Assembly (NCBI RefSeq): GCF_009647605.1
Contig: NZ_WJIF01000007.1
Location: 113,150 to 177,149, forward strand
Length of the DNA stretch: 64,000 nt
From: Agromyces agglutinans
GTDB lineage: Bacteria; Actinomycetota; Actinomycetes; Actinomycetales; Microbacteriaceae
Direction of reading: 5' to 3'
Position numbers and translations under genes: made by a program. The notes beneath the pieces were generated by a model. The model saw only the letters and a list, made by a program, of their open reading frames with translations, was not told the origin of the DNA and did not search any database. Shown here piece after piece: positions 1 to 64,000 of this stretch (the first letter of the stretch is position 1; the number at the start of each line of letters is the position of its first letter).

Positions 1-9
1 CTGCGCCGG

Positions 10-1011
10 CTACCCGCCGGTCGGGCGGACGAGGCCTTCGTGCGCCCGAAGGTGGTCGAACCGGCCGTCGGCGACTCGGAGTACGCCGTCGCGTCCCCAG
101 GAGACCGGGATCGGGTCGGAGAGCGCACCGATGAAGTCGCCGCGCTCATCGACGTGGTGGAAGGCGAACAGGAACCACTCGCCGGCCCGGTCCTGCACGA
201 GACGGCCCGCGTACAGCGACTCGTCGGTCAGCCGGCTCGCCCGCTCGATCGGATACGGGCCGAGCGGATCGTCGATGGGCACGGTCCAGACGCCTCCCCC
301 GCCCGCGGCACGGCGGGTCGAGCCGAGTTCGCCAGCGAGGCAGCTGAAGATCAGCACGAGCCGTCCGTCGATCTCGGCGACCTGGGGAACCTCGAGTTGG
401 CCGAACCCCGCGCCCGGCGCCGACAGCGGAGGCTGCACCGTCCAGCTCACGAGATCCTCCGAGGTGGCGTGGCCGACGACGCCGCGTTCGTCGGCATCGC
501 CGGTGTTCGCGCGCGCCGTGACGAGCATGTGCCAGCCGCGCCCGTCCTCCGATGCGAACACCCAGGGGTCGCGCCACGCCTCGTCGAACCAGTCGCCGCT
601 GCCGTACTTCTCGTACCAGCGGGCGTCGGCCTCGGCGACCGCGTCGCCGTGCTTCGTCCAGGCGTACAGGTCGGGCGAGGTCGCGGTGCCGACGCGCTGC
701 ACGAGGCCGGCATCCGATCTCGACGTCCCCGTGTAGAACAGGCGCCAGGTGCCGTCGGGCTGCCGGAGCACCGAGCCGGTCCAGGTCGTGTAGTCGTCGA
801 ACGCCGGCACGTCGGACACGATGAGCGCATCCGCGACCTCCCTCCAGTTCCGGAGGTCGGACGAGACGGCGTGTCCGACGGTCACGTTGAAGTGGCGCCG
901 GTTCGGGTCGCCGAGCGCCCGCGAGGCCTTGAGGTAGAACACGTGGTGGTCGGTGCCGTCGTCGGCGAACCACATGTCCCAGGTCCAGACGTCGGGAAGT
1001 GTGAATGGCAT
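10..1011 (-). CDS. Clan GH-J glycoside hydrolase (GH32/GH43-like)
   Basis: This 333-residue protein looks like a five-bladed beta-propeller glycosidase of the GH32/43/62/68 superfamily and probably acts in the cytoplasm, because no signal peptide is visible. Seen: an N-terminal WTWDMWFADDG block (residues 9-19) where the family carries its nucleophile Asp, a WRDPW motif at 146-150 (the RDP transition-state stabiliser) and LEVPQV at 206-211 whose Glu207 is the likely acid/base. It is the last gene of the system 1 transport operon. Its ATG shares a base with the TGA of the permease gene (TGATG), so the two are translationally coupled. The inferred job is cleavage of the imported oligosaccharide, plausibly a fructoside, arabinoside or xyloside. 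I cannot decide between GH32 and GH43, and the substrate is unknown. Confidence 0.8.
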   Translation of the reverse strand: MPFTLPDVWTWDMWFADDGTDHHVFYLKASRALGDPNRRHFNVTVGHAVSSDLRNWREVADALIVSDVPAFDDYTTWTGSVLRQPDGTWRLFYTGTSRSDAGLVQRVGTATSPDLYAWTKHGDAVAEADARWYEKYGSGDWFDEAWRDPWVFASEDGRGWHMLVTARANTGDADERGVVGHATSEDLVSWTVQPPLSAPGAGFGQLEVPQVAEIDGRLVLIFSCLAGELGSTRRAAGGGGVWTVPIDDPLGPYPIERASRLTDESLYAGRLVQDRAGEWFLFAFHHVDERGDFIGALSDPIPVSWGRDGVLRVADGRFDHLRAHEGLVRPTGG

Positions 1012-1961
1012 CAGCCCTTGACTCCTGAGGATGCGATCGAGTTGATGAAGGATTTCTGGAAGGCGATGAACAGCGCCACCACGGGCACGGTGATGAGCGA
1101 CGAGTACGCCATCACCTGGCCCCACGAGACGTTGAGCTGGAAGAAGTACTGCAGGCCGATCATCACGGGCCGCAGCTCCTCGCTCTGGATGACCATGAGC
1201 GGCCAGAGGTAGGAGTTCCACGCCGGCAGGAAGGTCAGGATCGCGACGGTCGCGATGGCCGGTCCGGACAGCGGCATGACGACGCGAGCGTAGATGGCGA
1301 ACCATCCGGCGCCGTCGACCCGGGCCGCCTCGTCGAGCTCGCGCGGGATCGATGAGAAGTACTGGTAGAAGAGGTACACCGAGAACGCGTTCGCGATGAA
1401 CGGGATGATCTGCACGTGGTACGTGTTCAGCCAGCCCTGGCTGAACTCGAGGCTGAACCCGTTCGCCTCGAGCGAGGGCAGCTTGTTCACCCACCACAGC
1501 AACGGCAGCGCCAGCGTCTCGAACGGGACGATGAGCGTCGCGAGGATCAGGGTGAGGACGAACCCGCGCCCGCGCCAGCGCAGCCGCGCCAGGGCGAAGG
1601 CCGCCATGCTGTTGATCAGGATGCCGAGCACGACGGTGACGCCCGAGATCACCACGGAATTGGCGAGGAACTGCCAGAACGGCACGCGGTCGAACACGCC
1701 CGCGTAGTTGTCGAGCGAGACCTCGCCGACCGGCGCGAACGCGCGCCAGGAGCCGAGGTCGGCGAAGATCTGCAGGTCGGGCTTCAACGACGACACGAGC
1801 ATGAACACGATCGGCAGGGCGAAGAAGCCCACGATCGCGATGCGCGCGACGGTGATCAGAACGCGGCTGCGCCGGCCGGGCCGGTTCGCGCCGCTCGTGC
1901 GGTTCGCGCGGCTCGCCGGGGGTTCGAGGTCGGGGAGGACCGTCGCTTCGGTGGTGACCAC
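1011..1961 (-). CDS. Carbohydrate ABC permease, MalG type (system 1)
   Basis: Inner-membrane permease of a CUT1 sugar importer, 316 residues with about six hydrophobic segments after a basic, Arg-rich N-terminal tail of about 35 residues. The EAA loop that docks the ATPase is visible (EAARVDGAGWFAIYARVVMP, about residue 215). The start is a GTG preceded by AAAGGAG at good spacing. It begins 5 bases after the stop of the partner permease and its stop overlaps the start of the glycosidase. It should pair with the MalF-type permease upstream and with the binding lipoprotein. No ATPase gene is in the operon, so a shared MsiK-like ATPase is expected. The family is clear and the substrate is not. 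Confidence 0.92.
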   Translation of the reverse strand: MVTTEATVLPDLEPPASRANRTSGANRPGRRSRVLITVARIAIVGFFALPIVFMLVSSLKPDLQIFADLGSWRAFAPVGEVSLDNYAGVFDRVPFWQFLANSVVISGVTVVLGILINSMAAFALARLRWRGRGFVLTLILATLIVPFETLALPLLWWVNKLPSLEANGFSLEFSQGWLNTYHVQIIPFIANAFSVYLFYQYFSSIPRELDEAARVDGAGWFAIYARVVMPLSGPAIATVAILTFLPAWNSYLWPLMVIQSEELRPVMIGLQYFFQLNVSWGQVMAYSSLITVPVVALFIAFQKSFINSIASSGVKG

Positions 1962-1966
1962 GTCGC

Positions 1967-2917
1967 TCAGCTCCTTTCGCGGGTCAGGTAGCGCTGGATG
2001 CCGGAGACGATGAGCACCAGCACGAAGAACACGAGCGAGATCGCCGAGGCGAGCCCGGTCTGCAACTGCTGGTAGCCCGTTCGCACGGCCTGGTAGACGA
2101 CCGTGGTGGTGCTGTCGAGCGGACCGCCCTGCGTCATCACGGCGATCTGGGTGAACAGGCTGAAGGAGGCGATCGTGATAGTGACGAGGATCAACGTGGC
2201 CGTCTGTCGAAGGCCGGGCCAGGTGACGAACCGGAACTGCTGCAGCCGGTTCGCGCCGTCGATCTCGGATGCCTCGTACCGTTCGGCCGGAATCGTCTGC
2301 AGACCCGCGAGCCAGATCACCATGTGGAACGCGACGCCCTGCCAGATCGACATGAACATGATCGCCGGCAGTGCCCAGACCGGGTCGTTGAGCCAGTCGA
2401 TCGGGCTGTAGAGGCCGCCGGTGAGGCCGCTGAGGGCCTGGTTGATCAGGCCGTCCTTCTGGTACATGAAGCGCCAGAGGAGCGACACGACGACCATCGA
2501 GGTCACGACCGGGAGGAAGTACACGGTGCGGAAGAAGGTGGTGCCGCGCACCTTCGCGTTGACGAGCAGCGCGAGCAGGAGGGCGGAGCCGGCCTGCACG
2601 GGCACCACGACGACCGCGAAGAGGAACGTGTTGCGCACCGACGCCCAGAAGACCGGGTCGGAGAACAGGTAGGCGAAGTTCTCGAGCCCGACGAACTGCC
2701 CGGGTCGGGGAGAGATCAGCCGGGTGTCGGTGAACGCGAGCCCGAACGCGAGCGCGATGGGGATCAGCAGGAACAGGGCGAACAGCACGAGTGCGGGGCT
2801 GATCATCCAGGCGGCCGCCGAGCGTTCGCCCTTCAGGGCGCGCCGCCGCCCTCGGGTGGAGGTGGAGGTCGGGTGCGCCGGTTCCGCCTGCGCGGGGGCG
2901 ACGGTGTGAGTGGTCAT
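1967..2917 (-). CDS. Carbohydrate ABC permease, MalF type (system 1)
   Basis: Membrane permease of the same CUT1 importer, 316 residues, with a cytoplasmic N-terminal tail, about six membrane segments and the EAA-type loop SEIDGANRLQQFRFVTWP near residue 220. The ATG start has GAGG upstream. It follows the binding-protein gene after a 70-base gap filled by a perfect 15-bp inverted repeat (2936-2968). Such hairpins often keep binding-protein message levels above those of the permeases. It would form a heterodimer with the MalG-type protein immediately downstream. Family assignment is firm; substrate is inferred only from the linked glycosidase. Confidence 0.92.
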   Translation of the reverse strand: MTTHTVAPAQAEPAHPTSTSTRGRRRALKGERSAAAWMISPALVLFALFLLIPIALAFGLAFTDTRLISPRPGQFVGLENFAYLFSDPVFWASVRNTFLFAVVVVPVQAGSALLLALLVNAKVRGTTFFRTVYFLPVVTSMVVVSLLWRFMYQKDGLINQALSGLTGGLYSPIDWLNDPVWALPAIMFMSIWQGVAFHMVIWLAGLQTIPAERYEASEIDGANRLQQFRFVTWPGLRQTATLILVTITIASFSLFTQIAVMTQGGPLDSTTTVVYQAVRTGYQQLQTGLASAISLVFFVLVLIVSGIQRYLTRERS

Positions 2918-2935
2918 GGTGAGCCTCTGTGATCA

Positions 2936-2968
2936 GTGGGCGCGGCGCACACCGTGCGCCGCGCCCAC
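2936..2968. repeat. Perfect 15-bp hairpin between binding protein and permeases
   Basis: GTGGGCGCGGCGCAC and its exact complement are separated by the loop ACC. It lies wholly in the gap between the binding-protein stop and the MalF-type permease start. There is no T-tract, so it is more likely an RNA-stabilising or partial-termination hairpin than a full terminator. Confidence 0.85.
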
Positions 2969-2987
2969 AGGCGGACGGGTTCCGAGA

Positions 2988-4271
2988 TCAGAACTCGTAG
3001 CCGCCGTTCTGCTGGATGTCCCGGTCGATGTCGGAGACCGCCTTGTCGAGGATGCTCTTCGCGTCTCCGCCGGACAGGATGTCCTGGGTCGCCTTCTGGA
3101 AGACGGAGGAGATGTACGGGTACGCGGCCGTTTCGGGGCGGACCACCGCGAACTGGTCGGCCAGCTCGAGGTAGATGCGGTTGTCGCCGCCCTCCGCGTA
3201 CGCGGGGATCTCGGCCGCGGCGTCGAGGGTCGCGGGAATCAGCCCGGTCGCCTCGCCGTACTGGACGAAGTACTTCGTGTCGTGGGCGAACTCGAGGTAC
3301 GCGCGAGCGCCGTCGACGTCGTCGCACCCGGTCGTGAGCCCCCACTGCCAGGAGCCGGCACCGATCTTCGGGCCGTCGCCGAAGTCCGGCGGCGGCAGCA
3401 CCACCGCGTCGTCGAACGCCTCGCGCACGGTCGTGTCCGCCCAGTTGCCGGTGTAGAGGATGCCGCTGGTCCCGTTGACGAAGTCGGCCGTGGCGTCCTC
3501 GCCGGAGGCCTGCGCCATGTACCCGCTGTCGACGAGCCCGCGGAACCACTCGGCCCATGCCAGGGCCTCGGGGCCGTTGAGCACGCCGTCGGCCGTCTGG
3601 AAGTCGGAGCGGTCGATCAGGTCCCCGCCGAAGCTCTGCAGGAGCGGCGAGTACGCGTACGGGATCCACTCGCCGCCGCCGCCGGTGCCGAAGTCGACGG
3701 CGTAGTCGAAGCGGTTCAGCCCGTCGATCTTCGCGAGGGCGTCGGCGAACTCCTCGCCCGTCCACGGCTCGTCGACGGTGGGAACGCGCACGCCGGCGTC
3801 GGCGAGCGTCGACTCGCGGCTGAACATCGCGAGGGCGACGTCGAAGAAGCCGTAGGCGTAGACCTCGTCATCCACGACGCCGAGCGTTCCGGCGAGCTGG
3901 CCGTCGTAGGTTTCCTCGGGCAGGCCGAGCGGCTGGATGTACCCGGCCCAGGCCCAGTTGGCGACGTTGGGGCCGTCGATGTCGACGATGCACGGGAGGT
4001 TGTCCGAGGTAGCCGCCGCGACGACCGCGTCGTTGTAGGCATCCTGCGGGAAGTCGGTGATCTCGACGGTGTAGTCGTCCTGGCTGGCGTTGAAGTCGTC
4101 GACCATGCTGGTGATGACGCCCAGCTCCGCCTCGTTGCCGCCGGCGTGGGTCCACAGTTCGATGGTTCCTCCGCCGGAGTCGCCGGAACCTGCTGACGTG
4201 CATCCGGCGGTTGCGGCGACCGCGAGGGTCGCTAGGCTGGCCGCAACGATGCGACCGATTTTTCGGGACAC
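2988..4271 (-). CDS. Extracellular sugar-binding lipoprotein (system 1)
   Basis: Solute-binding protein of SBP family 1, 427 residues, anchored outside the membrane and delivering sugar to the two permeases. The start is GTG at 4271, chosen because AGGAG lies 7-8 bases upstream and because it gives a standard lipoprotein signal (MSRKIGRIVAA, hydrophobic core, then TAGC with the lipidated Cys near residue 23). A Gly/Ser-rich linker follows, then the two-lobed binding fold. Family hallmarks are ELWTH near the mature N-terminus and the ESTLADAGV region. The upstream LacI gene ends 47 bases before, so both are probably on one message. The ligand is not readable from sequence. Confidence 0.92.
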   Translation of the reverse strand: MSRKIGRIVAASLATLAVAATAGCTSAGSGDSGGGTIELWTHAGGNEAELGVITSMVDDFNASQDDYTVEITDFPQDAYNDAVVAAATSDNLPCIVDIDGPNVANWAWAGYIQPLGLPEETYDGQLAGTLGVVDDEVYAYGFFDVALAMFSRESTLADAGVRVPTVDEPWTGEEFADALAKIDGLNRFDYAVDFGTGGGGEWIPYAYSPLLQSFGGDLIDRSDFQTADGVLNGPEALAWAEWFRGLVDSGYMAQASGEDATADFVNGTSGILYTGNWADTTVREAFDDAVVLPPPDFGDGPKIGAGSWQWGLTTGCDDVDGARAYLEFAHDTKYFVQYGEATGLIPATLDAAAEIPAYAEGGDNRIYLELADQFAVVRPETAAYPYISSVFQKATQDILSGGDAKSILDKAVSDIDRDIQQNGGYEF

Positions 4272-4314
4272 TGATCTGCTCCTGTTCGGGGTGGTGGTTC
4301 TTCGGTTGCATCGA

Positions 4315-4345
4315 CCGATCAGGCGTTGCCGCGCCTGTCGATCGG
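4315..4345. repeat. Hairpin at the lacI stop codon (system 1)
   Basis: CAGGCG (4320-4325) pairs with CGCCTG (4332-4337) and CCGAT (4315-4319) pairs with ATCGG (4341-4345), leaving a 3-base bulge. It spans the TGA of the regulator gene just before the binding-protein gene. It could partially terminate or protect the transcript. No T-run is present. Confidence 0.45.
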
Positions 4346-5401
4346 GTGGTGTCGCTCTCCCAGGGCTGAGCCCCTGGAGGGCGGCGCTACCGAGTTCCGG
4401 TGGATGACCGGTCCTCGGAGGCGTTTCGTCGGCGCGGGGTGCCCGGAGCGCCCCGACGCGATCTGCTCGAAGAGCTGCTCCGCCGCCCACACGCCCATGT
4501 CGTAGTGCGGCAGCTCGACGGTCGTGAGGCCCGGGTGCAGGCCGTCGGCGATGAAGTCCTGGTTGTCGAATCCGACGATCGAGACGTCGGACGGCACGCG
4601 CAGGTCGAGTTCGGCGGCCGCCCGGTAGACGCCCATGGCCATCCGGTCGTTGAAGCAGAAGATGCCCGTGGGGCGTTCGACCTCGTCGAGGAGGCGGACC
4701 GCGGCCTGGTATCCGCCCTCGGGGTCGGCCTCGGCGGCGACGACGCGCAGATCCTCCTGCGGGACGCCCCACGCCGCGGCACGGCGCCGGAACCCCTCCT
4801 CGCGGCCGAACGCTGCGGGGATGTCGTCGACGTCGTTCACGAACGCGAGCCTGCGGTGACCCGCGGAAAGCAGCGCCTCCGCGGCGTCCTCTCCCCCGGC
4901 TGCCTCGTCGGGGACGACCCATGGCACGGCCGGATCCGCGCACGACGCATTGATCAGCACGGTGGGGACGCCGGCGAGCTTGGCCGGCAGTTCGACCGGG
5001 CGGTGGTACATCGCCGCGTAGAGGATGCCGTCGACCTGGCGTCGCAGGAGCGCGTCGATCTCGCGGTTCTCGACTTCGCGCTCGTACCCCGTGTTGACCA
5101 CGAAGACGACCGAGTCGTGGGCGGTCGCGACATCCTGTGCACCGAGGATGATCTTCCCCGCGAACGGCGTCGTCGCGATCTCGTCGCCGATGAGGCCGAT
5201 CGTGTGCGAGCGCTGCGTTCGAAGGCTCTGTGCGAGCATGTTCGGGGCGTAGCCGAGACGCGCCGCCTCGGCCAGGACCCGTTCACGCGTCTCGGGGTGG
5301 ATGCGCTTGCCGGGCACCTCGTTGAGCACGTGCGACACCGTCGTGATCGAGACGCCGGCCGCTGCCGCGACCTGCTTGATCGTCACCCTGTTCTGCGCCA
5401 T
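4319..5401 (-). CDS. LacI-family transcriptional regulator (system 1)
   Basis: Sugar-responsive repressor of 360 residues. The N-terminal HTH and hinge are visible: VTIKQVAAAAGVSITTVSHVLN at about 6-27, then a hinge helix ending NMLAQSLRTQRS near residue 65. A periplasmic-binding-protein-like sugar domain follows (HTIGLI from about 67, FCFNDRMAMGVY and SIVGFDNQDF later). It is the first gene of the minus-strand operon. Upstream is a good sigma-70-type promoter (TTGACG, 17 bases, CATACT) with an imperfect palindrome just after the start point, so autoregulation and control of the whole operon are likely. The ATG was chosen because it places the HTH at the usual distance from the N-terminus. 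The inducer is unknown. Confidence 0.92.
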   Translation of the reverse strand: MAQNRVTIKQVAAAAGVSITTVSHVLNEVPGKRIHPETRERVLAEAARLGYAPNMLAQSLRTQRSHTIGLIGDEIATTPFAGKIILGAQDVATAHDSVVFVVNTGYEREVENREIDALLRRQVDGILYAAMYHRPVELPAKLAGVPTVLINASCADPAVPWVVPDEAAGGEDAAEALLSAGHRRLAFVNDVDDIPAAFGREEGFRRRAAAWGVPQEDLRVVAAEADPEGGYQAAVRLLDEVERPTGIFCFNDRMAMGVYRAAAELDLRVPSDVSIVGFDNQDFIADGLHPGLTTVELPHYDMGVWAAEQLFEQIASGRSGHPAPTKRLRGPVIHRNSVAPPSRGSALGERHHPIDRRGNA

Positions 5402-5405
5402 TGCT

Positions 5406-5424
5406 TTGCCCAATCGTTTTGCCA
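5406..5424. promoter_or_regulatory. Candidate LacI operator (system 1)
   Basis: The imperfect palindrome TTGCCCAATCGTTTTGCCA, centred on CG as in LacI-family operators, lies between the predicted start point and the lacI start codon. Six of nine half-site positions match. Confidence 0.5.
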
Positions 5425-5429
5425 CGATC

Positions 5430-5458
5430 AGTATGGGGACTCGGCATGGGTTCGTCAA
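5430..5458 (-). promoter_or_regulatory. Sigma-70-type promoter of system 1 operon
   Basis: On the minus strand TTGACG (5458-5453) and CATACT (5435-5430) are separated by 17 bases, close to the vegetative consensus. It reads into lacI and the transporter genes. Confidence 0.65.
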
Positions 5459-5496
5459 GCGGAGTCTCGGCGCCCGTCCCATCGTTACCGTCTCGT

Positions 5497-5517
5497 GATC
5501 GCCCGACCCGGGCGATC
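5497..5517. repeat. Perfect 9-bp inverted repeat in divergent intergenic region
   Basis: GATCGCCCG, loop ACC, CGGGCGATC. It lies between the lacI promoter and the metal-sensor promoter, upstream of both, where a terminator is not expected. A binding site or insulator is possible; function unknown. Confidence 0.5.
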
Positions 5518-5546
5518 GACCGTCGAGCACGAGGCATCCTTTCGTG

Positions 5547-5566
5547 AGTTCAGCGTTTGCTGTACT
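5547..5566. promoter_or_regulatory. Candidate metal-sensor operator
   Basis: The palindrome AGTTCAGC-GTTT-GCTGTACT has arms matching at 7 of 8 positions. It ends 9 bases before the ArsR/CmtR-like start codon, where the repressor would block transcription of its own operon. Confidence 0.65.
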
Positions 5567-5575
5567 CTCGCTCGC

Positions 5576-5914
5576 ATGCCGACCGCCACCGCCACCGTGA
5601 CGCACACCGCCGCCCTGGCCCGACTCGGGTACGCCCTCTCGGACGCGACCCGAGCGGGCGTCCTGCTCGCCCTCAGGGAGGGGCCGGCCCACCCGTCGGA
5701 CCTCGCCGATACGCTCGGCGTGTCGCGACAGGTCATGTCCAACCAGCTCGCCTGCCTCCGCGGATGCGGGCTCGTCGAGGCGATGCCGGAGGGGCGGCGT
5801 ACGTGGTACCGCCTCGCCGACCCCCATCTGGCGCCGGCGCTCGACGAACTGCTGCAGGTCGTGCTGCTCGTCGAGCCCGGGTGCTGCGCCGGCGAGGAGT
5901 GCGGCTGCGCATGA
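5576..5914 (+). CDS. cmtR: CmtR-like ArsR/SmtB metal-sensing repressor
   Basis: Winged-helix metal sensor of 112 residues that represses the adjacent exporter until metal binds. Seen: HTH SDLADTLGVSRQVMSNQLACLRGCGLV (about 41-67) and a wing EGRRTWYRL. Cys60 and Cys64 lie in the recognition-helix region and Cys103/104, Cys109 and Cys111 in the C-terminal tail. In mycobacterial CmtR (Cd/Pb sensor) the ligands are two Cys in the same helix plus one C-terminal Cys near 102, so the spacing matches that type. The stop overlaps the transporter start (ATGA). A palindrome just upstream is the likely operator. Cadmium/lead is the best-guess effector; zinc is possible. Confidence 0.85.
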   Translation: MPTATATVTHTAALARLGYALSDATRAGVLLALREGPAHPSDLADTLGVSRQVMSNQLACLRGCGLVEAMPEGRRTWYRLADPHLAPALDELLQVVLLVEPGCCAGEECGCA

Positions 5915-6597
5915 GCATCGACGCTCCCCCGCTCTCCGCGCAACGCCGCGACACCCTGCAGCGCCGCATCCGCTGGATCGTGTTCGCGACGATCGCGTAC
6001 AACCTGATCGAAGCCGTCGTCGCGATCACGGCCGGCAGCCTCGCATCCTCTACGGCACTCATCGCGTTCGGACTGGACTCGACGATCGAGGTGCTCTCGG
6101 CGGCCGCGGTCGCCTGGCAGTTCACGCGGCGGGACCCCGAACGCTGGGAGCAGGGCACGCTGCGCGTCATCGCCGTCGCCTTCTTCGCCCTCGCCGCCTA
6201 CGTGACCGCCACGTCCGTGCTCGCGCTCATCCTGCATGGCGACGTGGAGCACAGCGCGCTCGGCATCCTCATCACCGCGCTGAGCGTGCTGGTGATGCCG
6301 TTCCTCTCGCTCGCGGAGCGACGGGCCGGCCGCGAACTGGGCTCCGCGACGGCCGTCGCGGACTCGAAGCAGACCCTCATCTGCACCTACCTCTCCGCCG
6401 CGGTGCTGGCCGGCCTCGTGCTCAACAGCCTCCTCGGCTGGTGGTGGGCCGACGCGATCGCCGGGCTCGTCATCGCCGGCTTCGCCGTGCGCGAGGGCAT
6501 CGAGGCGTGGCGCGGCGACGCCTGTGCGACGTCGGTCGGGATGCTCCTCGAGGAGGAACCCGAGCACGACGGCGAGGATGCGTCACCGCTCCGCTGA
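5911..6597 (+). CDS. Cation diffusion facilitator-type heavy-metal exporter
   Basis: Membrane transporter of 228 residues coupled to the metal sensor by a 4-base ATGA overlap. About five to six hydrophobic segments are visible. The first carries GLDSTIEVLSA, corresponding to the metal-site helix of CDF proteins, and a later one carries VADSKQTLICTYLS, corresponding to the second site with its conserved ADS. The usual C-terminal cytoplasmic metal domain is nearly absent; only a short acidic tail remains (LLEEEPEHDGED). This is the short actinobacterial CDF-like form often next to ArsR genes. Inferred role: efflux of the metal sensed by the upstream protein. Confidence 0.82.
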   Translation: MSIDAPPLSAQRRDTLQRRIRWIVFATIAYNLIEAVVAITAGSLASSTALIAFGLDSTIEVLSAAAVAWQFTRRDPERWEQGTLRVIAVAFFALAAYVTATSVLALILHGDVEHSALGILITALSVLVMPFLSLAERRAGRELGSATAVADSKQTLICTYLSAAVLAGLVLNSLLGWWWADAIAGLVIAGFAVREGIEAWRGDACATSVGMLLEEEPEHDGEDASPLR

Positions 6598-6611
6598 CGG
6601 AGCGGCCGCCC

Positions 6612-7349
6612 TCACCAGGCGACGGGCCCGTCTCGGTCGATGAAGGTCCCGGACGCGGCATCCTCGGGCAGGGTCGCCGCCGTCACGACGACGCGAGCAG
6701 CCGCCTCGGCGCTCGTCGGAGCGTGCTCGCGGTTGCCTGGCGCGAGGTCGGTCTGCACCCACCCCGGGCACACCGCGGTGACCTTCACGGGGGTCCCGCC
6801 GAGCACCTTGGCGAGGCCGATCGTCAGGCTGTTCACCGCCGCCTTCGACGCCTGGTAGGCGGGAACCGCGCTCGTGAAGTAGGGCGACCGCGGGTCGACC
6901 TGATCGCTCAGCGAGCCCATCGTCGAGGACACGTTCACGATGCGTCCGCCGTCGCTGCGGTGCAGGAGCGGGAGGAAGTGCTCGGTGACGGTCGCCACGC
7001 CGACCACGTTGGTCTCGAGGGTGCGGGTGAACGCGTCGAGGTCGACGAAGTGGTGGTCGCCGCTCGACGTGGCCTCCGGGAGGATTCCGGCATTGTTCAC
7101 GAGGATGTCGAGCCGGCCGTGGCGTTCGGTCACCTCAGCCGCGCCGGCGGCGACGCTCTCCGGCGACACCACGTCCATCGTCAGCGATTCCGCCGCGAGG
7201 CCCTGCTCGGTGAGGCGCCCGACGGCGACCCCGACTGCGCCGGCGTCGCGACCCGCGATGATCACGGTGGTGCCAGCCCTCGCCAGGTGCTCGGCGGTGG
7301 CGAATCCGAGGCCGCGATTCCCGCCAGTGATGAGTGCGATGGTGTTCAT
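6612..7349 (-). CDS. SDR-family NAD(P)-dependent oxidoreductase
   Basis: Classical short-chain dehydrogenase, 245 residues. The cofactor motif TGGNRGLG is at 8-15, NNAG near residue 87, a catalytic Ser in NVSS, and YQASK as the YxxxK catalytic pair. PGWVQTDL follows the active site. It resembles carbonyl reductase-like SDRs that reduce aldehydes or ketones; the substrate is unknown. It converges on the CDF gene 14 bases away and has an upstream gap of 132 bases to the CGNR gene, so it is probably transcribed alone or with that gene. Confidence 0.88.
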   Translation of the reverse strand: MNTIALITGGNRGLGFATAEHLARAGTTVIIAGRDAGAVGVAVGRLTEQGLAAESLTMDVVSPESVAAGAAEVTERHGRLDILVNNAGILPEATSSGDHHFVDLDAFTRTLETNVVGVATVTEHFLPLLHRSDGGRIVNVSSTMGSLSDQVDPRSPYFTSAVPAYQASKAAVNSLTIGLAKVLGGTPVKVTAVCPGWVQTDLAPGNREHAPTSAEAAARVVVTAATLPEDAASGTFIDRDGPVAW

Positions 7350-7481
7350 GGACGAGGCATCCCTTCCGCCGGCGAGACGCGCCGGATCGAGTCGTTCCTC
7401 GATCGTGCACGCCGGACGCGCCGCGATCCGGCGGGAATCGGACCGCCAGTCAGGCCCAGGGTCGCCGGGGTCCGACTCCGC

Positions 7482-8012
7482 TCACGCCCGCGCCCGATGG
7501 CGACGGACGGCATCGCGGTTGGCGCAACGCACCGAGCAGTAGCGTTGGCGCCCGTTGCGCGTGATGTCGACCACCACGTTCCGGCACGGGTCGCCGGGCG
7601 CCTTCCCGGCCGCGCACCGCGAGAGCCGATGCATCCCCCGCGTGGTCAGGTGCAGGGCGGTGCCGACGCTGATGACGGCGCGGAGCACGCGAGCGAGCGA
7701 GGCGTCGTCGTCGCGGTAGTGCAGGTGCCAGCCTTCGCCGTCGTGATCGGTGAGCCGTGGATACGCGGCGGCGGCGGCCATCTGCGCGTTGAGCAGTGTC
7801 GCGCGTTCCCGGGCGTCATCGGCATCGACGATGAAGAGCCATTCGTCGATGACCCGTCGCGACTCCCGATGGTCGTCGTGCGACCGGGCGAACTGCATGG
7901 TCATGCCGAACGCGCGCGTGCGGGCCACGATGCCCTCCCGATCCGCCGGCCAGTCGTCGGCAAGCGACGCAGCGAGCAGCACCGCGTACTCGCCGTAAGG
8001 GTTGAGATGCAT
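7482..8012 (-). CDS. CGNR zinc-finger / ABATE-domain regulator-like protein
   Basis: 176-residue protein of the CGNR zinc-finger family (formerly DUF1470). The N-terminal ABATE-like part begins MHLNPYGEYAVLLAASLADDWPAD. The C-terminus carries CRNVVVDITRNGRQRYCSVRCANRDAVRRHR, where CxxxRCANR replaces the consensus CGNR; a four-ligand zinc site followed by a basic DNA-binding tail is expected. The start at 8012 is supported by a TGTAAT box 6 bases upstream, typical of leaderless genes here. It is divergent from the small gene at 8038 with only 25 bases between. A transcription-regulatory role is family knowledge; the target is unknown. Confidence 0.8.
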   Translation of the reverse strand: MHLNPYGEYAVLLAASLADDWPADREGIVARTRAFGMTMQFARSHDDHRESRRVIDEWLFIVDADDARERATLLNAQMAAAAAYPRLTDHDGEGWHLHYRDDDASLARVLRAVISVGTALHLTTRGMHRLSRCAAGKAPGDPCRNVVVDITRNGRQRYCSVRCANRDAVRRHRARA

Positions 8013-8037
8013 AAGACCATTACAGCAGCATGCCGGT

Positions 8038-8256
8038 ATGACGACACCACGGATGTCCCCGGGTCCAGCATCGTGCGACCTGCACGTGCCGCACGAACAC
8101 GGGTGGATCGTGGAATCGGCGCACTCCACGTCGCTCGGCCGTGTGCTCTACGTGCGATGCGTCGGCTGCGGGACCAGAAGGGTCGACCTGCAGCGGGACC
8201 CGCACACTCCGCCCACGGCGGTCAGTGTGCGCATCACCTCCAGTTCCGGCGCTTGA
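8038..8256 (+). CDS. Small CxxC protein, hypothetical
   Basis: 72-residue hypothetical protein of a type I believe is common in Microbacteriaceae but cannot name. It has CDLHVPHEHGW near the N-terminus and a CVGCGTRRVDL zinc-ribbon-like knuckle in the middle. Cys and His residues are clustered enough for a small metal site. Start ATG at 8038 was chosen because it lies just beyond the divergent promoter. It ends 53 bases before the strong hairpin at 8310-8336. Function unknown. Confidence 0.6.
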   Translation: MTTPRMSPGPASCDLHVPHEHGWIVESAHSTSLGRVLYVRCVGCGTRRVDLQRDPHTPPTAVSVRITSSSGA

Positions 8257-8309
8257 AGGCCCAATACAGCACCGCCGCACGCGGGGTATGCCCACACCGA
8301 TTGGAGTGT

Positions 8310-8336
8310 TCTCCTCGCGTCGCCTGCGCGAGGAGA
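8310..8336. terminator. Bidirectional terminator-like hairpin
   Basis: TCTCCTCGCG and its exact complement CGCGAGGAGA flank a 7-base loop between two converging genes. There is no long T-run, but the 10-bp GC-rich stem in this position suggests a shared terminator. Confidence 0.65.
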
Positions 8337-8343
8337 GCAACGC

Positions 8344-9222
8344 TCACACTCGGGCGGCGTCCGCGGCGCAGATCCGCTCGATCATGAGGCGCAGCACGGC
8401 CTCCCGATCCATCGAGGTCACGACCTGAACGCGGCCGTCGGCCGACGGGTCGTTCCACGACCGGCCGTCGTCGTCGATCCGCACCGTCGAGCGCACGCTC
8501 GCGAAGCGGTCGGGGGCGAGGAGGTACGCGGCCAGGATCGGATCGTGCGGGTTATTCCACTCGTGTCCGTGGAACCGCCACCACTGCGCGATCTCGGCGG
8601 CGAGGGCCTGCCCGAACGGCCCGGCTGCGGTGATCGCCGCGACATCCTCCGGCCGGGTCTGGAGTTGGGTCGTGAGGTCCAGGCCGCCGACGACGATCTC
8701 GAGGCCCGAATCGAACACCCGCTGGGCGGCCTCGATGTCGGAGACGAAGTTGTGTTCGGGAACTCGCTCCTCGCCGAAGTCACCACCCATGACCACCAGT
8801 CGGCGCACGTTCGTCTCGAACGCGGGGTCCGCATCCAGGGCGGCGGCGATGTTCGTCAGCGGCCCGATGGCGAGCACGTCGAGTTCACCGGCGTGGTGTC
8901 GAGCCGCGCCGATGAGGTCGGCCACGCCCGAATCCGCGGGTGCGGTGCGTTCGGCCTGAAGATCGGCGTGCAGCGCACCCTCGTGGCCGGGCCACCACAC
9001 CGGTTTGCCGCTGCGCGTCTGACCTTCGCCGGGCGCGACGGCGACGTCGGGCGGATTGGCAGCGAGCCCGATCAGGCGATGGGCGAGCTGCGCCCGCAGC
9101 ACCACGTCGCCGTAGACGGTGCTGATGCCCGCGATCTCGAATTCGGGCGAACCGAGGATCACGCCGAGTGCGAGGGCGTCGTCGACGTCGGTGCCGAGGT
9201 CGGTGTCGAGGTAGAGGTGCAT
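8344..9222 (-). CDS. Nucleoside hydrolase (IUNH family)
   Basis: 292-residue hydrolase that cleaves the N-glycosidic bond of (ribo)nucleosides to base and ribose. The N-terminal calcium/ribose site is DTDLGTDVDDALAL (6-19), a variant of DTDPGxDDA with one extra residue also known in actinobacterial members. GPLTNIA and VVMGGDF are the other conserved blocks, and NPHDPILAAYL is the C-terminal site. ATG at 9222 is preferred over an upstream TTG. It is the last gene of the system 2 operon, 18 bases after the permease stop. With ribokinase at the other end of the operon this suggests nucleoside salvage for ribose. Confidence 0.9.
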   Translation of the reverse strand: MHLYLDTDLGTDVDDALALGVILGSPEFEIAGISTVYGDVVLRAQLAHRLIGLAANPPDVAVAPGEGQTRSGKPVWWPGHEGALHADLQAERTAPADSGVADLIGAARHHAGELDVLAIGPLTNIAAALDADPAFETNVRRLVVMGGDFGEERVPEHNFVSDIEAAQRVFDSGLEIVVGGLDLTTQLQTRPEDVAAITAAGPFGQALAAEIAQWWRFHGHEWNNPHDPILAAYLLAPDRFASVRSTVRIDDDGRSWNDPSADGRVQVVTSMDREAVLRLMIERICAADAARV

Positions 9223-9240
9223 GGCCTTCAATCTGGTGGT

Positions 9241-10095
9241 CTAGCCCTTGGTCCCGGTGGACGCGAGGGATTCGGTGAACTGGCGCTGGAAGATCAGCAG
9301 GAGGACGAGCGGGACGAGGGTGAGCAGGAAGGCGCCGGCGAAGATGGCGCCGAAGTCCACCTCGAACTGTCCGGCGAGGTTCGCGAGGGCGATCGGTCCG
9401 AGCACCTTGCTGGGGTCGGTGCCGATCATCAGCGGCCACAGGTAGGCGCCCCACTGAAAGAGGAACAGCGTGAATCCGGCGCCGATCAGGGCCGGCTTCG
9501 AGAGCGGCAGGTAGATGCGCCAGAAGATGCCCCACCACCCCAGCCCGTCGACGCGCGCGGCTTCGGCGAGCTCGAACGGGATGTTCATGAAGAACTGGCG
9601 CAGGACGAAGATCGCGAATCCGTTGGCGAGCCCGGGCAGGATGAGGCCGACATAGCTGTTGTCGAGGTTCCAGGCGCGGAAGAGGTTCGCCAGCGGCACG
9701 GCGATCGCGTCGAACGGCACCAGAAAGCTGAGCACGACGAGCGCGAACACGAACGCCGCGCCGCGGAACCGCAGGATGCTCAGCGCGAATGCCGCCATCG
9801 CACAGATGAGGAGTCCGACGAGCACGGTCGCTGCGGTGACGAAGATCGAGTTGACGACGCTGAGCCCGAACTCTCCGCCCACGAGGGTCGCGTAGTTGTC
9901 GAAGGTCATCTCGCTCGGGAAGAACAGCTTCCAGCTCAACGGGTACAGGTTCGCGAAGATGTCCGTTCCGGTGCGGAAGCTCCCGGCGAGCATCCACAGC
10001 AACGGCAACGCGAACCCGACCGCGGCGATCCAGGCGAGCACCGTGACGGCGAACGTGCGGGCGGGTGTGGTTGCGAGCTGGTTGGGCAGGGCCAT
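9241..10095 (-). CDS. Carbohydrate ABC permease, MalG type (system 2)
   Basis: CUT1 permease of 284 residues, six membrane segments, EAA loop EAARVDGLGWWGIFWRIYLP near residue 190. AAGGAG precedes the ATG. It follows the partner permease by one base. The operon pairs it with ribokinase and nucleoside hydrolase, so a nucleoside or riboside is the likely cargo. That is unusual, because ribose and nucleosides normally enter through CUT2-type permeases. Confidence 0.92.
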   Translation of the reverse strand: MALPNQLATTPARTFAVTVLAWIAAVGFALPLLWMLAGSFRTGTDIFANLYPLSWKLFFPSEMTFDNYATLVGGEFGLSVVNSIFVTAATVLVGLLICAMAAFALSILRFRGAAFVFALVVLSFLVPFDAIAVPLANLFRAWNLDNSYVGLILPGLANGFAIFVLRQFFMNIPFELAEAARVDGLGWWGIFWRIYLPLSKPALIGAGFTLFLFQWGAYLWPLMIGTDPSKVLGPIALANLAGQFEVDFGAIFAGAFLLTLVPLVLLLIFQRQFTESLASTGTKG

Positions 10096-10096
10096 C

Positions 10097-11029
10097 TCAC
10101 TTCTCCTTGCTCAGCATGCGGAACTGCACCGCGGTGATCGCGATGAGGAAGACGAGGAGGATGACCACCTCGGTCTGGCCGATGTTCAGGTCGCCCAGCA
10201 CGAACGAGCTGTTGTAGAGGTCGTACATGATGAGGCGTGTACTGCCGGCCGGGCCGCCCTGCGTGAGGATCTGGATCGGAACGAAGACGAGGACGCTCGA
10301 GACCGTATTGGCGACCACCACGAATGCCAGCGGCCGACGGAGGTTGGGAAGGGTGACCGACCACAGCGTTCGCCACCACCCCGCGCCGTCGAGGGCCGCC
10401 GCCTCGTAGAGCTCCCTCGGAATGTCCTGGAGTCCCGCGATGAGGAACAGCGTCCAGTAGCCGACGCCGATCCACGACAGCAGCACGATGATGCACAGGA
10501 GCGCCTGGTCGGCGGACGTCAGGAAGGGTTGCTCGGGCAGGCCGACCGCCGCGAGGACCGCGTTGATCGGTCCCTGAGGCTGGTAGGCGACGCCCCAGAT
10601 CACCGTCGCCACCGCAGCGGGTGCGGCGACGGGAATGAACACGAGCGTGCGGACGATCCCGACGCCCGGGAACCGTTCGACGAGCAGCACCGCGAGGAAG
10701 AGGGCGCACGCGATCTGGAGCGGCACGATGATGACGAGGAAGACCGCCGTCACCCAGAGCACGTTCTGGAAGGTCGGGTCGGTGAAGAGCAGCGTGTAGT
10801 TCTCGAGGCCGGCGAACCGCCCGCCGGTGAACGATTGGGTCCCGCGCTGGAAGCTCTGGGCGACCGCCTCCGCGGTGGGCAGGAGCCGGAGCGCGACGAG
10901 CAGCACGAGGGCGGGGAGCAGGAACAGTGCGGCGGCGCGCCACTGCCCCGGTGAGCGGCGCCGGGTGGCGGCGCGAGCAGGAGCCTGCTCAGCCGCCGCC
11001 ACCCGGGGGTTCGAACCGATCAAGGTCAC
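10097..11029 (-). CDS. Carbohydrate ABC permease, MalF type (system 2)
   Basis: CUT1 permease of 310 residues with a basic N-terminal tail, about six membrane segments and EAA loop EAAALDGAGWWRTLWSVTLP near residue 210. The GTG start overlaps the binding-protein stop (GTGA), so translation is coupled. It is the partner of the MalG-type permease downstream. No ATPase is encoded in the operon. Confidence 0.92.
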   Translation of the reverse strand: MTLIGSNPRVAAAEQAPARAATRRRSPGQWRAAALFLLPALVLLVALRLLPTAEAVAQSFQRGTQSFTGGRFAGLENYTLLFTDPTFQNVLWVTAVFLVIIVPLQIACALFLAVLLVERFPGVGIVRTLVFIPVAAPAAVATVIWGVAYQPQGPINAVLAAVGLPEQPFLTSADQALLCIIVLLSWIGVGYWTLFLIAGLQDIPRELYEAAALDGAGWWRTLWSVTLPNLRRPLAFVVVANTVSSVLVFVPIQILTQGGPAGSTRLIMYDLYNSSFVLGDLNIGQTEVVILLVFLIAITAVQFRMLSKEK

Positions 11030-12315
11030 AGCCGGTCCCAGAGTCCCTGCAACTCATCCTCAGCGGTCTGCAGCGTCTGCTCGACGTCGTTGCCGTTGCG
11101 GATGTCGGAGAATGCGCGACCGAGGACGTCCTGCAGCTGCGTGAAGCCGGGCGTGTTCGGCCGGTTCACCGCCGCCTCCTCGAGTTCGCTCAGCGTCAGC
11201 CCGCCCATTCCGTCGGTGTTCGGCGAGTCCTGGCCGTCCATCTTCTCGATGTACTCGGCGAACGAGTCCACGTTCGTCGGCGGGATGATGACCTCCTGCG
11301 CCGAGAGCGCGTTGCCGGCCGGGTCGAGTGAGGCGAATGCTGCGAACGCCTTGGCGGCCTCGGCCGCATCGGTCGCCGGGCTGACCGCGATGTTCCACGA
11401 ACCGGTCGGCATGGCCGGGGTGCCGCCGTCGAACATCGGGTTGGGCGCGACTCCGTAATCGACCTTCTCGTCGGCCTCCAGGATCGGGACCAGCGACCAG
11501 GGACCCCCGACGAAGTACGCGGACTTGCCGGCGGCGAACAGCTGCACCATCTGATCGGTCTCGACGCCGCGGGGCGCCACGCCGTCCTCGAACAACGCGC
11601 CGTACCACGTCATCGCGTCGACCCAGCCGTCGTTGGTGACATCCGCGGTGAGCAGGTCGTCGCCTGTGGCGGCGCTCCCCCCGCCGAGTGACTCAGGCAG
11701 TGCCTGCAACTGGTAGTACCGGTCCGTCTGATCGAACAGCAGGCCCCACTCGGCACCGGACGCCTGCGCTGCCTTCGCATTCTCGGTCAGCTCCTCCCAC
11801 GTCGTCCGCTCAGCGGAGTCGATCGAGGGGTGCTCGATGCCGGCCGCGTCCAGGATGGTCTTGTTGTAGTAGAGGTACTGCAGGCTCGTCCACATCGGCA
11901 GGGCCCACAGCTTGCCGTCGAATGTGTTGCCCTCGACCGCCGCGGCGAGCGAGCTCTCCTTCACCTGTCCCTGGAACTCGGAGAGGTCGGTGAGGAACCC
12001 GCGGGTGGCGAGCGAGCCGATCGCACCGGCGTCGGCCAGGTACACGTCGACGCCCGCATCCTTGCCGCCGATGCGCTGCTGGATGACGTTGTTGTACTGG
12101 TCGAACGGCACGTTCTGGTAGTCGACGGTGATGCCCGGGTTCGCCTCCTCGAATGCCTCGATGAGCGGAGCGAAGACCTCGGCGTCGTCGGCTCCGATCA
12201 TCGTGATCTCCACCGAGCCGTCGTCGGCCGCACCGTCGGCGCTGGTGCAGGCGGCGAGGAGAAGGGTCGCCGAGAGGGCGATGCCCAGTACTGCGAGGGT
12301 TCTGTGATTGCGCAT
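11026..12315 (-). CDS. Sugar/nucleoside-binding lipoprotein (system 2)
   Basis: SBP family 1 lipoprotein, 429 residues. The signal peptide MRNHRTLAVLGIALSATLLLAAC ends in an LAAC lipobox with the lipidated Cys at about 23, followed by a short acidic/Ala linker. The fold is the maltose-binding-protein type (EVFAPLIEAFEEANPGI, then PMWTSLQYLYYNK). The start is supported by AAGGAAG 6-7 bases upstream. It sits 35 bases after ribokinase and overlaps the permease by 4 bases. The predicted cargo is a nucleoside or ribose-containing compound, from operon context only. Confidence 0.92.
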   Translation of the reverse strand: MRNHRTLAVLGIALSATLLLAACTSADGAADDGSVEITMIGADDAEVFAPLIEAFEEANPGITVDYQNVPFDQYNNVIQQRIGGKDAGVDVYLADAGAIGSLATRGFLTDLSEFQGQVKESSLAAAVEGNTFDGKLWALPMWTSLQYLYYNKTILDAAGIEHPSIDSAERTTWEELTENAKAAQASGAEWGLLFDQTDRYYQLQALPESLGGGSAATGDDLLTADVTNDGWVDAMTWYGALFEDGVAPRGVETDQMVQLFAAGKSAYFVGGPWSLVPILEADEKVDYGVAPNPMFDGGTPAMPTGSWNIAVSPATDAAEAAKAFAAFASLDPAGNALSAQEVIIPPTNVDSFAEYIEKMDGQDSPNTDGMGGLTLSELEEAAVNRPNTPGFTQLQDVLGRAFSDIRNGNDVEQTLQTAEDELQGLWDRL

Positions 12316-12350
12316 GTTCTCTTCCTTGAGAGGATTTCGGACCGGCTCGC

Positions 12351-13244
12351 CTAGTCGGTGAGGGCCATGGTTCCCGGCACGGCGCGCGCGCCGTGCCGGG
12401 CGACTACCGCTGATGCGGCGGTAGAAGCTTCGATCGCGGATGCGTCGAGGGAGCGCCCCCGCGCGAGGGAGGCAGCGAGGACGCCGACGAACGCATCGCC
12501 CGCGCCGGTCGTGTCGACCACCTCGTCGGCCTCGACCGCGGGGAGCCGCCGCACGTCGGCGGCATCGGCGATGACGCATCCGTCGGCCCCCAGCGTGACG
12601 ATGACGGAACGCGCGCCGGTGGATCGCCGGAGCCGCGCGACGAGGTCGAGCTCGTCCGCCGTCGCAGCGTCATCGGGGCGCAGCATGTCTGCGGCTTCGT
12701 GGCGATTCACGATGAGCGGGTCCGCCGCAGCGAGCAGGCGCGGGCTCAAGGGTACGACCGGCGCGTTGTTGATGACGAGGCGAGCTCCACACTCGGCGGC
12801 GAAGCCTCCGAGCGCCTCGACGGGCACGGCCCCGACCTCGGTCTGGCCGACGACCACGTCGGGAGTGGCCGCGCCGTGCAGCGTCGCCGGCGACACGAAG
12901 GCGTTGGCGCCCAGCATCACGACGATCGAGTTCTCGCCGGCATCCGAGACGCAGATGAACGCCCGGCCGGTCGCGGTCTCCATGACCCTGCGCACCATCG
13001 ACACGTCGACGCCCGCTTGCGAGAGCGCCTCGAGTTGGTGGCTGCCCGCACGGTCATCGCCGACCGCCCCGATCAACTGGACCTCGACGCCGCTCGCCGC
13101 TGCCGCCGCCGCCTGGTTGGCACCCTTCCCACCGGGCGAGGTCGCGACGCCGGTGGCGACCACCGTCTCCCCCGGCAGCGGATGCCGACTCACGCGAGCG
13201 ACCTCGTCCTGGTTGATCGCGCCCAGCACCAGCACCTTCGGCAT
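12351..13244 (-). CDS. rbsK: Ribokinase (PfkB family)
   Basis: 297-residue sugar kinase phosphorylating D-ribose to ribose-5-phosphate, or a close relative acting on a related pentose. Seen: PGGKGANQ at 37-44 (PfkB signature 1) and DTTGAGDAF at 244-252 (signature 2, with catalytic Asp250). GGAAAGGGCGGAG precedes the ATG. It is the first gene of system 2, expressed from a TTGCAA-17-TATGGT promoter, and divergent from a LacI-type gene. Ribose released by the nucleoside hydrolase at the other end of the operon is the natural substrate. Confidence 0.9.
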   Translation of the reverse strand: MPKVLVLGAINQDEVARVSRHPLPGETVVATGVATSPGGKGANQAAAAAASGVEVQLIGAVGDDRAGSHQLEALSQAGVDVSMVRRVMETATGRAFICVSDAGENSIVVMLGANAFVSPATLHGAATPDVVVGQTEVGAVPVEALGGFAAECGARLVINNAPVVPLSPRLLAAADPLIVNRHEAADMLRPDDAATADELDLVARLRRSTGARSVIVTLGADGCVIADAADVRRLPAVEADEVVDTTGAGDAFVGVLAASLARGRSLDASAIEASTAASAVVARHGARAVPGTMALTD

Positions 13245-13262
13245 CTCCGCCCTTTCCCTGTT

Positions 13263-13278
13263 GTCTACTCCAGTAGAC
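13263..13278. promoter_or_regulatory. Perfect palindrome, candidate operator of ribokinase operon
   Basis: GTCTACT-CC-AGTAGAC, a perfect 7+2+7 inverted repeat just downstream of the predicted ribokinase start point and 19 bases before the start codon. Confidence 0.6.
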
Positions 13279-13292
13279 TTGACCTGTAGAGG

Positions 13293-13321
13293 ACCATAGC
13301 GACTGAGCTCGCCGGTTGCAA
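13293..13321 (-). promoter_or_regulatory. Promoter of ribokinase/transport operon
   Basis: On the minus strand TTGCAA (13321-13316), 17 bases, TATGGT (13298-13293), a good vegetative promoter reading into ribokinase. Confidence 0.65.
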
Positions 13322-13324
13322 CCG
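13313..13324. promoter_or_regulatory. Perfect palindrome CGGTTGCAACCG, candidate LacI operator
   Basis: 12-bp perfect palindrome covering the -35 box of the ribokinase promoter and lying just before a possible -10 (TTAGGT) of the divergent lacI gene, so one repressor could control both directions. Confidence 0.6.
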
Positions 13325-13349
13325 TTAGGTTCGAGCAGGGAGGCGGCCA

Positions 13350-14357
13350 ATGGAGAAGCAGCGGCGCGCGACGCGCGAGGACGTCGCCCGGCGAGCCGGC
13401 GTGAGCACGGCGGTGATCAGCTACGTCCTCAACGATGGGCCCCGACCCGTCGCCGAGGCGACGAGACGACGCGTCCTCGACGCGATCGAGGAACTCGGCT
13501 ACCGCCCGAGCGCGGCCGCGCGCGCGCTCAAGCTCGCCCGTTCCGGCGTGATCGGGCTCGTCGTGCCCGATATCAGCAACTCGTTCTTCGCTGAGTTCGC
13601 CAAGCACCTGCAGGATGCCGCGCACGCGGCCGGGTACTCGGTCATGCTCGGCACCACCGGCGACCCCGAGCAGGAGTCGGAGCAGGTGCGAAGCCTGCTC
13701 CGCCGCGACCTCGACGGCCTCGTCGTCTTCGGCATCGAGCAGCCGGCGCTCCTCGAGACCCTGCTCTCCTCGGAGACCCGACTCGTCTCGATGGACTGGC
13801 AGCTGCAGGACGGCGCCGTGCCCACGATCGTCGCCGACGATTACGGTGCGACCCGTGCCGCGATCGAACACCTCCGCGAGGTGCACGGGCACACGCGCAT
13901 CGGATTCATCGGCGGACCCGACACGTCGATCGGTGCGAATGCGCGCAAGGACGCGTGGCGCGATGCACTCGCGCCGTTCGTCGCCCGGGCCGACCTCGCC
14001 CGACTCGAGCAGAGCGCGCCGTTCACCCGCGACGGCGGCTACAGGGCCGCGCAGGCACTCGCTGCGAATCCCGACGTCTCAGCCATGTTCGCGGCCTCCG
14101 ACATCCAGGCGATCGGCGCGCTCCGCGCACTCCGCGACGCCCGCGTCGCGGTCCCCAAGCGGATCGCGATGATGTCGTTCGACGGCACCGTCGAAGCCGA
14201 GTACAGCTCACCGTCGTTGAGCGTCGTCGCTGTTCCGATCCAGGCGATGGCGCAGCTCGCCCTGAAGCGCGTGCTGGACGAGGCGCCGAACGGCGAGCTG
14301 CATGCGATCTTCCCGCACGAGCTGAAGCTCCGGGAATCGTGCGGATGCGAGCGTTGA
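13350..14357 (+). CDS. LacI-family transcriptional regulator (system 2)
   Basis: 335-residue repressor. HTH TREDVARRAGVSTAVISYVLN at about 8-28, hinge ending AARALKLARSG near 65, then a sugar-binding domain (VIGLVVPDISNSFF; HGHTRIGFIGGP; MSFDGTVEAEY). A GGGAGG Shine-Dalgarno lies 7 bases before the ATG. It is divergent from ribokinase across 105 bases that hold two perfect palindromes, and most likely regulates the ribokinase/nucleoside operon. The C-terminal ESCGCER contains two Cys as in several RbsR-like actinobacterial proteins. Ligand not readable from sequence. Confidence 0.92.
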   Translation: MEKQRRATREDVARRAGVSTAVISYVLNDGPRPVAEATRRRVLDAIEELGYRPSAAARALKLARSGVIGLVVPDISNSFFAEFAKHLQDAAHAAGYSVMLGTTGDPEQESEQVRSLLRRDLDGLVVFGIEQPALLETLLSSETRLVSMDWQLQDGAVPTIVADDYGATRAAIEHLREVHGHTRIGFIGGPDTSIGANARKDAWRDALAPFVARADLARLEQSAPFTRDGGYRAAQALAANPDVSAMFAASDIQAIGALRALRDARVAVPKRIAMMSFDGTVEAEYSSPSLSVVAVPIQAMAQLALKRVLDEAPNGELHAIFPHELKLRESCGCER

Positions 14358-14403
14358 AGCAAGGGCCGCGATGCACCGTCTGATTTCTCCGTACGATGGG
14401 CCA

Positions 14404-14973
14404 GTGCGCGACCTCCGGCAGGATGCCCGCCGCAACCGGGAACGAATCATCGCGGCGGCCCGTGAACTGTTCGCCGAACACGACTTGGACGTCGCCACGT
14501 CCGAGATAGCTCGGCGTGCGGGTGTCGGTGCGGCGACGATCTACCGTCGATTCCCCACCCGTGATGCGCTCGTGGCCGCAGTCTTCACGAATCGTGTGAA
14601 CGAATGCGTGTCGAGCATCCTCGACGCCTCACGTGATCCGGATGCCTGGCGAGGGTTCTGTGCCGCAATCGAAGCGCTTTGCACCGTGGACGCAGATGGT
14701 CGCGGGCTGACGCGCTCGTTCCTTGCCGCCGTGCCCGGCGGTGCATCCGAGTTCGACGGGCAACGTCGAGTCGCCGAAGCGGCCTTCGCCGACCTGGTGA
14801 AGCGGGCGAAGGACGCCGGAGAGCTCAGGCCCGACTTCGGTCGTGAAGATCTCGCACTCGTGCTGGCCGCGAACGCGGGGCTGGTGCAGGGTGACGTGGC
14901 GGCCCGTCGCGCCGCCTCGAAGAAGCTCGCCGGCTACCTGTTGGCGGGCTTTCGCGCCGCCTCTGCGTCGTGA
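14404..14973 (+). CDS. TetR/AcrR-family regulator
   Basis: 189-residue TetR-type repressor. The N-terminal HTH is RRNRERIIAAARELF followed by ATSEIARRAGVGAATIYRRFPTRDALVAAVF; the C-terminal helical ligand domain is typical of the subfamily near oxidoreductases. GTG at 14404 was chosen because a TACGAT box ends exactly 6 bases before it, the leaderless pattern seen repeatedly here; an upstream ATG at 14371 is in frame but places the promoter inside the gene. It converges on the quinone-oxidoreductase-like gene, 15 bases apart. Target genes are not evident, though the convergent neighbour is a candidate. Confidence 0.88.
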   Translation: MRDLRQDARRNRERIIAAARELFAEHDLDVATSEIARRAGVGAATIYRRFPTRDALVAAVFTNRVNECVSSILDASRDPDAWRGFCAAIEALCTVDADGRGLTRSFLAAVPGGASEFDGQRRVAEAAFADLVKRAKDAGELRPDFGREDLALVLAANAGLVQGDVAARRAASKKLAGYLLAGFRAASAS

Positions 14974-14988
14974 CAGGCGGCGACGCAC

Positions 14989-15963
14989 TCAGCCCACGAC
15001 GGACGGCTTCGCGATCTCGATGACGTGCTTGCCGATCACGCCTCCCGCTTCGAGCGATCGATGGGCGTCGGCGATTCGGTCGAGGGGGTACACCTCGTTC
15101 ACGATCGGTCGCAGCACGCTCCGGTCGGCGAGCATCGCCACCTCGGTCATCAGCTCGGTATCGGGATCTCCACGGAAGATGCGCACCCGCCGCGACCCGT
15201 GAATCGTGGAACCCAGCAGATACGCCAGGCTCGCCAGACGTCGATTCATGTCGATCGTGATGGTCACCATCCGACCGCCGGTGTTCAGCAGCCGGCGCTG
15301 CGCGCGGAGGTCCGTCCCTGCCGTGTCGAGGATCACGTCGAATCGCCCCAGCGCCGACAGTGGTGTGCTGCGACAGTCGATCGCCTCGTCGGCGCCGAGC
15401 GCCCGCGCGGTCTCGAGCGCCTCCGCGCGTGCGAGGGCGGTGACGTGCGCCCCCTGGAGATTGCCGATCTGTACCGCGAAGCTGCCCACACCGCCGGTCG
15501 CCCCACGCACGAGCAGCCGCTCGCCGGCTTTGATCGCGACCTTGTCGCGCAACGCCGTGAGGGCGGTCGTCGCGCCCACGGGCATGGTCACAGCCTGAGC
15601 TGCGGTCAGCGTGGTGGGCGAGAGCGACAAGCGACCGCGGCGAACGGCGACGTATTCGGCCGCCGTGCCCGGAGGACTTTCGCTCGTGGCCCAGACAACC
15701 TGCCCCACCTGCACGTCGCGAACATCGCCTGCGACCTCGACGATCTCACCGACCAGATCGACCCCCGTGCGCATCGGAAAGTTCTGGCCGAGCACGGCGC
15801 TCAGCCGGCCGGCGCGCGCCTCGACTTCGCCACCGTTCAGACTTGTCGTCAGTACCCGAACGAGCACTTCGCCCGCTGCCGGACGCGGCTTGGGTACCAT
15901 CGCGATCCGCAGGACTTCCGGCGGTCCATATCGATCGAATACAGCCGCTCGCATCGCCGTCAT
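14989..15963 (-). CDS. Zinc-independent MDR / quinone oxidoreductase-like protein
   Basis: 324-residue medium-chain dehydrogenase/reductase. N-terminal GroES-like part (MRAAVFDRYGPPEVLRI; AGEVLVRVLTTSLNGGEVEARAG) and Rossmann domain with RGATGGVGSFAVQIG near residue 160. The structural-zinc Cys cluster of alcohol dehydrogenases is absent, fitting the NADPH:quinone reductase branch. A GAGAGGA ribosome site precedes the ATG. Likely reduces quinones or enones; the substrate is unknown. The TetR gene convergent downstream may respond to the same electrophiles. Confidence 0.85.
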   Translation of the reverse strand: MTAMRAAVFDRYGPPEVLRIAMVPKPRPAAGEVLVRVLTTSLNGGEVEARAGRLSAVLGQNFPMRTGVDLVGEIVEVAGDVRDVQVGQVVWATSESPPGTAAEYVAVRRGRLSLSPTTLTAAQAVTMPVGATTALTALRDKVAIKAGERLLVRGATGGVGSFAVQIGNLQGAHVTALARAEALETARALGADEAIDCRSTPLSALGRFDVILDTAGTDLRAQRRLLNTGGRMVTITIDMNRRLASLAYLLGSTIHGSRRVRIFRGDPDTELMTEVAMLADRSVLRPIVNEVYPLDRIADAHRSLEAGGVIGKHVIEIAKPSVVG

Positions 15964-16196
15964 GTTCGTTCCTCTCTCCAGAGGCTCTCCGCCTCACTGA
16001 CTCGAGCGAGCGTACGAGGGACTCCACGTCGCGTCGGCCGGAACGCCCGGAACTGAGAGCCCGCGCCGGACCCCACTCCCAGATCAAGGGCTCGGCGATC
16101 TCCAGACCGGGCGTCACCGGGCTGACACCGCCGTCCCGACCGAGATCGCCGGTCCCACCCATTCCATGCCGGAACCCGTCGCGCCAACTCGAGTAG
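15964..16196. other. Gene-free stretch upstream of MDR gene
   Basis: This holds the 5' region of the minus-strand MDR gene with its GAGAGGA site. Apart from that I see no credible gene; open frames on both strands lack start signals and family-like composition. Together with the fragment at 16197-16349 it makes a 443-base gap that looks like decayed sequence. Confidence 0.5.
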
Positions 16197-16349
16197 GGCG
16201 GCACCCGCAACACGGAAGGCGACCTGCTCTCGGTGCTCACGGTGCACACCGAAGGCGGGGCGATCGGCACGCTCACCAATCAGCTCAATCCCGAGAAGCT
16301 CGGTCATCTCGGCGCCGTCGGCGATATATTCGCGCTGCTCGGCCGCTGA
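16197..16349 (+). pseudogene. Remnant of a SigJ-like ECF sigma factor C-terminus
   Basis: A 50-codon frame directly after a TAG codon, with no start, reads NTEGDLLSVLTVHTEGG then TLTNQLNPEKLGHLGAVGD and ends in TGA. The pattern (beta strand, GG turn, NPxKLxHLGxVxD) is the C-terminal end of the SnoaL-like domain fused to SigJ-type ECF sigma factors. Nothing upstream codes for the sigma domains, so this is a 3' gene fragment left by a deletion. The family identification rests on recalled motif patterns and is moderate. Confidence 0.5.
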
Positions 16350-16406
16350 ATTCGCGGGCGAGCGGCGTCGGCGCCCGACCGGCCGGGCTCGTTCGAATCC
16401 GCCGTC

Positions 16407-17279
16407 TCAGCCCGCCGGGCGCTCCCACACGCGTCGCTCCCGCTCCGCGAACTCACGGAACGTCGTCGCCGGCCGGCCCGTGAGCTTGCGCACCATCCGG
16501 TTCGGGAACGCGGACACGTTGAACCGCACGACGCGGTAGATCATCTTCTGCACGGCGAGGTAATCGGCTGGGGCGCCCTGCTCCTCAAGACGCGCCAGGT
16601 ACTCCCCCTCGCTCGGGCGGGCGTACCGGATGCCACGGCCGAGCACGTCTGTGAGGATCCGCGCGACGTGCGAGTACGTGAGGGACTGCTCACCCGACAG
16701 GGTGTACGCCTTGCGGATATGGCCGGGCGAGGTGAAGACCGCAGCGGCGACCCGCCCGATGTCCTCCGCATCGATGAAGGCGGTGAACGAGCGCCCCGCG
16801 GGCACGAAGATCTCGTCGTGGTCGCGGATCTCCGCCGCGTACGTCGTCGACAGGTTCTGCATGAAGAAGTTCGGCCGCAGGCTCGTGTACGGGGCATCCG
16901 TTTCGCGAAGGTACTGCTCGACGGCGTGGTGCGGCGTCTTGCGATTCGCCTGAACCCCCTGCAACGACAGGAAGACGATCTGGCGGATGCCGCGCCGCTT
17001 CGCGGCATCGATGACTGGGAAGAGGAAGGTGCGGACGTCCTCGATCGCGGGCGGTCGCATGAGGAAGAGGCGGTCGCAGCCGGCGAGTGCGAGTTCGATC
17101 TCGGCGGGCGCCATGCCGAACTCGAACCGCCGCGCGACGACGCCTTCGGGCAGGCGCGCGGCATCCGCCTCGCTTCGCACCGCGGCGACGACCGGCACAC
17201 CGCGCTCGAGGAGCGACCGGGCCACGCCGCCGCCGACGATGCCGGTTGCTCCGGTCACGAACACGACATCGTTCGCCAT
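16407..17279 (-). CDS. NmrA-like NAD(P)H-binding protein
   Basis: 290-residue atypical SDR of the NmrA/quinone reductase 2 type. It has VTGATGIVGGGVARSLL at about 8-24 (Rossmann motif GATGxxG), then LRPNFFMQNL and the C-terminal ARPSEGEYLARL block seen in NmrA-type proteins. It lacks a clear YxxxK pair, so it may be a redox sensor or a reductase of quinones. Its ATG shares a base with the MarR stop (TGATG). It is the last gene of a three-gene MarR operon, so expression should follow whatever the MarR protein senses. Confidence 0.82.
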   Translation of the reverse strand: MANDVVFVTGATGIVGGGVARSLLERGVPVVAAVRSEADAARLPEGVVARRFEFGMAPAEIELALAGCDRLFLMRPPAIEDVRTFLFPVIDAAKRRGIRQIVFLSLQGVQANRKTPHHAVEQYLRETDAPYTSLRPNFFMQNLSTTYAAEIRDHDEIFVPAGRSFTAFIDAEDIGRVAAAVFTSPGHIRKAYTLSGEQSLTYSHVARILTDVLGRGIRYARPSEGEYLARLEEQGAPADYLAVQKMIYRVVRFNVSAFPNRMVRKLTGRPATTFREFAERERRVWERPAG

Positions 17280-17764
17280 CAGTGCTCCCCCTCGGTGACC
17301 GCGCGCAGGAGGCGCGCGAGTTCGACGAGTTCATCGTCGCGCAGTCGGTCGAACGACGGCGACAGCCTCGCGACCGTGTCGGCTTCGAAGCGTGCCACCT
17401 GCCGGGCCGCCCCGTCGGTGAGCCGGAGGATCCGCGAACGGGCATCTTCGGGATGCCGGGCGGTATCGACGAGACCCTCGTGCTTCAACCCGTCGACGAG
17501 TTGCGTCACCGCGCCCGCCGTGAGCCCCAGGCGCTCGGCGACGCGGCCCGGGGTGACCGGCGCGGCATCGTGCGCGAGGAGGAACAGCGTCTCCATCTGC
17601 GACCGGGTCAGCGACCTGCCCTCGAACGGCGTGCGCCGCTCCGCGGCGATCGCTCGGCCGAGCAGGGTCACGGCCTCGAGCACCGCGGCGACGTGCCCCG
17701 ACCGCGGAGCGGCGCCCGCATCCGGTGCCGCTCCCGCTCCCGCCGCCGGCGACGAGGGCGTCAT
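17279..17764 (-). CDS. MarR-family transcriptional regulator
   Basis: 161-residue winged-helix regulator: an Ala/Pro-rich N-terminal tail, then helix 1, LTRSQMETLFLLAHDA, HTH PGRVAERLGLTAGAVTQLVDGLKHEGLV and wing RHPEDARSRILRLTDGA. The stop overlaps the NmrA-like start and its own start overlaps the stop of the first SDR gene; an in-frame GTG three bases upstream (17767) is an alternative start. The perfect palindrome TTTAGCGGCTAAA in front of the operon is the obvious operator, giving autorepression. The two flanking NAD(P)H-binding proteins suggest an oxidative or electrophile signal. Confidence 0.9.
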   Translation of the reverse strand: MTPSSPAAGAGAAPDAGAAPRSGHVAAVLEAVTLLGRAIAAERRTPFEGRSLTRSQMETLFLLAHDAAPVTPGRVAERLGLTAGAVTQLVDGLKHEGLVDTARHPEDARSRILRLTDGAARQVARFEADTVARLSPSFDRLRDDELVELARLLRAVTEGEH

Positions 17765-18399
17765 CACGCGCTCACGAACGGCATCTCATGCACGAAGCTG
17801 CGGTCGTCGACCTGCGTGACGATGAAGTCGGCGAGGTCGTCGCGACTGATCTGCATGCCGGTGCCCACGCCGACCCAGCCGACCCGGTAGGTGCCCGCAC
17901 CCGGCGTCTCGAGCAGACGCGGGCCGCGCACGACGGTCCAGTCGAGACCGCTCTCGCGGAGCACGTCGAGGTGCGCCTCGGCGTCGGCCAGCACATGGCC
18001 GGCCAGCGTCTTCAGGAGGAACCGCATGACGTGATCGGGCGCCTTGGGCCGGTCCTTGTCTCCGGCTCGAAGTCCGCCGCCCGAGAGCGTGACGATGCGG
18101 CGGACGCCGTGCGCCTGCATGGCCCGGACGATGTTGCGCGTGCCATCGGCCTGCAGCGTCTTGGGCGAGCCCTTCACCTGGCCGAACAGGCTCAGCACCA
18201 CGTCGGACCCGGCGACGGCGGAGTCGACGGCGGCGGGGTCGAGCACGTCGCCGCGGATCACGGTGAGGCGTTCGTGCTGCACATCGAGGGCGTCGGGATC
18301 ACGCACGAGGGCTCGTACGTCGTAGCCGGCATCGAGGGCGCGGTGGAGCACGCGGCGGCCGGTCTTGCCGGTGGCGCCGAAGAGGGCGATGGTCGTCAT
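17764..18399 (-). CDS. NAD(P)H-binding atypical SDR
   Basis: 211-residue atypical short-chain reductase with ALFGATGKTGRRVLHRAL at the N-terminus (GATGxTG dinucleotide motif) and the NAD(P)H-binding fold of the BVR-B/NmrA group (VRGDVLD; VTLSGGGL; WTVVRGPRLLE). First gene of the MarR operon. It appears leaderless: a TAAACT box overlapping the MarR palindrome ends 6 bases before the ATG. The cellular substrate is unknown; flavin or quinone reduction would fit the family. Confidence 0.85.
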   Translation of the reverse strand: MTTIALFGATGKTGRRVLHRALDAGYDVRALVRDPDALDVQHERLTVIRGDVLDPAAVDSAVAGSDVVLSLFGQVKGSPKTLQADGTRNIVRAMQAHGVRRIVTLSGGGLRAGDKDRPKAPDHVMRFLLKTLAGHVLADAEAHLDVLRESGLDWTVVRGPRLLETPGAGTYRVGWVGVGTGMQISRDDLADFIVTQVDDRSFVHEMPFVSA

Positions 18400-18407
18400 G
18401 GGGGTAG

Positions 18408-18420
18408 TTTAGCGGCTAAA
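18408..18420. promoter_or_regulatory. MarR operator TTTAGCGGCTAAA
   Basis: Perfect 6+1+6 palindrome overlapping the -10 box (TAAACT on the minus strand) of the MarR operon. TTAG(n)CTAA is the usual MarR half-site pattern. Confidence 0.8.
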
Positions 18421-18496
18421 GCACCTCGCGGATGCAGATCACTTCGCCGGCCTGCTGCGAGCCGTCTTCGTCATCGGCACCGCCTAGGCTCGCTCC

Positions 18497-19402
18497 ATGC
18501 CGGTGTTGAACGTGATCGGGGTCCCGAGCAGTGCCGGAAGTTACTCGGTCGGGCAGGAGCAGGCGCCCCGCGCGCTCCGCGAAGCAGGCTTGCTCGCTAC
18601 CCTGTCGGCGAGCGGATACGACGTGCACGATGCCGGCGACCTGCCCATGCAGGCGTGGGCACCCGACCGGGAGCACCGGCTTGCCCAGAATCTCGGCCAG
18701 GTCGTCGCGTCGCTGCGAGCCCTCGCCGCGTCCGTTGCCGCGCTCCGTTCCGCCGAGGATCGTCTGCTCGTCATCGGCGGCAACTGCACGATCACGCTGG
18801 GCGTCGTGGCGGGGTTGCGTGAGGTCGGCGGTGCGCCGGGGCCGGGCCTCGTGTATGTCGACCGCCACTTCGACCTCAACACGCCGGCCAGCACGACCGA
18901 CGGAACACTCGACTGGATGGGCGTCGCACACGCCCTCGCGCTGCCGGATGCGGCCGACGAACTGGTCGACGCGTTCGGCGAACGACCGCTGCTCACGCCG
19001 GATCGGCTCTCCTACCTCGGCGTCGATCCGCAGAGCTCGACCGAGTGGGAGCGGGACCAGGTCGCCCGGCTCCGCCTCCCGATCGTGACGCAAGCCGAGC
19101 TCGTCGCCGGGCCGGCGATCGCCGCTCGGCGTGCGGCAGCCGCCCTCCCCGACGGTCCGATCGCGGTGCATGTCGACGTCGACGTGCTCGACTTCATCGA
19201 CGCGCCGATCGCCGAGAACGTCAACGGCCGCAACTCCGGGCCGACGCTCGACCAGCTCGGCGAGGCGATCGCGGAGCTCTGGCGGCATCCCTCCTGCCGA
19301 GCGCTATCGGTCGGCGAGATCAACCCCGCCCACGCCGACGCCGACCCCGGCGCATTGTCGCGGTTCGTGGAGACGCTGGGTCGCGCACTCATGCCGGGGT
19401 GA
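18497..19402 (+). CDS. Arginase/agmatinase-family ureohydrolase
   Basis: 301-residue protein of the arginase-deacetylase superfamily. Five of the six usual manganese ligands are in place: DRHFD (Asp122, His124, Asp126) and VDVDVLD (Asp227, Asp229). The first ligand motif GGDHS is altered to GGNCT (94-98), with Cys97 where His is expected. Function could be arginase, agmatinase or formimidoylglutamase-like, or altered. A TAGGCT box ends 6 bases before the ATG (leaderless). It is monocistronic, divergent from the MarR operon, and ends at a hairpin terminator. Confidence 0.82.
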   Translation: MPVLNVIGVPSSAGSYSVGQEQAPRALREAGLLATLSASGYDVHDAGDLPMQAWAPDREHRLAQNLGQVVASLRALAASVAALRSAEDRLLVIGGNCTITLGVVAGLREVGGAPGPGLVYVDRHFDLNTPASTTDGTLDWMGVAHALALPDAADELVDAFGERPLLTPDRLSYLGVDPQSSTEWERDQVARLRLPIVTQAELVAGPAIAARRAAAALPDGPIAVHVDVDVLDFIDAPIAENVNGRNSGPTLDQLGEAIAELWRHPSCRALSVGEINPAHADADPGALSRFVETLGRALMPG

Positions 19403-19423
19403 GGCGGGGGCCTCATCCCCGCC
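19403..19423 (+). terminator. Hairpin after arginase-family gene
   Basis: GGCGGGG, 7-base loop, CCCCGCC directly after the TGA. GC-rich stem without a T-run. Confidence 0.55.
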
Positions 19424-19474
19424 GTCCCGCAGAACCCGATGGCGCACGACGCCGAGGGGCTCCATCCACCCGAT

Positions 19475-19930
19475 TCAATCGGTGCGGCGTGCGAAGTGCA
19501 CGCGCGCGAACCCGTTCTCGGTGCCGCGACCGGTCTCGCGGAAGCCGCGCCGCGCGTAGTAGGCGAGGTTCTCGGTCATGCGCTCATTCGTGTAGAGACG
19601 AACCTCGGGAACGCCCGCCGCTCGCGCCTGGTCGTCGGCGAGCGCAAGCAGTGCGGACCCGAGGCCCGATCCCCGCTCGCTCGCTGCGACCGCCACGTTC
19701 TCGACCAGCACGTGGTCGGCACGCACCGACGTCACCAAGAGGCCGACGATCCGGCCGGCGCGGCGCGCGACGATCGCCCGTCCTTCAGCCACGATCGCCT
19801 GGTAGTCGTCGGTGAGTGGCGCTGCAGGCCGACCGATGCGTGCGGTGTACGGCTCGTACGCCTCGCGGACCAGCGCCCGCACCGCCGGAACATCGCTCGC
19901 TCGAGCTGTCCCGATCTGCAGATCCTTCAC
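19475..19930 (-). CDS. GNAT-family N-acetyltransferase
   Basis: 151-residue acetyl-CoA-dependent acetyltransferase. Motif A is visible as VAASERGSGLGSALLALADDQARAAG (R/QxxGxG/A pyrophosphate loop), then motif B with LYTNERMTENLAYYARRGFRETGR. Start is uncertain between GTG 19930 and GTG 19939; 19930 was chosen because GATACC lies 9 bases upstream. It converges on the arginase-family gene. Substrate unknown. Confidence 0.8.
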   Translation of the reverse strand: MKDLQIGTARASDVPAVRALVREAYEPYTARIGRPAAPLTDDYQAIVAEGRAIVARRAGRIVGLLVTSVRADHVLVENVAVAASERGSGLGSALLALADDQARAAGVPEVRLYTNERMTENLAYYARRGFRETGRGTENGFARVHFARRTD

Positions 19931-20000
19931 CCGACACACGGTATCCCGGCCGAGGCTTCACGGCGATCCTGGCCCGACTCATCGGGGCCGCCGACGAGCA

Positions 20001-20939
20001 TCACCGCGCGGCAGCGTTGACGAATGCACCGAGCGGATGCCCCTCCGGCAGGTCGAGCAGCCGTTCGACGCCGTCGATCGGCGCGCCGAGCGCCGGTTCG
20101 AGCCGGGAGCCCGGCAGGAGCTCGTCGAGTTCGCCGGCGAGCCGTTCGAGCAACCGCATCGATCCCACCACCTGACCCGTCGCACTGAGTCTGGCGTCGA
20201 CACCGGCGACGCCGGCTCGATGCACCGCCGTCGCGATGGAGTACGCCAGTTCGGCCGCCGCGCGATCGACGATGCCCACCGCGACGGGGTCGACGCCGGT
20301 GTCGGCGAGCCCGGTGACCTGCGGTGCGAACCTCGCGATGCGGGCGACGCGATCGGGATCAGCCTGGACGGCGAGCCCCAGGCGATCGAGCTCCCCGAAC
20401 TCGTCGACGGCGAGAGCGGAGAGCGCGGTGGGTTCGCCACGGCCGTCGTGGGCGCGGAGCACGGCCTGGAGTCCGGCGCGACCGATCCAGTAGGCGCTGC
20501 CGTCGTCGCCGAGCACCGATCCCCACCCGTCGACCCGGGCGACCGCGGCCGGCCCGACGCCGAGCACGACGACGCCCGTGCCGACTGCGGCGACCGCGCC
20601 CGGGGCGAGCCCGTTCGCGCCGAGGTATCCGGTGACCGAGTCGTGGGCGACCACCGCGTGCTGCACGTGTGGCGCAGCGTCGAGCAGGTGCCGGGCGGCC
20701 TCCGGCTCGTGCTCGAAGCCGGTGAGCCCGACCGCGATGCGGTCGGCGCCGAATCCGTCCTCCCGCGCGATCAGGTCGGCGATCTGCGCGATGATCGGCC
20801 GGTCGCCCCTGATGCCGGGGAAGGATGCCTCGCGAACCGCGCCACCGCCGTTCACACTGCCGTCACCGCCGGAGATGCGCACGCGGATCGACGTCTGCCC
20901 GGCGTCGATGCAAACCCGCACGTCGGGCGCGGTGCTCAT
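20001..20939 (-). CDS. BadF/BadG-type sugar kinase (N-acetylhexosamine kinase-like)
   Basis: 312-residue ASKHA-fold kinase of the BadF/BadG/BcrA/BcrD family that includes N-acetylglucosamine kinases. Seen: CIDAGQTSIRVRI (phosphate 1), AAVGTGVVVLGVG (phosphate 2) and GWGSVLGDDGSAYWIGRAGLQ, a hallmark of NAGK-like enzymes. The ATG overlaps the mannosidase stop (ATGA). It is the last gene of the system 3 operon. With NanE upstream, the likely reaction is phosphorylation of N-acetylmannosamine or N-acetylglucosamine at O6, feeding NanE. Substrate is an inference from context. Confidence 0.85.
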   Translation of the reverse strand: MSTAPDVRVCIDAGQTSIRVRISGGDGSVNGGGAVREASFPGIRGDRPIIAQIADLIAREDGFGADRIAVGLTGFEHEPEAARHLLDAAPHVQHAVVAHDSVTGYLGANGLAPGAVAAVGTGVVVLGVGPAAVARVDGWGSVLGDDGSAYWIGRAGLQAVLRAHDGRGEPTALSALAVDEFGELDRLGLAVQADPDRVARIARFAPQVTGLADTGVDPVAVGIVDRAAAELAYSIATAVHRAGVAGVDARLSATGQVVGSMRLLERLAGELDELLPGSRLEPALGAPIDGVERLLDLPEGHPLGAFVNAAAR

Positions 20940-23644
20940 CCGTCGATCGTCTCGAGCCGGAAGCTCGTACTCGCCTGCGGGAGGAGTTCGACCGCCACCC
21001 GTCCCCTGCCGCCGTCGGCCTCGATCGGCACGAGCGCCCCGCCGGTGGCCACCGGCGTCTCGTCGAACCGAACCGCGGTGACGCCGATTCCGGCGTCGAC
21101 CGCGATCCACGCCGTGCGGGCGTCGGGAGTCGGGTTCACGAGGCGGAGGACCGCCCCTGCACCGTCGTCGGCCGGCTTGAAGGCCGAGACGATGGCGCCC
21201 TCGACCGTGACGGCCGCGGGCAGTGCCGCTGCCGGAGCATCCGTGCCCTCGCGCAGTTGGGTCGCGACCGGTTGTGCCCGCCGCGCATCGGCGGCGTCCG
21301 CCAGCGCGTAGGTGTCGGCGGCCGAAGCGCCGAGCCGCAACGCGACGTGCGCGCGAACCGGCCGCAGCACCTGCGCCTCGGGCGTCGGCAGCATGGGGCC
21401 GGCTCCCGTGGTGCGGGTGCGCAGGTCGAAGCGCGAGAGCCAGCCGGTGCTGCGCAGCAGCGTGAGGGCGAGCTCCGCGGGGCGCTCGGGGGTCGCCTCG
21501 AGACCCTGCACCTCCGACACGTGGTCGAGCACGAGCGCGACCGCGTCGTCGCCGGCACCCGCGACGACGTAGCCGTGCGCCGGGTGCGTGCCGATCTCGG
21601 CCTCGCGGTTGCGTTCGGTGGGCAGCTCACCGAGCTCGGGCCCGAACGGGCGATCGAGACTCGAGAAGTGCTGGCCGCTCCGCCAGAAGCCGGGAGTTCC
21701 GGAAACCGGGAAGTGCGCGCGCAGGCGATGGTCGAGCGAGGCGTTCGTGAACGAGGCTGACCAGTCGAGTCCGTCGCGACCGTGCCACTGCGAGACCTCG
21801 ATCTCGACGGGCGTGGTGGCGACCTCGTCGGTGCGCCCGTCCCGCGAGTCGTCGAGGGCGACCGGCACGTCGAGCGTCGCCGTCCAGCGCACGACGGTGC
21901 GGACCGGGGTCCGCTCGACCGTGACGTCGGCAGCCGTCGCCGGAACGATCCGGTCGCTCGCGGGCGGGTCGTACGTGTACGTGTCGCCGCGGTCGCCGCC
22001 GTCGACGAGCCGTGCGAGACCCTCGTAGGTCGTGCCGGCGGCCTCGTCGATGATGTCGAAACCGGCATCGGATGTCACGACGAGGTGTCGACCGTCGGGA
22101 AGCGCGATCGCCTCCCCCACCGGCACGTGCGTGCGCGTCGGCGCGGCCGGCTCGCGAGCCGCGAGCACGACCGTGAACACCGCGGTCTCACCGGGCGCGA
22201 CGCCTTCGGCGAGGAAGCGCAGCCGCTGACGGCGCGCGGGCACCGAGTCGGGCAGCAGGTCGAGGTCGGCCTCGAACGACATGCCCGTTCCGAGATCCTC
22301 GACCTCGACGGCGACGTCGCTCCCGTCGGGGGCGGTGAGCCCGGCGACGACACGATCGGGGGCGATCACGACGTCGGCCTCGACCCGGGCGCGGTCGCGC
22401 CGTGCAGCGTCGGCGATCGGCGGATGCACGGCGATGCGGGTGGACTCCGTCGCGGGTGTCGCGTGCACGCGGGGGTCCAGTCCGCGGCGCAGCAGGGCCC
22501 GGCGCACGAGCTGGTCGCCGAGCTGCATGACCCGTTCGGAGCGCACCGAGTTCTCGCGGTGCACCTCGTCGACGCTGCAGCCGCAGATCGAGTCGTGCGG
22601 CGCGTTCTCGAGCACGAGTTCCCAGGCGTGCCGCAGGTGCCCGGTGACGTCGGCGTCGATGGGCGTCACGTCGGTGCGCTCGGCCGTGAGCGCCGGAGCG
22701 ATCGGTCGAGGCGTCAGCACCTCTGCGGCCAGGAGCGGCTCGAGCTCCCGCTCGAGCAGCGCCTCGGCCGCAGCATTCTCCTGCTTGAGGTACACGCGGG
22801 TCGACAGCGTGCCTGGCAGCAGGAACGTGCCCGGGCCGCCGAGGTGGCGCAGCTCGCCCTCGACGACGGCGGGTGACGGCGCGGCCGCACGCAGGTCGTC
22901 GAAGAACCGCTCGAGCGAGGACTGCACGACCGCGGCGCGGCCGCCGGCGTCGGCGTCCGAGTCGGCCAGCAGCCGGGTCGTGTCGCGCGGGGCGACGTGG
23001 TCGGCGCCGTTCATGAGCAGCCACGGGCCGCCGGGTCGGCGCTCGGCCTCGGAGTCGAGGAACCCACGCAGCCGTTCACCGCGGCCCTCGTCGTTCCAGA
23101 GCACGTCGACGCCGTAGTAGCACTGGTTGACCGAGTAGACCTCGCTGCCGTCGGGCGAGCGCCAGCGGAACTCGGCGTGCTCGGCCGGCGCTCCGCGCCA
23201 GACGAGCGCGGTGTCGATGCCGAACCCGGCGAGGATGCGCGGCAGGTCGGCGGGGTGCCCGAACGCGTCGGGCGAGTAGCCGATGCCCGTGAGCGCGCCG
23301 ACGCTCGCGCCGTGTCGGCGCGCCGCGAGCAGGTTGCGGATGAGGTTCTCGCCCGACACCAGCTGGTTGTCGGCGAGCACATGCCACGGGCCGATCGTGA
23401 GGCGGCCGGCCTGCACGTGCCGGCGCACCTGGTCGACCAGGTCGGGCCGCAGGTCGCGCACGTCGCGCAGCGTGATGGTCTGCCCGTCGAGGTGGAAGGA
23501 GTCGATCGCCCCGGCATCCAGCTGCCGTGAGACCTGCTCGACCAGCTCGACGAGGCGCGTGCGGTACGACTCGAACGGCCGGTACCACTCGCGGTCCCAG
23601 TGCACGTGCGTGACGACATGGCACGTCGGGGTCTGGTCAGCCAC
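20936..23644 (-). CDS. GH38 alpha-mannosidase
   Basis: 902-residue cytosolic alpha-mannosidase (no signal peptide). Catalytic zinc ligands are in THVHWDREW (His13, His15, Asp17); the nucleophile is Asp126 in GYSPDAFGH; NAPHDSICGCSVDEVHRE marks the middle domain and the C-terminal half is the usual beta-sandwich region. GTG at 23644 is chosen for its ideal AGGAGG site, though it overlaps the end of nanE by 8 bases. It would hydrolyse alpha-mannosides, or N-acetyl-mannosaminides, taken up by the system 3 transporter and pass the sugar to the kinase downstream. Confidence 0.92.
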   Translation of the reverse strand: MADQTPTCHVVTHVHWDREWYRPFESYRTRLVELVEQVSRQLDAGAIDSFHLDGQTITLRDVRDLRPDLVDQVRRHVQAGRLTIGPWHVLADNQLVSGENLIRNLLAARRHGASVGALTGIGYSPDAFGHPADLPRILAGFGIDTALVWRGAPAEHAEFRWRSPDGSEVYSVNQCYYGVDVLWNDEGRGERLRGFLDSEAERRPGGPWLLMNGADHVAPRDTTRLLADSDADAGGRAAVVQSSLERFFDDLRAAAPSPAVVEGELRHLGGPGTFLLPGTLSTRVYLKQENAAAEALLERELEPLLAAEVLTPRPIAPALTAERTDVTPIDADVTGHLRHAWELVLENAPHDSICGCSVDEVHRENSVRSERVMQLGDQLVRRALLRRGLDPRVHATPATESTRIAVHPPIADAARRDRARVEADVVIAPDRVVAGLTAPDGSDVAVEVEDLGTGMSFEADLDLLPDSVPARRQRLRFLAEGVAPGETAVFTVVLAAREPAAPTRTHVPVGEAIALPDGRHLVVTSDAGFDIIDEAAGTTYEGLARLVDGGDRGDTYTYDPPASDRIVPATAADVTVERTPVRTVVRWTATLDVPVALDDSRDGRTDEVATTPVEIEVSQWHGRDGLDWSASFTNASLDHRLRAHFPVSGTPGFWRSGQHFSSLDRPFGPELGELPTERNREAEIGTHPAHGYVVAGAGDDAVALVLDHVSEVQGLEATPERPAELALTLLRSTGWLSRFDLRTRTTGAGPMLPTPEAQVLRPVRAHVALRLGASAADTYALADAADARRAQPVATQLREGTDAPAAALPAAVTVEGAIVSAFKPADDGAGAVLRLVNPTPDARTAWIAVDAGIGVTAVRFDETPVATGGALVPIEADGGRGRVAVELLPQASTSFRLETIDG

Positions 23645-24401
23645 GGAGGCCTCCTGACGTCTCGGTCGCGCCGACGGGGCCGGCGGTCGCGACGCCCGCG
23701 GCAGCCGCGTGGGCGGGGATCGCCGCGACGAACGACGCGGTGATCGCGGCCGGTCGGGTGATCGCCCCGCCGACCACGACGCTCCACGCGCCCGCCTCGA
23801 AGGCTGTGGCGAGCTGGTTGGGCGTCGCGATGCGGCCCTCGGCGAAGACCGGCACGTCGAGTGCCGCGGCGAGCGCGCGCACGAGCTCGAGGTCCGGGGC
23901 ATCCGCCGCGTCGCCGCGCTCGTGGGTGTACCCGGCGAGCGTCGTGCTCACGACATCGGCGCCCGCGTCGGCGGCGGCGAGCCCCTCGGCGAAGGTCGCG
24001 ACATCCGCCATGACGGCGATGCCGCGCTCGTGGAGCGCCCCGATCGTCTCGGCGAGGGTGCGCCCGTCGGGTCGCGGCCGAGCCGTCGCGTCGATCGCGA
24101 CGAGGTCGGCGCCGGCGTCGGCGACGCGCAGCGCGTGGTCGAGGGTCGGCGTGATGTAGACGCCCTCGTGCCCGACCTTCCAGAGGCCGATCACCGGGAG
24201 GGTCGTCGCGGCCCGGATGGCGCGGACGTCATCGGGCCCTTCGCAGCGGATGCCGGCGGCGCCGCCCGCGATGGCGGAGAGCGCCATGGCGGTCATGTGG
24301 CCGGGCCCGTGCAGCGGCTCGCCGGGATACGCCTGGCAGGAGACGACGAGGCGGCCTCGGAGGTCGTCGAGGAGGGACGTCAGGTGGGGCATGGTCCTCA
24401 T
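23637..24401 (-). CDS. nanE: N-acetylmannosamine-6-phosphate 2-epimerase NanE
   Basis: 254-residue TIM-barrel epimerase converting ManNAc-6-P to GlcNAc-6-P. Seen: LVVSCQAYPGEPLHG near the N-terminus, GIRCEGPDDVRAIR, LPVIGLWK, PVFAEGRIATPNQL and VVVGGAITRPAAIT, all family hallmarks. The ATG at 24401 overlaps the oxidoreductase stop (ATGA); a second ATG at 24392 is possible. A Gly/Thr-rich tail follows the barrel. No sialic-acid lyase is nearby, so ManNAc-6-P probably comes from the kinase of the same operon rather than from sialate. Confidence 0.9.
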   Translation of the reverse strand: MRTMPHLTSLLDDLRGRLVVSCQAYPGEPLHGPGHMTAMALSAIAGGAAGIRCEGPDDVRAIRAATTLPVIGLWKVGHEGVYITPTLDHALRVADAGADLVAIDATARPRPDGRTLAETIGALHERGIAVMADVATFAEGLAAADAGADVVSTTLAGYTHERGDAADAPDLELVRALAAALDVPVFAEGRIATPNQLATAFEAGAWSVVVGGAITRPAAITASFVAAIPAHAAAAGVATAGPVGATETSGGLRG

Positions 24402-26287
24402 TCGGAGTGGTGAACGGTCGGTCGGGAGGCTTCGGGTGAGCGATCGGTGCGGGCGGATGCCTCGCGGCCGGCGGGTTCGCGGCCGGGTGCCTCGCGAACG
24501 GATGCCTCGGCGTCGGCGTCGATCGCGTCGATCAGCGGCGTGGCGAGCGCGATGGCCGCTTCGGCCCAGGTGGCACCGGGCTGCGGTTCGACGTGCGGCG
24601 GCTCGAGTCCGCACGCGAGCGCCAGCGCGTGCGATGCCCGCCGGAGCGCCTCCGCCGCAGCCGGGTCGAGCGGCCCGTCGGGCGCGACGTCGAGGGTCGC
24701 GCGCCGCGCGTCGTCGAGCCCGCCGTAGGCGATGAGCAGCGACCCGGCGAGGAATGCCGGATGGATGGGCGAGAGATCGCTCGCCCAGACGATCGGTGCG
24801 CCCGCGCGGAGCATCCCGACCTGCACGGCGACCCGGCCGCGCGCGTCGCGCGCGAGGTCGGCGACATCGACGCCGCGCCGGACCGAGGCGGCGGCGAGCT
24901 CACCCGCCGCCTCGCCGATCGCCCACTCCCCCGGATGGACGCGGTACGCGGCGGCCGCGATCTGCGTGGCCGCGAGGTTCTTGGCTCCGGCGACGAGGTT
25001 CACGGGCGACCCGGCGACGAGCGAGCGCAGCGGCACCTGGAACGGCGCGGTGGGCGCGTACACGCTCGGGTGGCCGCCCACCCGCGGGTGGAGGTCGGCG
25101 TGGTACCAGGCCACGCCGACGGCATCGTCGAACTCGTGGGCGCGGGCGACGCCGTCGCGGGGTGCGAGGTCGTGCTCGGTCACGGGCTCCGGCGCGCGAA
25201 GCCGGCGCGATTCGCGTACGTAGGGCGATTCGGCGAACCCGTCGGGCGTACCCGAGACCTCGGGCGCGAGCCGGAGTTCGGGGTGGCCGCGGCCGCCGTC
25301 GTCGCGCGGCGCCTCGGTGCGGAGCCAGTGCACGAAGGCGTCGGCGAGCCGCCGGGCCGCGGCATCCGTCGCCGTGGGGTCGGCGACCAGGCCCGAGCCG
25401 TACCAGTCGTTGCCGTGCCAGTTGATGATCGCCGTGTCGGGTCCGCCAACGAGTTCCGGCGAGCGGACGCGGCGGTACGACCAGAACGATCCGGGTGCCT
25501 CGGTGTCGTCGAACATCGCGAAGTCGTGGCTCGAGCCCGCGTCGTTCGAGAGGGTGAGGCTGAACGGCTGCGCGTCGCGCATCGCGGCGTACGCTTCGGG
25601 GTCGTCACCGACCGGGTGCGGCGACGCATCGCGGACGAGCGCGGCGACGATGGTGCACGACTGCTCGGCCGACGGGTCGGGAGCGCCCGGCAGGGCGTGC
25701 GGTTCGTCGAACGCGTCTCGGCCCTCGCTGCCGATCACCCAGTCGGCGCCAGCGAGCGGCAGCAGGTCGCCCGTCTCGGTCGCGTCGACGACGACCTCGC
25801 CGGCGACGCGCAACTCACCGTCGCCGGTCGCGAAGCGGACGGCCGAGATCCGGTCGCCGCCCCCGCGCTCGACCTCGATCGGCCGCGCACCGGTGAGGAC
25901 CGTGACGAGCCCGGCATCGATCGCCGGCGCGAGGATCGCGTGCAGCACGCGCTCGCCGACGAGCGGTTCGAAGCACAGCCTGCTGACCCACCCGTCGCCC
26001 GGGTTGTCGACGCCGTACTCGGCGCGGATGCCGTCGCGGAACTCCCGGTAGCGTGCCGTGCAGCCGGTCGTCTCGATGAGGGGGTGCTCGTCGAGCGGGC
26101 TCGTGAGCTGGGTCGAGACCTGCCCGCCGATGCGGGACTCGGGGCCGGCCATCACGACCCGCAGGCCGTGCCCGGCGACGGCGAGCGCTGCGGCGATCGC
26201 GCCCAGGCCGATGCCGGCGACCACGACGTCGGCCACGAGGTCGGGCGCGATGTCGGGTGCGGAGCGCGCGACGGATACCGCGTTCAT
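24398..26287 (-). CDS. FAD-dependent oxidoreductase (FAD_oxidored family)
   Basis: 629-residue flavoprotein of the FAD-dependent oxidoreductase family often found in sugar-degradation loci. The N-terminal dinucleotide fold is DVVVAGIGLGAIAAALAVAGHG (about 20-41) followed by GGQVSTQ and a mid-protein DATETGDLL motif where these proteins contact the flavin. NLVAGAKNLAATQIAAAAYRVHPGEWAIGEAAG is the C-terminal FAD block. The last 45 residues are a Glu/Ala/Arg-rich low-complexity tail. It overlaps genes on both sides. It probably oxidises or dehydrates a sugar of the imported glycan; the exact reaction is unknown. Confidence 0.85.
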   Translation of the reverse strand: MNAVSVARSAPDIAPDLVADVVVAGIGLGAIAAALAVAGHGLRVVMAGPESRIGGQVSTQLTSPLDEHPLIETTGCTARYREFRDGIRAEYGVDNPGDGWVSRLCFEPLVGERVLHAILAPAIDAGLVTVLTGARPIEVERGGGDRISAVRFATGDGELRVAGEVVVDATETGDLLPLAGADWVIGSEGRDAFDEPHALPGAPDPSAEQSCTIVAALVRDASPHPVGDDPEAYAAMRDAQPFSLTLSNDAGSSHDFAMFDDTEAPGSFWSYRRVRSPELVGGPDTAIINWHGNDWYGSGLVADPTATDAAARRLADAFVHWLRTEAPRDDGGRGHPELRLAPEVSGTPDGFAESPYVRESRRLRAPEPVTEHDLAPRDGVARAHEFDDAVGVAWYHADLHPRVGGHPSVYAPTAPFQVPLRSLVAGSPVNLVAGAKNLAATQIAAAAYRVHPGEWAIGEAAGELAAASVRRGVDVADLARDARGRVAVQVGMLRAGAPIVWASDLSPIHPAFLAGSLLIAYGGLDDARRATLDVAPDGPLDPAAAEALRRASHALALACGLEPPHVEPQPGATWAEAAIALATPLIDAIDADAEASVREAPGREPAGREASARTDRSPEASRPTVHHSE

Positions 26288-27858
26288 CGCTCACCCGCCG
26301 TCGAACGGAGTCGGACCTCGAAGGTGCGCCGCCACGGGAATGAGACGTCGGCCGCGGCGACCTCGAGCGCCGGGCCGGCACCCGGCAGCGCGGCGAGCGC
26401 CTCGGTCATCAGCTGCGCCGCGCGAGCGGCGGCGGCATCCACGTCGTCGAGCCGGTCGTGCCGGTCCGCGCGCGACGCGAGTTCGCTCCGCAGCCGCGCG
26501 CGGGCGAAGCTCATGTACGCGTAGTCCTCGATCAGGCGCAGGCGGAGGTGCCGCTCGGCCGCGGCGGCGTCGTAGCTGCCCGCCCCACGTGCCGCCGTGG
26601 CGACGACGAGGTGGCCCGCGACGGTGCCGAGCGTGTTGCCGGCGGTGTTCCACGCGGCGAAGCCGTCGAGGCGCCAGTAGGCCCCGTCGGCGAGCAGCGC
26701 CCGGACGAGTTCGGGGTCGGCGCCGTTGGGCTGGGCGGTGTCGGCCACCGCGACCGAGCGACCGGCGTCGAGGTGCGCGCGCACGAGGGCGACCGTGCGG
26801 CCCGCGGCCGAGGCATCCGTCGTCGCGGGCGGAGCGACCGCCCAGTCGCCGGCGCCGGCGCCGGCGGGAGCGTGCACGACGAGCACCGCATCGTGGTCGT
26901 CGCCCTCACGGACCGGAACCGCGCCGGCAGCGCGCAACTGGGTTCGCGCGGTCTCGCCGACCGCCCCCGTCTCGTACGGCGCGATGCGCTCGAGGCCGTC
27001 GGGCTCGGCGCACACGACCGCGACGCGGATCGCTCCACCGCCCGCACGGTCGGCGATGAGCCTCGTCGTCAGCACCGTCGCGGTCTCGTCGGCACCGGGG
27101 CCGACGACGACTCGGTCGCCGAGGTCGAGCCGGCCCGCCCACGTGGCGAGGTCGCCTTGCGCTGCGGCCGAGAGCGACCCCGGCACGGCGTCGTCGACGC
27201 CGACGAAGAGCCGGTCGATCGAGCCGTCGGCGGCCAGGCCGAGTGCGCTCAGGGCGAGCGCGTGCTGGCGCAGCCGTCGTGCGAGCCAGTCGGCGCGCAC
27301 GTCGGCCGGAATCTCGATGGTCGGCGAGGCGGATGCCGTTTCGCCGGGCCGAACGGTCGCCGACGCCGCGTGAGCGGGCCCACCGCTGTCGCCGAGCTCG
27401 GTCGACAGCGCGTGCAGCGCGCGACCCCAGCGCTCCCAGTAGTCGGGCTCCTCGAACGCGTCGTCGGCGTCGGGCGAACGCGGCACGACGACCGCGGCGT
27501 GCACCGGAACGTCGAGGCCGCGCAGCACCGACCAGCGCGCGAGCACCGCTTCGATCGGCTCGGTGCCGATGCGCGAGGGGATCAGGCCGCCGAAGCCGAG
27601 CGCGTCGAGCGAGACCACGACGCCGTCGGCGCCGGTCGCGGCCGTGCGCAGCCACTCGGCGACGAGATCGGCGTCGCCGGCCTCGCGCAGCCGAGGCCGG
27701 CCGGAGGCCGGCGGCAGCTCGACCGCGGCGCCCGCGATCGCCGCCACAAGGCCGGGCAGCTCGCTCGAGACGGGCCGCTCGTCGAGCGGCACGAGCAGGA
27801 TCCGCTGGCGTCCGGCCGGTGCATGGCTCGGGCCGGTCGCGGTGGCTGCTTCGTTCAC
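26284..27858 (-). CDS. DUF4127 family protein
   Basis: 524-residue protein of unknown function DUF4127. Hallmarks: ILLVPLDERPVSSELPGL (about 20-37), VVVSLDALGFGGLIPSR (about 83-99), GVDDAVPGS and DGFAAWNTAGNTLGTVAGH. These Asp/Arg/Asn-rich loops suggest a metal- or phosphate-binding enzyme. The GTG start overlaps the GntR stop (GTGA). No signal peptide. Conservation of the family with sugar transporters and glycosidases suggests a carbohydrate step. Here it sits between the regulator and the flavoprotein in an operon with NanE and GH38. I do not know its reaction. Confidence 0.85.
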   Translation of the reverse strand: MNEAATATGPSHAPAGRQRILLVPLDERPVSSELPGLVAAIAGAAVELPPASGRPRLREAGDADLVAEWLRTAATGADGVVVSLDALGFGGLIPSRIGTEPIEAVLARWSVLRGLDVPVHAAVVVPRSPDADDAFEEPDYWERWGRALHALSTELGDSGGPAHAASATVRPGETASASPTIEIPADVRADWLARRLRQHALALSALGLAADGSIDRLFVGVDDAVPGSLSAAAQGDLATWAGRLDLGDRVVVGPGADETATVLTTRLIADRAGGGAIRVAVVCAEPDGLERIAPYETGAVGETARTQLRAAGAVPVREGDDHDAVLVVHAPAGAGAGDWAVAPPATTDASAAGRTVALVRAHLDAGRSVAVADTAQPNGADPELVRALLADGAYWRLDGFAAWNTAGNTLGTVAGHLVVATAARGAGSYDAAAAERHLRLRLIEDYAYMSFARARLRSELASRADRHDRLDDVDAAAARAAQLMTEALAALPGAGPALEVAAADVSFPWRRTFEVRLRSTAGER

Positions 27859-28622
27859 GCGCGCCGCTTCACGTTGATCTGGAAGTCGTACCGGTCGCCC
27901 CGGTACACGCTGTTCGACGCCTCGATGCGCCGGCCGTGCGCGTCGAACACGATGCGCGACACGGTCAGCGCCGCCGCGCCCGGCTCGGTGTCGAGCAGTT
28001 CGGCCTGCGCCTCGTCGAGCGTCACCGCGCGCAGGGTCTGGTGGGCGCGCGCGGGCGACGCGCCGGCGTGCTCGAAGTACGCGTACAGCGAGCCGAGCAG
28101 TTCGGGGCCGAGGTTCTCGCCGGTCAGCCACTCGGGCAGCCAGAGTCCCTCCACGCACAGCGGTGCCCCGTCGGCGGTGCGCAGGCGCTCGATGTGCACG
28201 ACGCGCGACCCGACCGGGATCAACAGCTCGCGCGCGACGCGCTCGTCGGCGCGCACGTGCTCGAGGCGGAGCACGCGCGAGCCGGGCGTCATCCCGCGCT
28301 CGGCGATGTCCTCGGAGAACGAGGTGAGGTACGGCGACTTCGTGACCAGGTCTTTATCGGCCACGAAGGTCCCCGACCCCTGCACGCGATAGACCCAGCC
28401 GTGGTCGGCGAGTCGTGCGAGCGCCTGGCGCACCGTCGCACGACTCACGGCGAACCGGTTCGCGAGCTCGCGCTCGGGGGGCAGCGGGTCGTGCGGCGCG
28501 AGGTGGGAGATCACCTCGTCGCGCAGCCGCGCCTTCATGGCCTCGGCCTTCGACGCCGGGGCATCCGTCTCGCCGGTGAACGACGCGCCCGTCTCGGCGA
28601 CCGCCTCCGTCTCGGTACTCAT
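27855..28622 (-). CDS. GntR-family (HutC type) regulator of system 3
   Basis: 255-residue repressor: an Ala/Thr-rich N-terminal tail of about 25 residues, winged helix with LPPERELANRFAVSRATVRQALARLADHGWVYRVQGSGTFVA (about 47-88), then a UTRA effector domain (HIERLRTADGAPLCVEGLWLP; ASNSVYRGDRYDFQ). UTRA proteins such as DasR, NagR and YvoA bind phosphorylated amino sugars. It lies inside the operon, overlapping permease and DUF4127 genes by 4 bases each. The palindromes at 31812 and 31930 resemble HutC-type operators. The predicted effector is an intermediate such as GlcNAc-6-P or ManNAc-6-P. Confidence 0.92.
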   Translation of the reverse strand: MSTETEAVAETGASFTGETDAPASKAEAMKARLRDEVISHLAPHDPLPPERELANRFAVSRATVRQALARLADHGWVYRVQGSGTFVADKDLVTKSPYLTSFSEDIAERGMTPGSRVLRLEHVRADERVARELLIPVGSRVVHIERLRTADGAPLCVEGLWLPEWLTGENLGPELLGSLYAYFEHAGASPARAHQTLRAVTLDEAQAELLDTEPGAAALTVSRIVFDAHGRRIEASNSVYRGDRYDFQINVKRRA

Positions 28623-29539
28623 CCCTTGACCGCCCCTTCGCCCGCTCCGCGGAAGAACCATTTCTGTGCAATGAAGAACGCGACGATCAGCGGTATGACG
28701 GCGATCATCGTGCCCGCCGCGACGACCTTCTGGTCGTCGGCGAAGGCGCCCGCGAGGAACTCGAGGCCGACCGTGAGGGTGTAGTTCTGCTGGCTCGTGA
28801 GCACGATCTGCGGCCAGAGGAAGTCGTCCCACGCGAACATGAAACTGAAGATACCGACGACGGCCATCGTGCCCTTGACCTGCGGCATCGACACGCGCCA
28901 GTACCGTTGGAACTCGCTGGCGCCGTCGATGACGGCGGCCTCGTCGACGGCCTTCGCCAGCGAGCCGAACGCGGTGCGGAAGAGCAGGATCGAGAACCCG
29001 GTGACCGCGCTCGGCAGGATGACGCCGGCCAGCGTGTCGACCAGGCCGAGCTGCTTCGACGTCAGGAAGACCGAGATGAAGATCACCTCGAACGGGATGA
29101 CGAGCGTGGCGAGGAAGAGCAGGTACGCCGACGCGTTGCCACGGAACCGCAGCCGTGCGAGCGCCCAGCCCGCCATGGACCCGAACAGGATGTTCGTGAT
29201 CGTCGACACCGTCGCGACGATCAGCGAGTTGCCGATGAAGGTCCACACCGGGATGATCTCGGCGACCTTGGCGAAGTTCTCGAGCGTGGGGTCGCGCGGG
29301 ATGAAGTACGGCGGGTAGGAGAACACGCTGTCGGCGTCGCCCTTGAGCGACGTGCCGAGCGTGTAGACGAACGGGCCCATGAGCAGCACCAGCACGGCGG
29401 CGAGCACGACGTAGTGCAGCACGCGCTTCGCCACGCCGGCGGGTCGCATCGGGCGCCGGCGCGGTCGACGTGCGGGCCGCGGCGCGGCGCCGACGGATGC
29501 CTCGGCGAGGGCGGGATCGGTGGATTCGATGACGCTCAT
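28619..29539 (-). CDS. Carbohydrate ABC permease, MalG type (system 3)
   Basis: 306-residue CUT1 permease with an Arg/Pro-rich cytoplasmic N-terminus, six membrane segments and EAA loop EAAVIDGASEFQRYWRVSMP near residue 205. Its start overlaps the partner permease stop and its stop overlaps the GntR start, so the whole set is translationally coupled. Likely imports a mannose- or ManNAc-containing oligosaccharide with the binding lipoprotein at 30423-31754. Confidence 0.92.
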   Translation of the reverse strand: MSVIESTDPALAEASVGAAPRPARRPRRRPMRPAGVAKRVLHYVVLAAVLVLLMGPFVYTLGTSLKGDADSVFSYPPYFIPRDPTLENFAKVAEIIPVWTFIGNSLIVATVSTITNILFGSMAGWALARLRFRGNASAYLLFLATLVIPFEVIFISVFLTSKQLGLVDTLAGVILPSAVTGFSILLFRTAFGSLAKAVDEAAVIDGASEFQRYWRVSMPQVKGTMAVVGIFSFMFAWDDFLWPQIVLTSQQNYTLTVGLEFLAGAFADDQKVVAAGTMIAVIPLIVAFFIAQKWFFRGAGEGAVKG

Positions 29540-30414
29540 GCTTCCCGGTTCTCCCTGTTGAGCTTCTGGAGCACGACCGTGAGCCCGATGGTGAAGACGA
29601 ACAGCACGAGGCTCATCGCGGCGGCGTACCCGATCTGGCCGTCGAATCCGCTGCCGACCTCCCGGATGGTGAAGACCATGGACCGGACGGTGCCGCCCGG
29701 CCCGGCCGTCGGGCCCGCGATCACGTAGATCTCCGCGTACACCTTCATCGCGGCGATCGCCGACAGCACGCCGACGAGCAGCATCGTCGGCCGCACCGAG
29801 GGGATGGTCACCGACCAGAACCGGCGGATGCTCCCGGCGCCGTCGACCTGGGCCGCCTCGTGCAGTTCACCGGGCACATTGGCCAGCGCGGTCAGGTAGA
29901 TCACCATGTAGAACCCGAGGCCCTTCCAGACCGTGACGAGCATGCAGCTGAACAGCAGGAGCGTGCCGTCGGTGAGGAACGGCAGCGGTTCCTGCACGAT
30001 CCGCAACGTCTGGAGGAGCCAGTTGACCGGCCCCTGTTCCTTGAGGAGGAACACCCAGATGAGGCCGACGACGACCATCGACGCGATGACCGGCGTGTAG
30101 AAGGACGCGCGGAAGAACGGCATCGCCGGGATCTTCGGCTGCACGAGCAGGGCGAGCAGCAGCGGCAGCGCCACGAGGAGCGGCACCACGACGACGACGT
30201 AGAGGAGGGTGTTGCCGGCCGAGAGCCAGAACACCTCGGAGGACGCGAGGGCCCCGAAGTTCTCCAGACCGATGTACTGTCCGCCCGATGACAGCCGGAA
30301 GTCGGTGAACGACAACTGGACGGTTCGGAAGAACGGCACGATGTGGAACACCAGCGCCACGGCGAGGGCCGGGGCCAGCAGGAGCCACGGGGTGAGGAGT
30401 CTTCGGGGCCGCAT
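29536..30414 (-). CDS. Carbohydrate ABC permease, MalF type (system 3)
   Basis: 292-residue CUT1 permease, six membrane segments, EAA loop EAAQVDGAGSIRRFWSVTIP near residue 195. It starts 8 bases after the binding-protein stop. Partner of the MalG-type permease with which it overlaps by 4 bases. No ATPase gene is present in the operon. Confidence 0.92.
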   Translation of the reverse strand: MRPRRLLTPWLLLAPALAVALVFHIVPFFRTVQLSFTDFRLSSGGQYIGLENFGALASSEVFWLSAGNTLLYVVVVVPLLVALPLLLALLVQPKIPAMPFFRASFYTPVIASMVVVGLIWVFLLKEQGPVNWLLQTLRIVQEPLPFLTDGTLLLFSCMLVTVWKGLGFYMVIYLTALANVPGELHEAAQVDGAGSIRRFWSVTIPSVRPTMLLVGVLSAIAAMKVYAEIYVIAGPTAGPGGTVRSMVFTIREVGSGFDGQIGYAAAMSLVLFVFTIGLTVVLQKLNRENREA

Positions 30415-30422
30415 CGCGATGC

Positions 30423-31754
30423 CTACTTCGTCGCGCCGGTGATCTCGTTGGCCGCGTCGACCGCCTGGTCGAGCGCGTCCTGCGCCGAGAGCTCACCGGT
30501 GAGCGCGAGCTGGATCTTCGCGAGCACCGCGTTCTTCACCTGGTCGTCGTACTGCACGGGGGTGAGGTTGGCGGCGTTCGGGAGCTGGTTCGCCGAGAGC
30601 TTGCGCGCCTTCGACAGCTCGGTGCCGTCGGAGTCGTCCTGGAAGAACTCGTCGTCGATCGCGTCGGTCACCGACGGCAGCACCGGGGCGATCTTGGCGA
30701 GCGCGAGCTGGTTCTCGGCGTTGGTGATGAACTCCGCGAACGCGAGCGCGGTGCCCTGGTTCTCGCTCGTCTTCGGGATGAGCAGGCCCATGACGCTCAT
30801 GTTGTAGGTGCCGCCGTCGGCGATGATCTGCGGCGCGACCTTGGTCTTGGCGAAGACGTCGGGCGAGTTCTGCTCGATGCCGTTCAGGAAGTTCGGGCCC
30901 GAGGGGAAGGCTGCGATGGTGCCGGCCATGTAGCCCTCCTTCGCGTCGTTCAGCGTCTGCGTGACCGAGTCGGCGGGGAACACGCCCGACTGGTACATCT
31001 GCGCGAGCTGTTCGACGTGCGCGACCGCGTCGGGGGTGTTGAACGTCCACACGAGGTCTTCGTCGATGAGCGGCACGCCGATCTTCGCGAGGTCGGTCAT
31101 GAACCGGTTCTCGAGGGCGGGGTGCAGGCCGTAGAACGCACCCGCGCCCGCGGCGCTGACGGTCGCGGCGTTCTCGTAGAGCTCGTCGAAGGTCTCGGGC
31201 GCCTGCTCGGGGTCGAGGCCCGACTGCTCGTAGAGGCCCGCGTTGTACATGGTGACCTCGCTGGTGAGGTACCACGGCACGCCGAAGGAGCCCTCGACGC
31301 CGGGGACCTTGAAGCCGTCCCACGCGCCGGGCACGTAGAGGTCGGCGAGGTCGGGCGCGGCCTCGTCGAGGTCGAGGAACACGCCCTCGCGCTCGAGCGG
31401 TTGCGCGAAGTTCGGGTTCATGTTGACCACGTCGGGCAGGTTGCCCGCCGCGGCGTCGGCCGCGAACTTCTCCTGTGCGCCGGCGAACGGCACGTCGATC
31501 CACTCGACCTCGGTGCCGGGGTACTCCTCCTCGAACGCCGCGATCGAGTCCTCGATGTACTTCTTCAGGTCGGGATTGGAGCTGAGCTCGAGGGTGGCGA
31601 AGCTGATCTCGCCCTCGACCTTGGCGAGCTCGTCGTCGGAGGCCGCCGACCCGGTGTCGACGCCCTCGAGGCTGCAGCCGGCGAGGGCGAACGTGAGTCC
31701 GGACGCGAGGGCGATCGCGCCCAGGAATCCGCGCTTGCGTGGTTTGAACGTCAT
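30423..31754 (-). CDS. Sugar-binding lipoprotein (system 3)
   Basis: 443-residue SBP family 1 lipoprotein. Signal MTFKPRKRGFLGAIALASG with an LAGC lipobox puts the lipidated Cys at about 27; an acidic Ser/Ala linker follows. The fold markers are SIAAFEEEYPGTEVEWIDVPF and DVVNMNPNFAQ. AAGG lies upstream of the ATG. It is the first gene of the system 3 operon, read from a promoter that carries the palindrome TGGTTCGTACCA. The ligand is inferred, from the mannosidase and epimerase downstream, to be a mannosyl or N-acetylmannosaminyl oligosaccharide. Confidence 0.92.
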   Translation of the reverse strand: MTFKPRKRGFLGAIALASGLTFALAGCSLEGVDTGSAASDDELAKVEGEISFATLELSSNPDLKKYIEDSIAAFEEEYPGTEVEWIDVPFAGAQEKFAADAAAGNLPDVVNMNPNFAQPLEREGVFLDLDEAAPDLADLYVPGAWDGFKVPGVEGSFGVPWYLTSEVTMYNAGLYEQSGLDPEQAPETFDELYENAATVSAAGAGAFYGLHPALENRFMTDLAKIGVPLIDEDLVWTFNTPDAVAHVEQLAQMYQSGVFPADSVTQTLNDAKEGYMAGTIAAFPSGPNFLNGIEQNSPDVFAKTKVAPQIIADGGTYNMSVMGLLIPKTSENQGTALAFAEFITNAENQLALAKIAPVLPSVTDAIDDEFFQDDSDGTELSKARKLSANQLPNAANLTPVQYDDQVKNAVLAKIQLALTGELSAQDALDQAVDAANEITGATK

Positions 31755-31811
31755 TGTGTGAACCTTCCGGAACAGGACTGGACGGTGCGTCCGGAAGCAG
31801 ACGGTATCAAG

Positions 31812-31823
31812 TGGTTCGTACCA
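31812..31823. promoter_or_regulatory. Candidate GntR operator (system 3 operon)
   Basis: TGGTTCGTACCA, one mismatch from a perfect palindrome, lies just upstream of a GATACC -10-like box of the binding-protein gene. It is nearly identical to the site at 31930 and resembles HutC-type operators (GGT...ACC). Confidence 0.7.
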
Positions 31824-31890
31824 ATGCAAGCCAGAATGAACCACCGTCTTCCCAAGCGCACCTTTCCAGCGTTCCCATGCGCACGCTCGG

Positions 31891-31919
31891 TTGCGCCAGA
31901 GTGGATGCCTCGCTACCGT
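31891..31919 (+). promoter_or_regulatory. Promoter of secreted GH10-like gene
   Basis: TTGCGC (31891-31896), 17-base spacer, TACCGT (31914-31919) on the plus strand; the start point would fall near 31926, directly before the palindrome at 31930. Confidence 0.5.
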
Positions 31920-31929
31920 GTGCCGAGAT

Positions 31930-31941
31930 TGGTTCGAACCA
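31930..31941. promoter_or_regulatory. Candidate GntR operator (GH10-like gene)
   Basis: TGGTTCGAACCA, a perfect 12-bp palindrome at about +5 to +16 of the divergent promoter. Shared with the 31812 site, it links the secreted protein to the system 3 operon. Confidence 0.7.
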
Positions 31942-32008
31942 TTTGGATTCGATCGACCGGTCGGTTGCGCTCAACTGGCGCCCGATGACGAGACGAAGGA
32001 GTCGAAAC

Positions 32009-34459
32009 GTGCCTCATCCGCAACGATCGCACCGACGGGTGCTCCGAGCACTCGCGGCCGGAGCCGCCGCGCTGATCGCGCTCGGCGCGCTCGCGCCCAT
32101 CGGCCCAGCCGCGGCAGCCGCGCCCACGCCCCCGGCCGCGGGCGACGAATTCACGGCCGCCGACGGCGCCACGCTGCCCATTGCCGCGGTCAACCCCCCG
32201 AGCCGGCTGGCGGGCATGGTCGCGGTCTACACGCCGGCCTTCGGCGCGACGACGAAGACCAACGCGTTCGGCGGCGAGGCGGTGCTGCGCGCGTCCGAGG
32301 CATCCGGCGCCTACGTCGTCGAGCAGGTCTGCACCGTGCTCACCGCGTGCGCGGACCCGGCCTGGAAGAAGGGCGACAACGCGATCCCCGCCGACGGCGT
32401 CGTGCTCTCGGTCTCCCCCGGCGCCACCCCCGACGTGCGCGCCTGGCTGCGCGACCACGTGCGAGCCGGCGACACCGTGCGGATCGCACCGGTCGTCTCC
32501 CGTACCGCCTCGACGACGATCGACGCGGTGGACCCGACGGCGACCACCAACCCGAACGGCGTCGACGGCAACGGCGCCTGCTACCCCGGATGCCGCGGCG
32601 CCGAGCAGCTCGTCCAGTACACGGCGGCCTCGGCCCGCGCCACCACCGGCACGAACGACTTCGGGTACGAGGTCACCATCGAGGGCGGCGTCGTCACCGC
32701 CTCCGGCGGGAACAACCGGGAGATCCCCGACGAAGGCTACGTGCTCTCGGGCCACGGCTCGCGCGGCACCTGGCTGCAGGCGAACGCCGTGATCGGCGCG
32801 TCGATCGCGATCGACGGCACCACCCTCACCGCGACGGTCGACGAGCGCACGGCGATCTACGGCGCCGAGCGCGCGCTGGCGGACGCCGGAGCTCGCGCCG
32901 ACGCGGCGACGGCGTCGTGCCTCGCGTTCCCCGCCGACCTCGCCGCCGAGGCATCCACCGCCGCCGCGGCGAAGCTCGATGAGGCACGCGCCGCAGCCGC
33001 GACCGGCGACAAGGCCGGCGCCGTCGACCTCGCGGTCGAGGCGCGCTCGGCAGCCGAACTCGCCGCATACCGCACGGCCGAGTCGCGCCCCGCTGAGGGA
33101 CGCGCCACCTGGGTGCGCCCCGAGGAGACGACGCCCGACGCGATCGAGGCGACGCTCGACCGCATCGACGCCGCCGGCTTCAACATGGTCTTCCTCGAGA
33201 CGATCTACCAGGGCTACACGATCTTCCCGTCGGATGCGGCAGCGGCCGCCGGCGTCGCGAAGCAGCGCCCCGACATGGTCGGGTTCGACCCGCTGCAGGT
33301 CTGGATCGACGGCGCGCACGCGCGCGGCATCGAGCTGCACCCGTGGGTGCACACGTTCTTCGTCGGCGCCGACCAGACGGTCGGCCTCGGGCCCGTACTC
33401 ACGGCTCACCCCGACTGGGCCGCCGTGCAGCGCAAGGACGTCGGCAAGGCACTCGGCCCCTCGGTCGCCGAGCCCGGCTACTACTTCCTCGACGCCGCCG
33501 TGCCCGAGGCCCGCGCCTACGTGCAGTCGCTGCTCCGCGAGCTCATGACCGACTACGCGATCGACGGCATCCACCTCGACTACATCCGCTATCCGGTGTC
33601 GCAGCCGTGGGAGACCGCGGGCTACTCGTACAGCGACTACTCCCGCCAGACGTTCCAGTCGCTGCACGGCGTCGACCCGTACACGCTGACCCCGTCGGAC
33701 CCGGCCTGGCAGACCTGGACCGACTGGCGCATCGAGAACGTCACGTCGTTCGTCGGCGAGGTGCGCGTGATGCAGCAGCAGGTCGCACCCGAGGTCGCGC
33801 TCTCGGCCGCGGTGTTCGCCGACCCCGTCGACGGGCTCGACAAGAAGTTCCAGGACTGGGCCGGCTGGGTCGACCGCGGCTACGTCGACGTGCTGACGGG
33901 CATGTCGTTCGGCACCTCGGGCACCTCGGTCGCGCGCGACACCGAGGTGATGCGCGAACGCGTCGGCGACCACGAGTACCTCTACACCGCGACGTACGGA
34001 CCGTTCCGCGGCTCGACGCCCGCGACGGTGCTCGAGCAACTGCGCGCGGTCGGCGACGCGGGCTCCGACGGGGCCGGGCTCTTCGCCTGGAACCAACTCT
34101 CGGCCGGGCAGGCGGAGGCCCTGACCGAGGGCACCTACCGCGTCGACGCGGTCGCCCCGCACGCCGACCCGGTGGGCGCGGCGAAGGTCGGCATCCGTTC
34201 GCTGCTCGAGCAGGTCGGCGGAGCGGTCGACACGTGCGTCGACCGGCCGACCGGGGCCGTCGTGGCGGCCCGCCTGAACGCTGCCCTGCGCGCGCTCGAG
34301 TCCGAGCGCCTGGAGCGCGCCGCTCGCGACATCGAACGCGCGACCGCCGAGCTCGGCTCCCCTGCCGAGCCGGGGCCGGCCGCCTACGTCGCGCGCGCCG
34401 ACCGCGATCTCGACATGATCGGCCGGTGGATCGGCACGGAGCTCGAGCGCCGTGAGTGA
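32009..34459 (+). CDS. Secreted GH10-like (GHL10/DUF187) glycosidase with duplicated N-terminal domain
   Basis: 816-residue exported protein. GTG 32009 is chosen because AAGGAG lies 7 bases upstream; an in-frame ATG at 31985 has no such site. Signal peptide: RRVLRALAAGAAALIALGALA, cleavage near AAAA at about 38. Two related modules follow (roughly 65-165 and 200-300), each with a YT...TNxFGxE strand and an IPxxGxVLS...WL block. An Ala-rich helical linker precedes the GHL10 barrel from about 365 (ATWVRPEETTPDAIEATLDRI; GIELHPWVHTFFVG; DGIHLDYIRYP). It probably trims glycans outside the cell for the divergent importer. It ends at two hairpins. Confidence 0.85.
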   Translation: MPHPQRSHRRVLRALAAGAAALIALGALAPIGPAAAAAPTPPAAGDEFTAADGATLPIAAVNPPSRLAGMVAVYTPAFGATTKTNAFGGEAVLRASEASGAYVVEQVCTVLTACADPAWKKGDNAIPADGVVLSVSPGATPDVRAWLRDHVRAGDTVRIAPVVSRTASTTIDAVDPTATTNPNGVDGNGACYPGCRGAEQLVQYTAASARATTGTNDFGYEVTIEGGVVTASGGNNREIPDEGYVLSGHGSRGTWLQANAVIGASIAIDGTTLTATVDERTAIYGAERALADAGARADAATASCLAFPADLAAEASTAAAAKLDEARAAAATGDKAGAVDLAVEARSAAELAAYRTAESRPAEGRATWVRPEETTPDAIEATLDRIDAAGFNMVFLETIYQGYTIFPSDAAAAAGVAKQRPDMVGFDPLQVWIDGAHARGIELHPWVHTFFVGADQTVGLGPVLTAHPDWAAVQRKDVGKALGPSVAEPGYYFLDAAVPEARAYVQSLLRELMTDYAIDGIHLDYIRYPVSQPWETAGYSYSDYSRQTFQSLHGVDPYTLTPSDPAWQTWTDWRIENVTSFVGEVRVMQQQVAPEVALSAAVFADPVDGLDKKFQDWAGWVDRGYVDVLTGMSFGTSGTSVARDTEVMRERVGDHEYLYTATYGPFRGSTPATVLEQLRAVGDAGSDGAGLFAWNQLSAGQAEALTEGTYRVDAVAPHADPVGAAKVGIRSLLEQVGGAVDTCVDRPTGAVVAARLNAALRALESERLERAARDIERATAELGSPAEPGPAAYVARADRDLDMIGRWIGTELERRE

Positions 34460-34520
34460 GGCCGGCTGACCCCTCCGGCCAGTCGATGGGTGCCGGCACG
34501 TCGTCCCGGCGTGCCGGCAC
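34460..34520 (+). terminator. Tandem hairpins after GH10-like gene
   Basis: First hairpin GGCCGG/CCGGCC (34460-34480, 9-base loop), second GTGCCGGCACG/CGTGCCGGCAC (34490-34520, perfect 11-bp stem, 9-base loop). No T-tract; position directly after the stop suggests termination or 3' end protection. Confidence 0.6.
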
Positions 34521-34619
34521 TCCGACCGGTGCCGGCGGGCCTGAACCCAGGTCTTACGGAACCCGAACGGATGCGCCGTCGGCGGGGTCTCCCGTACGCG
34601 GCCCGCGTACGCTGGCAGC

Positions 34620-35363
34620 GTGTCCGCTGCTGCGCCATCGACGATCGGCAACGAGGACCTCGTCGGCCGACGCGTCCTGCTCGTCGACGACGACCCGACC
34701 GTAGCCGAGGTCGCGTCGAGTTACCTGCGTGCGGCGGGGTTCGTGGTGCAGGAGGCCGCCGATGGCTTCGCGGCGCTCGATGCCGCCGATGCCGGCCGGC
34801 CCGACCTGATCGTGCTCGACCGCATGCTGCCCGGCATCGACGGGCTCGAGGTGTTCCGGCGCCTTCGCGGGCGTTGCTCGACGCCGGTGATCATGCTGAC
34901 CGCGCTCGGTTCCGAGGACGACCGCATCGCCGGCCTCGAGGCGGGCGCCGACGACTACCTGGCGAAGCCGTTCTCCCCGCGCGAGCTGGTGCTTCGCGTG
35001 CAATCCGTCCTGCGCCGATCGATCGACGAGTTCACGCCCGAGTCCGTGCTCGAGTGCGGCGAGTTCCGGCTCGACCCGTCGGCGCGCGTCGCCACGAGGG
35101 CAGGCGCCGAGCTGGCGCTGACGTTGCGCGAGTTCGACCTGCTCGAATTCCTGCTCAAGCATCCCGACCAGGTGTTCAGCCGCGAGGAACTGCTGCGCAC
35201 CGTCTGGGGCTGGGCCTACGGCGACCTTTCGACGGTGACCGTGCACGTGCGCCGGCTGCGCGAGAAGATCGAGCGGAACCCGCGTTCGCCGACGATGCTG
35301 ACCACGGTCTGGGGCGTCGGCTACCGATTCACGACCACCGGACGTGCCGATGCCGTGGGCTGA
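34620..35363 (+). CDS. OmpR/PhoB-type response regulator
   Basis: 247-residue response regulator. Receiver domain with acidic pocket DDD at 23-25, phosphoacceptor Asp67 (VLDRMLPGIDG), Thr94 and Lys116 (YLAKPF). The C-terminal winged helix is of OmpR type (LTLREFDLLEFLLKHPDQVFSREELL; TVTVHVRRLREKIE; VWGVGYRF). The GTG start is preceded by TACGCT 6 bases away, so it is probably leaderless. The stop lies inside the kinase gene (about 20-base overlap). Target genes unknown; the thioredoxin/CcdA genes just downstream are candidates. Confidence 0.93.
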   Translation: MSAAAPSTIGNEDLVGRRVLLVDDDPTVAEVASSYLRAAGFVVQEAADGFAALDAADAGRPDLIVLDRMLPGIDGLEVFRRLRGRCSTPVIMLTALGSEDDRIAGLEAGADDYLAKPFSPRELVLRVQSVLRRSIDEFTPESVLECGEFRLDPSARVATRAGAELALTLREFDLLEFLLKHPDQVFSREELLRTVWGWAYGDLSTVTVHVRRLREKIERNPRSPTMLTTVWGVGYRFTTTGRADAVG

Positions 35364-36495
35364 CCTGGTCGCCGTCGCCGGAGTCGCACTCGCGACCTCC
35401 GCCCTCGTCGGGTGCCTGGGCGTCATCGCACTGCTCGCCCTGCGCCGCGTGTCGCTCGTCGTGCAGGTGTGCGTGCTCGTGCTCGTCGCGATCGCCGCGG
35501 TCACGGCGAGCATGGTCGCGGTGGCGAACGAGATGTACCTCTCGGAGCACGATCTCACCGTCGCCATCGCGGTCGCCGTGATCTCGGGCCTCGTCTCGCT
35601 CCTGCTCGTCGCGGTGCTCGGCGTGCTCATCGCACGCAGCGCGCGCCGGTTGTCGGACGCCGCACGCCGGATCGGCGCCGGCGAGCGGATCGAATCGACG
35701 GGCGCCCGCGCCACCAACGAGCTCAACCGGCTCGCCGAGGAACTCGTCACGACGAGCGCCAAGCTCGCCGAGTCGCGCGAGCACGAGGAGCGCACCGAGG
35801 CATCCCGGCGGGAGTTGGTCGCCTGGATCTCGCATGACCTGCGGACCCCGCTCGCGGGCATCCGTGCCATGGCCGAGGCGCTCGAAGACGGCATCGCCCC
35901 CGATCCCGCGCGCTACCACCGGCAGATCCGCCAGCAGGTCGACCGGCTCTCGGGAATGGTCGACGACCTCTTCGAACTGTCGAAGATCGACTCCGATGCG
36001 CTGCACCTCTCGCCGGAGGAGGTTTCACTCCCCGACATCGTCAGCGATGCGGTCGCCGAGCTTCGCCCCGCGTCGAAGGGCCGGGACATCCGGGTCGACC
36101 CGCTGCCCGCGCAGGATCTCGTGGTGATGGCCGATCCGCGCGAACTCTCGCGCGCCATCGGCAACCTCCTGATGAACGCGATCCAGCACACGCCGCAGGG
36201 CACGCCGATCACCGTCGGCGTCGGGACCCTCGATGACCGGGCCGTGGTCTCGGTGACCGACAGTGGTGGCGGCATCGACGCCGACGACCTCGACCGCGTG
36301 TTCGAGCCGGCATGGCGCGGCTCGCGCGCACGCACGCCGGCTGTCGGCGACGGCGCAGGCGCGGGGGCCGGCCTCGGCCTCGCGATCGTCAAGGGCATCA
36401 TGATCGCGCACGGCGGCGAGGTGACGGTGCGCAACATCCCGGGCGGATGCCGGTTCGAGCTGTTGCTGCCGCGCGAGGCGTCGATCGGCTCCTGA
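35344..36495 (+). CDS. Sensor histidine kinase
   Basis: 383-residue membrane kinase with about three hydrophobic segments (roughly 10-31, 39-62, 73-97) and almost no extracytoplasmic domain, so it senses the membrane or a cytosolic cue. HAMP-like linker, then the H-box AWISHDLRTPLAG with His164, N-box NLLMNAIQHTPQG, and G-boxes DSGGGI and GAGLGLAIVKGI. It starts inside the response regulator gene; GTG 35344 or ATG 35350 are both possible. It forms a two-component pair with the upstream regulator; the signal is unknown. Confidence 0.93.
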   Translation: MPMPWADLVAVAGVALATSALVGCLGVIALLALRRVSLVVQVCVLVLVAIAAVTASMVAVANEMYLSEHDLTVAIAVAVISGLVSLLLVAVLGVLIARSARRLSDAARRIGAGERIESTGARATNELNRLAEELVTTSAKLAESREHEERTEASRRELVAWISHDLRTPLAGIRAMAEALEDGIAPDPARYHRQIRQQVDRLSGMVDDLFELSKIDSDALHLSPEEVSLPDIVSDAVAELRPASKGRDIRVDPLPAQDLVVMADPRELSRAIGNLLMNAIQHTPQGTPITVGVGTLDDRAVVSVTDSGGGIDADDLDRVFEPAWRGSRARTPAVGDGAGAGAGLGLAIVKGIMIAHGGEVTVRNIPGGCRFELLLPREASIGS

Positions 36496-36602
36496 TTCGG
36501 AAGTGCGGCCGAGCCGCAGGCGCGATGTCATCGTTTCGTCATGCTCAGGCGAGGACGGCGGCGGAGGCGCTGGCTACCGTGGTGTGCGGACGAAAGGTTC
36601 CC

Positions 36603-37127
36603 ATGGACATGACGACGCGAGGATCGGCGTCTCGCCGCGCGGGCGTTTCGATCGCGCTGCTGGCGGCGCTCGCCCTGGCGGGCTGCGCTTCGGGAACCAC
36701 GGAAGCCTCGGGCACGGGTTCGCCCGCTCCGACAAGCGCTTCCCCGACCACGGATCCGTCGGATGCTGCGCCAGCCGCCTCCGACGCGGCATCCGAACCG
36801 CCCGCCGCACCCGAGGACACGGCAGGCGCCTATGTCGAGTACACCGACGGCGCGATCGAGTCGACCGCCGGCTCCAAGGTGCTGTTCTTCCACGCAAGCT
36901 GGTGCCCGCAGTGCCGTGCGCTCGACGAGCAGTTGCAGGCCGAGGGCGCGCCCGACGGCCTCACGGTGTTCAAGGTCGACTACGACAGCCGCACCGACCT
37001 GCGCCAGAAGTACGGCGTGACGCTGCAGACCACCGTCGTCTTCGTCGACGATGCCGGCGAGGCGATCTCGAGCAGCGTGCTCTACGACGACCCGTCGATC
37101 GAGTCGCTGCTCGCCGCACGGCCGTGA
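36603..37127 (+). CDS. Thioredoxin-like lipoprotein
   Basis: 174-residue exported thioredoxin-fold protein. Lipobox LAGC with lipidated Cys28, a Ser/Pro/Ala-rich linker (about 30-72), then thioredoxin domain with active site WCPQC (Cys101, Cys104). GAAAGG precedes the ATG. The stop overlaps the ccdA start (GTGA). Together they form an extracytoplasmic reductase couple: CcdA carries electrons across the membrane to this protein, which reduces disulfides of cytochrome-maturation or other surface proteins. Confidence 0.9.
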   Translation: MDMTTRGSASRRAGVSIALLAALALAGCASGTTEASGTGSPAPTSASPTTDPSDAAPAASDAASEPPAAPEDTAGAYVEYTDGAIESTAGSKVLFFHASWCPQCRALDEQLQAEGAPDGLTVFKVDYDSRTDLRQKYGVTLQTTVVFVDDAGEAISSSVLYDDPSIESLLAARP

Positions 37128-37873
37128 CCGCCTCGCTGGTGCTGGCCCTCGCCGCCGGCGTGCTCACCGTCGCGGCGCCCTGCGTGCTGCCCCTGCTGCC
37201 GGTGGTCGTGGGCGGTTCGATGATCGGCGGCGGCGGTGCCGACGCCTCTCGGCGCCAGCGTTGGCGGCCCTACATCATCGCGGGCTCGCTCGCCGTGAGC
37301 GTCGTGGTCTTCACGCTGGCGCTGAAGGCGACGACCGCGCTGCTCGGGGTACCGCCGCAGGTGTGGCAGGTGGTCTCGGGCGTCATCATCATCCTGCTCG
37401 GCATCGACCTGCTGTTCCCCGTGCTGTGGGACCGCCTGGCGATCGCGCTCCGGCTCCAGTCGAGGAGCGGTGCCATGCTCGACCGCTCCGTCTCGCGGCA
37501 GAGCGTCGCCGGCGACGTCCTCACCGGCGCGGCGCTGGGCCCGGTCTTCTCGAGCTGCAGCCCGACCTATGCGCTCATCGTCGCTGCGGTGCTGCCGGTG
37601 TCGTTCGTCGAGGGCCTCGGCTACGTCATCGCCTACGCGGTCGGCCTCGCCGGGATGCTGCTGCTCATCGCACTGCTCGGTCGAGGACTCGTGCGCCGGC
37701 TCGGCTGGCTCGCTCAACCGAACGGCTGGTTCCGTCGCACGATCGGTGCGATCTTCGTGCTCGTCGGCATCGCCGTGATCACCGGCTTCGACAAGCAGCT
37801 CCAGACCTGGATCCTCGATGCCGGCCTGTACGACCCCATCGCGCGGCTCGAGGAGCTGATCGGAGCCGGCTGA
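37124..37873 (+). CDS. ccdA: CcdA-type cytochrome c biogenesis / electron-transfer membrane protein
   Basis: 249-residue DsbD/CcdA-family protein with about six membrane segments. The redox cysteines are in LTVAAPCVLPLLPVVVGG (about Cys20) and GPVFSSCSPTYALIV (about Cys142), the usual pair in membrane segments 1 and 4. It overlaps the thioredoxin-like gene by 4 bases. It passes reducing equivalents from cytosolic thioredoxin outward. No ResB/ResC genes follow, so the partner system is elsewhere or the pair serves general disulfide reduction. Confidence 0.9.
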   Translation: MTASLVLALAAGVLTVAAPCVLPLLPVVVGGSMIGGGGADASRRQRWRPYIIAGSLAVSVVVFTLALKATTALLGVPPQVWQVVSGVIIILLGIDLLFPVLWDRLAIALRLQSRSGAMLDRSVSRQSVAGDVLTGAALGPVFSSCSPTYALIVAAVLPVSFVEGLGYVIAYAVGLAGMLLLIALLGRGLVRRLGWLAQPNGWFRRTIGAIFVLVGIAVITGFDKQLQTWILDAGLYDPIARLEELIGAG

Positions 37874-37901
37874 GGCGCGACTCGCCCGAGCGCCCCCGGG
37901 C

Positions 37902-38936
37902 TCAGAGCCAACCGCGTCGTTTGAACATCACGTAGATGATCACGTCGACGACGACGATCGCGCCGGCGATCGCGATCCAGCCGAACTGCCATTGCACGAG
38001 CGGCAGGTTCTTGAAGTTCATGCCGTAGAGGCCGGCGATGAGGGTGGGCAGCGCCAGGAGCGCGGCGAACGCCGAGATGGTGCGCATGTCCTGGTTCTGC
38101 CTCGCCGAGACGTTGTTCTCATGGCTGGAGAGGATCGCGTCGAGCGCGCGGCTCTGGTCGTTGATCAGGGCTGCGGTGCCTGCGGCGTCGTCGAGCAGGT
38201 CGTGGAGGTACGGCACGATATGCTCCCGGCCGACGGTGAGCGACTCCAGGTGCTCGGTGCTCGCCCGGAGCGCGGCGGCGATGCTCGAGACGGCACGGTC
38301 GATCCGGCCGATGTCCTTGCGGATCTTGTAGATGCGGCGATGGTCCTCGGAGGTGCTGTCGTTGAAGACCTGCTCCTCGAGCTCCTCGAGATCGGCTTCC
38401 ACGTCGGCCGCGGCCTTCGCGTAGCCGTCGACGATGTCGGCCATGATCGTGTACGCCGCCGGCATCGCGGCGTTGCGGAGTTCCTCGGGCGAGTCCTGCA
38501 GCAGCCTGGGCAGGTCGGTGAGTTCGCCGCCTTGACCGCGCTGCACGGTCAGCAGCCAGCCGTCGCCGATGTAGAGGTAGGTCTGCCCCAGCACGAGATC
38601 GTCGGACTCCTCGGCGGGCAGGATGCTCCACAGCAGGATGAAGAGGTGCTCGGCGAACTTCTGCACCTTGGGTTGCTGTCGGCCCGACACCACGTCCGCA
38701 GCCGCGATCGGGTGGATGTTCAAGGTCTCGCGCGCACCGTTGACGGTGTCCTCGTCGGGGTCGACCAGGTGCAGCCAGACGAACCCATCGTGACGCTGCG
38801 CCTTCGCAACGAGCTTGGGGATGTCGGCGAGGTCGACCTCGACCGGCTCGATGTCATCGCTCACGACGAACACGTCGAGCTTCGCCTCCCCGGCGGTCGA
38901 TTCGTCGGTCGCGGCATCCTGCTGCGTATCGGTCAT
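37902..38936 (-). CDS. corA: CorA-family magnesium/cobalt channel
   Basis: 344-residue CorA channel. A long acidic, coiled-coil cytoplasmic N-terminal funnel (ADVEADLEELEEQVFN region) precedes two C-terminal membrane helices with the signature GLYGMNF in the loop between them and the basic end FKRRGWL. A TACCAT box ends 6 bases before the ATG, so it is probably leaderless. It converges on ccdA and lies 53 bases downstream of the cupin gene on the same strand. Confidence 0.93.
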   Translation of the reverse strand: MTDTQQDAATDESTAGEAKLDVFVVSDDIEPVEVDLADIPKLVAKAQRHDGFVWLHLVDPDEDTVNGARETLNIHPIAAADVVSGRQQPKVQKFAEHLFILLWSILPAEESDDLVLGQTYLYIGDGWLLTVQRGQGGELTDLPRLLQDSPEELRNAAMPAAYTIMADIVDGYAKAAADVEADLEELEEQVFNDSTSEDHRRIYKIRKDIGRIDRAVSSIAAALRASTEHLESLTVGREHIVPYLHDLLDDAAGTAALINDQSRALDAILSSHENNVSARQNQDMRTISAFAALLALPTLIAGLYGMNFKNLPLVQWQFGWIAIAGAIVVVDVIIYVMFKRRGWL

Positions 38937-38989
38937 GTCCGAATGGTACGACCGGAGGGGTGAGACCGCCCGGGATGCATGCCGTGAGC

Positions 38990-39355
38990 TCAGCCGAGCT
39001 CCCGGAGTGCCGCTGTCAGGTCGCCTCCGGCATCGCCGGTGTTGACCGTGCCCTTCGGTTCGAACAGGATCGCGTGGACCTCCTCGACCGCCTTCGGGCA
39101 GTGCTCGACTCCCTTCGGCACGACGAACACATCGTTCGGCCCCATAAGCACGTCGCGATCGCGGAGCTGGATCGTGAGCTCGCCCTGCACCACCATGAAC
39201 AGCTCGTCGGTGTCGGGGTGCGTATGCCAGACGAACTCGCCCTGGAGTTTGACCACCTTCACGTCGTAGTCGTTGATGCTCGTCAGTCGATGGGGTTGCC
39301 AGTGCTCGCCGATCGCTGCGAGCGCCGCCTGGATGTTGCGGACGTCGTCGGTCAT
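38990..39355 (-). CDS. Cupin-domain protein
   Basis: 121-residue single-domain cupin. Metal-site motifs: WHTHPDTDELFMVVQGELTIQ (His44, His46, Glu51 region) and FVVPKGVEHCPKA (His about 84). A TAGGAT box ends 6 bases before the ATG. Small cupins of this type act as mannose-6-phosphate-isomerase-like or dioxygenase-like enzymes or as binding proteins; the role here is unknown. Confidence 0.85.
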   Translation of the reverse strand: MTDDVRNIQAALAAIGEHWQPHRLTSINDYDVKVVKLQGEFVWHTHPDTDELFMVVQGELTIQLRDRDVLMGPNDVFVVPKGVEHCPKAVEEVHAILFEPKGTVNTGDAGGDLTAALRELG

Positions 39356-39420
39356 GCCTGCATCCTACGGTCGCCGTCGCGAAGCAGAACCGGTCGGCGC
39401 CGATGCTCCGGAAACGAGAA

Positions 39421-39451
39421 AATCCGGCGCAGCCTGAGGCTGCGCCGGATT
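39421..39451 (-). terminator. Rho-independent terminator of tRNA-fMet
   Basis: A perfect 14-bp stem (AATCCGGCGCAGCC and complement) with a 3-base loop, followed on the minus strand by TTTTCTCGTTT. It lies 37 bases beyond the tRNA 3' end. Confidence 0.9.
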
Positions 39452-39487
39452 CGTGCCCGATCGGAAATCGACTCCGACCGGGACTTC

Positions 39488-39564
39488 TGGTTGCGGGGGC
39501 AGGATTTGAACCTACGACCTCTGGGTTATGAGCCCAGCGAGCTACCGAACTGCTCCACCCCGCG
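39488..39564 (-). tRNA. tRNA-fMet (CAT), initiator
   Basis: 77-base tRNA with encoded CCA. Anticodon CAT sits in the stem CTGGG/CCCAG, whose three consecutive G:C pairs are the initiator mark. The acceptor stem CGCGGGG/CCCCGCA has the C1-A72 mismatch required of initiator tRNA. T-loop GTTCAAATC is normal. A strong terminator follows. Confidence 0.97.
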
Positions 39565-39576
39565 GCACGAGAGATG

Positions 39577-39606
39577 ACTCTAGCATGCGAAACCGATCGC
39601 CGTCGA
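39577..39606 (-). promoter_or_regulatory. Promoter of tRNA-fMet
   Basis: On the minus strand a TAGAGT -10 box (39582-39577) lies 12 bases before the tRNA and TCGACG is 18 bases further upstream. Confidence 0.45.
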
Positions 39607-39744
39607 ATCGAGGCCGACCCGAGCACCGCAACCCGCGAACGACGCCACCTGTGCACCCACTGCACACTCAGCCGTTTCCGCTGGAGGTCGCCACAGCGGA
39701 ACCCCGCGCTCCATGCACGCTTCCCCACACTTTGTAAAGACTCC

Positions 39745-39774
39745 TTCCATATCCGGATGCCCCGTTGCTACGGT
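39745..39774 (+). promoter_or_regulatory. Probable chitinase promoter
   Basis: TTCCAT (39745-39750), 18 bases, TACGGT (39769-39774). A small palindrome CTTTGTAAAG lies just upstream and could bind a regulator. Confidence 0.4.
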
Positions 39775-39790
39775 CCCCTCAACGACCACC

Positions 39791-39808
39791 GGCCCGGCCC
39801 GCCGGGCC
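39791..39808 (+). promoter_or_regulatory. 5' leader hairpin of chitinase gene
   Basis: GGCCCGG, loop CCCG, CCGGGCC, a perfect 7-bp GC stem ending 22 bases before the start codon. It could stabilise the leader or modulate translation. Confidence 0.55.
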
Positions 39809-39830
39809 CCGAAGAACGATGGGGTTCCAC

Positions 39831-41528
39831 ATGAGATTCAGACCACTGCTCCGCGGCGCATCGCTCGCCGCGGCCGCCGCGGTGATCGCCACGGGCGCCG
39901 CCGCGACACCCGCATTCGCCGCGCCTGCGGCACCGTCGAAGGCGACGGCGCCGAAGGCGGCGCCCGTGTCCGGACCCGCCGACATCAACGGCTACCGCTC
40001 CGTCGGGTACTTCATGGCCGACGGACCGATCACGCGCGGCGTCGACGTCGCCGACCTCGTCGCCACCGGGGCGATCGGCGACCTCACGCACCTGAACTAC
40101 GCGTTCGGCAACGTCACGAGCGAGCTCGTGTGCGACATCCTCGACGTGCCCGGCGAAGGTGACGCGCAGAACGACTTCCTCCGGCTCGTGCCGGCCGCCG
40201 ACTCGGTCGACGGCGTCGCCGACTCCCCCGACCAGGCGCTCGCGGGCAACTTCAACCAGCTCCGCAAGCTGAAGGCCCTCAGCCCCGACACGAAGATCCT
40301 CGTCTCGCTCGGCGGCTGGACCTGGTCCGACCACTTCTCCGAGGCGGCCGCCACGGCCGAGGGCCGCAGCGCGCTCGTCGAGAGCTGCATCGACCTCTAC
40401 CTGCGCGGCGACCTGCCCGAGATCGCCGGCAAGGGCGGCGACGGCGTCGCCGCCGGCATCTTCGACGGCATCGACATCGACTGGGAGTGGCCGGTCACCG
40501 GCGGCGAGACCGCGAACGCCCGGCCCGAAGACAAGGAGAACTTCCTGCTCCTCATGGAGGAGTTCCGCGCGGAGCTCGACGCCCTCGGTGCCGAGACCGG
40601 CGAGGAGTACCTGCTCACGGGCTTCGCTCCGGCCGGCGGATGGAACGCCGGCCAGGGCGGCTGGCTCGACCCGCGCCTGTTCGCCGTCGTCGACTTCCTG
40701 AACGTGCAGGGCTACGACTTCCACGGCGGCTGGGTGCCGAACACCACGGGCCACCAGGGCAACCTGCACCCCGACGGCACGCAGAACTGGGGCCTCGGCC
40801 TCGACGGCGCGATGGGCATGTACGTGAACGCGGGCGCCGACCCCTCGCAGCTGAACGCCGGCCTCGCGGCCTACGGACACGGCTGGCACGGCGTGACCGA
40901 CGGCTCCGCGGGCTGGAAGCCCGCCGCGGGCTACATCGGCACGAAGACGTACGCCGACCTGCGCAACGTCGGTACCGCGTACTTCGACGAGTCCATCGGC
41001 GCCTCGTGGCGCTACGACGGCGACCAGTGGTGGAGCTACGACGACCCGGCCTCGGTCAACGCGAAGGCCGAATGGCTCGCGACCACGGGCTACGGCGGCG
41101 CGATGTGGTGGGACCTCACGGGCGACTTCCGCAACGAGCTGGGCGGAACGCTCGGCGACACGCTGCGCGCCGCGACCCCCGGCCCCGGCGTCGACGGCTC
41201 GTGCGCGGCGCCGTGGTACTCGACCGGCGTCTACACGAAGGGCGACATCGTGTCGCACGAGGGCGTCGAGTACCGTGCGAAGTGGTGGACCCGCAACCAG
41301 GCGCCGGGCATCGAGCGCGGCCCGTGGCAGGCGATCGGCGACTGCGGTACCGCTCCCTCCGTCGAGCCGGTCGACTGCCCCGTCGAGTGGGATGCCACGG
41401 CGACCTACGCCGGCGGCGACCGCGTGAGCCGCGCGGGCGTCGTCTACACGGCCCAGTGGTGGACCAGGGGCGAACTCCCCGGCTCGGTCGCGTGGGGCTC
41501 GTGGGATCCGAGCGGGCTCTGCGTCTGA
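39831..41528 (+). CDS. Secreted GH18 chitinase with two chitin-binding modules
   Basis: 565-residue extracellular chitinase. Signal peptide MRFRPLLRGASLAAAAAVIATG with cleavage after AFA near residue 30. The GH18 barrel carries SLGGWTWS and the catalytic motif FDGIDIDWEW (acid Glu219), then MWWDLTGDF near its end. The C-terminus has two CBM5/12 modules, each with WYSTGVYTKGD / WDATATYAGGD and a KWWTR / QWWTR aromatic patch (about 470-515 and 520-565). It releases chito-oligosaccharides outside the cell. Transcribed alone and ended by a strong hairpin. An ATG at 39819 is an alternative start. Confidence 0.95.
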   Translation: MRFRPLLRGASLAAAAAVIATGAAATPAFAAPAAPSKATAPKAAPVSGPADINGYRSVGYFMADGPITRGVDVADLVATGAIGDLTHLNYAFGNVTSELVCDILDVPGEGDAQNDFLRLVPAADSVDGVADSPDQALAGNFNQLRKLKALSPDTKILVSLGGWTWSDHFSEAAATAEGRSALVESCIDLYLRGDLPEIAGKGGDGVAAGIFDGIDIDWEWPVTGGETANARPEDKENFLLLMEEFRAELDALGAETGEEYLLTGFAPAGGWNAGQGGWLDPRLFAVVDFLNVQGYDFHGGWVPNTTGHQGNLHPDGTQNWGLGLDGAMGMYVNAGADPSQLNAGLAAYGHGWHGVTDGSAGWKPAAGYIGTKTYADLRNVGTAYFDESIGASWRYDGDQWWSYDDPASVNAKAEWLATTGYGGAMWWDLTGDFRNELGGTLGDTLRAATPGPGVDGSCAAPWYSTGVYTKGDIVSHEGVEYRAKWWTRNQAPGIERGPWQAIGDCGTAPSVEPVDCPVEWDATATYAGGDRVSRAGVVYTAQWWTRGELPGSVAWGSWDPSGLCV

Positions 41529-41583
41529 GGCATCCGCTCGACCGCGCAGCGTGACCGCACGCTGACGGCGGATCCGATCACGG

Positions 41584-41616
41584 CGAACGGCCGGCTCCCG
41601 AGGGGCCGGCCGTTCG
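41584..41616. terminator. Bidirectional terminator between chitinase and methyltransferase
   Basis: CGAACGGCCGGC and its perfect complement around a 9-base loop; the 12-bp GC stem lies between converging genes. Confidence 0.75.
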
Positions 41617-42513
41617 TCAGTCCCGGTGCCGGGCGACCAGCTCGAGCGCGAGCGGGATCCACTGCTCGTCGGGCCATCCGTACATGCCCTCGCCGAGCGG
41701 CACCGCCGCCGGGAAGACGCGCCACGGCAGCCGGTAGTGCTCGTCGAGGTGCTCGACGACGAGGCCGCCCTCGCGCAGCGCACCGAAGATCTGCGCGAGC
41801 GGATGCGCCCACTCCCACGTGCGCGCGTGCTGGAGCACCGCGGAGGCGTCGGCGTAGTCGCTCGGATCGTCGAGCACGTCGGCCTCGGCACTGCGGTACG
41901 GGTACTTCACGACCGGCAGCGCGGCGGCGTCACCGTCGTGGCCGCGCGCGTCACCCTCGTCGTCGTGGTCTTCGTCGACATCGAACATCCACGCGGTCGG
42001 GTGCAGGTCGGCGAAGTACAGCCGCCCGCCCGGCTTCAGGAACCAGGCCACGAGGCGCGCCCACTCCGCGACGTCGGGCAGCCAGGTGATGGTGCCCCAC
42101 GTGACGAACACGAGGTCGAACGACTCGGGCTCGGGCAGCAGGCGCCGCGCGTCGTAGACGTTGCCCTCGATGAAGCGTGCCCGGTCGGCCACGCCGATCT
42201 CGGCCGCCATGCGACGCGCCTCCTCGACCGCGGGGGCCGAGAAGTCGAGGCCGACGACGGTCGCGCCGAGGTTCGCGAGCGAGAGCGAGTCGGAGCCGAA
42301 GTGGCACTGCAGGTGCAGCACGCGCACGCCGTCGAGCCCGTCGGGGAACAGCCGGGCGACACCCGCGGCGGCGATCGGGTCGAGCTGGCTGCCGCCCGCG
42401 CGAAGCGTCGCGCGATCGTACATCTCGGATGCCACGTGCACGGGCACCCGCTCGTCCCAGTTCGCCCGGTTGTCGTCGAGCCAGTCGCCGTCGCGGAGAT
42501 CGACATCGGTCAT
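41617..42513 (-). CDS. Class I SAM-dependent methyltransferase
   Basis: 298-residue methyltransferase. Motif I is VRVLHLQCHFGSDSLSLANLG with acidic VVGLDFS (motif II), then FDLVFVTWGTITWL and LKPGGRLYFADLHP. An acidic insert (DVDEDHDDEGDARGHDGD, near residue 180) is unusual. It lies 37 bases downstream of the UPF0182 gene on the same strand and may be cotranscribed. Substrate unknown. Confidence 0.88.
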   Translation of the reverse strand: MTDVDLRDGDWLDDNRANWDERVPVHVASEMYDRATLRAGGSQLDPIAAAGVARLFPDGLDGVRVLHLQCHFGSDSLSLANLGATVVGLDFSAPAVEEARRMAAEIGVADRARFIEGNVYDARRLLPEPESFDLVFVTWGTITWLPDVAEWARLVAWFLKPGGRLYFADLHPTAWMFDVDEDHDDEGDARGHDGDAAALPVVKYPYRSAEADVLDDPSDYADASAVLQHARTWEWAHPLAQIFGALREGGLVVEHLDEHYRLPWRVFPAAVPLGEGMYGWPDEQWIPLALELVARHRD

Positions 42514-42550
42514 CAGCGCCTCACCATCTGCAGGGGCATGGCCCCACGCA

Positions 42551-45514
42551 TCACTCCGCCTCGGGCGCGGGCGCCTCGGTGGCCGGGGTCTCCGTCGAGG
42601 CGCCGTCTTCGCCGGCGAGCACGATGAGCTCCGAGATGATCTCGGCCAGCTCGGCGTCGGCCTCGCCGTAGGCCGTCCAATCGCCCTCGGCGAGCGCCGC
42701 GCGCTTGTCGTCCATCGCCTGGCTCGCGCGGTTCAGCAGCTGCTGGAGCTCGGTGTCGGTGGCACCCTCGGTGCCTTCGCCGCCCTCGGTGCCGCCCTCT
42801 TCGGGCGTCGTCGGCTCGGTGCCGGGCTCGACCTCCTGGTCGCCCGCCGCCGCGCCCGAGTCGCCGCCGAACAGCACGTCGAGCGCCTGGTCGAGCGTGT
42901 CCTGGAACGCGATCTGGTCGCCGAACTGCACGAGCACCTTCTGCAGCAGCGGGTACGCCGTGCCGCCCGAGGACTGCACGTACACGGGCTGCACGTAGAG
43001 CAGGCCGCCGCCGACCGGGAGCGTCAGCAGGTTGCCGTTCGTCACGGTCGACTGGCCCTGCTGCAGGATGTTCAACTCTCGACCGACGGTCGGGTCGGAG
43101 TCGAACGTGTTCTGCACCTGGCCGGGGCCGGGCACGTTGTCGTCTTCGGGAAGCGCGAGCATGCGCAGCTTGCCGTAGCCCTCGGCGCGCTCGCCGTCGG
43201 CCGAACCGGCATCCGAATCGACGGCGAGGTAGCCGCGCAGCACGTTGCGGCTCTCTTCGCCGCTGGCCTGCGGAATGAACGTCGAGTAGAGCGAGTAGCT
43301 CGGAGCCTCCTGACCCGGCATCTGCATGGTCAGGTAGTACGGCGGCTGCAGCAGCGCGCTCGACTCGGCCGCGGTCGGGTCCTTGGGCGTGGTCCACGCG
43401 TCTTCGCGCGAGTAGAACGCGCCGGCCTGGTCGACGTGGTACTGGCCGAGCACCGCGCGCTGCACCTTGAACAGGTCGGCGGGGTAGCGCACGTGGCTCA
43501 TCAGGTCGCCCGACATCTCGGTCATCGACTTCAGCGTCGACGGGAAGATCTTCTGCCAGGTCTTGAGGATCGGGTCCTCCTCGTCCCACGCGTAGAGCGT
43601 GACCGAGCCGTCGTAGGCGTCGACGGTGGCCTTGACCGAGTTGCGGATGTAGTTGACCTCGTCGAACGCAAGCGTGGGCGTCGGCAGCTCGCTGTCGGCG
43701 ATGGCCTCGCTCATGCTGACCTTCTCGGAGTACGGGTACTGGTCGGTCAGCGTGTAGCCGTCGACGATCCAGACGATGCGCCCGTCGACGACCGACGGGT
43801 ACGTGTCGGAGTCGGTCGTCAGGTACGGCGCGACCTTCTTCACGCGTTCGATGGGGTCGCGGTCGTAGAGGATCTGCGACGACGTGCTCACCTGGTCGGA
43901 GAGGAAGATCTGCTCGGACTGGAACTTCAGGGCGTAGACGAGCTTCGTGAAGACGTTGTCGAGCTTGGGGCCCGCGTCGCCGTCGAACGTCGTCTTGGTC
44001 TGGTCGGCGCCGTCTTCACCGGCCGGGTAGTCGAGCTCGATCGGGCTGTCGCCCTCGGGCGCCCCGACGATCGAGTAGTCGGGCGAGGTCTCGCCGAAGT
44101 ACACGCGGGGTTCGAAGTCGCCGAGCACGCCCGACGACGGGATGCCGGACTGCAGGAACACCGGCTGGCCGTCGGCCGAGCGCTGGTTGCCCGCCGCCGC
44201 GACGAGCCCGTACCCGTGCGTGTACACGAGGTGCGAGTTGTACCAGGTGTTCGCGTCGCCGAGGCCGTCGAGGCGCACGTCGCGGATCGCGACGATCGTG
44301 TCCTGGCTGGCGCCGTCGATCTCGTACCGGTCGACGTCGAGGTCGCCCGGGAACTGGTAGTACTGCCGGAACTGCTGGAGCTGCCGGAACGCGGGGCTGA
44401 TGATCGCCGGGTCCATGAGCCGGATCGAGGCCGTCGTCTCGGCGTCGGCGCGCAGCGCCCCCGGCTCGGCGTCGGTCTTGGCCTCGTAGGGGATCTCCTC
44501 GATGTCGGCCACGCCGTACGCGTCGCGCGTGAGGTCGATGTTGCGCTGGATGTAGGGCTCCTCCAGCGCGAGCTCGCTCGGGTCGACCTGGAACCGCTGC
44601 ACGACCCACGGGTAGAGCGAGCCGATGATCAGGCTCGAGACGATGAGCAGCGCCGTGCCGACGAGCGGCAGGCGCCACCGGCCGATGACCGCGGTCACGA
44701 AGAACAGGATCGCCACGCCCGCGGCAACGGCGGCGAGGATGCCACGGCCGGGGATCACGGCGTTGACGCCGGTGTACGCGGCGCCGGTGATGAGGTCGCC
44801 CTGCTCGGTGACGGTCGCGTACTGGTCGAACCAGATGCTGACGGCCTGGAGCAGCAGGTAGATGCCGGCGGTCACCGCGATCTGCACGCGAGCGGACTTC
44901 GAGATGACGACCTCGCGGCCCGAGACGCGGATCGCGCCGTACAGGTAGTTGGTGGCCACGACGAGGATCGCCGCGAGCAGCACCACGGCCGACGCGAACC
45001 CGACCACCGAGCGGTAGAACGGCAGTTCGAACACGAAGAAGCCGATGTCGAACCCGAACTGCGGGTCGGTCTCGCCGAACGGCGTGCGGTTCAGCCACGT
45101 GAGCGTGAGCTCCCAGCGCGTGGAGACCGCGACGCCGGCGAAGATGCCGAGGATCGTGGGGATGCCGTACATCGCGAGCCGGCGCAGCGGCTCGAACACC
45201 TCTTGGTACCGGTCGAGCTGGCTGTTGAGCTTGGCGTAGACCGGGCGGGTGCGGTACGCGATCTGGATGGAGCCCCAGATCGGGAGGGCCATCGCGAGGA
45301 AGCCGATCACGAACAGCACCACGCGGGCGATCCACTCGGTCGTCAGCACGCCGAGGAAGCCGAGCTGGTCGTACCAGAGCACGTCGGCGTACAGCCCGGC
45401 GAAGACGAAGAATCCGATCACCAACAGGCCCAACACCCCGATCGTGATCGCGATCGGCGCACGGCGGCGCGAAGTCCTCGGTTCTTGCGTCTGTGCTGAC
45501 ACGCTCGGCCTCAT
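42551..45514 (-). CDS. UPF0182 family membrane protein
   Basis: 987-residue protein of family UPF0182 (COG1615), conserved across actinobacteria (compare Rv3193c). Seven or so membrane segments fill the first 330 residues (PIAITIGVLGLLVIGFFVF; WIARVVLFVIGFLAMALPI and so on), then a large extracytoplasmic domain with YNSHLVYTHGYGLVAA and LMSHVRYPADLFKVQR. The acidic, Thr/Glu-rich stretch near 890 (PTTPEEGGTEGGEG) is a linker to a helical tail. Function unknown. Its start follows the PDZ protease gene by 51 bases on the same strand. Confidence 0.93.
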   Translation of the reverse strand: MRPSVSAQTQEPRTSRRRAPIAITIGVLGLLVIGFFVFAGLYADVLWYDQLGFLGVLTTEWIARVVLFVIGFLAMALPIWGSIQIAYRTRPVYAKLNSQLDRYQEVFEPLRRLAMYGIPTILGIFAGVAVSTRWELTLTWLNRTPFGETDPQFGFDIGFFVFELPFYRSVVGFASAVVLLAAILVVATNYLYGAIRVSGREVVISKSARVQIAVTAGIYLLLQAVSIWFDQYATVTEQGDLITGAAYTGVNAVIPGRGILAAVAAGVAILFFVTAVIGRWRLPLVGTALLIVSSLIIGSLYPWVVQRFQVDPSELALEEPYIQRNIDLTRDAYGVADIEEIPYEAKTDAEPGALRADAETTASIRLMDPAIISPAFRQLQQFRQYYQFPGDLDVDRYEIDGASQDTIVAIRDVRLDGLGDANTWYNSHLVYTHGYGLVAAAGNQRSADGQPVFLQSGIPSSGVLGDFEPRVYFGETSPDYSIVGAPEGDSPIELDYPAGEDGADQTKTTFDGDAGPKLDNVFTKLVYALKFQSEQIFLSDQVSTSSQILYDRDPIERVKKVAPYLTTDSDTYPSVVDGRIVWIVDGYTLTDQYPYSEKVSMSEAIADSELPTPTLAFDEVNYIRNSVKATVDAYDGSVTLYAWDEEDPILKTWQKIFPSTLKSMTEMSGDLMSHVRYPADLFKVQRAVLGQYHVDQAGAFYSREDAWTTPKDPTAAESSALLQPPYYLTMQMPGQEAPSYSLYSTFIPQASGEESRNVLRGYLAVDSDAGSADGERAEGYGKLRMLALPEDDNVPGPGQVQNTFDSDPTVGRELNILQQGQSTVTNGNLLTLPVGGGLLYVQPVYVQSSGGTAYPLLQKVLVQFGDQIAFQDTLDQALDVLFGGDSGAAAGDQEVEPGTEPTTPEEGGTEGGEGTEGATDTELQQLLNRASQAMDDKRAALAEGDWTAYGEADAELAEIISELIVLAGEDGASTETPATEAPAPEAE

Positions 45515-45565
45515 GTTCGGTCGGGTTGGGATCGAGGATCCATCCTAGGCGGCGAAACCTTCGAA

Positions 45566-46717
45566 TCAGCTGGCGGGCGCCTCGCACGTCGCGAACTCCG
45601 AGACGTCGCCGCCCTCGCCCACGGTCTCGACGATGTCGCGAGCCTGGTCGAGCGTCTCCACCGAGAACACGTGCATGCCGTCGGGGACATGTCCGACGAC
45701 CTCGCCGCAGTTCGCCGCCGGCGAGAGGAACCAGTCGGCGCCCTGCTCCTCGGCGCCCCACAGCTTCTGCCGGACGCCGCCGATCGGGCCGACCTGGCCC
45801 GCCGAGTCGATGGTGCCCGTGCCCGCGAACACCTCGCCGCCCGTGAGCTCGCCCGGGGTGAGCTTGTCGACGATGCCCAGCGCGAACATCATGCCCGCGC
45901 TCGGGCCCCCGACCGAGTCGATCTGGATCTCGACGTCGATCGGGAACTCGTAGACCATGCGCACGCCGATGCCGAGCACCGTCGCGCCGTCGCGCTCGAC
46001 CGGGGTCGCCTCGGCCTCGACCTGCTCGCCGTCGCGCGTCAGCACGAGCTGCGCGGGCGTCGCGGTGCCGTGCTCGTCGATCGCGGTGCGCAGTTCGTCG
46101 ATGGAGTGCACCTCGGTGCCGTCGACGGACTCGATCACGTCGCCGTCCTCGATCACTCCGGCGGCCGGCGAGTCGTCGAGCACGCCCGCCACGGTCACTT
46201 CGCGCGGGAAGTCGTAGCCCAGCTCGACGAGGGCGGCGGCGATCGCGTCCTGCTGCGAGTCGACCATCGCCGCGGTGTTCTGCGCCTCGCGGTCCTCTTG
46301 GCTCACCCCGGGCGGGAAGATCTGCTCGACCGGCACCGCGGCCCGCGTGCGGTCGAACCACGCGCCGAGCACCTGGAGCCAGCCGGGCGTCGCCCCCGGC
46401 TTGCCCACGACGCTGACCGTGAGCAGGTTCAGCTCGCCGCCGGTCGGGAACGTCGGCTCGTCGGGGATCTCGATGAGCGGCACCTGCTCGCCGTCGTGCT
46501 CGGCCGTGCCGAGCGTGTCGTAGACGGGGCCCGGCTGCTCGATCACGTACGGCGAGGGCAGGAACGCGAAGACGAGCGCGATGCCGACGGCGATCGCGAC
46601 GGCGATCCACCCGGCTCGCGCGCGACGCGAGACCGGCGGCGTCGAGGCATCCACGCTCGCCATGGCGGGCGTCGCGGGACCGCGCACCGCCGTACCGGGC
46701 TCGTCGAACAGGCTCAT
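45566..46717 (-). CDS. Membrane PDZ / Lon-type serine protease
   Basis: 383-residue protease with one membrane segment (AGWIAVAIAVGIALVFAFL, about 35-53), a PDZ domain (SPAAGVIEDGDVIESVDGTEV, about 183-203) and a C-terminal S16 Lon catalytic domain. The catalytic pair is Ser273 (DSVGGPSAGMMFALG) and Lys318 (IGGVRQKLWGA). It resembles mycobacterial Rv3194c and firmicute SdpB/YlbL. AAGGAAG precedes the ATG at 46717. It probably degrades membrane or exported substrates. Upstream of UPF0182 on the same strand. Confidence 0.92.
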   Translation of the reverse strand: MSLFDEPGTAVRGPATPAMASVDASTPPVSRRARAGWIAVAIAVGIALVFAFLPSPYVIEQPGPVYDTLGTAEHDGEQVPLIEIPDEPTFPTGGELNLLTVSVVGKPGATPGWLQVLGAWFDRTRAAVPVEQIFPPGVSQEDREAQNTAAMVDSQQDAIAAALVELGYDFPREVTVAGVLDDSPAAGVIEDGDVIESVDGTEVHSIDELRTAIDEHGTATPAQLVLTRDGEQVEAEATPVERDGATVLGIGVRMVYEFPIDVEIQIDSVGGPSAGMMFALGIVDKLTPGELTGGEVFAGTGTIDSAGQVGPIGGVRQKLWGAEEQGADWFLSPAANCGEVVGHVPDGMHVFSVETLDQARDIVETVGEGGDVSEFATCEAPAS

Positions 46718-46882
46718 CGCTTCCTTCCGCACGCGCGAGCGGGCGTACTCGCGACCACCCCTGATCGGATGCCGGCGCTGTTCGCGGCGGGCGGACACCC
46801 GGATGCCCCAGCCTAGGCCATTTCCCAGACAGCACCCCATGGCACGGCGCTAGCGTTGAGTGAGGCGACTGGAGGTGCTGCG

Positions 46883-48268
46883 GTGGCAGACCACGATGAC
46901 GAGCTCGACGGCACGGGCAAGGGTCCTGAAGACGAGTTCCGCGACATGCTGCGCGAGCTGCTCTCCGGAGCGGGCGGCATCGATCCGTCGCAGCTGGCCG
47001 GCGCAGCCGGCCTCCCCAACGATCCCGCGAGCCTGCAGGCGATCTTCTCGCAGCTGCAGCAGGCGATGGCCGGCGCCGACGACGGCATCGACTGGTCGAT
47101 CGCGCTCCGCCAGGGCGAGCAGCGCGCCGCGGCCGAGCAGCGCCAGCTGACCGACGAGGAGCGGGGCCGGCTCGACCAGGCGTTCCAGGTGGCCTCGCTC
47201 TGGCTCGACGAGGCCGTCGACGTGTCGGCCCTGCCGACCGGGCCCGAGCTGCTCACGCGCCGCGCCTGGGTCGCCGCGACCATGCCCGTGTGGACCCAGT
47301 TCGCCGAGCCGGTCGCGCTCAGCATCGCCGACTCCCTCACGCGCGTGATGACCGAGCAGGCCCCCGAGGAGATGCGCGGCATGATCCAGGGCGCGAGCCG
47401 GATGCTCCGGGGCGTCGGCGGCACGCTCTTCGCGATGCAGCTCGGCCAGGTCGTCGGCGAGCTCGCGACGGAGGTCGTCTCGGGCGGCGACATCGGCATC
47501 CCCCTCATGGAGGACGGCCGCGCGGCGATCCTCCCCCAGAACGTCGCCGAGTTCGGCACCGACCTCGAGATCCCGTCCGACCAGGTCGAGCTCTACCTCG
47601 CGGTGCGCGAGCTCGCGCACGCGCGGCTGTTCCGCCACGCGCGCTGGCTGCGCCTGCACCTGATCACGGCGATCACGACGTTCGCGCGCGGGCTCGAGAT
47701 CGACACCGATCGGCTCGAGCGCCTCGCCGAGGGCTTCGACCCGACCGACACCGACGAGCTGCGCGCGGCCGTGGTCAGCGGCGAGCTCATCCGCCCGCGC
47801 AACGAGACCCAGCAGGCCGCCCTCACGCGCCTCGAGACGATGCTCGCGCTCGTCGAGGGCTGGGTCGACGTCGCGACGGCGGATGCCACGAGCCGCCTGC
47901 CGAAGGCGACGCAGGTGGCCGAGACGATCCGACGCCGCCGGGCTTCGGGCGGCCCCGCCGAGTCGGCGCTGTCGACGCTCGTGGGCCTCGAACTCCGACC
48001 CCGTCGGCTGCGCGAGGCGGCCGCCATGTGGCGCGCCGTCACCGAGTCGGTCGGTGTCGAGGCACGCGACGCGCTGTGGGCGCACCCCGACCTGCTGCCC
48101 ACCGCGGCCGACCTCGACGACCCCGCCGCGCTCGTCGCGCGCCTGACCGGCGCCGACACCACCGGCAGCGAGGCCGACGACGAGTTCGACCAGGCGCTCG
48201 AGCAACTCCTGCGCGGCGAGACCCCCGCAGCGCCGGGGGAAGACGGCGAGGACCCGCCCAAGGCCTGA
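46883..48268 (+). CDS. DUF2342 zinc-dependent metalloprotease-like protein
   Basis: 461-residue cytosolic protein of the DUF2342 / COG5282 family (compare Rv3195), annotated in databases as zinc-dependent metalloprotease. GTG 46883 is chosen for its GGAGG site 7 bases upstream. The core motif is LAVRELAHARLFRHARWLRLHL (about 230-251), with His residues but no canonical HExxH; METMLALVEGWVDVATADA carries another conserved Glu. The C-terminal tail is acidic. Actual peptidase activity is not evident from motifs. Divergent from the PDZ protease gene. Confidence 0.88.
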   Translation: MADHDDELDGTGKGPEDEFRDMLRELLSGAGGIDPSQLAGAAGLPNDPASLQAIFSQLQQAMAGADDGIDWSIALRQGEQRAAAEQRQLTDEERGRLDQAFQVASLWLDEAVDVSALPTGPELLTRRAWVAATMPVWTQFAEPVALSIADSLTRVMTEQAPEEMRGMIQGASRMLRGVGGTLFAMQLGQVVGELATEVVSGGDIGIPLMEDGRAAILPQNVAEFGTDLEIPSDQVELYLAVRELAHARLFRHARWLRLHLITAITTFARGLEIDTDRLERLAEGFDPTDTDELRAAVVSGELIRPRNETQQAALTRLETMLALVEGWVDVATADATSRLPKATQVAETIRRRRASGGPAESALSTLVGLELRPRRLREAAAMWRAVTESVGVEARDALWAHPDLLPTAADLDDPAALVARLTGADTTGSEADDEFDQALEQLLRGETPAAPGEDGEDPPKA

Positions 48269-48345
48269 GCCGCTCGCCGCGGCTGCACCCTCGGCCCTGT
48301 GGATTCCCGGCCCGCGGCAGCGGGCGCGTCGGGCATGCTCGGCGC

Positions 48346-49287
48346 ATGCCGCAGATCGATCCCCGCCTCGCCCTCGTCTGGCGCTCGCCCGACCGGCTCC
48401 AGCTCGGCGCACCGCAGGCACGCGCGGTCCTCGAGCGACCCTCGCCCGTCGAGCTCGACCTGGTGCGGCTGCTCCGTCGCGGCGTGAGCGTCGCGGCCCT
48501 CGAGGCCATCGCCGCGGGCCTCGACGCACCGGCCGCCACGGTCTCCGACCTGCTCGCGGCGCTGGCTCCCGCACTGCTCGTCGCCGCGGACGCGAGCCCG
48601 TCCGCGGCCGCCGCCCCGGATTCCGCCGAGGCGCCTGCCGCGCCCGCCGGGGAGGTGCTGGTCGTCGGCATGGGGGCCTGCGCCGCTGCCGTCCGCGTCG
48701 GCCTCGGCCTGCTCGGCCATCGCGCGATCGACGCGGCCGGCGACGACGACCCGTACACCGCCGCGCTCGAAGCGCTCGGCGACGACGTCCGGCTCGTGGT
48801 GCTGGTCGCCGAGCGCGTCGTCCGCCCGGCGCAGCACCTGCCGCTGCTGCGACGCGACCTGCCGCACGTGCCCGTCGTGTTCACCGAAACCGGAGCGGTG
48901 GTCGGTCCCCTCGTCGTGCCCGGCGAGACCGCGTGCCTGCGCTGCGTCGATCTCGCGAGGCGCGATGCGGATGCCGCGTGGCCGGCCATCGCGGCCCAAC
49001 TGGTCGACCAGCCCCCGGTGCCTCGCAGCGCGCGGCTGGAGTTCGACGCCGCCGTGACGGCGGTCCGACTCGTCGACGATCGGCGCTCGGCGCGCGGCGA
49101 GCGGCGATCCGATGGCGTGGCCTACCGACTGCCCGAAGACGGCGCGAGCGCCGAACGGCTCAGGTGCGAGCCGCACCCGGAGTGCGGGTGCCGAGCTCCC
49201 GGAGGAATCGCGACGGCTCCCGGTCTCCCCGCTGGCCGCCCGCTCGCCGCGCCCAGCTCAGCTCGAGTCGTCGCCGTGCCCGCGTGA
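48346..49287 (+). CDS. TOMM-type E1-like leader-binding/zinc protein
   Basis: 313-residue protein resembling the TOMM precursor-leader-binding (cyclodehydratase C domain / ThiF-like) family and standing where Rv3196 stands in mycobacteria. N-terminal winged-helix-like part (VELDLVRLLRRGVSVAALEAI), Rossmann-like VLVVGMGACAAAVRVGLGLLG near residue 105, then GETACLRCVDLARRDAD and CEPHPECGC, a likely four-Cys zinc site. No precursor peptide or YcaO gene is nearby, so it is an orphan. A CATGCT box ends 6 bases before the ATG. Its last 42 codons overlap the end of the convergent helicase gene. Confidence 0.78.
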   Translation: MPQIDPRLALVWRSPDRLQLGAPQARAVLERPSPVELDLVRLLRRGVSVAALEAIAAGLDAPAATVSDLLAALAPALLVAADASPSAAAAPDSAEAPAAPAGEVLVVGMGACAAAVRVGLGLLGHRAIDAAGDDDPYTAALEALGDDVRLVVLVAERVVRPAQHLPLLRRDLPHVPVVFTETGAVVGPLVVPGETACLRCVDLARRDADAAWPAIAAQLVDQPPVPRSARLEFDAAVTAVRLVDDRRSARGERRSDGVAYRLPEDGASAERLRCEPHPECGCRAPGGIATAPGLPAGRPLAAPSSARVVAVPA

Positions 49288-50980
49288 TGCCCACGTAGAG
49301 CAGGCGCCGTTCCTCGTCGATCGCCGTGTCGTCCTTGGCGTACGCGATCGGCAGCAGCCCCTCCGAGACGCCGACGATGAACACCTCCTCCCACTCGAGG
49401 CCCTTGGCCGAGTGCAGCGTCGCGACGGTGACCGCCTCGACCGTGGGCTCGTGGTGGGTCTCGGCGCGCGTACGGAGCAGATCGGTGAACTCGCGGAACG
49501 TCGTGCCGGGCGGCACGTCGTCGACGAGCCGTGCGATGGCGTCGAGCGACTCCCAGCGGGCGCGCACGACGCCCTGGCCCTCGGGCGGCCGCACCGACCA
49601 GCCGAGTCCGCGCAGCACGTCGCTCACCGACGAGAACAGCGGGCCGTCGGCGGGCACGAGCGCCTGCGCGCGCAGGTGGTGCACCGCCTCCTTCACCTCG
49701 GGGCGGTCGAAGAAGCGCTGCGCGCCGCGCACGCGCACCGGCACCCCGGCCTCCTCGAGCGCGTGCTCGTAGACGCCGGACTGGCTGTTCACGCGGATGA
49801 GCACCGCGAGGTCGGAGGGCTTCGCACCGGCCCCGATGCGCTCGCGGATGCCCGCCGCGACACCGCGCGCCTCGGCGAACTCGTCGGCGTACTCGACGAT
49901 GCGGGGCGCGGCGGGCTCGGCGGCCGGCCGCGGCCGGTCGTCCGGGGCATCCGCTCGGAGGCGAAGCGCGCCCGCGCGCCCGCGCATCAACCGGTTCGCC
50001 GTCTCCACGATGGGACCGAGCGACCGGTAGTTGCGTTCGAGCCGCACGATCGTGGCATCCGGATACCGTCGCTCGAAGCCCAGCAGGTAGTCGCTCGACG
50101 CGCCCGCGAAGGAGTAGATGGTCTGGCTCGCGTCGCCGACGACGCAGACGTCGGCGCGATCGCCGAGCCACAGCTCGAGCAGTCGCTGCTGCGCGGGCGA
50201 GACGTCCTGGTACTCGTCGACGACGAAGTGGCGGTAGCCCTCGCGCACCTGCATCGCGACGGACGGCTCGGTCTCGATCATGCCCGCCGTGACGAGCAGC
50301 ACGTCCTCGAAGTCGAGCATGCGGCGCTCGTCCTTCAGCTCCTCGTAGGCGGCCATGATCGCGAGGTGCTGCTCGGGCGAGAGCTGCCCGGCGGGGCCGC
50401 GCGACGGCAGCCGCTGCTCGTACTCGGCGGGACCCAGGAGCTGCACCTTGCGCCACTCGATCTCGGCCGCGACGTCGCGGAGGGTCGCGGTGTCGACCTT
50501 CACCTTCGCGCGCTCGGCGGCCTGACCGAGCAGGCGACCCTTGAAGTCGAGCACGCGCGGGGCCGGACCGCCGACGACGAGCGGCCAGAAGTGGCCGAGC
50601 TGGGCGAGCGCGGCCGCGTGGAACGTGCGCGCCGGCACCTGTCCGGCACCGAGCGCATGCAGCCGCGCGCGCAGCTCGGCGGCCGCCCGCGCCGTGAAGG
50701 TGAGCGCCATCACGCGCTTCGGGTCGTACGTGCCCGACGCGACGCCGTACGCGATGCGGTGCGTGATCGCCCGCGTCTTGCCCGTGCCGGCACCGGCGAG
50801 CACGCAGACCGGCCCGATCAGCGCCTCGGCCACGATGCGCTGCTCGTCGTCGAGGCCCGCGAGCAGCGGGTCGACCGCGGGGCCGGTCGCGGCATCCGTG
50901 GCGGGGCCGGTCGCGGCATCCGTGGCGGGGCCGGTCGCGGCATTCGTCGCGGGGCCGGCCGTGGCATCCGTGGCGGGCAT
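49160..50980 (-). CDS. UvrD-family SF1 DNA helicase (UvrD2-like, no HRDC)
   Basis: 606-residue 3'-5' superfamily 1 helicase. Walker A GAGTGKT at 63-69, VDEYQDVSPAQQ (motif II), GDASQTIYSFAGA (III), RLERNYRS (IV), VTVATLHSAKGLEWEEVFI (V) and YVGITRARRRLELSWA (VI). Mycobacterial UvrD2 at this place continues with an HRDC domain and Cys cluster; here the protein stops about 20 residues after motif VI. The N-terminus is a PATDAATG repeat (24-bp DNA units). ATG 50980 has AGGGAG upstream; ATG 51010 is an alternative overlapping nudC. Confidence 0.92.
   Translation of the reverse strand: MPATDATAGPATNAATGPATDAATGPATDAATGPAVDPLLAGLDDEQRIVAEALIGPVCVLAGAGTGKTRAITHRIAYGVASGTYDPKRVMALTFTARAAAELRARLHALGAGQVPARTFHAAALAQLGHFWPLVVGGPAPRVLDFKGRLLGQAAERAKVKVDTATLRDVAAEIEWRKVQLLGPAEYEQRLPSRGPAGQLSPEQHLAIMAAYEELKDERRMLDFEDVLLVTAGMIETEPSVAMQVREGYRHFVVDEYQDVSPAQQRLLELWLGDRADVCVVGDASQTIYSFAGASSDYLLGFERRYPDATIVRLERNYRSLGPIVETANRLMRGRAGALRLRADAPDDRPRPAAEPAAPRIVEYADEFAEARGVAAGIRERIGAGAKPSDLAVLIRVNSQSGVYEHALEEAGVPVRVRGAQRFFDRPEVKEAVHHLRAQALVPADGPLFSSVSDVLRGLGWSVRPPEGQGVVRARWESLDAIARLVDDVPPGTTFREFTDLLRTRAETHHEPTVEAVTVATLHSAKGLEWEEVFIVGVSEGLLPIAYAKDDTAIDEERRLLYVGITRARRRLELSWARRAGGQRGDREPSRFLRELGTRTPGAART
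50882..50977. repeat. 24-bp tandem repeat, four units, in helicase gene
   Basis: Four 24-bp units encode PATDATAG, PATNAATG, PATDAATG and PATDAATG; the last two are identical at DNA level. Recent slippage-type expansion in the disordered N-terminus is likely. Confidence 0.9.
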
Positions 50981-50994
50981 GCGGGCCGGCTCCC

Positions 50995-51966
50995 TCACCG
51001 GGTCGTCCATGGCAGGTCGCTGTCGGGCACGGGGCCGCCGAACCACCCGTCGAGCAGCCAGCGTGCGATCGACGCCGAACCCGGCACGACCACGCCGTCG
51101 TCGGCGGCGGCGGCCAACTCCTCGCGGGTGAACCAGCGCAGTTCGAGGATCTCCTCGCCGTCGGCGCGTGCGGTCGCCGGGTCGACGCCGGCCGCGACGC
51201 GCGCCCGGAACCCGAGCATGATGCTCGCCGGGAAGGGCCACGGCTGGCTCGCCACGTATTCGACCCGGTCGACGGCCACGCCCGCCTCCTCGCCGATCTC
51301 GCGGACGACCGCGGCCTCGAGCGATTCGCCGGGCTCGACGAACCCGGCGAGCAGCGAGAAGCGCCGCTGCTCCCACATCGCGTTCGAGCCGAGCAGCACC
51401 CGATCGTCGTCGTCGGTGACGAGCACGATCACGGCCGGATCGGTGCGCGGGAAGTGCAGGCTCGCATCGGCTTCGCAGCGGCGGGCCCAGCCCGCCTGCA
51501 CCGGCTCGGTCGCCGCTCCGCAGCGCGGACACCGCGGGTGGCGTTCGTGCCACCCGGCGAGCGCGATCGCCTCGGTCGCGAGCGACGCGTGCGCGTCGTC
51601 GAGCACGGTCGCCAGCTGTCGGAGCCCCTGCCATCGTGCCGCCTCGGGCTCGAGCGCGAGCGCGGACTCGTCGTCGAGCACCCGCAGTTCGACGGGCGCG
51701 CCGCCCGGCTGCAGGCGACCGAGGTAGATCCGCAGCGGGGCGGGCGATCCGGCACGCTCCGGCGCGTCGGGCAGCTTCGACGGATGCCGCAGCTCGAGCT
51801 GCGGCGCCGAGCCCTCGACCTGCTGGGCGACGAGGAGCCGACCGGCGTGCACGGCGACGGCCAGCGCCGTCGGGTCGGCGTCGAGGCGTTCGGCCAGGTC
51901 GTCGAGCGCCCGCGCGTCGGCGTCGCGATCGATCAGGGTGCGAGCCAGCGGCGGCAGGGCATGCAC
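50995..51966 (-). CDS. nudC: NAD(H) pyrophosphatase / RNA decapping NudC
   Basis: 323-residue Nudix hydrolase of the NudC type splitting NADH to NMNH and AMP, and in E. coli removing NAD caps from RNA. Nudix box GFVEPGESLEAAVVREIGEEAG is complete (about 215-236) and SQPWPFPASIMLGF is the NudC-specific block. The zinc ribbon CPRCG...RRCEAD has only three of the four usual Cys; the fourth position appears to be Asp. Start is GTG 51966. It stops 14 bases before the helicase start. Same gene order as Rv3199c/Rv3198c. Confidence 0.92.
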   Translation of the reverse strand: MHALPPLARTLIDRDADARALDDLAERLDADPTALAVAVHAGRLLVAQQVEGSAPQLELRHPSKLPDAPERAGSPAPLRIYLGRLQPGGAPVELRVLDDESALALEPEAARWQGLRQLATVLDDAHASLATEAIALAGWHERHPRCPRCGAATEPVQAGWARRCEADASLHFPRTDPAVIVLVTDDDDRVLLGSNAMWEQRRFSLLAGFVEPGESLEAAVVREIGEEAGVAVDRVEYVASQPWPFPASIMLGFRARVAAGVDPATARADGEEILELRWFTREELAAAADDGVVVPGSASIARWLLDGWFGGPVPDSDLPWTTR

Positions 51967-52059
51967 GCGGTTTCCACCTCTCGACGCGGCTCGGACGGAG
52001 TCGGCGGGAAGGCGTGGCGGTCGCCGATCGGGCGAGGTTGCCTGCTTAAGCTGTGTGCC

Positions 52060-53289
52060 ATGGCCAGACCCCCTCTCACTCTAGCCGCGTTGGCCACGGC
52101 GGCGGTGCCCGGACTCGAGGTGCAGGCCGCGGCCGCGCACACGCGCCGGTCGCAGGGCGGGTTCGACGCCGTGCTGCTGCGCACGGGCGACGGGCGCCAC
52201 CTGGTGATCCGCGCACCGCGCTCGCAGGCCGCCGAGTCCGAGCAGTCCGCCGACCTCGTGGCCCTGCGATCGCTGACGACCGGTATCCGCTCGCGCCTGC
52301 CCTTCGCGGTGCCCGAGTTCGTCGGGCAGGCCCCGATCGACGGCACGCGCGCCGTCGTCACCGACCTCGTGCCGGGTGCCGCCCGGTCGGCCGACGAGCT
52401 GACCGCACAGGCCCCGCTCGCCGAGTCGGTCGGCCTCGCGGTCGCCGCGATCCACGGCCTTCCCAGCGCGTTCATCGGCGAGGCAGGGCTCACCCGCCGC
52501 ACCGCGGCCGACTGCCGCGATGAGGTCGTCGACCTCATCGGCCGCTCGGCCGACACCACCCACCTGCCCGCGGCCCTCGAACGCCGATGGGAGGAGGCGG
52601 CCGACGACGCCGCGCTCTGGCGCTTCGAGCCGACCGTCGTGAACGGCTCGCTCACGGCCGATTCGTTCCTCGTCGACGCCGACCACGTCTCGGGCGTCGT
52701 CGGCTGGTCGCAGCTCTCGGTCGGCGACCCGGCTCGCGACCTGCACTGGCTGCTCACCTCGCGCGGACAGGCCGCCGACCGCGCGCTCGAGGCGTACCTC
52801 GTGGCCCGGTCGGGCGCCGCCGACCAGCACCTCCCCCGGCGCGCCCTGCTGTACGCCGAGCTCGAGCTCGCCCGGTGGCTGCTGCACGGCGTCGCCGTGC
52901 GCGACGAGTCGATCATCGCCGACGCTGTGGGCATGCTCGACGGGCTCGTCTCGAGCGTGCACGACCGGTCGAGCGAGCCGCTCGCCGCCGAGACCGGGCC
53001 GATCCTGACCGTCGGCGACGTCGAGCGACTCCTCGACGAGACACCGCGCGACCACGTGCCGCGCGAGGCCGGCGGCGCGATGCTCACCGACGCCTACGAC
53101 TTCTCGGACCTCGAGCGCGTGCACGACGAACCGGTCGGCGACCTCACGGCGCCGATCCCGCTCGACCTCAGCGACTGGGGCGACGCGGCACCGGCCGAGC
53201 CTGCGGCGTCGCCGCCACCCGCATCGGGCGACGCGGCGGCCCGCGCGCACGCTCCACGGCACGACGCACCGCCCCGCGATCAGGACTGA
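52060..53289 (+). CDS. Aminoglycoside-phosphotransferase-like protein, probable pseudokinase
   Basis: 409-residue protein of the APH/choline kinase fold. The fold is recognisable: HLVIRAPR, VGLAVAAIHGLP, VVNGSLTADSFLVDADHVSGVVGWSQLSVGDPARDLHWLL. Active-site motifs are lost: the catalytic HGDxxxxN reads NGSLTADS (Asp to Ser197, His to Asn195), the metal-binding IDW reads VGW (Asp to Gly), and the ATP Lys is Arg. The last 100 residues are a disordered acidic/Pro-rich tail. A TAAGCT box ends 7 bases before the ATG. It overlaps adnB tail to tail by 10 bases. Probably a binding or scaffold protein rather than a drug-resistance enzyme. Confidence 0.75.
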   Translation: MARPPLTLAALATAAVPGLEVQAAAAHTRRSQGGFDAVLLRTGDGRHLVIRAPRSQAAESEQSADLVALRSLTTGIRSRLPFAVPEFVGQAPIDGTRAVVTDLVPGAARSADELTAQAPLAESVGLAVAAIHGLPSAFIGEAGLTRRTAADCRDEVVDLIGRSADTTHLPAALERRWEEAADDAALWRFEPTVVNGSLTADSFLVDADHVSGVVGWSQLSVGDPARDLHWLLTSRGQAADRALEAYLVARSGAADQHLPRRALLYAELELARWLLHGVAVRDESIIADAVGMLDGLVSSVHDRSSEPLAAETGPILTVGDVERLLDETPRDHVPREAGGAMLTDAYDFSDLERVHDEPVGDLTAPIPLDLSDWGDAAPAEPAASPPPASGDAAARAHAPRHDAPPRDQD

Positions 53290-56200
53290 GCGCCGACCTC
53301 CGCGCGTTCGACCCCACCCGCCCCGGCGCCACCGTGGCCGTCGGTGCCAGCCCCGTCGGTGCCATCGGTGATCTCGCCGCGGCCCAGGGCCTCGCTCCAG
53401 GCGAGCCGCAGGTCGCGCTCGTCGGAGAGCTCGCCGGGCCGGATGACCCGGTCGTCCTCCACGAAGTAGAAGCACGCGTCGATCTCGTCGACGGGCACGC
53501 CCGACCAGGTGGAGTACGCCAGCCGGTACAGCGCGAGCTGCGTCTGCTTGAGCGCGAGGTCGCGTTCGTCGCGCGGCGCCTTGCCCGTCTTCCAGTCGAC
53601 CACCTGGAAGCGGATGCCCCGCCGCCCGAGCTCCGAGTCGGGATCGATCTCGTACACGGCGTCGAGCTTGCAGACGAAGACATGCTCGCCCATCGGCAGG
53701 TGCAGTTCGAGCTCGACGGCCGCCGGACGCAGCGCTCCCCATTCGGATGCCTCGAACGTCGCCTGCAGTTCGCGCAGCCGTTCGGGCGCCGGGTCGACCA
53801 GCCGCTCGTCAGCGGGCTCGGCCACCCACGCGAGCTCGTCGGGGCCGACGCCGTCGAGCGCGTCGATGGCCTCGGCGTCGCCCTCGCCGGTCGCGCGGTG
53901 CTCGACCCAGCGGTGGAACAGCGTGCCGATGCGCGTCGCCCGGAACGGGCGCTGCGGCATCGGGCGGCGCAGCTGTTCGGCCACGGCCGCGGGGTCGTCG
54001 ACGTAGTCCTTGAACCTCGAGGCGGGCACGCGCACCGGGATGGGCGGAGCCTCGGGCGGCGACTGACGCCGGCGCCGCTCCTCGAGCAGGAGGTCGAGCT
54101 CTGAGCGCAGCGCCGGCCCGATGCCGGCGCCGGTCGGCCGCTCGGCCGCCTCGCGCACGGCACGCGCCGCGGCCTCGACCGCCGGCCGGCGCGCGCCGAG
54201 CGGATCGAGCGGCCACCGGATGGTCGAGGTCCGCTCGGCGAGCGGGTTCTCGTCGTGCATCGAGGCCACGGGCAGGGCGTCGCCAGGCAGCAGGCCGGCC
54301 TGCACGAGCTCGAAGAGGTACGGGCTCGGCCGGCGCGGCGTCTTCTGCGAGGCCCACCAGGACCCGGTCAGGAGCAGCTCGTCGCGGGTCCTGGTGACGG
54401 CCACGTAGACGAGTCGCCGTTCCTCCTCGAGGTCGCGGGCCGCGTTCTCGGCACGGAACGCCGTCACCGCCTCGTCGAACTCGGCCTGGCTCTGCGACCC
54501 CCGCCACACGAGCTCGGGCAGCTCGTCGCGATCGCCCTTGAAGTCGTTGGGCAGTTCGCCCACCGCGAGCCATCCGGCGGTCGTCCGCGGCTTCGCCGGG
54601 AGCTCGTCGTCGACCATCCGCGGAATCGCGACCACGTCCCACTCGAGGCCCTTCGACCCGTGGATCGTGAGCACCTGCACGGCGCCGGGCTCGGGTTCAT
54701 CTTGCCGGGGCGCCAGCCGGTCGCGCTGCTCGGCCTCGGTGAGCCAGCCGAGGAAGGCGCCGAGCGTGGGCTGCTCGGACACCTCGACGAACCCCGTCAG
54801 CAGGTCGTCGAAGGCCTCGAGGCTCGGGCGCCCGAGCGGCTGGTCGGCATTGGCGTGCACCTCGATGTCGAGCAGCAGTTCCTGTTGCACGAGTGCGACG
54901 AAGTCGACGAGGCCGAGTCCGGCGCGCCGGCGCAGCGACTGCAGCTGCGCGCCGGCGCGACGCATCCGGGCGAGACCGGCCGCGCTGAACGCGGCGAGCG
55001 CGCGGTGGTCGTCGGGCGTGGCGGTGAGGAAATCGAGCGCGTCGATGATCGACGGCGACTCCTCGGGAGCGATCGAGTCGCGGATGCCCTGCCGCACGTC
55101 GGGCTCGAGGCGCCGGCTCGCCGCGTCGCGGTCGGCGAGCCAGCGCGCCAGCGTGCGCAGCGCCGCGAGGTCGGCCGTGCCGATGCGCCAGCGCGCGCCC
55201 GCGAGCACGCGGATGAGCTCGGCGCCGGCCGTCGGGTCGTGCAGCACGCGCAGCGCGCACACGAGGTCGGCGATCACGGGCTGGTCGAGGAGCCCCGCGA
55301 TGCCGAGCACGTGCACCGGGACGCCGCGCTCGCGCAGGGCCTGCACGAACACGCCGACGTTCGAGAAGGTCCGGCAGAGCAGCGCGCCGGACGGCGGCCC
55401 CTCGCCGCCCGACGGCGGTGCCTCGCCGGCGGCCGCTCGCGCCTCGCCGCGGCGTCCGTCGCCGCGGGGCAGCACGCGGTCGGCGAACCAGTCGGCGACG
55501 CGGGCCGCCTCCTCGTCGATCGTCTCGTGCCACGAGACCTCGATCGCGCCGTCGCCCGCGAACGGCGAGGGGCGCAGCGCCGCCTTGGCGACGCCCGAGT
55601 CGAGGGGCGCGATGAGCGCGTTCGCGGCGTCGAGCACGCGCCGCGGGTTGCGCCAGCTCGTGGACAGGTCGAAGACCGAGGCATCCGCGCCCTCGTCGAA
55701 GTCGGCGCCGAATCGCGCGAGGTTCGCCGCGCTGGCACCGCGCCAGCCGTAGATCGACTGGTCGGGATCGCCCACGGCCATCACCGGCGTGCCCGCGAAG
55801 AGGGTCGCCAGCAGTCTGGTCTGCACCACGGACGTGTCCTGGTACTCGTCGAGCAGCACCGACCGGTAGCGGTCGCGATACCCGGCGACGACCTCGGGGT
55901 GGCGACGGCAGATCGCGAGGGCGAGGGCGACCTGGTCGGAGAACTCGACGTACCCGCGCTCGCGCTTGGCGGCCGCGAAGGCGTCGGCGAGCTCGAGCAG
56001 CGGCGGGAGGGCGCCGACCACGCCGAGCGCCTTCGTGAACGACTCGAACGGCGTGCGCTTGCGCGGCGCCCCGAGCGGCAGGTCGCCCATCGCCAGGAAG
56101 TCGCGGGTCCACGCGACGACGTCGCGCGAGTCGGCGACGTTCTCGGCGAGCGCCCGGCTGAGGCTCAGCACGGCCGCCGTGACGCGGTCGAGCGAGAGAT

Positions 56201-56696
56201 CGAGCTCGACCAGGCGCGGATCGGCCGACTGCGCGGCGACCTGGCGGGCGAGCTGCCACGCGGATGCCTCGCCGAGCACGGCCGCGTCGGGCTCGCGGCC
56301 GATGAGCAGCGCGTGCTCGCGGTAGATCGCGCTCGCGAACGAGTGGTACGTGCCGACCGACGCGGCCTCGAGCGGGTCGAGGTCGAGCTCGGCGATGCCG
56401 CCGGCGACGAGCTGCGCCACGCGCTCGCGGATGCGGGCGGCGAGCTCGGCCGCGGCCTTGCGGGTGAACGTGAGGCCGAGCACCTCGGGAACGTCGACGT
56501 GACCGTTGGCGAGGAGCCACACGACGCGGTTCGCCATGGTCTCGGTCTTGCCGCTGCCCGCGCCCGCGACGACGAGGTGCCTGCCCCGCGGGTCGGCCTC
56601 GATGACCGCGCGCTGCTCGGGCGTCGGTGCGTGCAGGCCGAGCCGCGAGGCGATCTCGGCCGCGGCGATGCCGCGCACCTGCGCCGCGCCGCTCAC
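53280..56696 (-). CDS. adnB: AdnB-type helicase-nuclease
   Basis: 1138-residue SF1 helicase with C-terminal RecB-type nuclease, the AdnB motor of the actinobacterial AdnAB double-strand-break resection complex. Seen: Walker A GAGSGKT (45-51), LLDEYQDTSVVQ, GDPDQSIYGWRGA, TIHGSKGLEWDVV, YVAVTRTRDELLL, and nuclease motif CKLDAVYEI...FQVVDWKTG with Asp1034 and Lys1036. A GEAPPSGGEGPPSG insert near 430 is a flexible loop. GTG start overlaps the adnA stop (GTGA). It works with AdnA to unwind and trim broken ends for recombination. Confidence 0.93.
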   Translation of the reverse strand: MSGAAQVRGIAAAEIASRLGLHAPTPEQRAVIEADPRGRHLVVAGAGSGKTETMANRVVWLLANGHVDVPEVLGLTFTRKAAAELAARIRERVAQLVAGGIAELDLDPLEAASVGTYHSFASAIYREHALLIGREPDAAVLGEASAWQLARQVAAQSADPRLVELDLSLDRVTAAVLSLSRALAENVADSRDVVAWTRDFLAMGDLPLGAPRKRTPFESFTKALGVVGALPPLLELADAFAAAKRERGYVEFSDQVALALAICRRHPEVVAGYRDRYRSVLLDEYQDTSVVQTRLLATLFAGTPVMAVGDPDQSIYGWRGASAANLARFGADFDEGADASVFDLSTSWRNPRRVLDAANALIAPLDSGVAKAALRPSPFAGDGAIEVSWHETIDEEAARVADWFADRVLPRGDGRRGEARAAAGEAPPSGGEGPPSGALLCRTFSNVGVFVQALRERGVPVHVLGIAGLLDQPVIADLVCALRVLHDPTAGAELIRVLAGARWRIGTADLAALRTLARWLADRDAASRRLEPDVRQGIRDSIAPEESPSIIDALDFLTATPDDHRALAAFSAAGLARMRRAGAQLQSLRRRAGLGLVDFVALVQQELLLDIEVHANADQPLGRPSLEAFDDLLTGFVEVSEQPTLGAFLGWLTEAEQRDRLAPRQDEPEPGAVQVLTIHGSKGLEWDVVAIPRMVDDELPAKPRTTAGWLAVGELPNDFKGDRDELPELVWRGSQSQAEFDEAVTAFRAENAARDLEEERRLVYVAVTRTRDELLLTGSWWASQKTPRRPSPYLFELVQAGLLPGDALPVASMHDENPLAERTSTIRWPLDPLGARRPAVEAAARAVREAAERPTGAGIGPALRSELDLLLEERRRRQSPPEAPPIPVRVPASRFKDYVDDPAAVAEQLRRPMPQRPFRATRIGTLFHRWVEHRATGEGDAEAIDALDGVGPDELAWVAEPADERLVDPAPERLRELQATFEASEWGALRPAAVELELHLPMGEHVFVCKLDAVYEIDPDSELGRRGIRFQVVDWKTGKAPRDERDLALKQTQLALYRLAYSTWSGVPVDEIDACFYFVEDDRVIRPGELSDERDLRLAWSEALGRGEITDGTDGAGTDGHGGAGAGGVERAEVGAQS

Positions 56697-59600
56697 GCGG
56701 ACACCGCCGGCACGACCTGCACGCGGTACTGCCAGCCCGCGAACCGCGACCGGAACGGCAGCTCGGCCGCGGTCTCGAAGGTGGCGCCCGCCATGTTGCG
56801 CGCGACACCGTCGAGCCGTTCGAGGAAGGCGGCCTCGGCCTCGTCGTCGAAGGGCTGCTGGGCGCGTTCGGAGTACGCCGTCGCGCTCATGGGCTTGGCG
56901 ACGTAGACGAGCTTCGCGCCGCCCAGCCGGCCCGCGTTCGGCACCGCTCCCCCGCGGGCCGCGAGCTGGTACGCGGCGAGCTGCGGATGCCTCGCGGTCT
57001 CGGGCCCCGTCGGCAGGTGCGACCCCGTCTTCAGGTCGACGATGACCGTGGTGCCGTCGGGCGACGCCTCGACGCGGTCGATGGTGCCGGTGAGCCGGGC
57101 CCGGCCCGCGATCAGCGTGAACCGCCCCTCGGCGCCGAGCAGTACCTTTCCGTCGTCGTCGAACGTCGCGAGGTACTCGGCGGCGCCCTCGGTCATGCGC
57201 CGGGCGCCGCGCCGTTCGCGTTCGGCGGCCCATCCGGCCTCGACGTGCAGGGTCGCCAGGCGCGCCTCGACGTCTGCCCAGAGCGCCTCGACGCTGACCT
57301 CGCCGTCGGTGCGTGCGCCCGCCGCCTCGACCACCGCGTGCACGATGGTGCCGATCGAGGCCGCGAGGCCCGACGGCGGCGACGCGACGTGGTCGACGAA
57401 CCAGCCGAGGCCCGACTCCTCGGCCCGGTCGATCTGCGAGGGCGACACGTCGACGAGCGCCTCGGGGTCGCCGTCGAGGTCGACCAGCGGCGCCTCGGTC
57501 GACGGCTCGCGCAGGCCGTACCACTCGTCGGGATGCGCGCCGGGGATGCCGGCCTCGGCGAGCATCGCGAGCGCCGGCGCCGCCTCGCCGGCCGGTGCCG
57601 CGGCGACCTCGCGGCGCAGCGCCCCGACGAGCCCGCGCAGGTGCAGGGGCCGGCGGCGCGACGGCCGCACGCGCTCGGGGGCGTACCCCATGAGCACCGA
57701 CGGCTGCTCGTCGTCGTTCGCGGTGCACGACAGCACGAGCTGCCGGCACGCGCGCGAGATCGCGAGGGCGAACAGTCGCAGCTCGTCGCTGCGCACCGAG
57801 ACGCGGGCCTCGGCGACCGTCTCGGGAACCGGCATCGGCTCGCCCGAACGCGCGGCCGCCACCGCGCGCGGCAGGAGCGCGGCGTGCAGCAGGGTGCCGC
57901 GCGGCCGCAGGTTGGGCCATACGCCCTCCTGGAGGCCGGCGACCACGACGACGTCGAAGGCCCGCCCGACGAGCGCCGACGGCGTGCCGACGAACACCGT
58001 CTCGGCGCTGCGCTGCGGCGCGAGCGAGTCCTCGGGCAGTTCGCTCGCGAGCACCTCGTCGATGAATCGTCCGGGTGGTGCGCCGGGCGAGCGCTCGACG
58101 AAGCGCTGCGCGGCGGAGAACAGCGCGACCGCGGCATCGAGAGAGCGGTTCGCCTCCTCGGCGAGCACGCCCGTGCCGGAGGCCTGACCGCCCCACTCGG
58201 TCGCGAGCCCGCTGCCGTCCCACAGCGCCCAGAGCACCTCCTCGATCGTGCCGCCGCGCACGGCCGTGCCACGGGCCGCGGCGAGCAGCTTCGCGAGCCG
58301 TCCGGCCCGGCGCGCGGGCGCCGCGTCGATGGTCTCGAACCCGCCGGGCGCGCCGAGGGCGTCGACGAGCAACTCCTCGGCCGTGCGATCGCCGCCCGCG
58401 GCGAGCTCCTCGTGGCGCAGCGCGAGCCGCAGCCGCCGCAGCCCGACGGCGTCGAGGCGGCCCAGAGGGCCCGTCAGCAGGTCGACCGCGAGCTCACCGG
58501 AGAGCTCGTCGCGCTGCAGCGCGACCGACGCCGCCGCGAGCAGCGCCGCGGCGACGGGGGCATCCTTCAACGGCATGCGCGCCACGGCGCCCGCGGTCGG
58601 TACATCGGCGAGCGCGAGTCCGCGCTCGAACGCGGGCACGTCGCCGCCGGAGCGCAGGACGACCGCCATCGCCGACCAGGGGATGCCGTCGAGCAGGTGC
58701 CGTTCGCGCAGCAGCGCGGCGATCGACTGGCACTCGGCCGCGTGGGACGGCGCCTCGATGCCGAGCACGGGCCCGAGCGGATCGGCATCTCGCGCGACCG
58801 GCTCGGCCGGCACGGCGCGATGCGTGCCGCCGAGCGCCGCTCCGATGCGGCCGGTCACCTCGGCGACGAGCCGGTGCAGCGCAGGCCGGCCGCGACGGCG
58901 ACCCGTGAGCTCGATGCGCTCCACGGGCACGCCGCCGAGCACGCCAGCCAGCGAGCCGAGCAGTTCGGGGCGGCCGCCGCGGAACCCGTTGCCGGCGACG
59001 TCGGGGTCGCCGAGCGCGATGACGGCGACGCCGCGGGCGGCGAAGCCGGCCAGCAGCGCGGCCCCCGCCTGCGTCGCCTCTTGCGCGTCGTCGACCACGA
59101 CCAGGCGCAGCCGCGAGAGCGTGCCGAGGGCGCGTTCGGCATCGGCGTCGCCCGACATCGAGCGCGCGAGCACGGCCGCGGCGTACGCGCCGAGTTCGGC
59201 CGAGTCGTACTGGGCGCCGCGCACGAGCTCCTTCACGTCGGCGTACTCGTCGAGGAACTCGCCGGCCGCGACCCACTCGGGGCGCCCGGCGGCCTCGCCG
59301 AGCCGGCGCAGCGTCGTGCCGTCGGCGCCGTGCTCGACCGCGCGCATCACGAGCTCGCGCAGCTCGGCGCGGAACCCGCGCAGCCGGCGCACTTCGTCGG
59401 TCAGCGGGTCGGGCCACGCCGGCCCCCCGCCGTCGCGCGCCTCCGCGTCGAGCAGTTCGGCGATCAACTGATCGTGCTCGGCGCCCGTGAGGAGCGTCAC
59501 GGGCTCGCCCGCGTCGGCGCGCACGAGCTGGAAGGCGATCGAGTTCGCCGTGCGCGCCATCGGCCCGCGGGAGGTGACGCCCAGCCGCACCGCGATGCGG

Positions 59601-59875
59601 TCGCGCAGCGCCGTCGCCGTCGCGCGGCTCGCGGAGATGACGAGCACGTCCTCGACGTCGTAGCCGCGGCGCTCGATGCGGTCGGCGACCACGTCGACGG
59701 CGAGCGTGGTCTTGCCCGAGCCCGGGGCGCCGAACACCGCCGCGGACGCGCCGTCGGCGAGGGCGAGCACCCGTTCACGGCCCGGATCGACCGCCTCCAC
59801 CGCGTCGACGGAGGCCGCGTCGTCGTGGATCCTGACGACGGCGGGATCGGCGATCGTGGCGGGTGCGCGGTGCAT
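56693..59875 (-). CDS. adnA: AdnA-type helicase-nuclease
   Basis: 1060-residue partner of AdnB. N-terminal SF1 part with Walker A GAPGSGKTT (49-57), a weakened motif II VVVDDAQEAT (DDAQ in place of DEYQ) and GDPDVAGNGFRGG; C-terminal RecB-type nuclease with GTIDRVEAS...VIVDLKTG (Asp947, Lys949). In mycobacteria AdnA contributes one nuclease and a minor motor, fitting the weakened helicase motifs here. A TAGCGT box ends 6 bases before the ATG (leaderless). Divergent from the DUF3107 gene, 92 bases between. Confidence 0.92.
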   Translation of the reverse strand: MHRAPATIADPAVVRIHDDAASVDAVEAVDPGRERVLALADGASAAVFGAPGSGKTTLAVDVVADRIERRGYDVEDVLVISASRATATALRDRIAVRLGVTSRGPMARTANSIAFQLVRADAGEPVTLLTGAEHDQLIAELLDAEARDGGGPAWPDPLTDEVRRLRGFRAELRELVMRAVEHGADGTTLRRLGEAAGRPEWVAAGEFLDEYADVKELVRGAQYDSAELGAYAAAVLARSMSGDADAERALGTLSRLRLVVVDDAQEATQAGAALLAGFAARGVAVIALGDPDVAGNGFRGGRPELLGSLAGVLGGVPVERIELTGRRRGRPALHRLVAEVTGRIGAALGGTHRAVPAEPVARDADPLGPVLGIEAPSHAAECQSIAALLRERHLLDGIPWSAMAVVLRSGGDVPAFERGLALADVPTAGAVARMPLKDAPVAAALLAAASVALQRDELSGELAVDLLTGPLGRLDAVGLRRLRLALRHEELAAGGDRTAEELLVDALGAPGGFETIDAAPARRAGRLAKLLAAARGTAVRGGTIEEVLWALWDGSGLATEWGGQASGTGVLAEEANRSLDAAVALFSAAQRFVERSPGAPPGRFIDEVLASELPEDSLAPQRSAETVFVGTPSALVGRAFDVVVVAGLQEGVWPNLRPRGTLLHAALLPRAVAAARSGEPMPVPETVAEARVSVRSDELRLFALAISRACRQLVLSCTANDDEQPSVLMGYAPERVRPSRRRPLHLRGLVGALRREVAAAPAGEAAPALAMLAEAGIPGAHPDEWYGLREPSTEAPLVDLDGDPEALVDVSPSQIDRAEESGLGWFVDHVASPPSGLAASIGTIVHAVVEAAGARTDGEVSVEALWADVEARLATLHVEAGWAAERERRGARRMTEGAAEYLATFDDDGKVLLGAEGRFTLIAGRARLTGTIDRVEASPDGTTVIVDLKTGSHLPTGPETARHPQLAAYQLAARGGAVPNAGRLGGAKLVYVAKPMSATAYSERAQQPFDDEAEAAFLERLDGVARNMAGATFETAAELPFRSRFAGWQYRVQVVPAVSA

Positions 59876-59967
59876 GCCGTCACGCTAACCCGTTCTGCCG
59901 ACAGTGAACGCCCGGACGCTCCCGGCAGGCGTGCCATAGTGTTGCAAGCACGACAGAAAGGCGCACT

Positions 59968-60192
59968 GTGGACGTTCGCATCGGCATCCAGAACTCCCCT
60001 CGTGAACTCGGTTTCGAGTCCTCCCAGACGGCGGCCGAGATCGAGCAGGCCGTCGCGGCCGCGCTCTCGGGGCAGTCCGCGCTGCTCAAGCTCGCCGACG
60101 AGAAGGGCAGCGTGTACGTGATCCCCGCCGCGGCCCTGGCGTACGTCGAGATCGGCTCGGAGGAGTCCCGCCGCATCGGGTTCGTCGCCTGA
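59968..60192 (+). CDS. DUF3107 family small protein
   Basis: 74-residue conserved actinobacterial protein (compare Rv3208A/TB9.4). It begins MDVRIGIQNSPRELGFES and ends YVIPAAALAYVEIGSEESRRIGF, a compact alpha/beta fold. AAAGG precedes the GTG. The stop overlaps the next start (TGATG). Function unknown. Confidence 0.9.
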   Translation: MDVRIGIQNSPRELGFESSQTAAEIEQAVAAALSGQSALLKLADEKGSVYVIPAAALAYVEIGSEESRRIGFVA

Positions 60193-60500
60193 TGGAGCTG
60201 CTGTTCATCACGCTCGGCGGCGCCATCCTCGGGGCCATCGCGCGGTACACGCTGCCGAAGCGGCAGACCTACGGCAGCGTGCTCGTTCCCGCCGTGGGCG
60301 CGGCCGTCGCGGCCGTCGTCTGGGTCGCGCTGACCTGGCTCGGCTGGGCGTGGGACGGCGGCTGGATCTGGGTCGTCTCGCTCGTGCTCGCCGGCGCGGC
60401 ATCCGTGGCGACGGCGCTGCTCATCGCGCCGCGCCGCGAGCGCGCCGACGCGGCGCTGTTCGAGCGCCTCTCGCGTCCGGGCGCGACCGCGACCCACTGA
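60192..60500 (+). CDS. Small three-helix membrane protein
   Basis: 102-residue hypothetical with three hydrophobic segments (about 3-18, 28-48, 55-80), a basic loop ARYTLPKRQTYG and a basic C-terminal tail RRERADAALFERLSRP. It is coupled to DUF3107 by a one-base overlap. Position matches Rv3209. No function can be assigned. Confidence 0.8.
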   Translation: MELLFITLGGAILGAIARYTLPKRQTYGSVLVPAVGAAVAAVVWVALTWLGWAWDGGWIWVVSLVLAGAASVATALLIAPRRERADAALFERLSRPGATATH

Positions 60501-60585
60501 ACTCGCACCGGGGCTGAACGCGCGGGGCTCGCTCGGCGAGCGCGGCGCAGCCGGTGCCCGACGCGCGGCGCGCGATCGACGCGAC

Positions 60586-61299
60586 CTACGCCGTGAGCCC
60601 GAGCGCGTCCATGCGGCGCGTGTGATCGGCGATGAGCTCGGTGAACACGGGCTCGACGTCCTCGTCGATGCGCCCGCTCGGCTCGGCCGCGCGCAGCGCC
60701 GACCGTGCCACGAGCAGCGTGTCGCCCACGAGGCTGCGGCCCCAGAGCGCGAGGCGGTCGGCGAGGCCCGGCTGCTCGGCGATCGCCCGCTCCAGCTCGT
60801 GCCGCAGCACCTGAGAGGCGCCCTCCTCGGCGAGGATGCGCCGCACGCGATCGGCGAGCTCGTTCGGCAGCCCCTCGGAGAGACGTGCGAAGAAGCCGTC
60901 GAGCATGCCGGTGGTCACGTAGATGCCGAGCAGGAGCTCGTACCAGTCGGCGCCGACGCTCGCCTCTCGGAAACGATCGGTCGCCGGCGCGAACGGGGCC
61001 ATGACCTCGACGGGTTCGACGCCCGAGCGGCGCAGCTCGGCGATCAGGTCGTGGTGCTTGCGCAGCGCGACGCCCGCGGCGGCCGACAGGCCCTCCTTCG
61101 CGCCGAGGCTCGGCGCCGTCGCCACGGCCCGGGCCAGGTTCTCGAACGCCTCGAGCTGGATGTACGCGGCCTGGCCGAGGAAGGCGATGGGCTCGGGAAC
61201 GAGTTCGGTGAAGTCGACCCTCGTCAGCGAGGTCGGCGCGACGCGGGGTCGCAGGCGCGGCAGTTCGCGCGAACCGCGCCTTCCCGACCAGAGCACCAC
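60586..61299 (-). CDS. Ferritin-like-fold protein
   Basis: 237-residue protein of the actinobacterial ferritin-like (MiaE-like) family (compare Rv3210c). Helices with AYIQLEAFENLARAV, GVALRKHHDLIAEL, WYELLLGIYVTTGMLDGFF and LRHELERAIAEQ place Glu and His as in diiron four-helix bundles. GTG 61299 is chosen because TATGCT ends exactly 7 bases upstream; an in-frame ATG at 61311 overlaps that box. Enzymatic role unknown. Convergent with the membrane-protein gene. Confidence 0.85.
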   Translation of the reverse strand: MVLWSGRRGSRELPRLRPRVAPTSLTRVDFTELVPEPIAFLGQAAYIQLEAFENLARAVATAPSLGAKEGLSAAAGVALRKHHDLIAELRRSGVEPVEVMAPFAPATDRFREASVGADWYELLLGIYVTTGMLDGFFARLSEGLPNELADRVRRILAEEGASQVLRHELERAIAEQPGLADRLALWGRSLVGDTLLVARSALRAAEPSGRIDEDVEPVFTELIADHTRRMDALGLTA

Positions 61300-61432
61300 G
61301 CAGGACAGCATAACCGGGGAGACATCCTCGACTCCGTTAGGCTTGACGTCGTACGCGGGCGATGGAACCGCGACCGTGCGCCTGCGGAAGAGATCAGGGC
61401 GCACCCGAGAAATACCGACAGGCGGAACACCC

Positions 61433-62929
61433 GTGACCACGTTCACCGAACTCGGCGTGGCGTCAGACATCGTCGACGCGCTCGCCGGGAAGGGCATCAT
61501 CGATGCCTTCCCCATCCAGGAGCAGACCATCCCCCTCGCCCTCTCGGGCCAGGACATCATCGGCCAGGCCAAGACCGGCACCGGCAAGACCTTCGGCTTC
61601 GGACTGCCGATCATCCAGCGACTCGGCGACGACCCCGAGCCCGGTGTCAAGGTGCTCGTCGTCGTTCCCACGCGCGAGCTGTGCGTGCAGGTCACCGAAG
61701 ATCTCGAGCTCGCGACCTCGAACCGCCCGACGAAGGTCGTCGCCATCTACGGCGGCAAGGCGTACGAGGGCCAGATCGAGCAGATCAAGGCCGGCGCGCA
61801 GATCGTCGTCGGGACCCCGGGCCGCCTCCTCGACCTCGCGAGCCAGCGCCTGCTGAACCTCGGCAACGTCCAGGAGATGGTGCTCGACGAGGCCGACAAG
61901 ATGCTCGACCTCGGCTTCCTGCCCGACATCGAGAAGCTGTTCTCGAAGACCCCGGCGAACCGACACACGATGCTGTTCTCGGCCACGATGCCGGGCCAGA
62001 TCGTCGCACTCGCGCGCCGGTTCATGTCGAAGCCCATCCACATCCGCGCGAACGACCCCGACGAGGGGCTCACGCAGGCGAACATCGAGCACCTCGTGTA
62101 CCGGGCGCACTCGCTCGACAAGGACGAGGTGATCGCCCGCATCCTGCAGGCCGAGGGCCGCGGCAAGACCGTGATCTTCACCCGCACGAAGCGCGCGGCG
62201 GCGAAGCTCGTCGAGGAGCTCAACGACCGCGGCTTCAACGCGGCCGCCGTGCACGGCGACCTGAACCAAGACCAGCGCGAGCGGGCCATGGCCGCGTTCA
62301 AGGCCGGCAAGAAGGACATCCTCATCGCCACGGATGTCGCGGCGCGAGGCATCGACGTCGACGACGTCACGCACGTGATCAACCACACCATCCCCGACGA
62401 CGACAAGGCGTACCTGCACCGCGCGGGCCGCACAGGCCGTGCCGGCAAGACCGGCATCGCCGTGACGTTCGTCGACTGGGACGACCTGCACAAGTGGGCG
62501 CTGATCAACCGCGCGCTCGAGTTCGGTCAGCCCGAGCCCGTCGAGACGTACTCGTCGAGCCCGCACCTCTACACCGACCTGAACATCCCCGAGGGCACGA
62601 AGGGCCGGCTGAAGCCGGCCGCCCCGGTGGCGTCGGCGACGCGGTCGAGCACCGCCGGTCGCAGCGAGGCATCCACCGGTGCGTCGGGCGACCGGCCCGA
62701 GCGCAGCCGCTCGCGCCGTCGCACGCGCGGAGGCCAGCCCGCGAACGCGACGGATGCCACGCGCTCCGAGTCGGCGCCGGCCGAGAAGGACCCGGGGTCG
62801 GGGACCCACGACGGCAAGGGCCACGAGCACCACGACGGCAACGCGGCGCCGCCGCGTCGTCGTCGCCGGCGCCGCGGCGGAGGCACCGGCACGGCCGGCG
62901 GCCAGGCGGCCCCGGCACAGCAGGGCTGA
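61433..62929 (+). CDS. rhlE: DEAD-box RNA helicase RhlE
   Basis: 498-residue DEAD-box ATPase. FPIQEQTIP (Q motif region), AKTGTGKT at 46-53, PTRELCVQ, GTPGR, LDEADKMLD (152-155 DEAD), FSATMP, ARGIDVDDV and HRAGRTGRAG. A disordered Ser/Arg-rich tail with two Arg clusters (SRSRRRTRGG and PPRRRRRRRGGG) probably binds RNA. GTG 61433 is chosen on alignment of the N-terminus. Likely acts in ribosome assembly or mRNA decay. Same position as Rv3211. It ends 3 bases before the convergent PHP gene. Confidence 0.95.
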   Translation: MTTFTELGVASDIVDALAGKGIIDAFPIQEQTIPLALSGQDIIGQAKTGTGKTFGFGLPIIQRLGDDPEPGVKVLVVVPTRELCVQVTEDLELATSNRPTKVVAIYGGKAYEGQIEQIKAGAQIVVGTPGRLLDLASQRLLNLGNVQEMVLDEADKMLDLGFLPDIEKLFSKTPANRHTMLFSATMPGQIVALARRFMSKPIHIRANDPDEGLTQANIEHLVYRAHSLDKDEVIARILQAEGRGKTVIFTRTKRAAAKLVEELNDRGFNAAAVHGDLNQDQRERAMAAFKAGKKDILIATDVAARGIDVDDVTHVINHTIPDDDKAYLHRAGRTGRAGKTGIAVTFVDWDDLHKWALINRALEFGQPEPVETYSSSPHLYTDLNIPEGTKGRLKPAAPVASATRSSTAGRSEASTGASGDRPERSRSRRRTRGGQPANATDATRSESAPAEKDPGSGTHDGKGHEHHDGNAAPPRRRRRRRGGGTGTAGGQAAPAQQG

Positions 62930-62932
62930 GTC

Positions 62933-63802
62933 CTACGGCAGCACGGGCGCGGAGCCTCGGCCCTCGGCCACGATTCGGTCGACGACCTCCGCGCTCGTGC
63001 GGCACTGCCCCAGCCGGTTGGGCTTGCCCGACCCGTGGTAGTCGCTGGACCCGGTGACGACGAGCCCGAACCGCTCGGCGAGTCGGCGCAGCCGCGGCTT
63101 GGCGTCCTCGCGGTTCTCGGGGTGATCGACCTCGAGGCCGAAGAGCCCGGCCTCGACGAGTTGCGCGAGCCGCGACTCCGGGATCACGCGCTCGGCGCCG
63201 CGCGTGCCGGGGTGCGCGAGCACGGGAACGCCGCCGGCCGCGCGGATGAGCCGCACGCCGGTCAGCGGGTCGGGCGCGTAGTGCGGCTGCGCGTATCCCG
63301 CGCGCGGGTGCAGGATGCCCGCGAACGCCTCCGACCGGGTCGGCACGTGCCCGCGCGCGACGAGCGCGTCGGCGATGTGCGGTCGCCCGATGGTCGTGCC
63401 CTCGACGGTCTGGGCGAGCACGTCCTCCCAGCTGAGGTCGTAGTCGCGCGAGATGCGCCGGACGATCTGCTCGGCGCGGGTCAGCCGCGACTCCCGGATG
63501 CGCGCGGTCTCGGCGAGCAGGCCCTCATCGAGCGGGTCGAGCAGGTAGCCGAGCAGGTGCACGCTCGTGTACTGCTCGCGCGTCGAGAGCTCCATGCCCG
63601 GGATCAGAGCGACGCCCGAGCCCGGAACGGCGGTCGCCGCCTCCGCCCAGCCGGAGGTCGAATCGTGGTCGGTGAGCGCGATCGCCCCGAGGCCGAGGCT
63701 CGCGGCCTCGGCGATCAGCGCCGCCGGCGTCTCGGTCCCGTCGGAGACGACGGAGTGCACGTGCAGGTCGGCCGCACCGACGGATCCGGCAGATTCGACC
63801 AT
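62933..63802 (-). CDS. PHP-domain phosphoesterase
   Basis: 289-residue metal-dependent phosphoesterase of the PHP (polymerase and histidinol phosphatase) type, related to RNase AM / nucleoside 3',5'-bisphosphate phosphatase. Metal ligands: DLHVHSVVSDG, ALTDHDSTSGW, GMELST, AHPGTRGAE and TGSSDYHGS. ATG 63802 is chosen because TAGCAT ends 6 bases upstream. It probably removes 5' or 3' phosphates from nucleotides or degrades short RNA. Confidence 0.9.
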   Translation of the reverse strand: MVESAGSVGAADLHVHSVVSDGTETPAALIAEAASLGLGAIALTDHDSTSGWAEAATAVPGSGVALIPGMELSTREQYTSVHLLGYLLDPLDEGLLAETARIRESRLTRAEQIVRRISRDYDLSWEDVLAQTVEGTTIGRPHIADALVARGHVPTRSEAFAGILHPRAGYAQPHYAPDPLTGVRLIRAAGGVPVLAHPGTRGAERVIPESRLAQLVEAGLFGLEVDHPENREDAKPRLRRLAERFGLVVTGSSDYHGSGKPNRLGQCRTSAEVVDRIVAEGRGSAPVLP

Positions 63803-63895
63803 CCCCACATGCTAGCGGCGCGCTCCCGGGCGACTCCCAGCCGACGGGCAGCGATCGCTCCGGTCACCCCCTGTTCGGGTGGCTAGGGTTGGGGG

Positions 63896-64000
63896 ATGCT
63901 CCCCCGCCTGCTCGGATGGGCCGTGGTCGTCGTCACGCTCATCGCCGCGACGATCCTGGCGTGGCCGCAGGCGTTCGGACTGCAGAACCAGTGGATCGCG
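63896..64000 (+). CDS. N-terminal fragment of a membrane-anchored protein (cut by window end)
   Basis: The first 35 codons are present and run off the window. MLPRLLGWAVVVVTLIAATILAWPQ is one membrane anchor or signal followed by AFGLQNQWIA. A TAGGGT box ends 6 bases before the ATG. In related actinobacteria a similar start begins an endonuclease/exonuclease/phosphatase-family protein; this cannot be verified here. Confidence 0.65.
   Translation, partial: MLPRLLGWAVVVVTLIAATILAWPQAFGLQNQWIA

Follow-up and report, generated by a model that had tools for sequence, protein, structure and literature searches.

The window analysed here, a 64,000-nucleotide stretch of DNA from Agromyces agglutinans, carries a gene for a kinase-like protein among candidate DNA repair genes, and the question raised by this locus is what such a protein does there once its catalytic residues are gone. 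The gene, which we call kin (52060–53289, + strand), is an open reading frame that starts with ATG, encodes 409 amino acids, matches PF01636 and has orthologues across the order. A preliminary description of this DNA had read it as a probable pseudokinase and suggested a non-enzymatic role in DNA repair or nucleotide signalling.

The kin product has a macrolide kinase-like fold that lacks both catalytic acids

By fold, the kin product belongs to the APH superfamily. PF01636 matches residues 33–261 with 59.8 bits, compared with a Pfam gathering score of 23.2, and an AlphaFold2 model delimits an APH/Mph-fold domain at residues 1–303 (52060–52968, + strand). The model has a mean pLDDT of 82.4, exceeding 90 in nearly all 10-residue blocks of residues 1–300, and was computed from 50 sequences that, by their record titles, include no other member of the Microbacteriaceae. 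The closest solved structure by VIA-align is that of MphH (5uxc, Z 26.2 over 283 residues), with MphA at Z 25.7, and Foldseek placed the same two proteins on top. Compared by sequence with solved structures, kin came nearest to MphA (5igh, E 5e-17) and then to MphH, and a search with the family profile gave 127.8 bits for MphA and 111.5 bits for MphH. These results bear out the clear APH-like fold noted in the preliminary description. Similarity to PF01636 occurs at seven places in the A. agglutinans genome, among which kin ranks third.

The two acids that mark an active enzyme of this superfamily, the Asp of HGD and the metal-binding Asp of I-D-W, are both missing. Residue reading places N195-G196-S197 (52642–52650, + strand) at the position of HGD and V214-G215-W216 (52699–52707, + strand) at that of I-D-W, exactly the substitutions first described; MphH, when aligned with kin, has Glu instead of the catalytic Asp and retains the metal Asp. 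The replacement of the ATP-binding Lys by Arg had been listed alongside these changes. The residue was read correctly, being R51 (52210–52212, + strand) at the beta-3 Lys position, where 229 of the 249 loci described below have Arg, but the active enzymes MphA and MphH also carry Arg there in the alignment, so R51 is no argument for inactivity and the change was ruled out as a mark of it. Two acidic residues in G-D-P-A-R-D-L (residues 222–228; 52723–52743, + strand), Asp223 and Asp227, are invariant in all 249 loci, and H132 deviates solely in one copy with a broken frame, so that all three are invariant in the 248 intact copies. Both the fold (the model, a Z of 26) and the loss of the catalytic acids (the residue tables) are strongly established, and a kept kinase fold without its catalytic residues is the hallmark of a pseudokinase.

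Loss of the acids is fixed in the Microbacteriaceae and probably recurrent in the order

We read these residues in 249 loci, 111 from the Microbacteriaceae (f1) and 138 from other families of the order, two genomes being present twice among the latter (L046/L191 and L156/L187). Most family counts leave out the broken copy, L064, and refer to 110 of the 111, representing 77 genera. None of these 110 intact copies keeps both acids; the catalytic Asp occurs alone in three (L078, L086 and L128) and a metal-site Asp or Glu in nine. Elsewhere in the order the catalytic Asp is present in 125 of 138 loci, a metal-site Asp or Glu in 46 and both in 40 (123, 45 and 39, respectively, when the 136 distinct proteins are counted), and the metal-site residue of the 40 is Asp in 34 and Glu in 6. 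The substitutions are thus fixed across the family, as a pseudokinase would require, and because loss of the both-acid state is family-wide, kin is not the single decayed gene that the preliminary description had named as the alternative.

Names are attached to 76 loci, 71 with a family name, none of them Microbacteriaceae, and 5 without one; the coded family f6 and the Micrococcaceae are possibly one family. All six named Demequinaceae loci and both Ruaniaceae loci have both acids, and HGD combined with Gly at the metal site is found in 38 of 38 Micrococcaceae and 9 of 11 Promicromonosporaceae loci. In families that have the catalytic acids, kin may still encode an enzyme.

On a tree of 142 rows (2 of the 249 were removed and the rest thinned), at least 8 changes at the catalytic site and 19 at the metal site are needed. 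This tree was a quick one built without the catalytic columns, with 48 of its 139 inner branches open and many weak; well-supported branches alone force at least four changes in the "both kept" label. These counts carry no direction, but acids of this kind are found in MphA as well as in the intact orthologues, and the repeated changes at the two sites therefore probably reflect loss rather than gain.

Constraint on kin is relaxed at the catalytic position

The kin domain is under purifying selection. Its dN/dS in 14 congeneric pairs ranges from 0.022 to 0.308 (median 0.08), and that of the tail from 0.128 to 0.506 (median about 0.26); the pairs L093/L094 (saturated), L215/L218 (0.136) and L236/L239 (0.062) stand outside the median. 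At the catalytic column the family has A in 38 copies, S in 35, G in 16, T in 7, Q in 6 and other residues in the remainder, which ranks it 217th of 305 columns in conservation. The domain dN/dS and the invariant residues show that selection still maintains kin at the protein level, with looser constraint on the catalytic residue. A loss that is fixed, under purifying selection and without decay, as dN/dS and retention indicate here, is the pattern of a pseudokinase.

Positions around the old site differ between the intact orthologues and the family (L238, L254, L058, L059 and L064 are omitted from these comparison groups). Five positions after the HGD Asp, 30 of the 40 intact orthologues have His or Gln and 93 of the 110 family copies have Ser, and column 65 is Glu in all 40 and Asp in 82 of 110. 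The family consensus at the old site is Asn195 (73/110), Ser202 (93/110) and Gly215 (98/110). R51, P53 and G196 are retained in 103, 106 and 106 of the 110, respectively.

kin is an order-specific core gene

An orthologue of kin was found in 296 of 299 Microbacteriaceae genomes, in 291 of 297 genomes sampled across the order at a completeness of at least 90% and in 57 of 60 relatives, the A. agglutinans genome being counted in each set. The three family genomes in which kin was not detected are drafts of 130–240 contigs, 84–95% complete, and the six from the order consist of 250–1060 contigs each. In a class-wide sample of 246 genomes, 21 genomes of the order were among those listed, all with at least 276 bits, whereas the best listed match outside the order reached 107 bits; 27 genomes without a match were absent from this listing, which leaves their order membership out of view. 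kin is thus an order-specific core gene, and it is retained in Microbacteriaceae genomes of about 0.9–1.5 Mb. One of these, a 0.9 Mb genome (G074) whose locus has a G+C content of 45% compared with 75% for the window locus, keeps both kin and its adnB neighbour and has no match to NudC. In a congener, G006, the reading frame of kin is broken (L064, 5908–7110), through either decay or a sequencing error. None of 10 longer or divergent orthologues scanned showed fusion of kin to a repair protein, APH being the only domain above its cut-off. We found no description of kin in an open full-text library, which leaves out most subscription papers.

kin occupies a conserved position beside candidate recombination genes

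Upstream of kin and divergent from it lie nudC (50995–51966, − strand; NF001299, 220.4 bits, cut-off 158) and a UvrD-like helicase gene (49160–50980, − strand, with a start chosen by us; PF00580 and PF13361), which by analogy with mycobacteria is putatively uvrD2. Downstream of kin and convergent with it is a gene for a protein with UvrD helicase and PD-(D/E)XK domains (53280–56696, − strand, again with a start chosen by us), followed by one for a protein with UvrD-N and PD-(D/E)XK domains (56693–59875, − strand); by their resemblance to the architecture of mycobacterial AdnAB, these are presumably adnB and adnA. As first described, the 3' end of kin overlaps the end of adnB by 10 bp (53280–53289).

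The position of kin between NudC and AdnB, near repair genes, also proved as constant as had been proposed. Of the 249 loci, some of which end at contig ends or at the limits of the fetched stretch, 229 have a divergent NudC and 235 a divergent UvrD2 on the upstream side of kin. On the downstream side, 221 have a convergent AdnB, which lies no more than 150 bp from kin in 175. Such counts for AdnB and UvrD2 are those of a conserved neighbourhood, as would be expected of an accessory protein of AdnAB or UvrD2.

Co-occurrence was read in 45 kin-bearing genomes, most picked for small size or broken synteny and some of them incomplete. NudC had no match in 11 and a weak one (E 2e-4 to 9e-4) in 2, and because 13 of the 45 keep kin without a convincing NudC, NudC is no obligatory partner of kin. 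AdnA was matched at E<1e-25 in 29 of the 45. Of 15 genomes from family f4, 14 showed weak similarity to AdnA and 1 none, and a further genome that is 78% complete (G139) had a weak match. In f4 genomes (G039, G593, G631, G670 and others) the weak similarity lies within open frames of 1284–1681 amino acids; the resection nuclease of this family has perhaps diverged or been replaced.

Where synteny is broken, different neighbours persist. Two f4 loci (L058 and L059) and one f20 locus (L053) have kin beside UvrD2 with AdnB absent from the stretch, and another f20 locus (L180) has both. Two f3 loci (L052 and L054) have AdnB downstream with UvrD2 absent from the stretch; L141 and L142 keep UvrD2 and NudC. 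Because no single neighbour is always kept, a role in repair stays a hypothesis drawn from position. Of the two roles suggested in the preliminary description, DNA repair is possible on these grounds, and nucleotide signalling is weakened by the genomes that have kin and no convincing NudC.

A leaderless-type promoter is conserved upstream of kin

A −10-like element, TAAGCT (52047–52052, + strand), lies 7 nt before the ATG of kin. The pattern TAnnnT is present 5–8 nt ahead of the start codon in all but one of the 111 family loci (110) and in 127 of the 138 loci from other families, compared with a mean of 4.3 and a maximum of 8 of 249 in shuffled upstream sequences. Because this element is so close to the start in nearly all loci, the kin mRNA is likely leaderless. 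Further upstream, 27 nt from the −10 element, is the octamer GCGTGGCG (52012–52019, + strand), and 86 of the 111 family loci have it at a spacing of 25–27 nt from that element. Across the whole window the octamer shows no enrichment (15 occurrences, 19.9 expected). Before kin the octamer is non-coding, the distance of 37–40 nt to the ATG representing all three frames. A scan of the 249 upstream regions for SOS box and PafBC-type motifs gave 0 matches.

The combined pattern GCGTGGCG-N24-28-TANNCT-N5-8-ATG matched kin in 18 of 20 family genomes, together with four places read as ruvA. It had a match in 122 of 150 family genomes, and a reversed control pattern gave 11 matches in all; among the matches listed, 40 places, mostly away from kin, were inspected, and by our reading ruvA accounts for 20 of these, in one case with a short frame. 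A promoter common to kin and ruvA, and with it a repair regulon, was nevertheless rejected. At 24 of 24 ruvA places the sequence from the octamer onward lies within the upstream coding sequence, the octamer falling in conserved C-terminal codons (...TPAQxAWRxAEKS...RRL-stop) of a gene read as RuvC. Because that region is conserved coding sequence, the sharing with ruvA is an artefact; of the 24 places, only 4 have a TAG that is the ruvC stop. ruvA was also located in the A. agglutinans genome. The pattern also recurs before genes named by reading as dnaQ-like (L307, L309 and L329), purE (L310, L311, L320 and L321) and parA (L315 and L332) in a few family genomes, and a sensor-kinase-like gene (L326 and L327) was a further recurrent match. 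The matches before dnaQ-like genes, purE and parA could be due to chance or, like those at ruvA, to coding sequence.

The acidic tail carries a family-specific peptide at constant spacing

Residues 304–409 (52969–53286, + strand) form a tail that is modelled at low confidence and is acidic and proline-rich (15% D, 7% E and 14% P in residues 310–409), as the preliminary description had stated of a 100-residue tail. The first conserved element in it is V318-G-D-V-E-R-L-L325 (53011–53034, + strand), which the model draws as a low-confidence helix over residues 318–325. By pattern search, 76 of the 110 family copies, from 48 of 77 genera, carry the family type V-x-E-V-E-x-L-L, whereas shuffled tails gave on average 0.2 genera; in 73 of these copies it begins 14 residues past residue 304. 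It is missing from 31 to 34 of the 110 tails, depending on the pattern used, and in several genera the protein terminates a few residues beyond it. In other families of the order it was found in 0 of 138 loci, 88 of them with a tail 25 residues long or longer. A second element, T343-D-A-Y-D-F-S-D-L-E (53086–53115, + strand), is of a T-D-x-Y-D type that 44 of the 110 family copies share, although these represent only 12 of 77 genera.

From its fixed distance after the folded domain, the first element could be a docking peptide; the AlphaFold2 model, in which the tail has low confidence, makes no prediction of how it would dock. The VxEVExLL peptide at a fixed distance and the conserved leaderless-type promoter of kin are new here.

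Possible functions of kin

We propose, with a probability of about 0.6, that kin encodes a pseudophosphotransferase of the Mph/APH fold in which phosphate transfer has stopped, and that the order has retained it as a core gene locked in position, whose product binds a partner. Its conserved function would then not need phosphotransfer, the two-lobed domain could sense a ligand or provide a scaffold, and docking on a partner protein would fall to the tail peptide. That the function is non-catalytic, whatever the partner, seems highly probable to us. We are more tentative in suggesting, from position, that the partner is a repair protein, for which we see somewhat less than an even chance; it would then be the adjoining recombination/repair helicase, AdnAB or UvrD2. 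Counting against the proposal are the finding of no repair-protein fusion in the 10 orthologues scanned, the persistence of kin in the f4 genomes, where AdnA is weakly matched or missing, the 0 matches to SOS box and PafBC-type motifs, and the family tails in which the peptide is missing. The fullest version is speculative and, taken whole, rather unlikely: an order-wide pseudophosphotransferase, derived from an antibiotic-kinase-like ancestor, would regulate DNA-end processing by AdnAB and/or UvrD2 or contribute to it as a dedicated accessory subunit. The dead pocket would sense a ligand, and the tail helix, which occurs in the one family where both acids are never kept together in an intact copy, would dock on the helicase.

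The alternative that survives best is that the kin product is a sensor whose pocket takes up a nucleotide or a small metabolite, that it has no repair partner and that the gene owes its position to a frozen old gene order. We regard this as possible, with a distinctly lower chance than partner binding. The retention of R51, P53 and G196 in the family is consistent with it, as is the existence of MphA and MphH structures with guanosine or GDP in the same fold. The entire neighbourhood is conserved order-wide, so synteny need not mean a common function, and at the broken loci kin stays beside UvrD2 (f4 and f20) or near AdnB (L052 and L054) with no neighbour constant. However, the columns expected to bind metal or phosphate (197, 202 and 215), together with column 65, are altered in the family, and the tail peptide at its fixed distance points to a protein partner.

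Lost catalytic residues are no proof of inactivity, because some pseudokinases, SelO and SidJ among them, reportedly catalyse other reactions. By analogy, kin might catalyse a different reaction at a rebuilt site, for instance through Arg51, His132, Asp223 and Asp227, and the new family consensus of Asn195, Ser202 and Gly215 could be taken as such a site. We consider this improbable: H132, D223 and D227 are common to orthologues that have the catalytic acids, and position 197 is variable. In addition, a structural His and Asp pair is retained in spore pseudokinases, according to PMC2860764, and in our reading H132 and D227 of kin would match that pair.

That kin is decaying and about to be lost is very improbable, in spite of its lost catalytic residues and the one broken frame in G006 (or sequencing error), given a domain dN/dS of at most 0.308, its retention even by small genomes among the 296 of 299 in the family that have it, and positions invariant over 77 genera. 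Least credible is that kin is still a macrolide or aminoglycoside kinase conferring resistance, since, although MphA and MphH are its nearest profiles and structures, the catalytic and metal Asp are gone, the best NCBIfam model, MphA, scores 60.3 bits against a cut-off of 550 and the remaining listed Mph models (cut-offs 500–650) score lower still, and even the orthologues L181 and L196, which are intact, stay well short of every Mph cut-off. A macrolide-kinase function was rejected on this basis, and the occurrence of kin in 291 of the 297 order genomes also speaks against a resistance gene.

In kin, a resistance-kinase fold has probably given up catalytic residues repeatedly at one fixed chromosomal address. 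Intact and dead kin orthologues are directly comparable, which makes the purpose of a dead kinase testable. Core genes of this order with Mph/APH similarity should not be counted as macrolide-resistance genes.

Comparison with known systems

The nearest relatives by structure are MphA and MphH (PDB 5igh and 5uxb-d; PMC5760710), with which kin residues 1–303 share the two-lobed fold (VIA-align Z 24–26), the L-P-F-A-V-P (in MphA), R-W and D-P-A-x-D motifs and the beta-3 Arg. Unlike these enzymes, to which it has 22–25% identity, kin lacks the catalytic and metal acids, has a tail, falls under the Mph cut-offs and is a core gene of its order beside the AdnAB locus.

Two other systems touch on single aspects of kin. 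The Ser/Thr pseudokinases ActPs1-3 are likewise actinobacterial with degraded catalytic motifs, and ActPs2 has Arg at the beta-3 Lys position; they are, however, protein-kinase (bSTK) families, and the main text of PMC12599244 uses the term "APH" 0 times. In mycobacteria, the interaction of dUTPase with AdnAB, as given in PMC13309787, offers the case of a nucleotide-metabolism protein that modulates AdnAB, although dUTPase is a different protein from kin.

A similar pattern of loss is seen in the spore kinases (BSK, YtaA-CotS), which according to PMC2860764 are related to aminoglycoside and choline kinases and include several classes predicted to have lost catalysis independently while retaining the structural His and Asp. 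kin resembles them in having lost the catalytic Asp and, in our reading, kept the His and Asp. In contrast to the BSK proteins, which that source describes as spore-coat proteins with several classes per family, kin is a one-locus orthologue of the Actinomycetales, set in a DNA-repair neighbourhood and bearing a family-specific tail motif.
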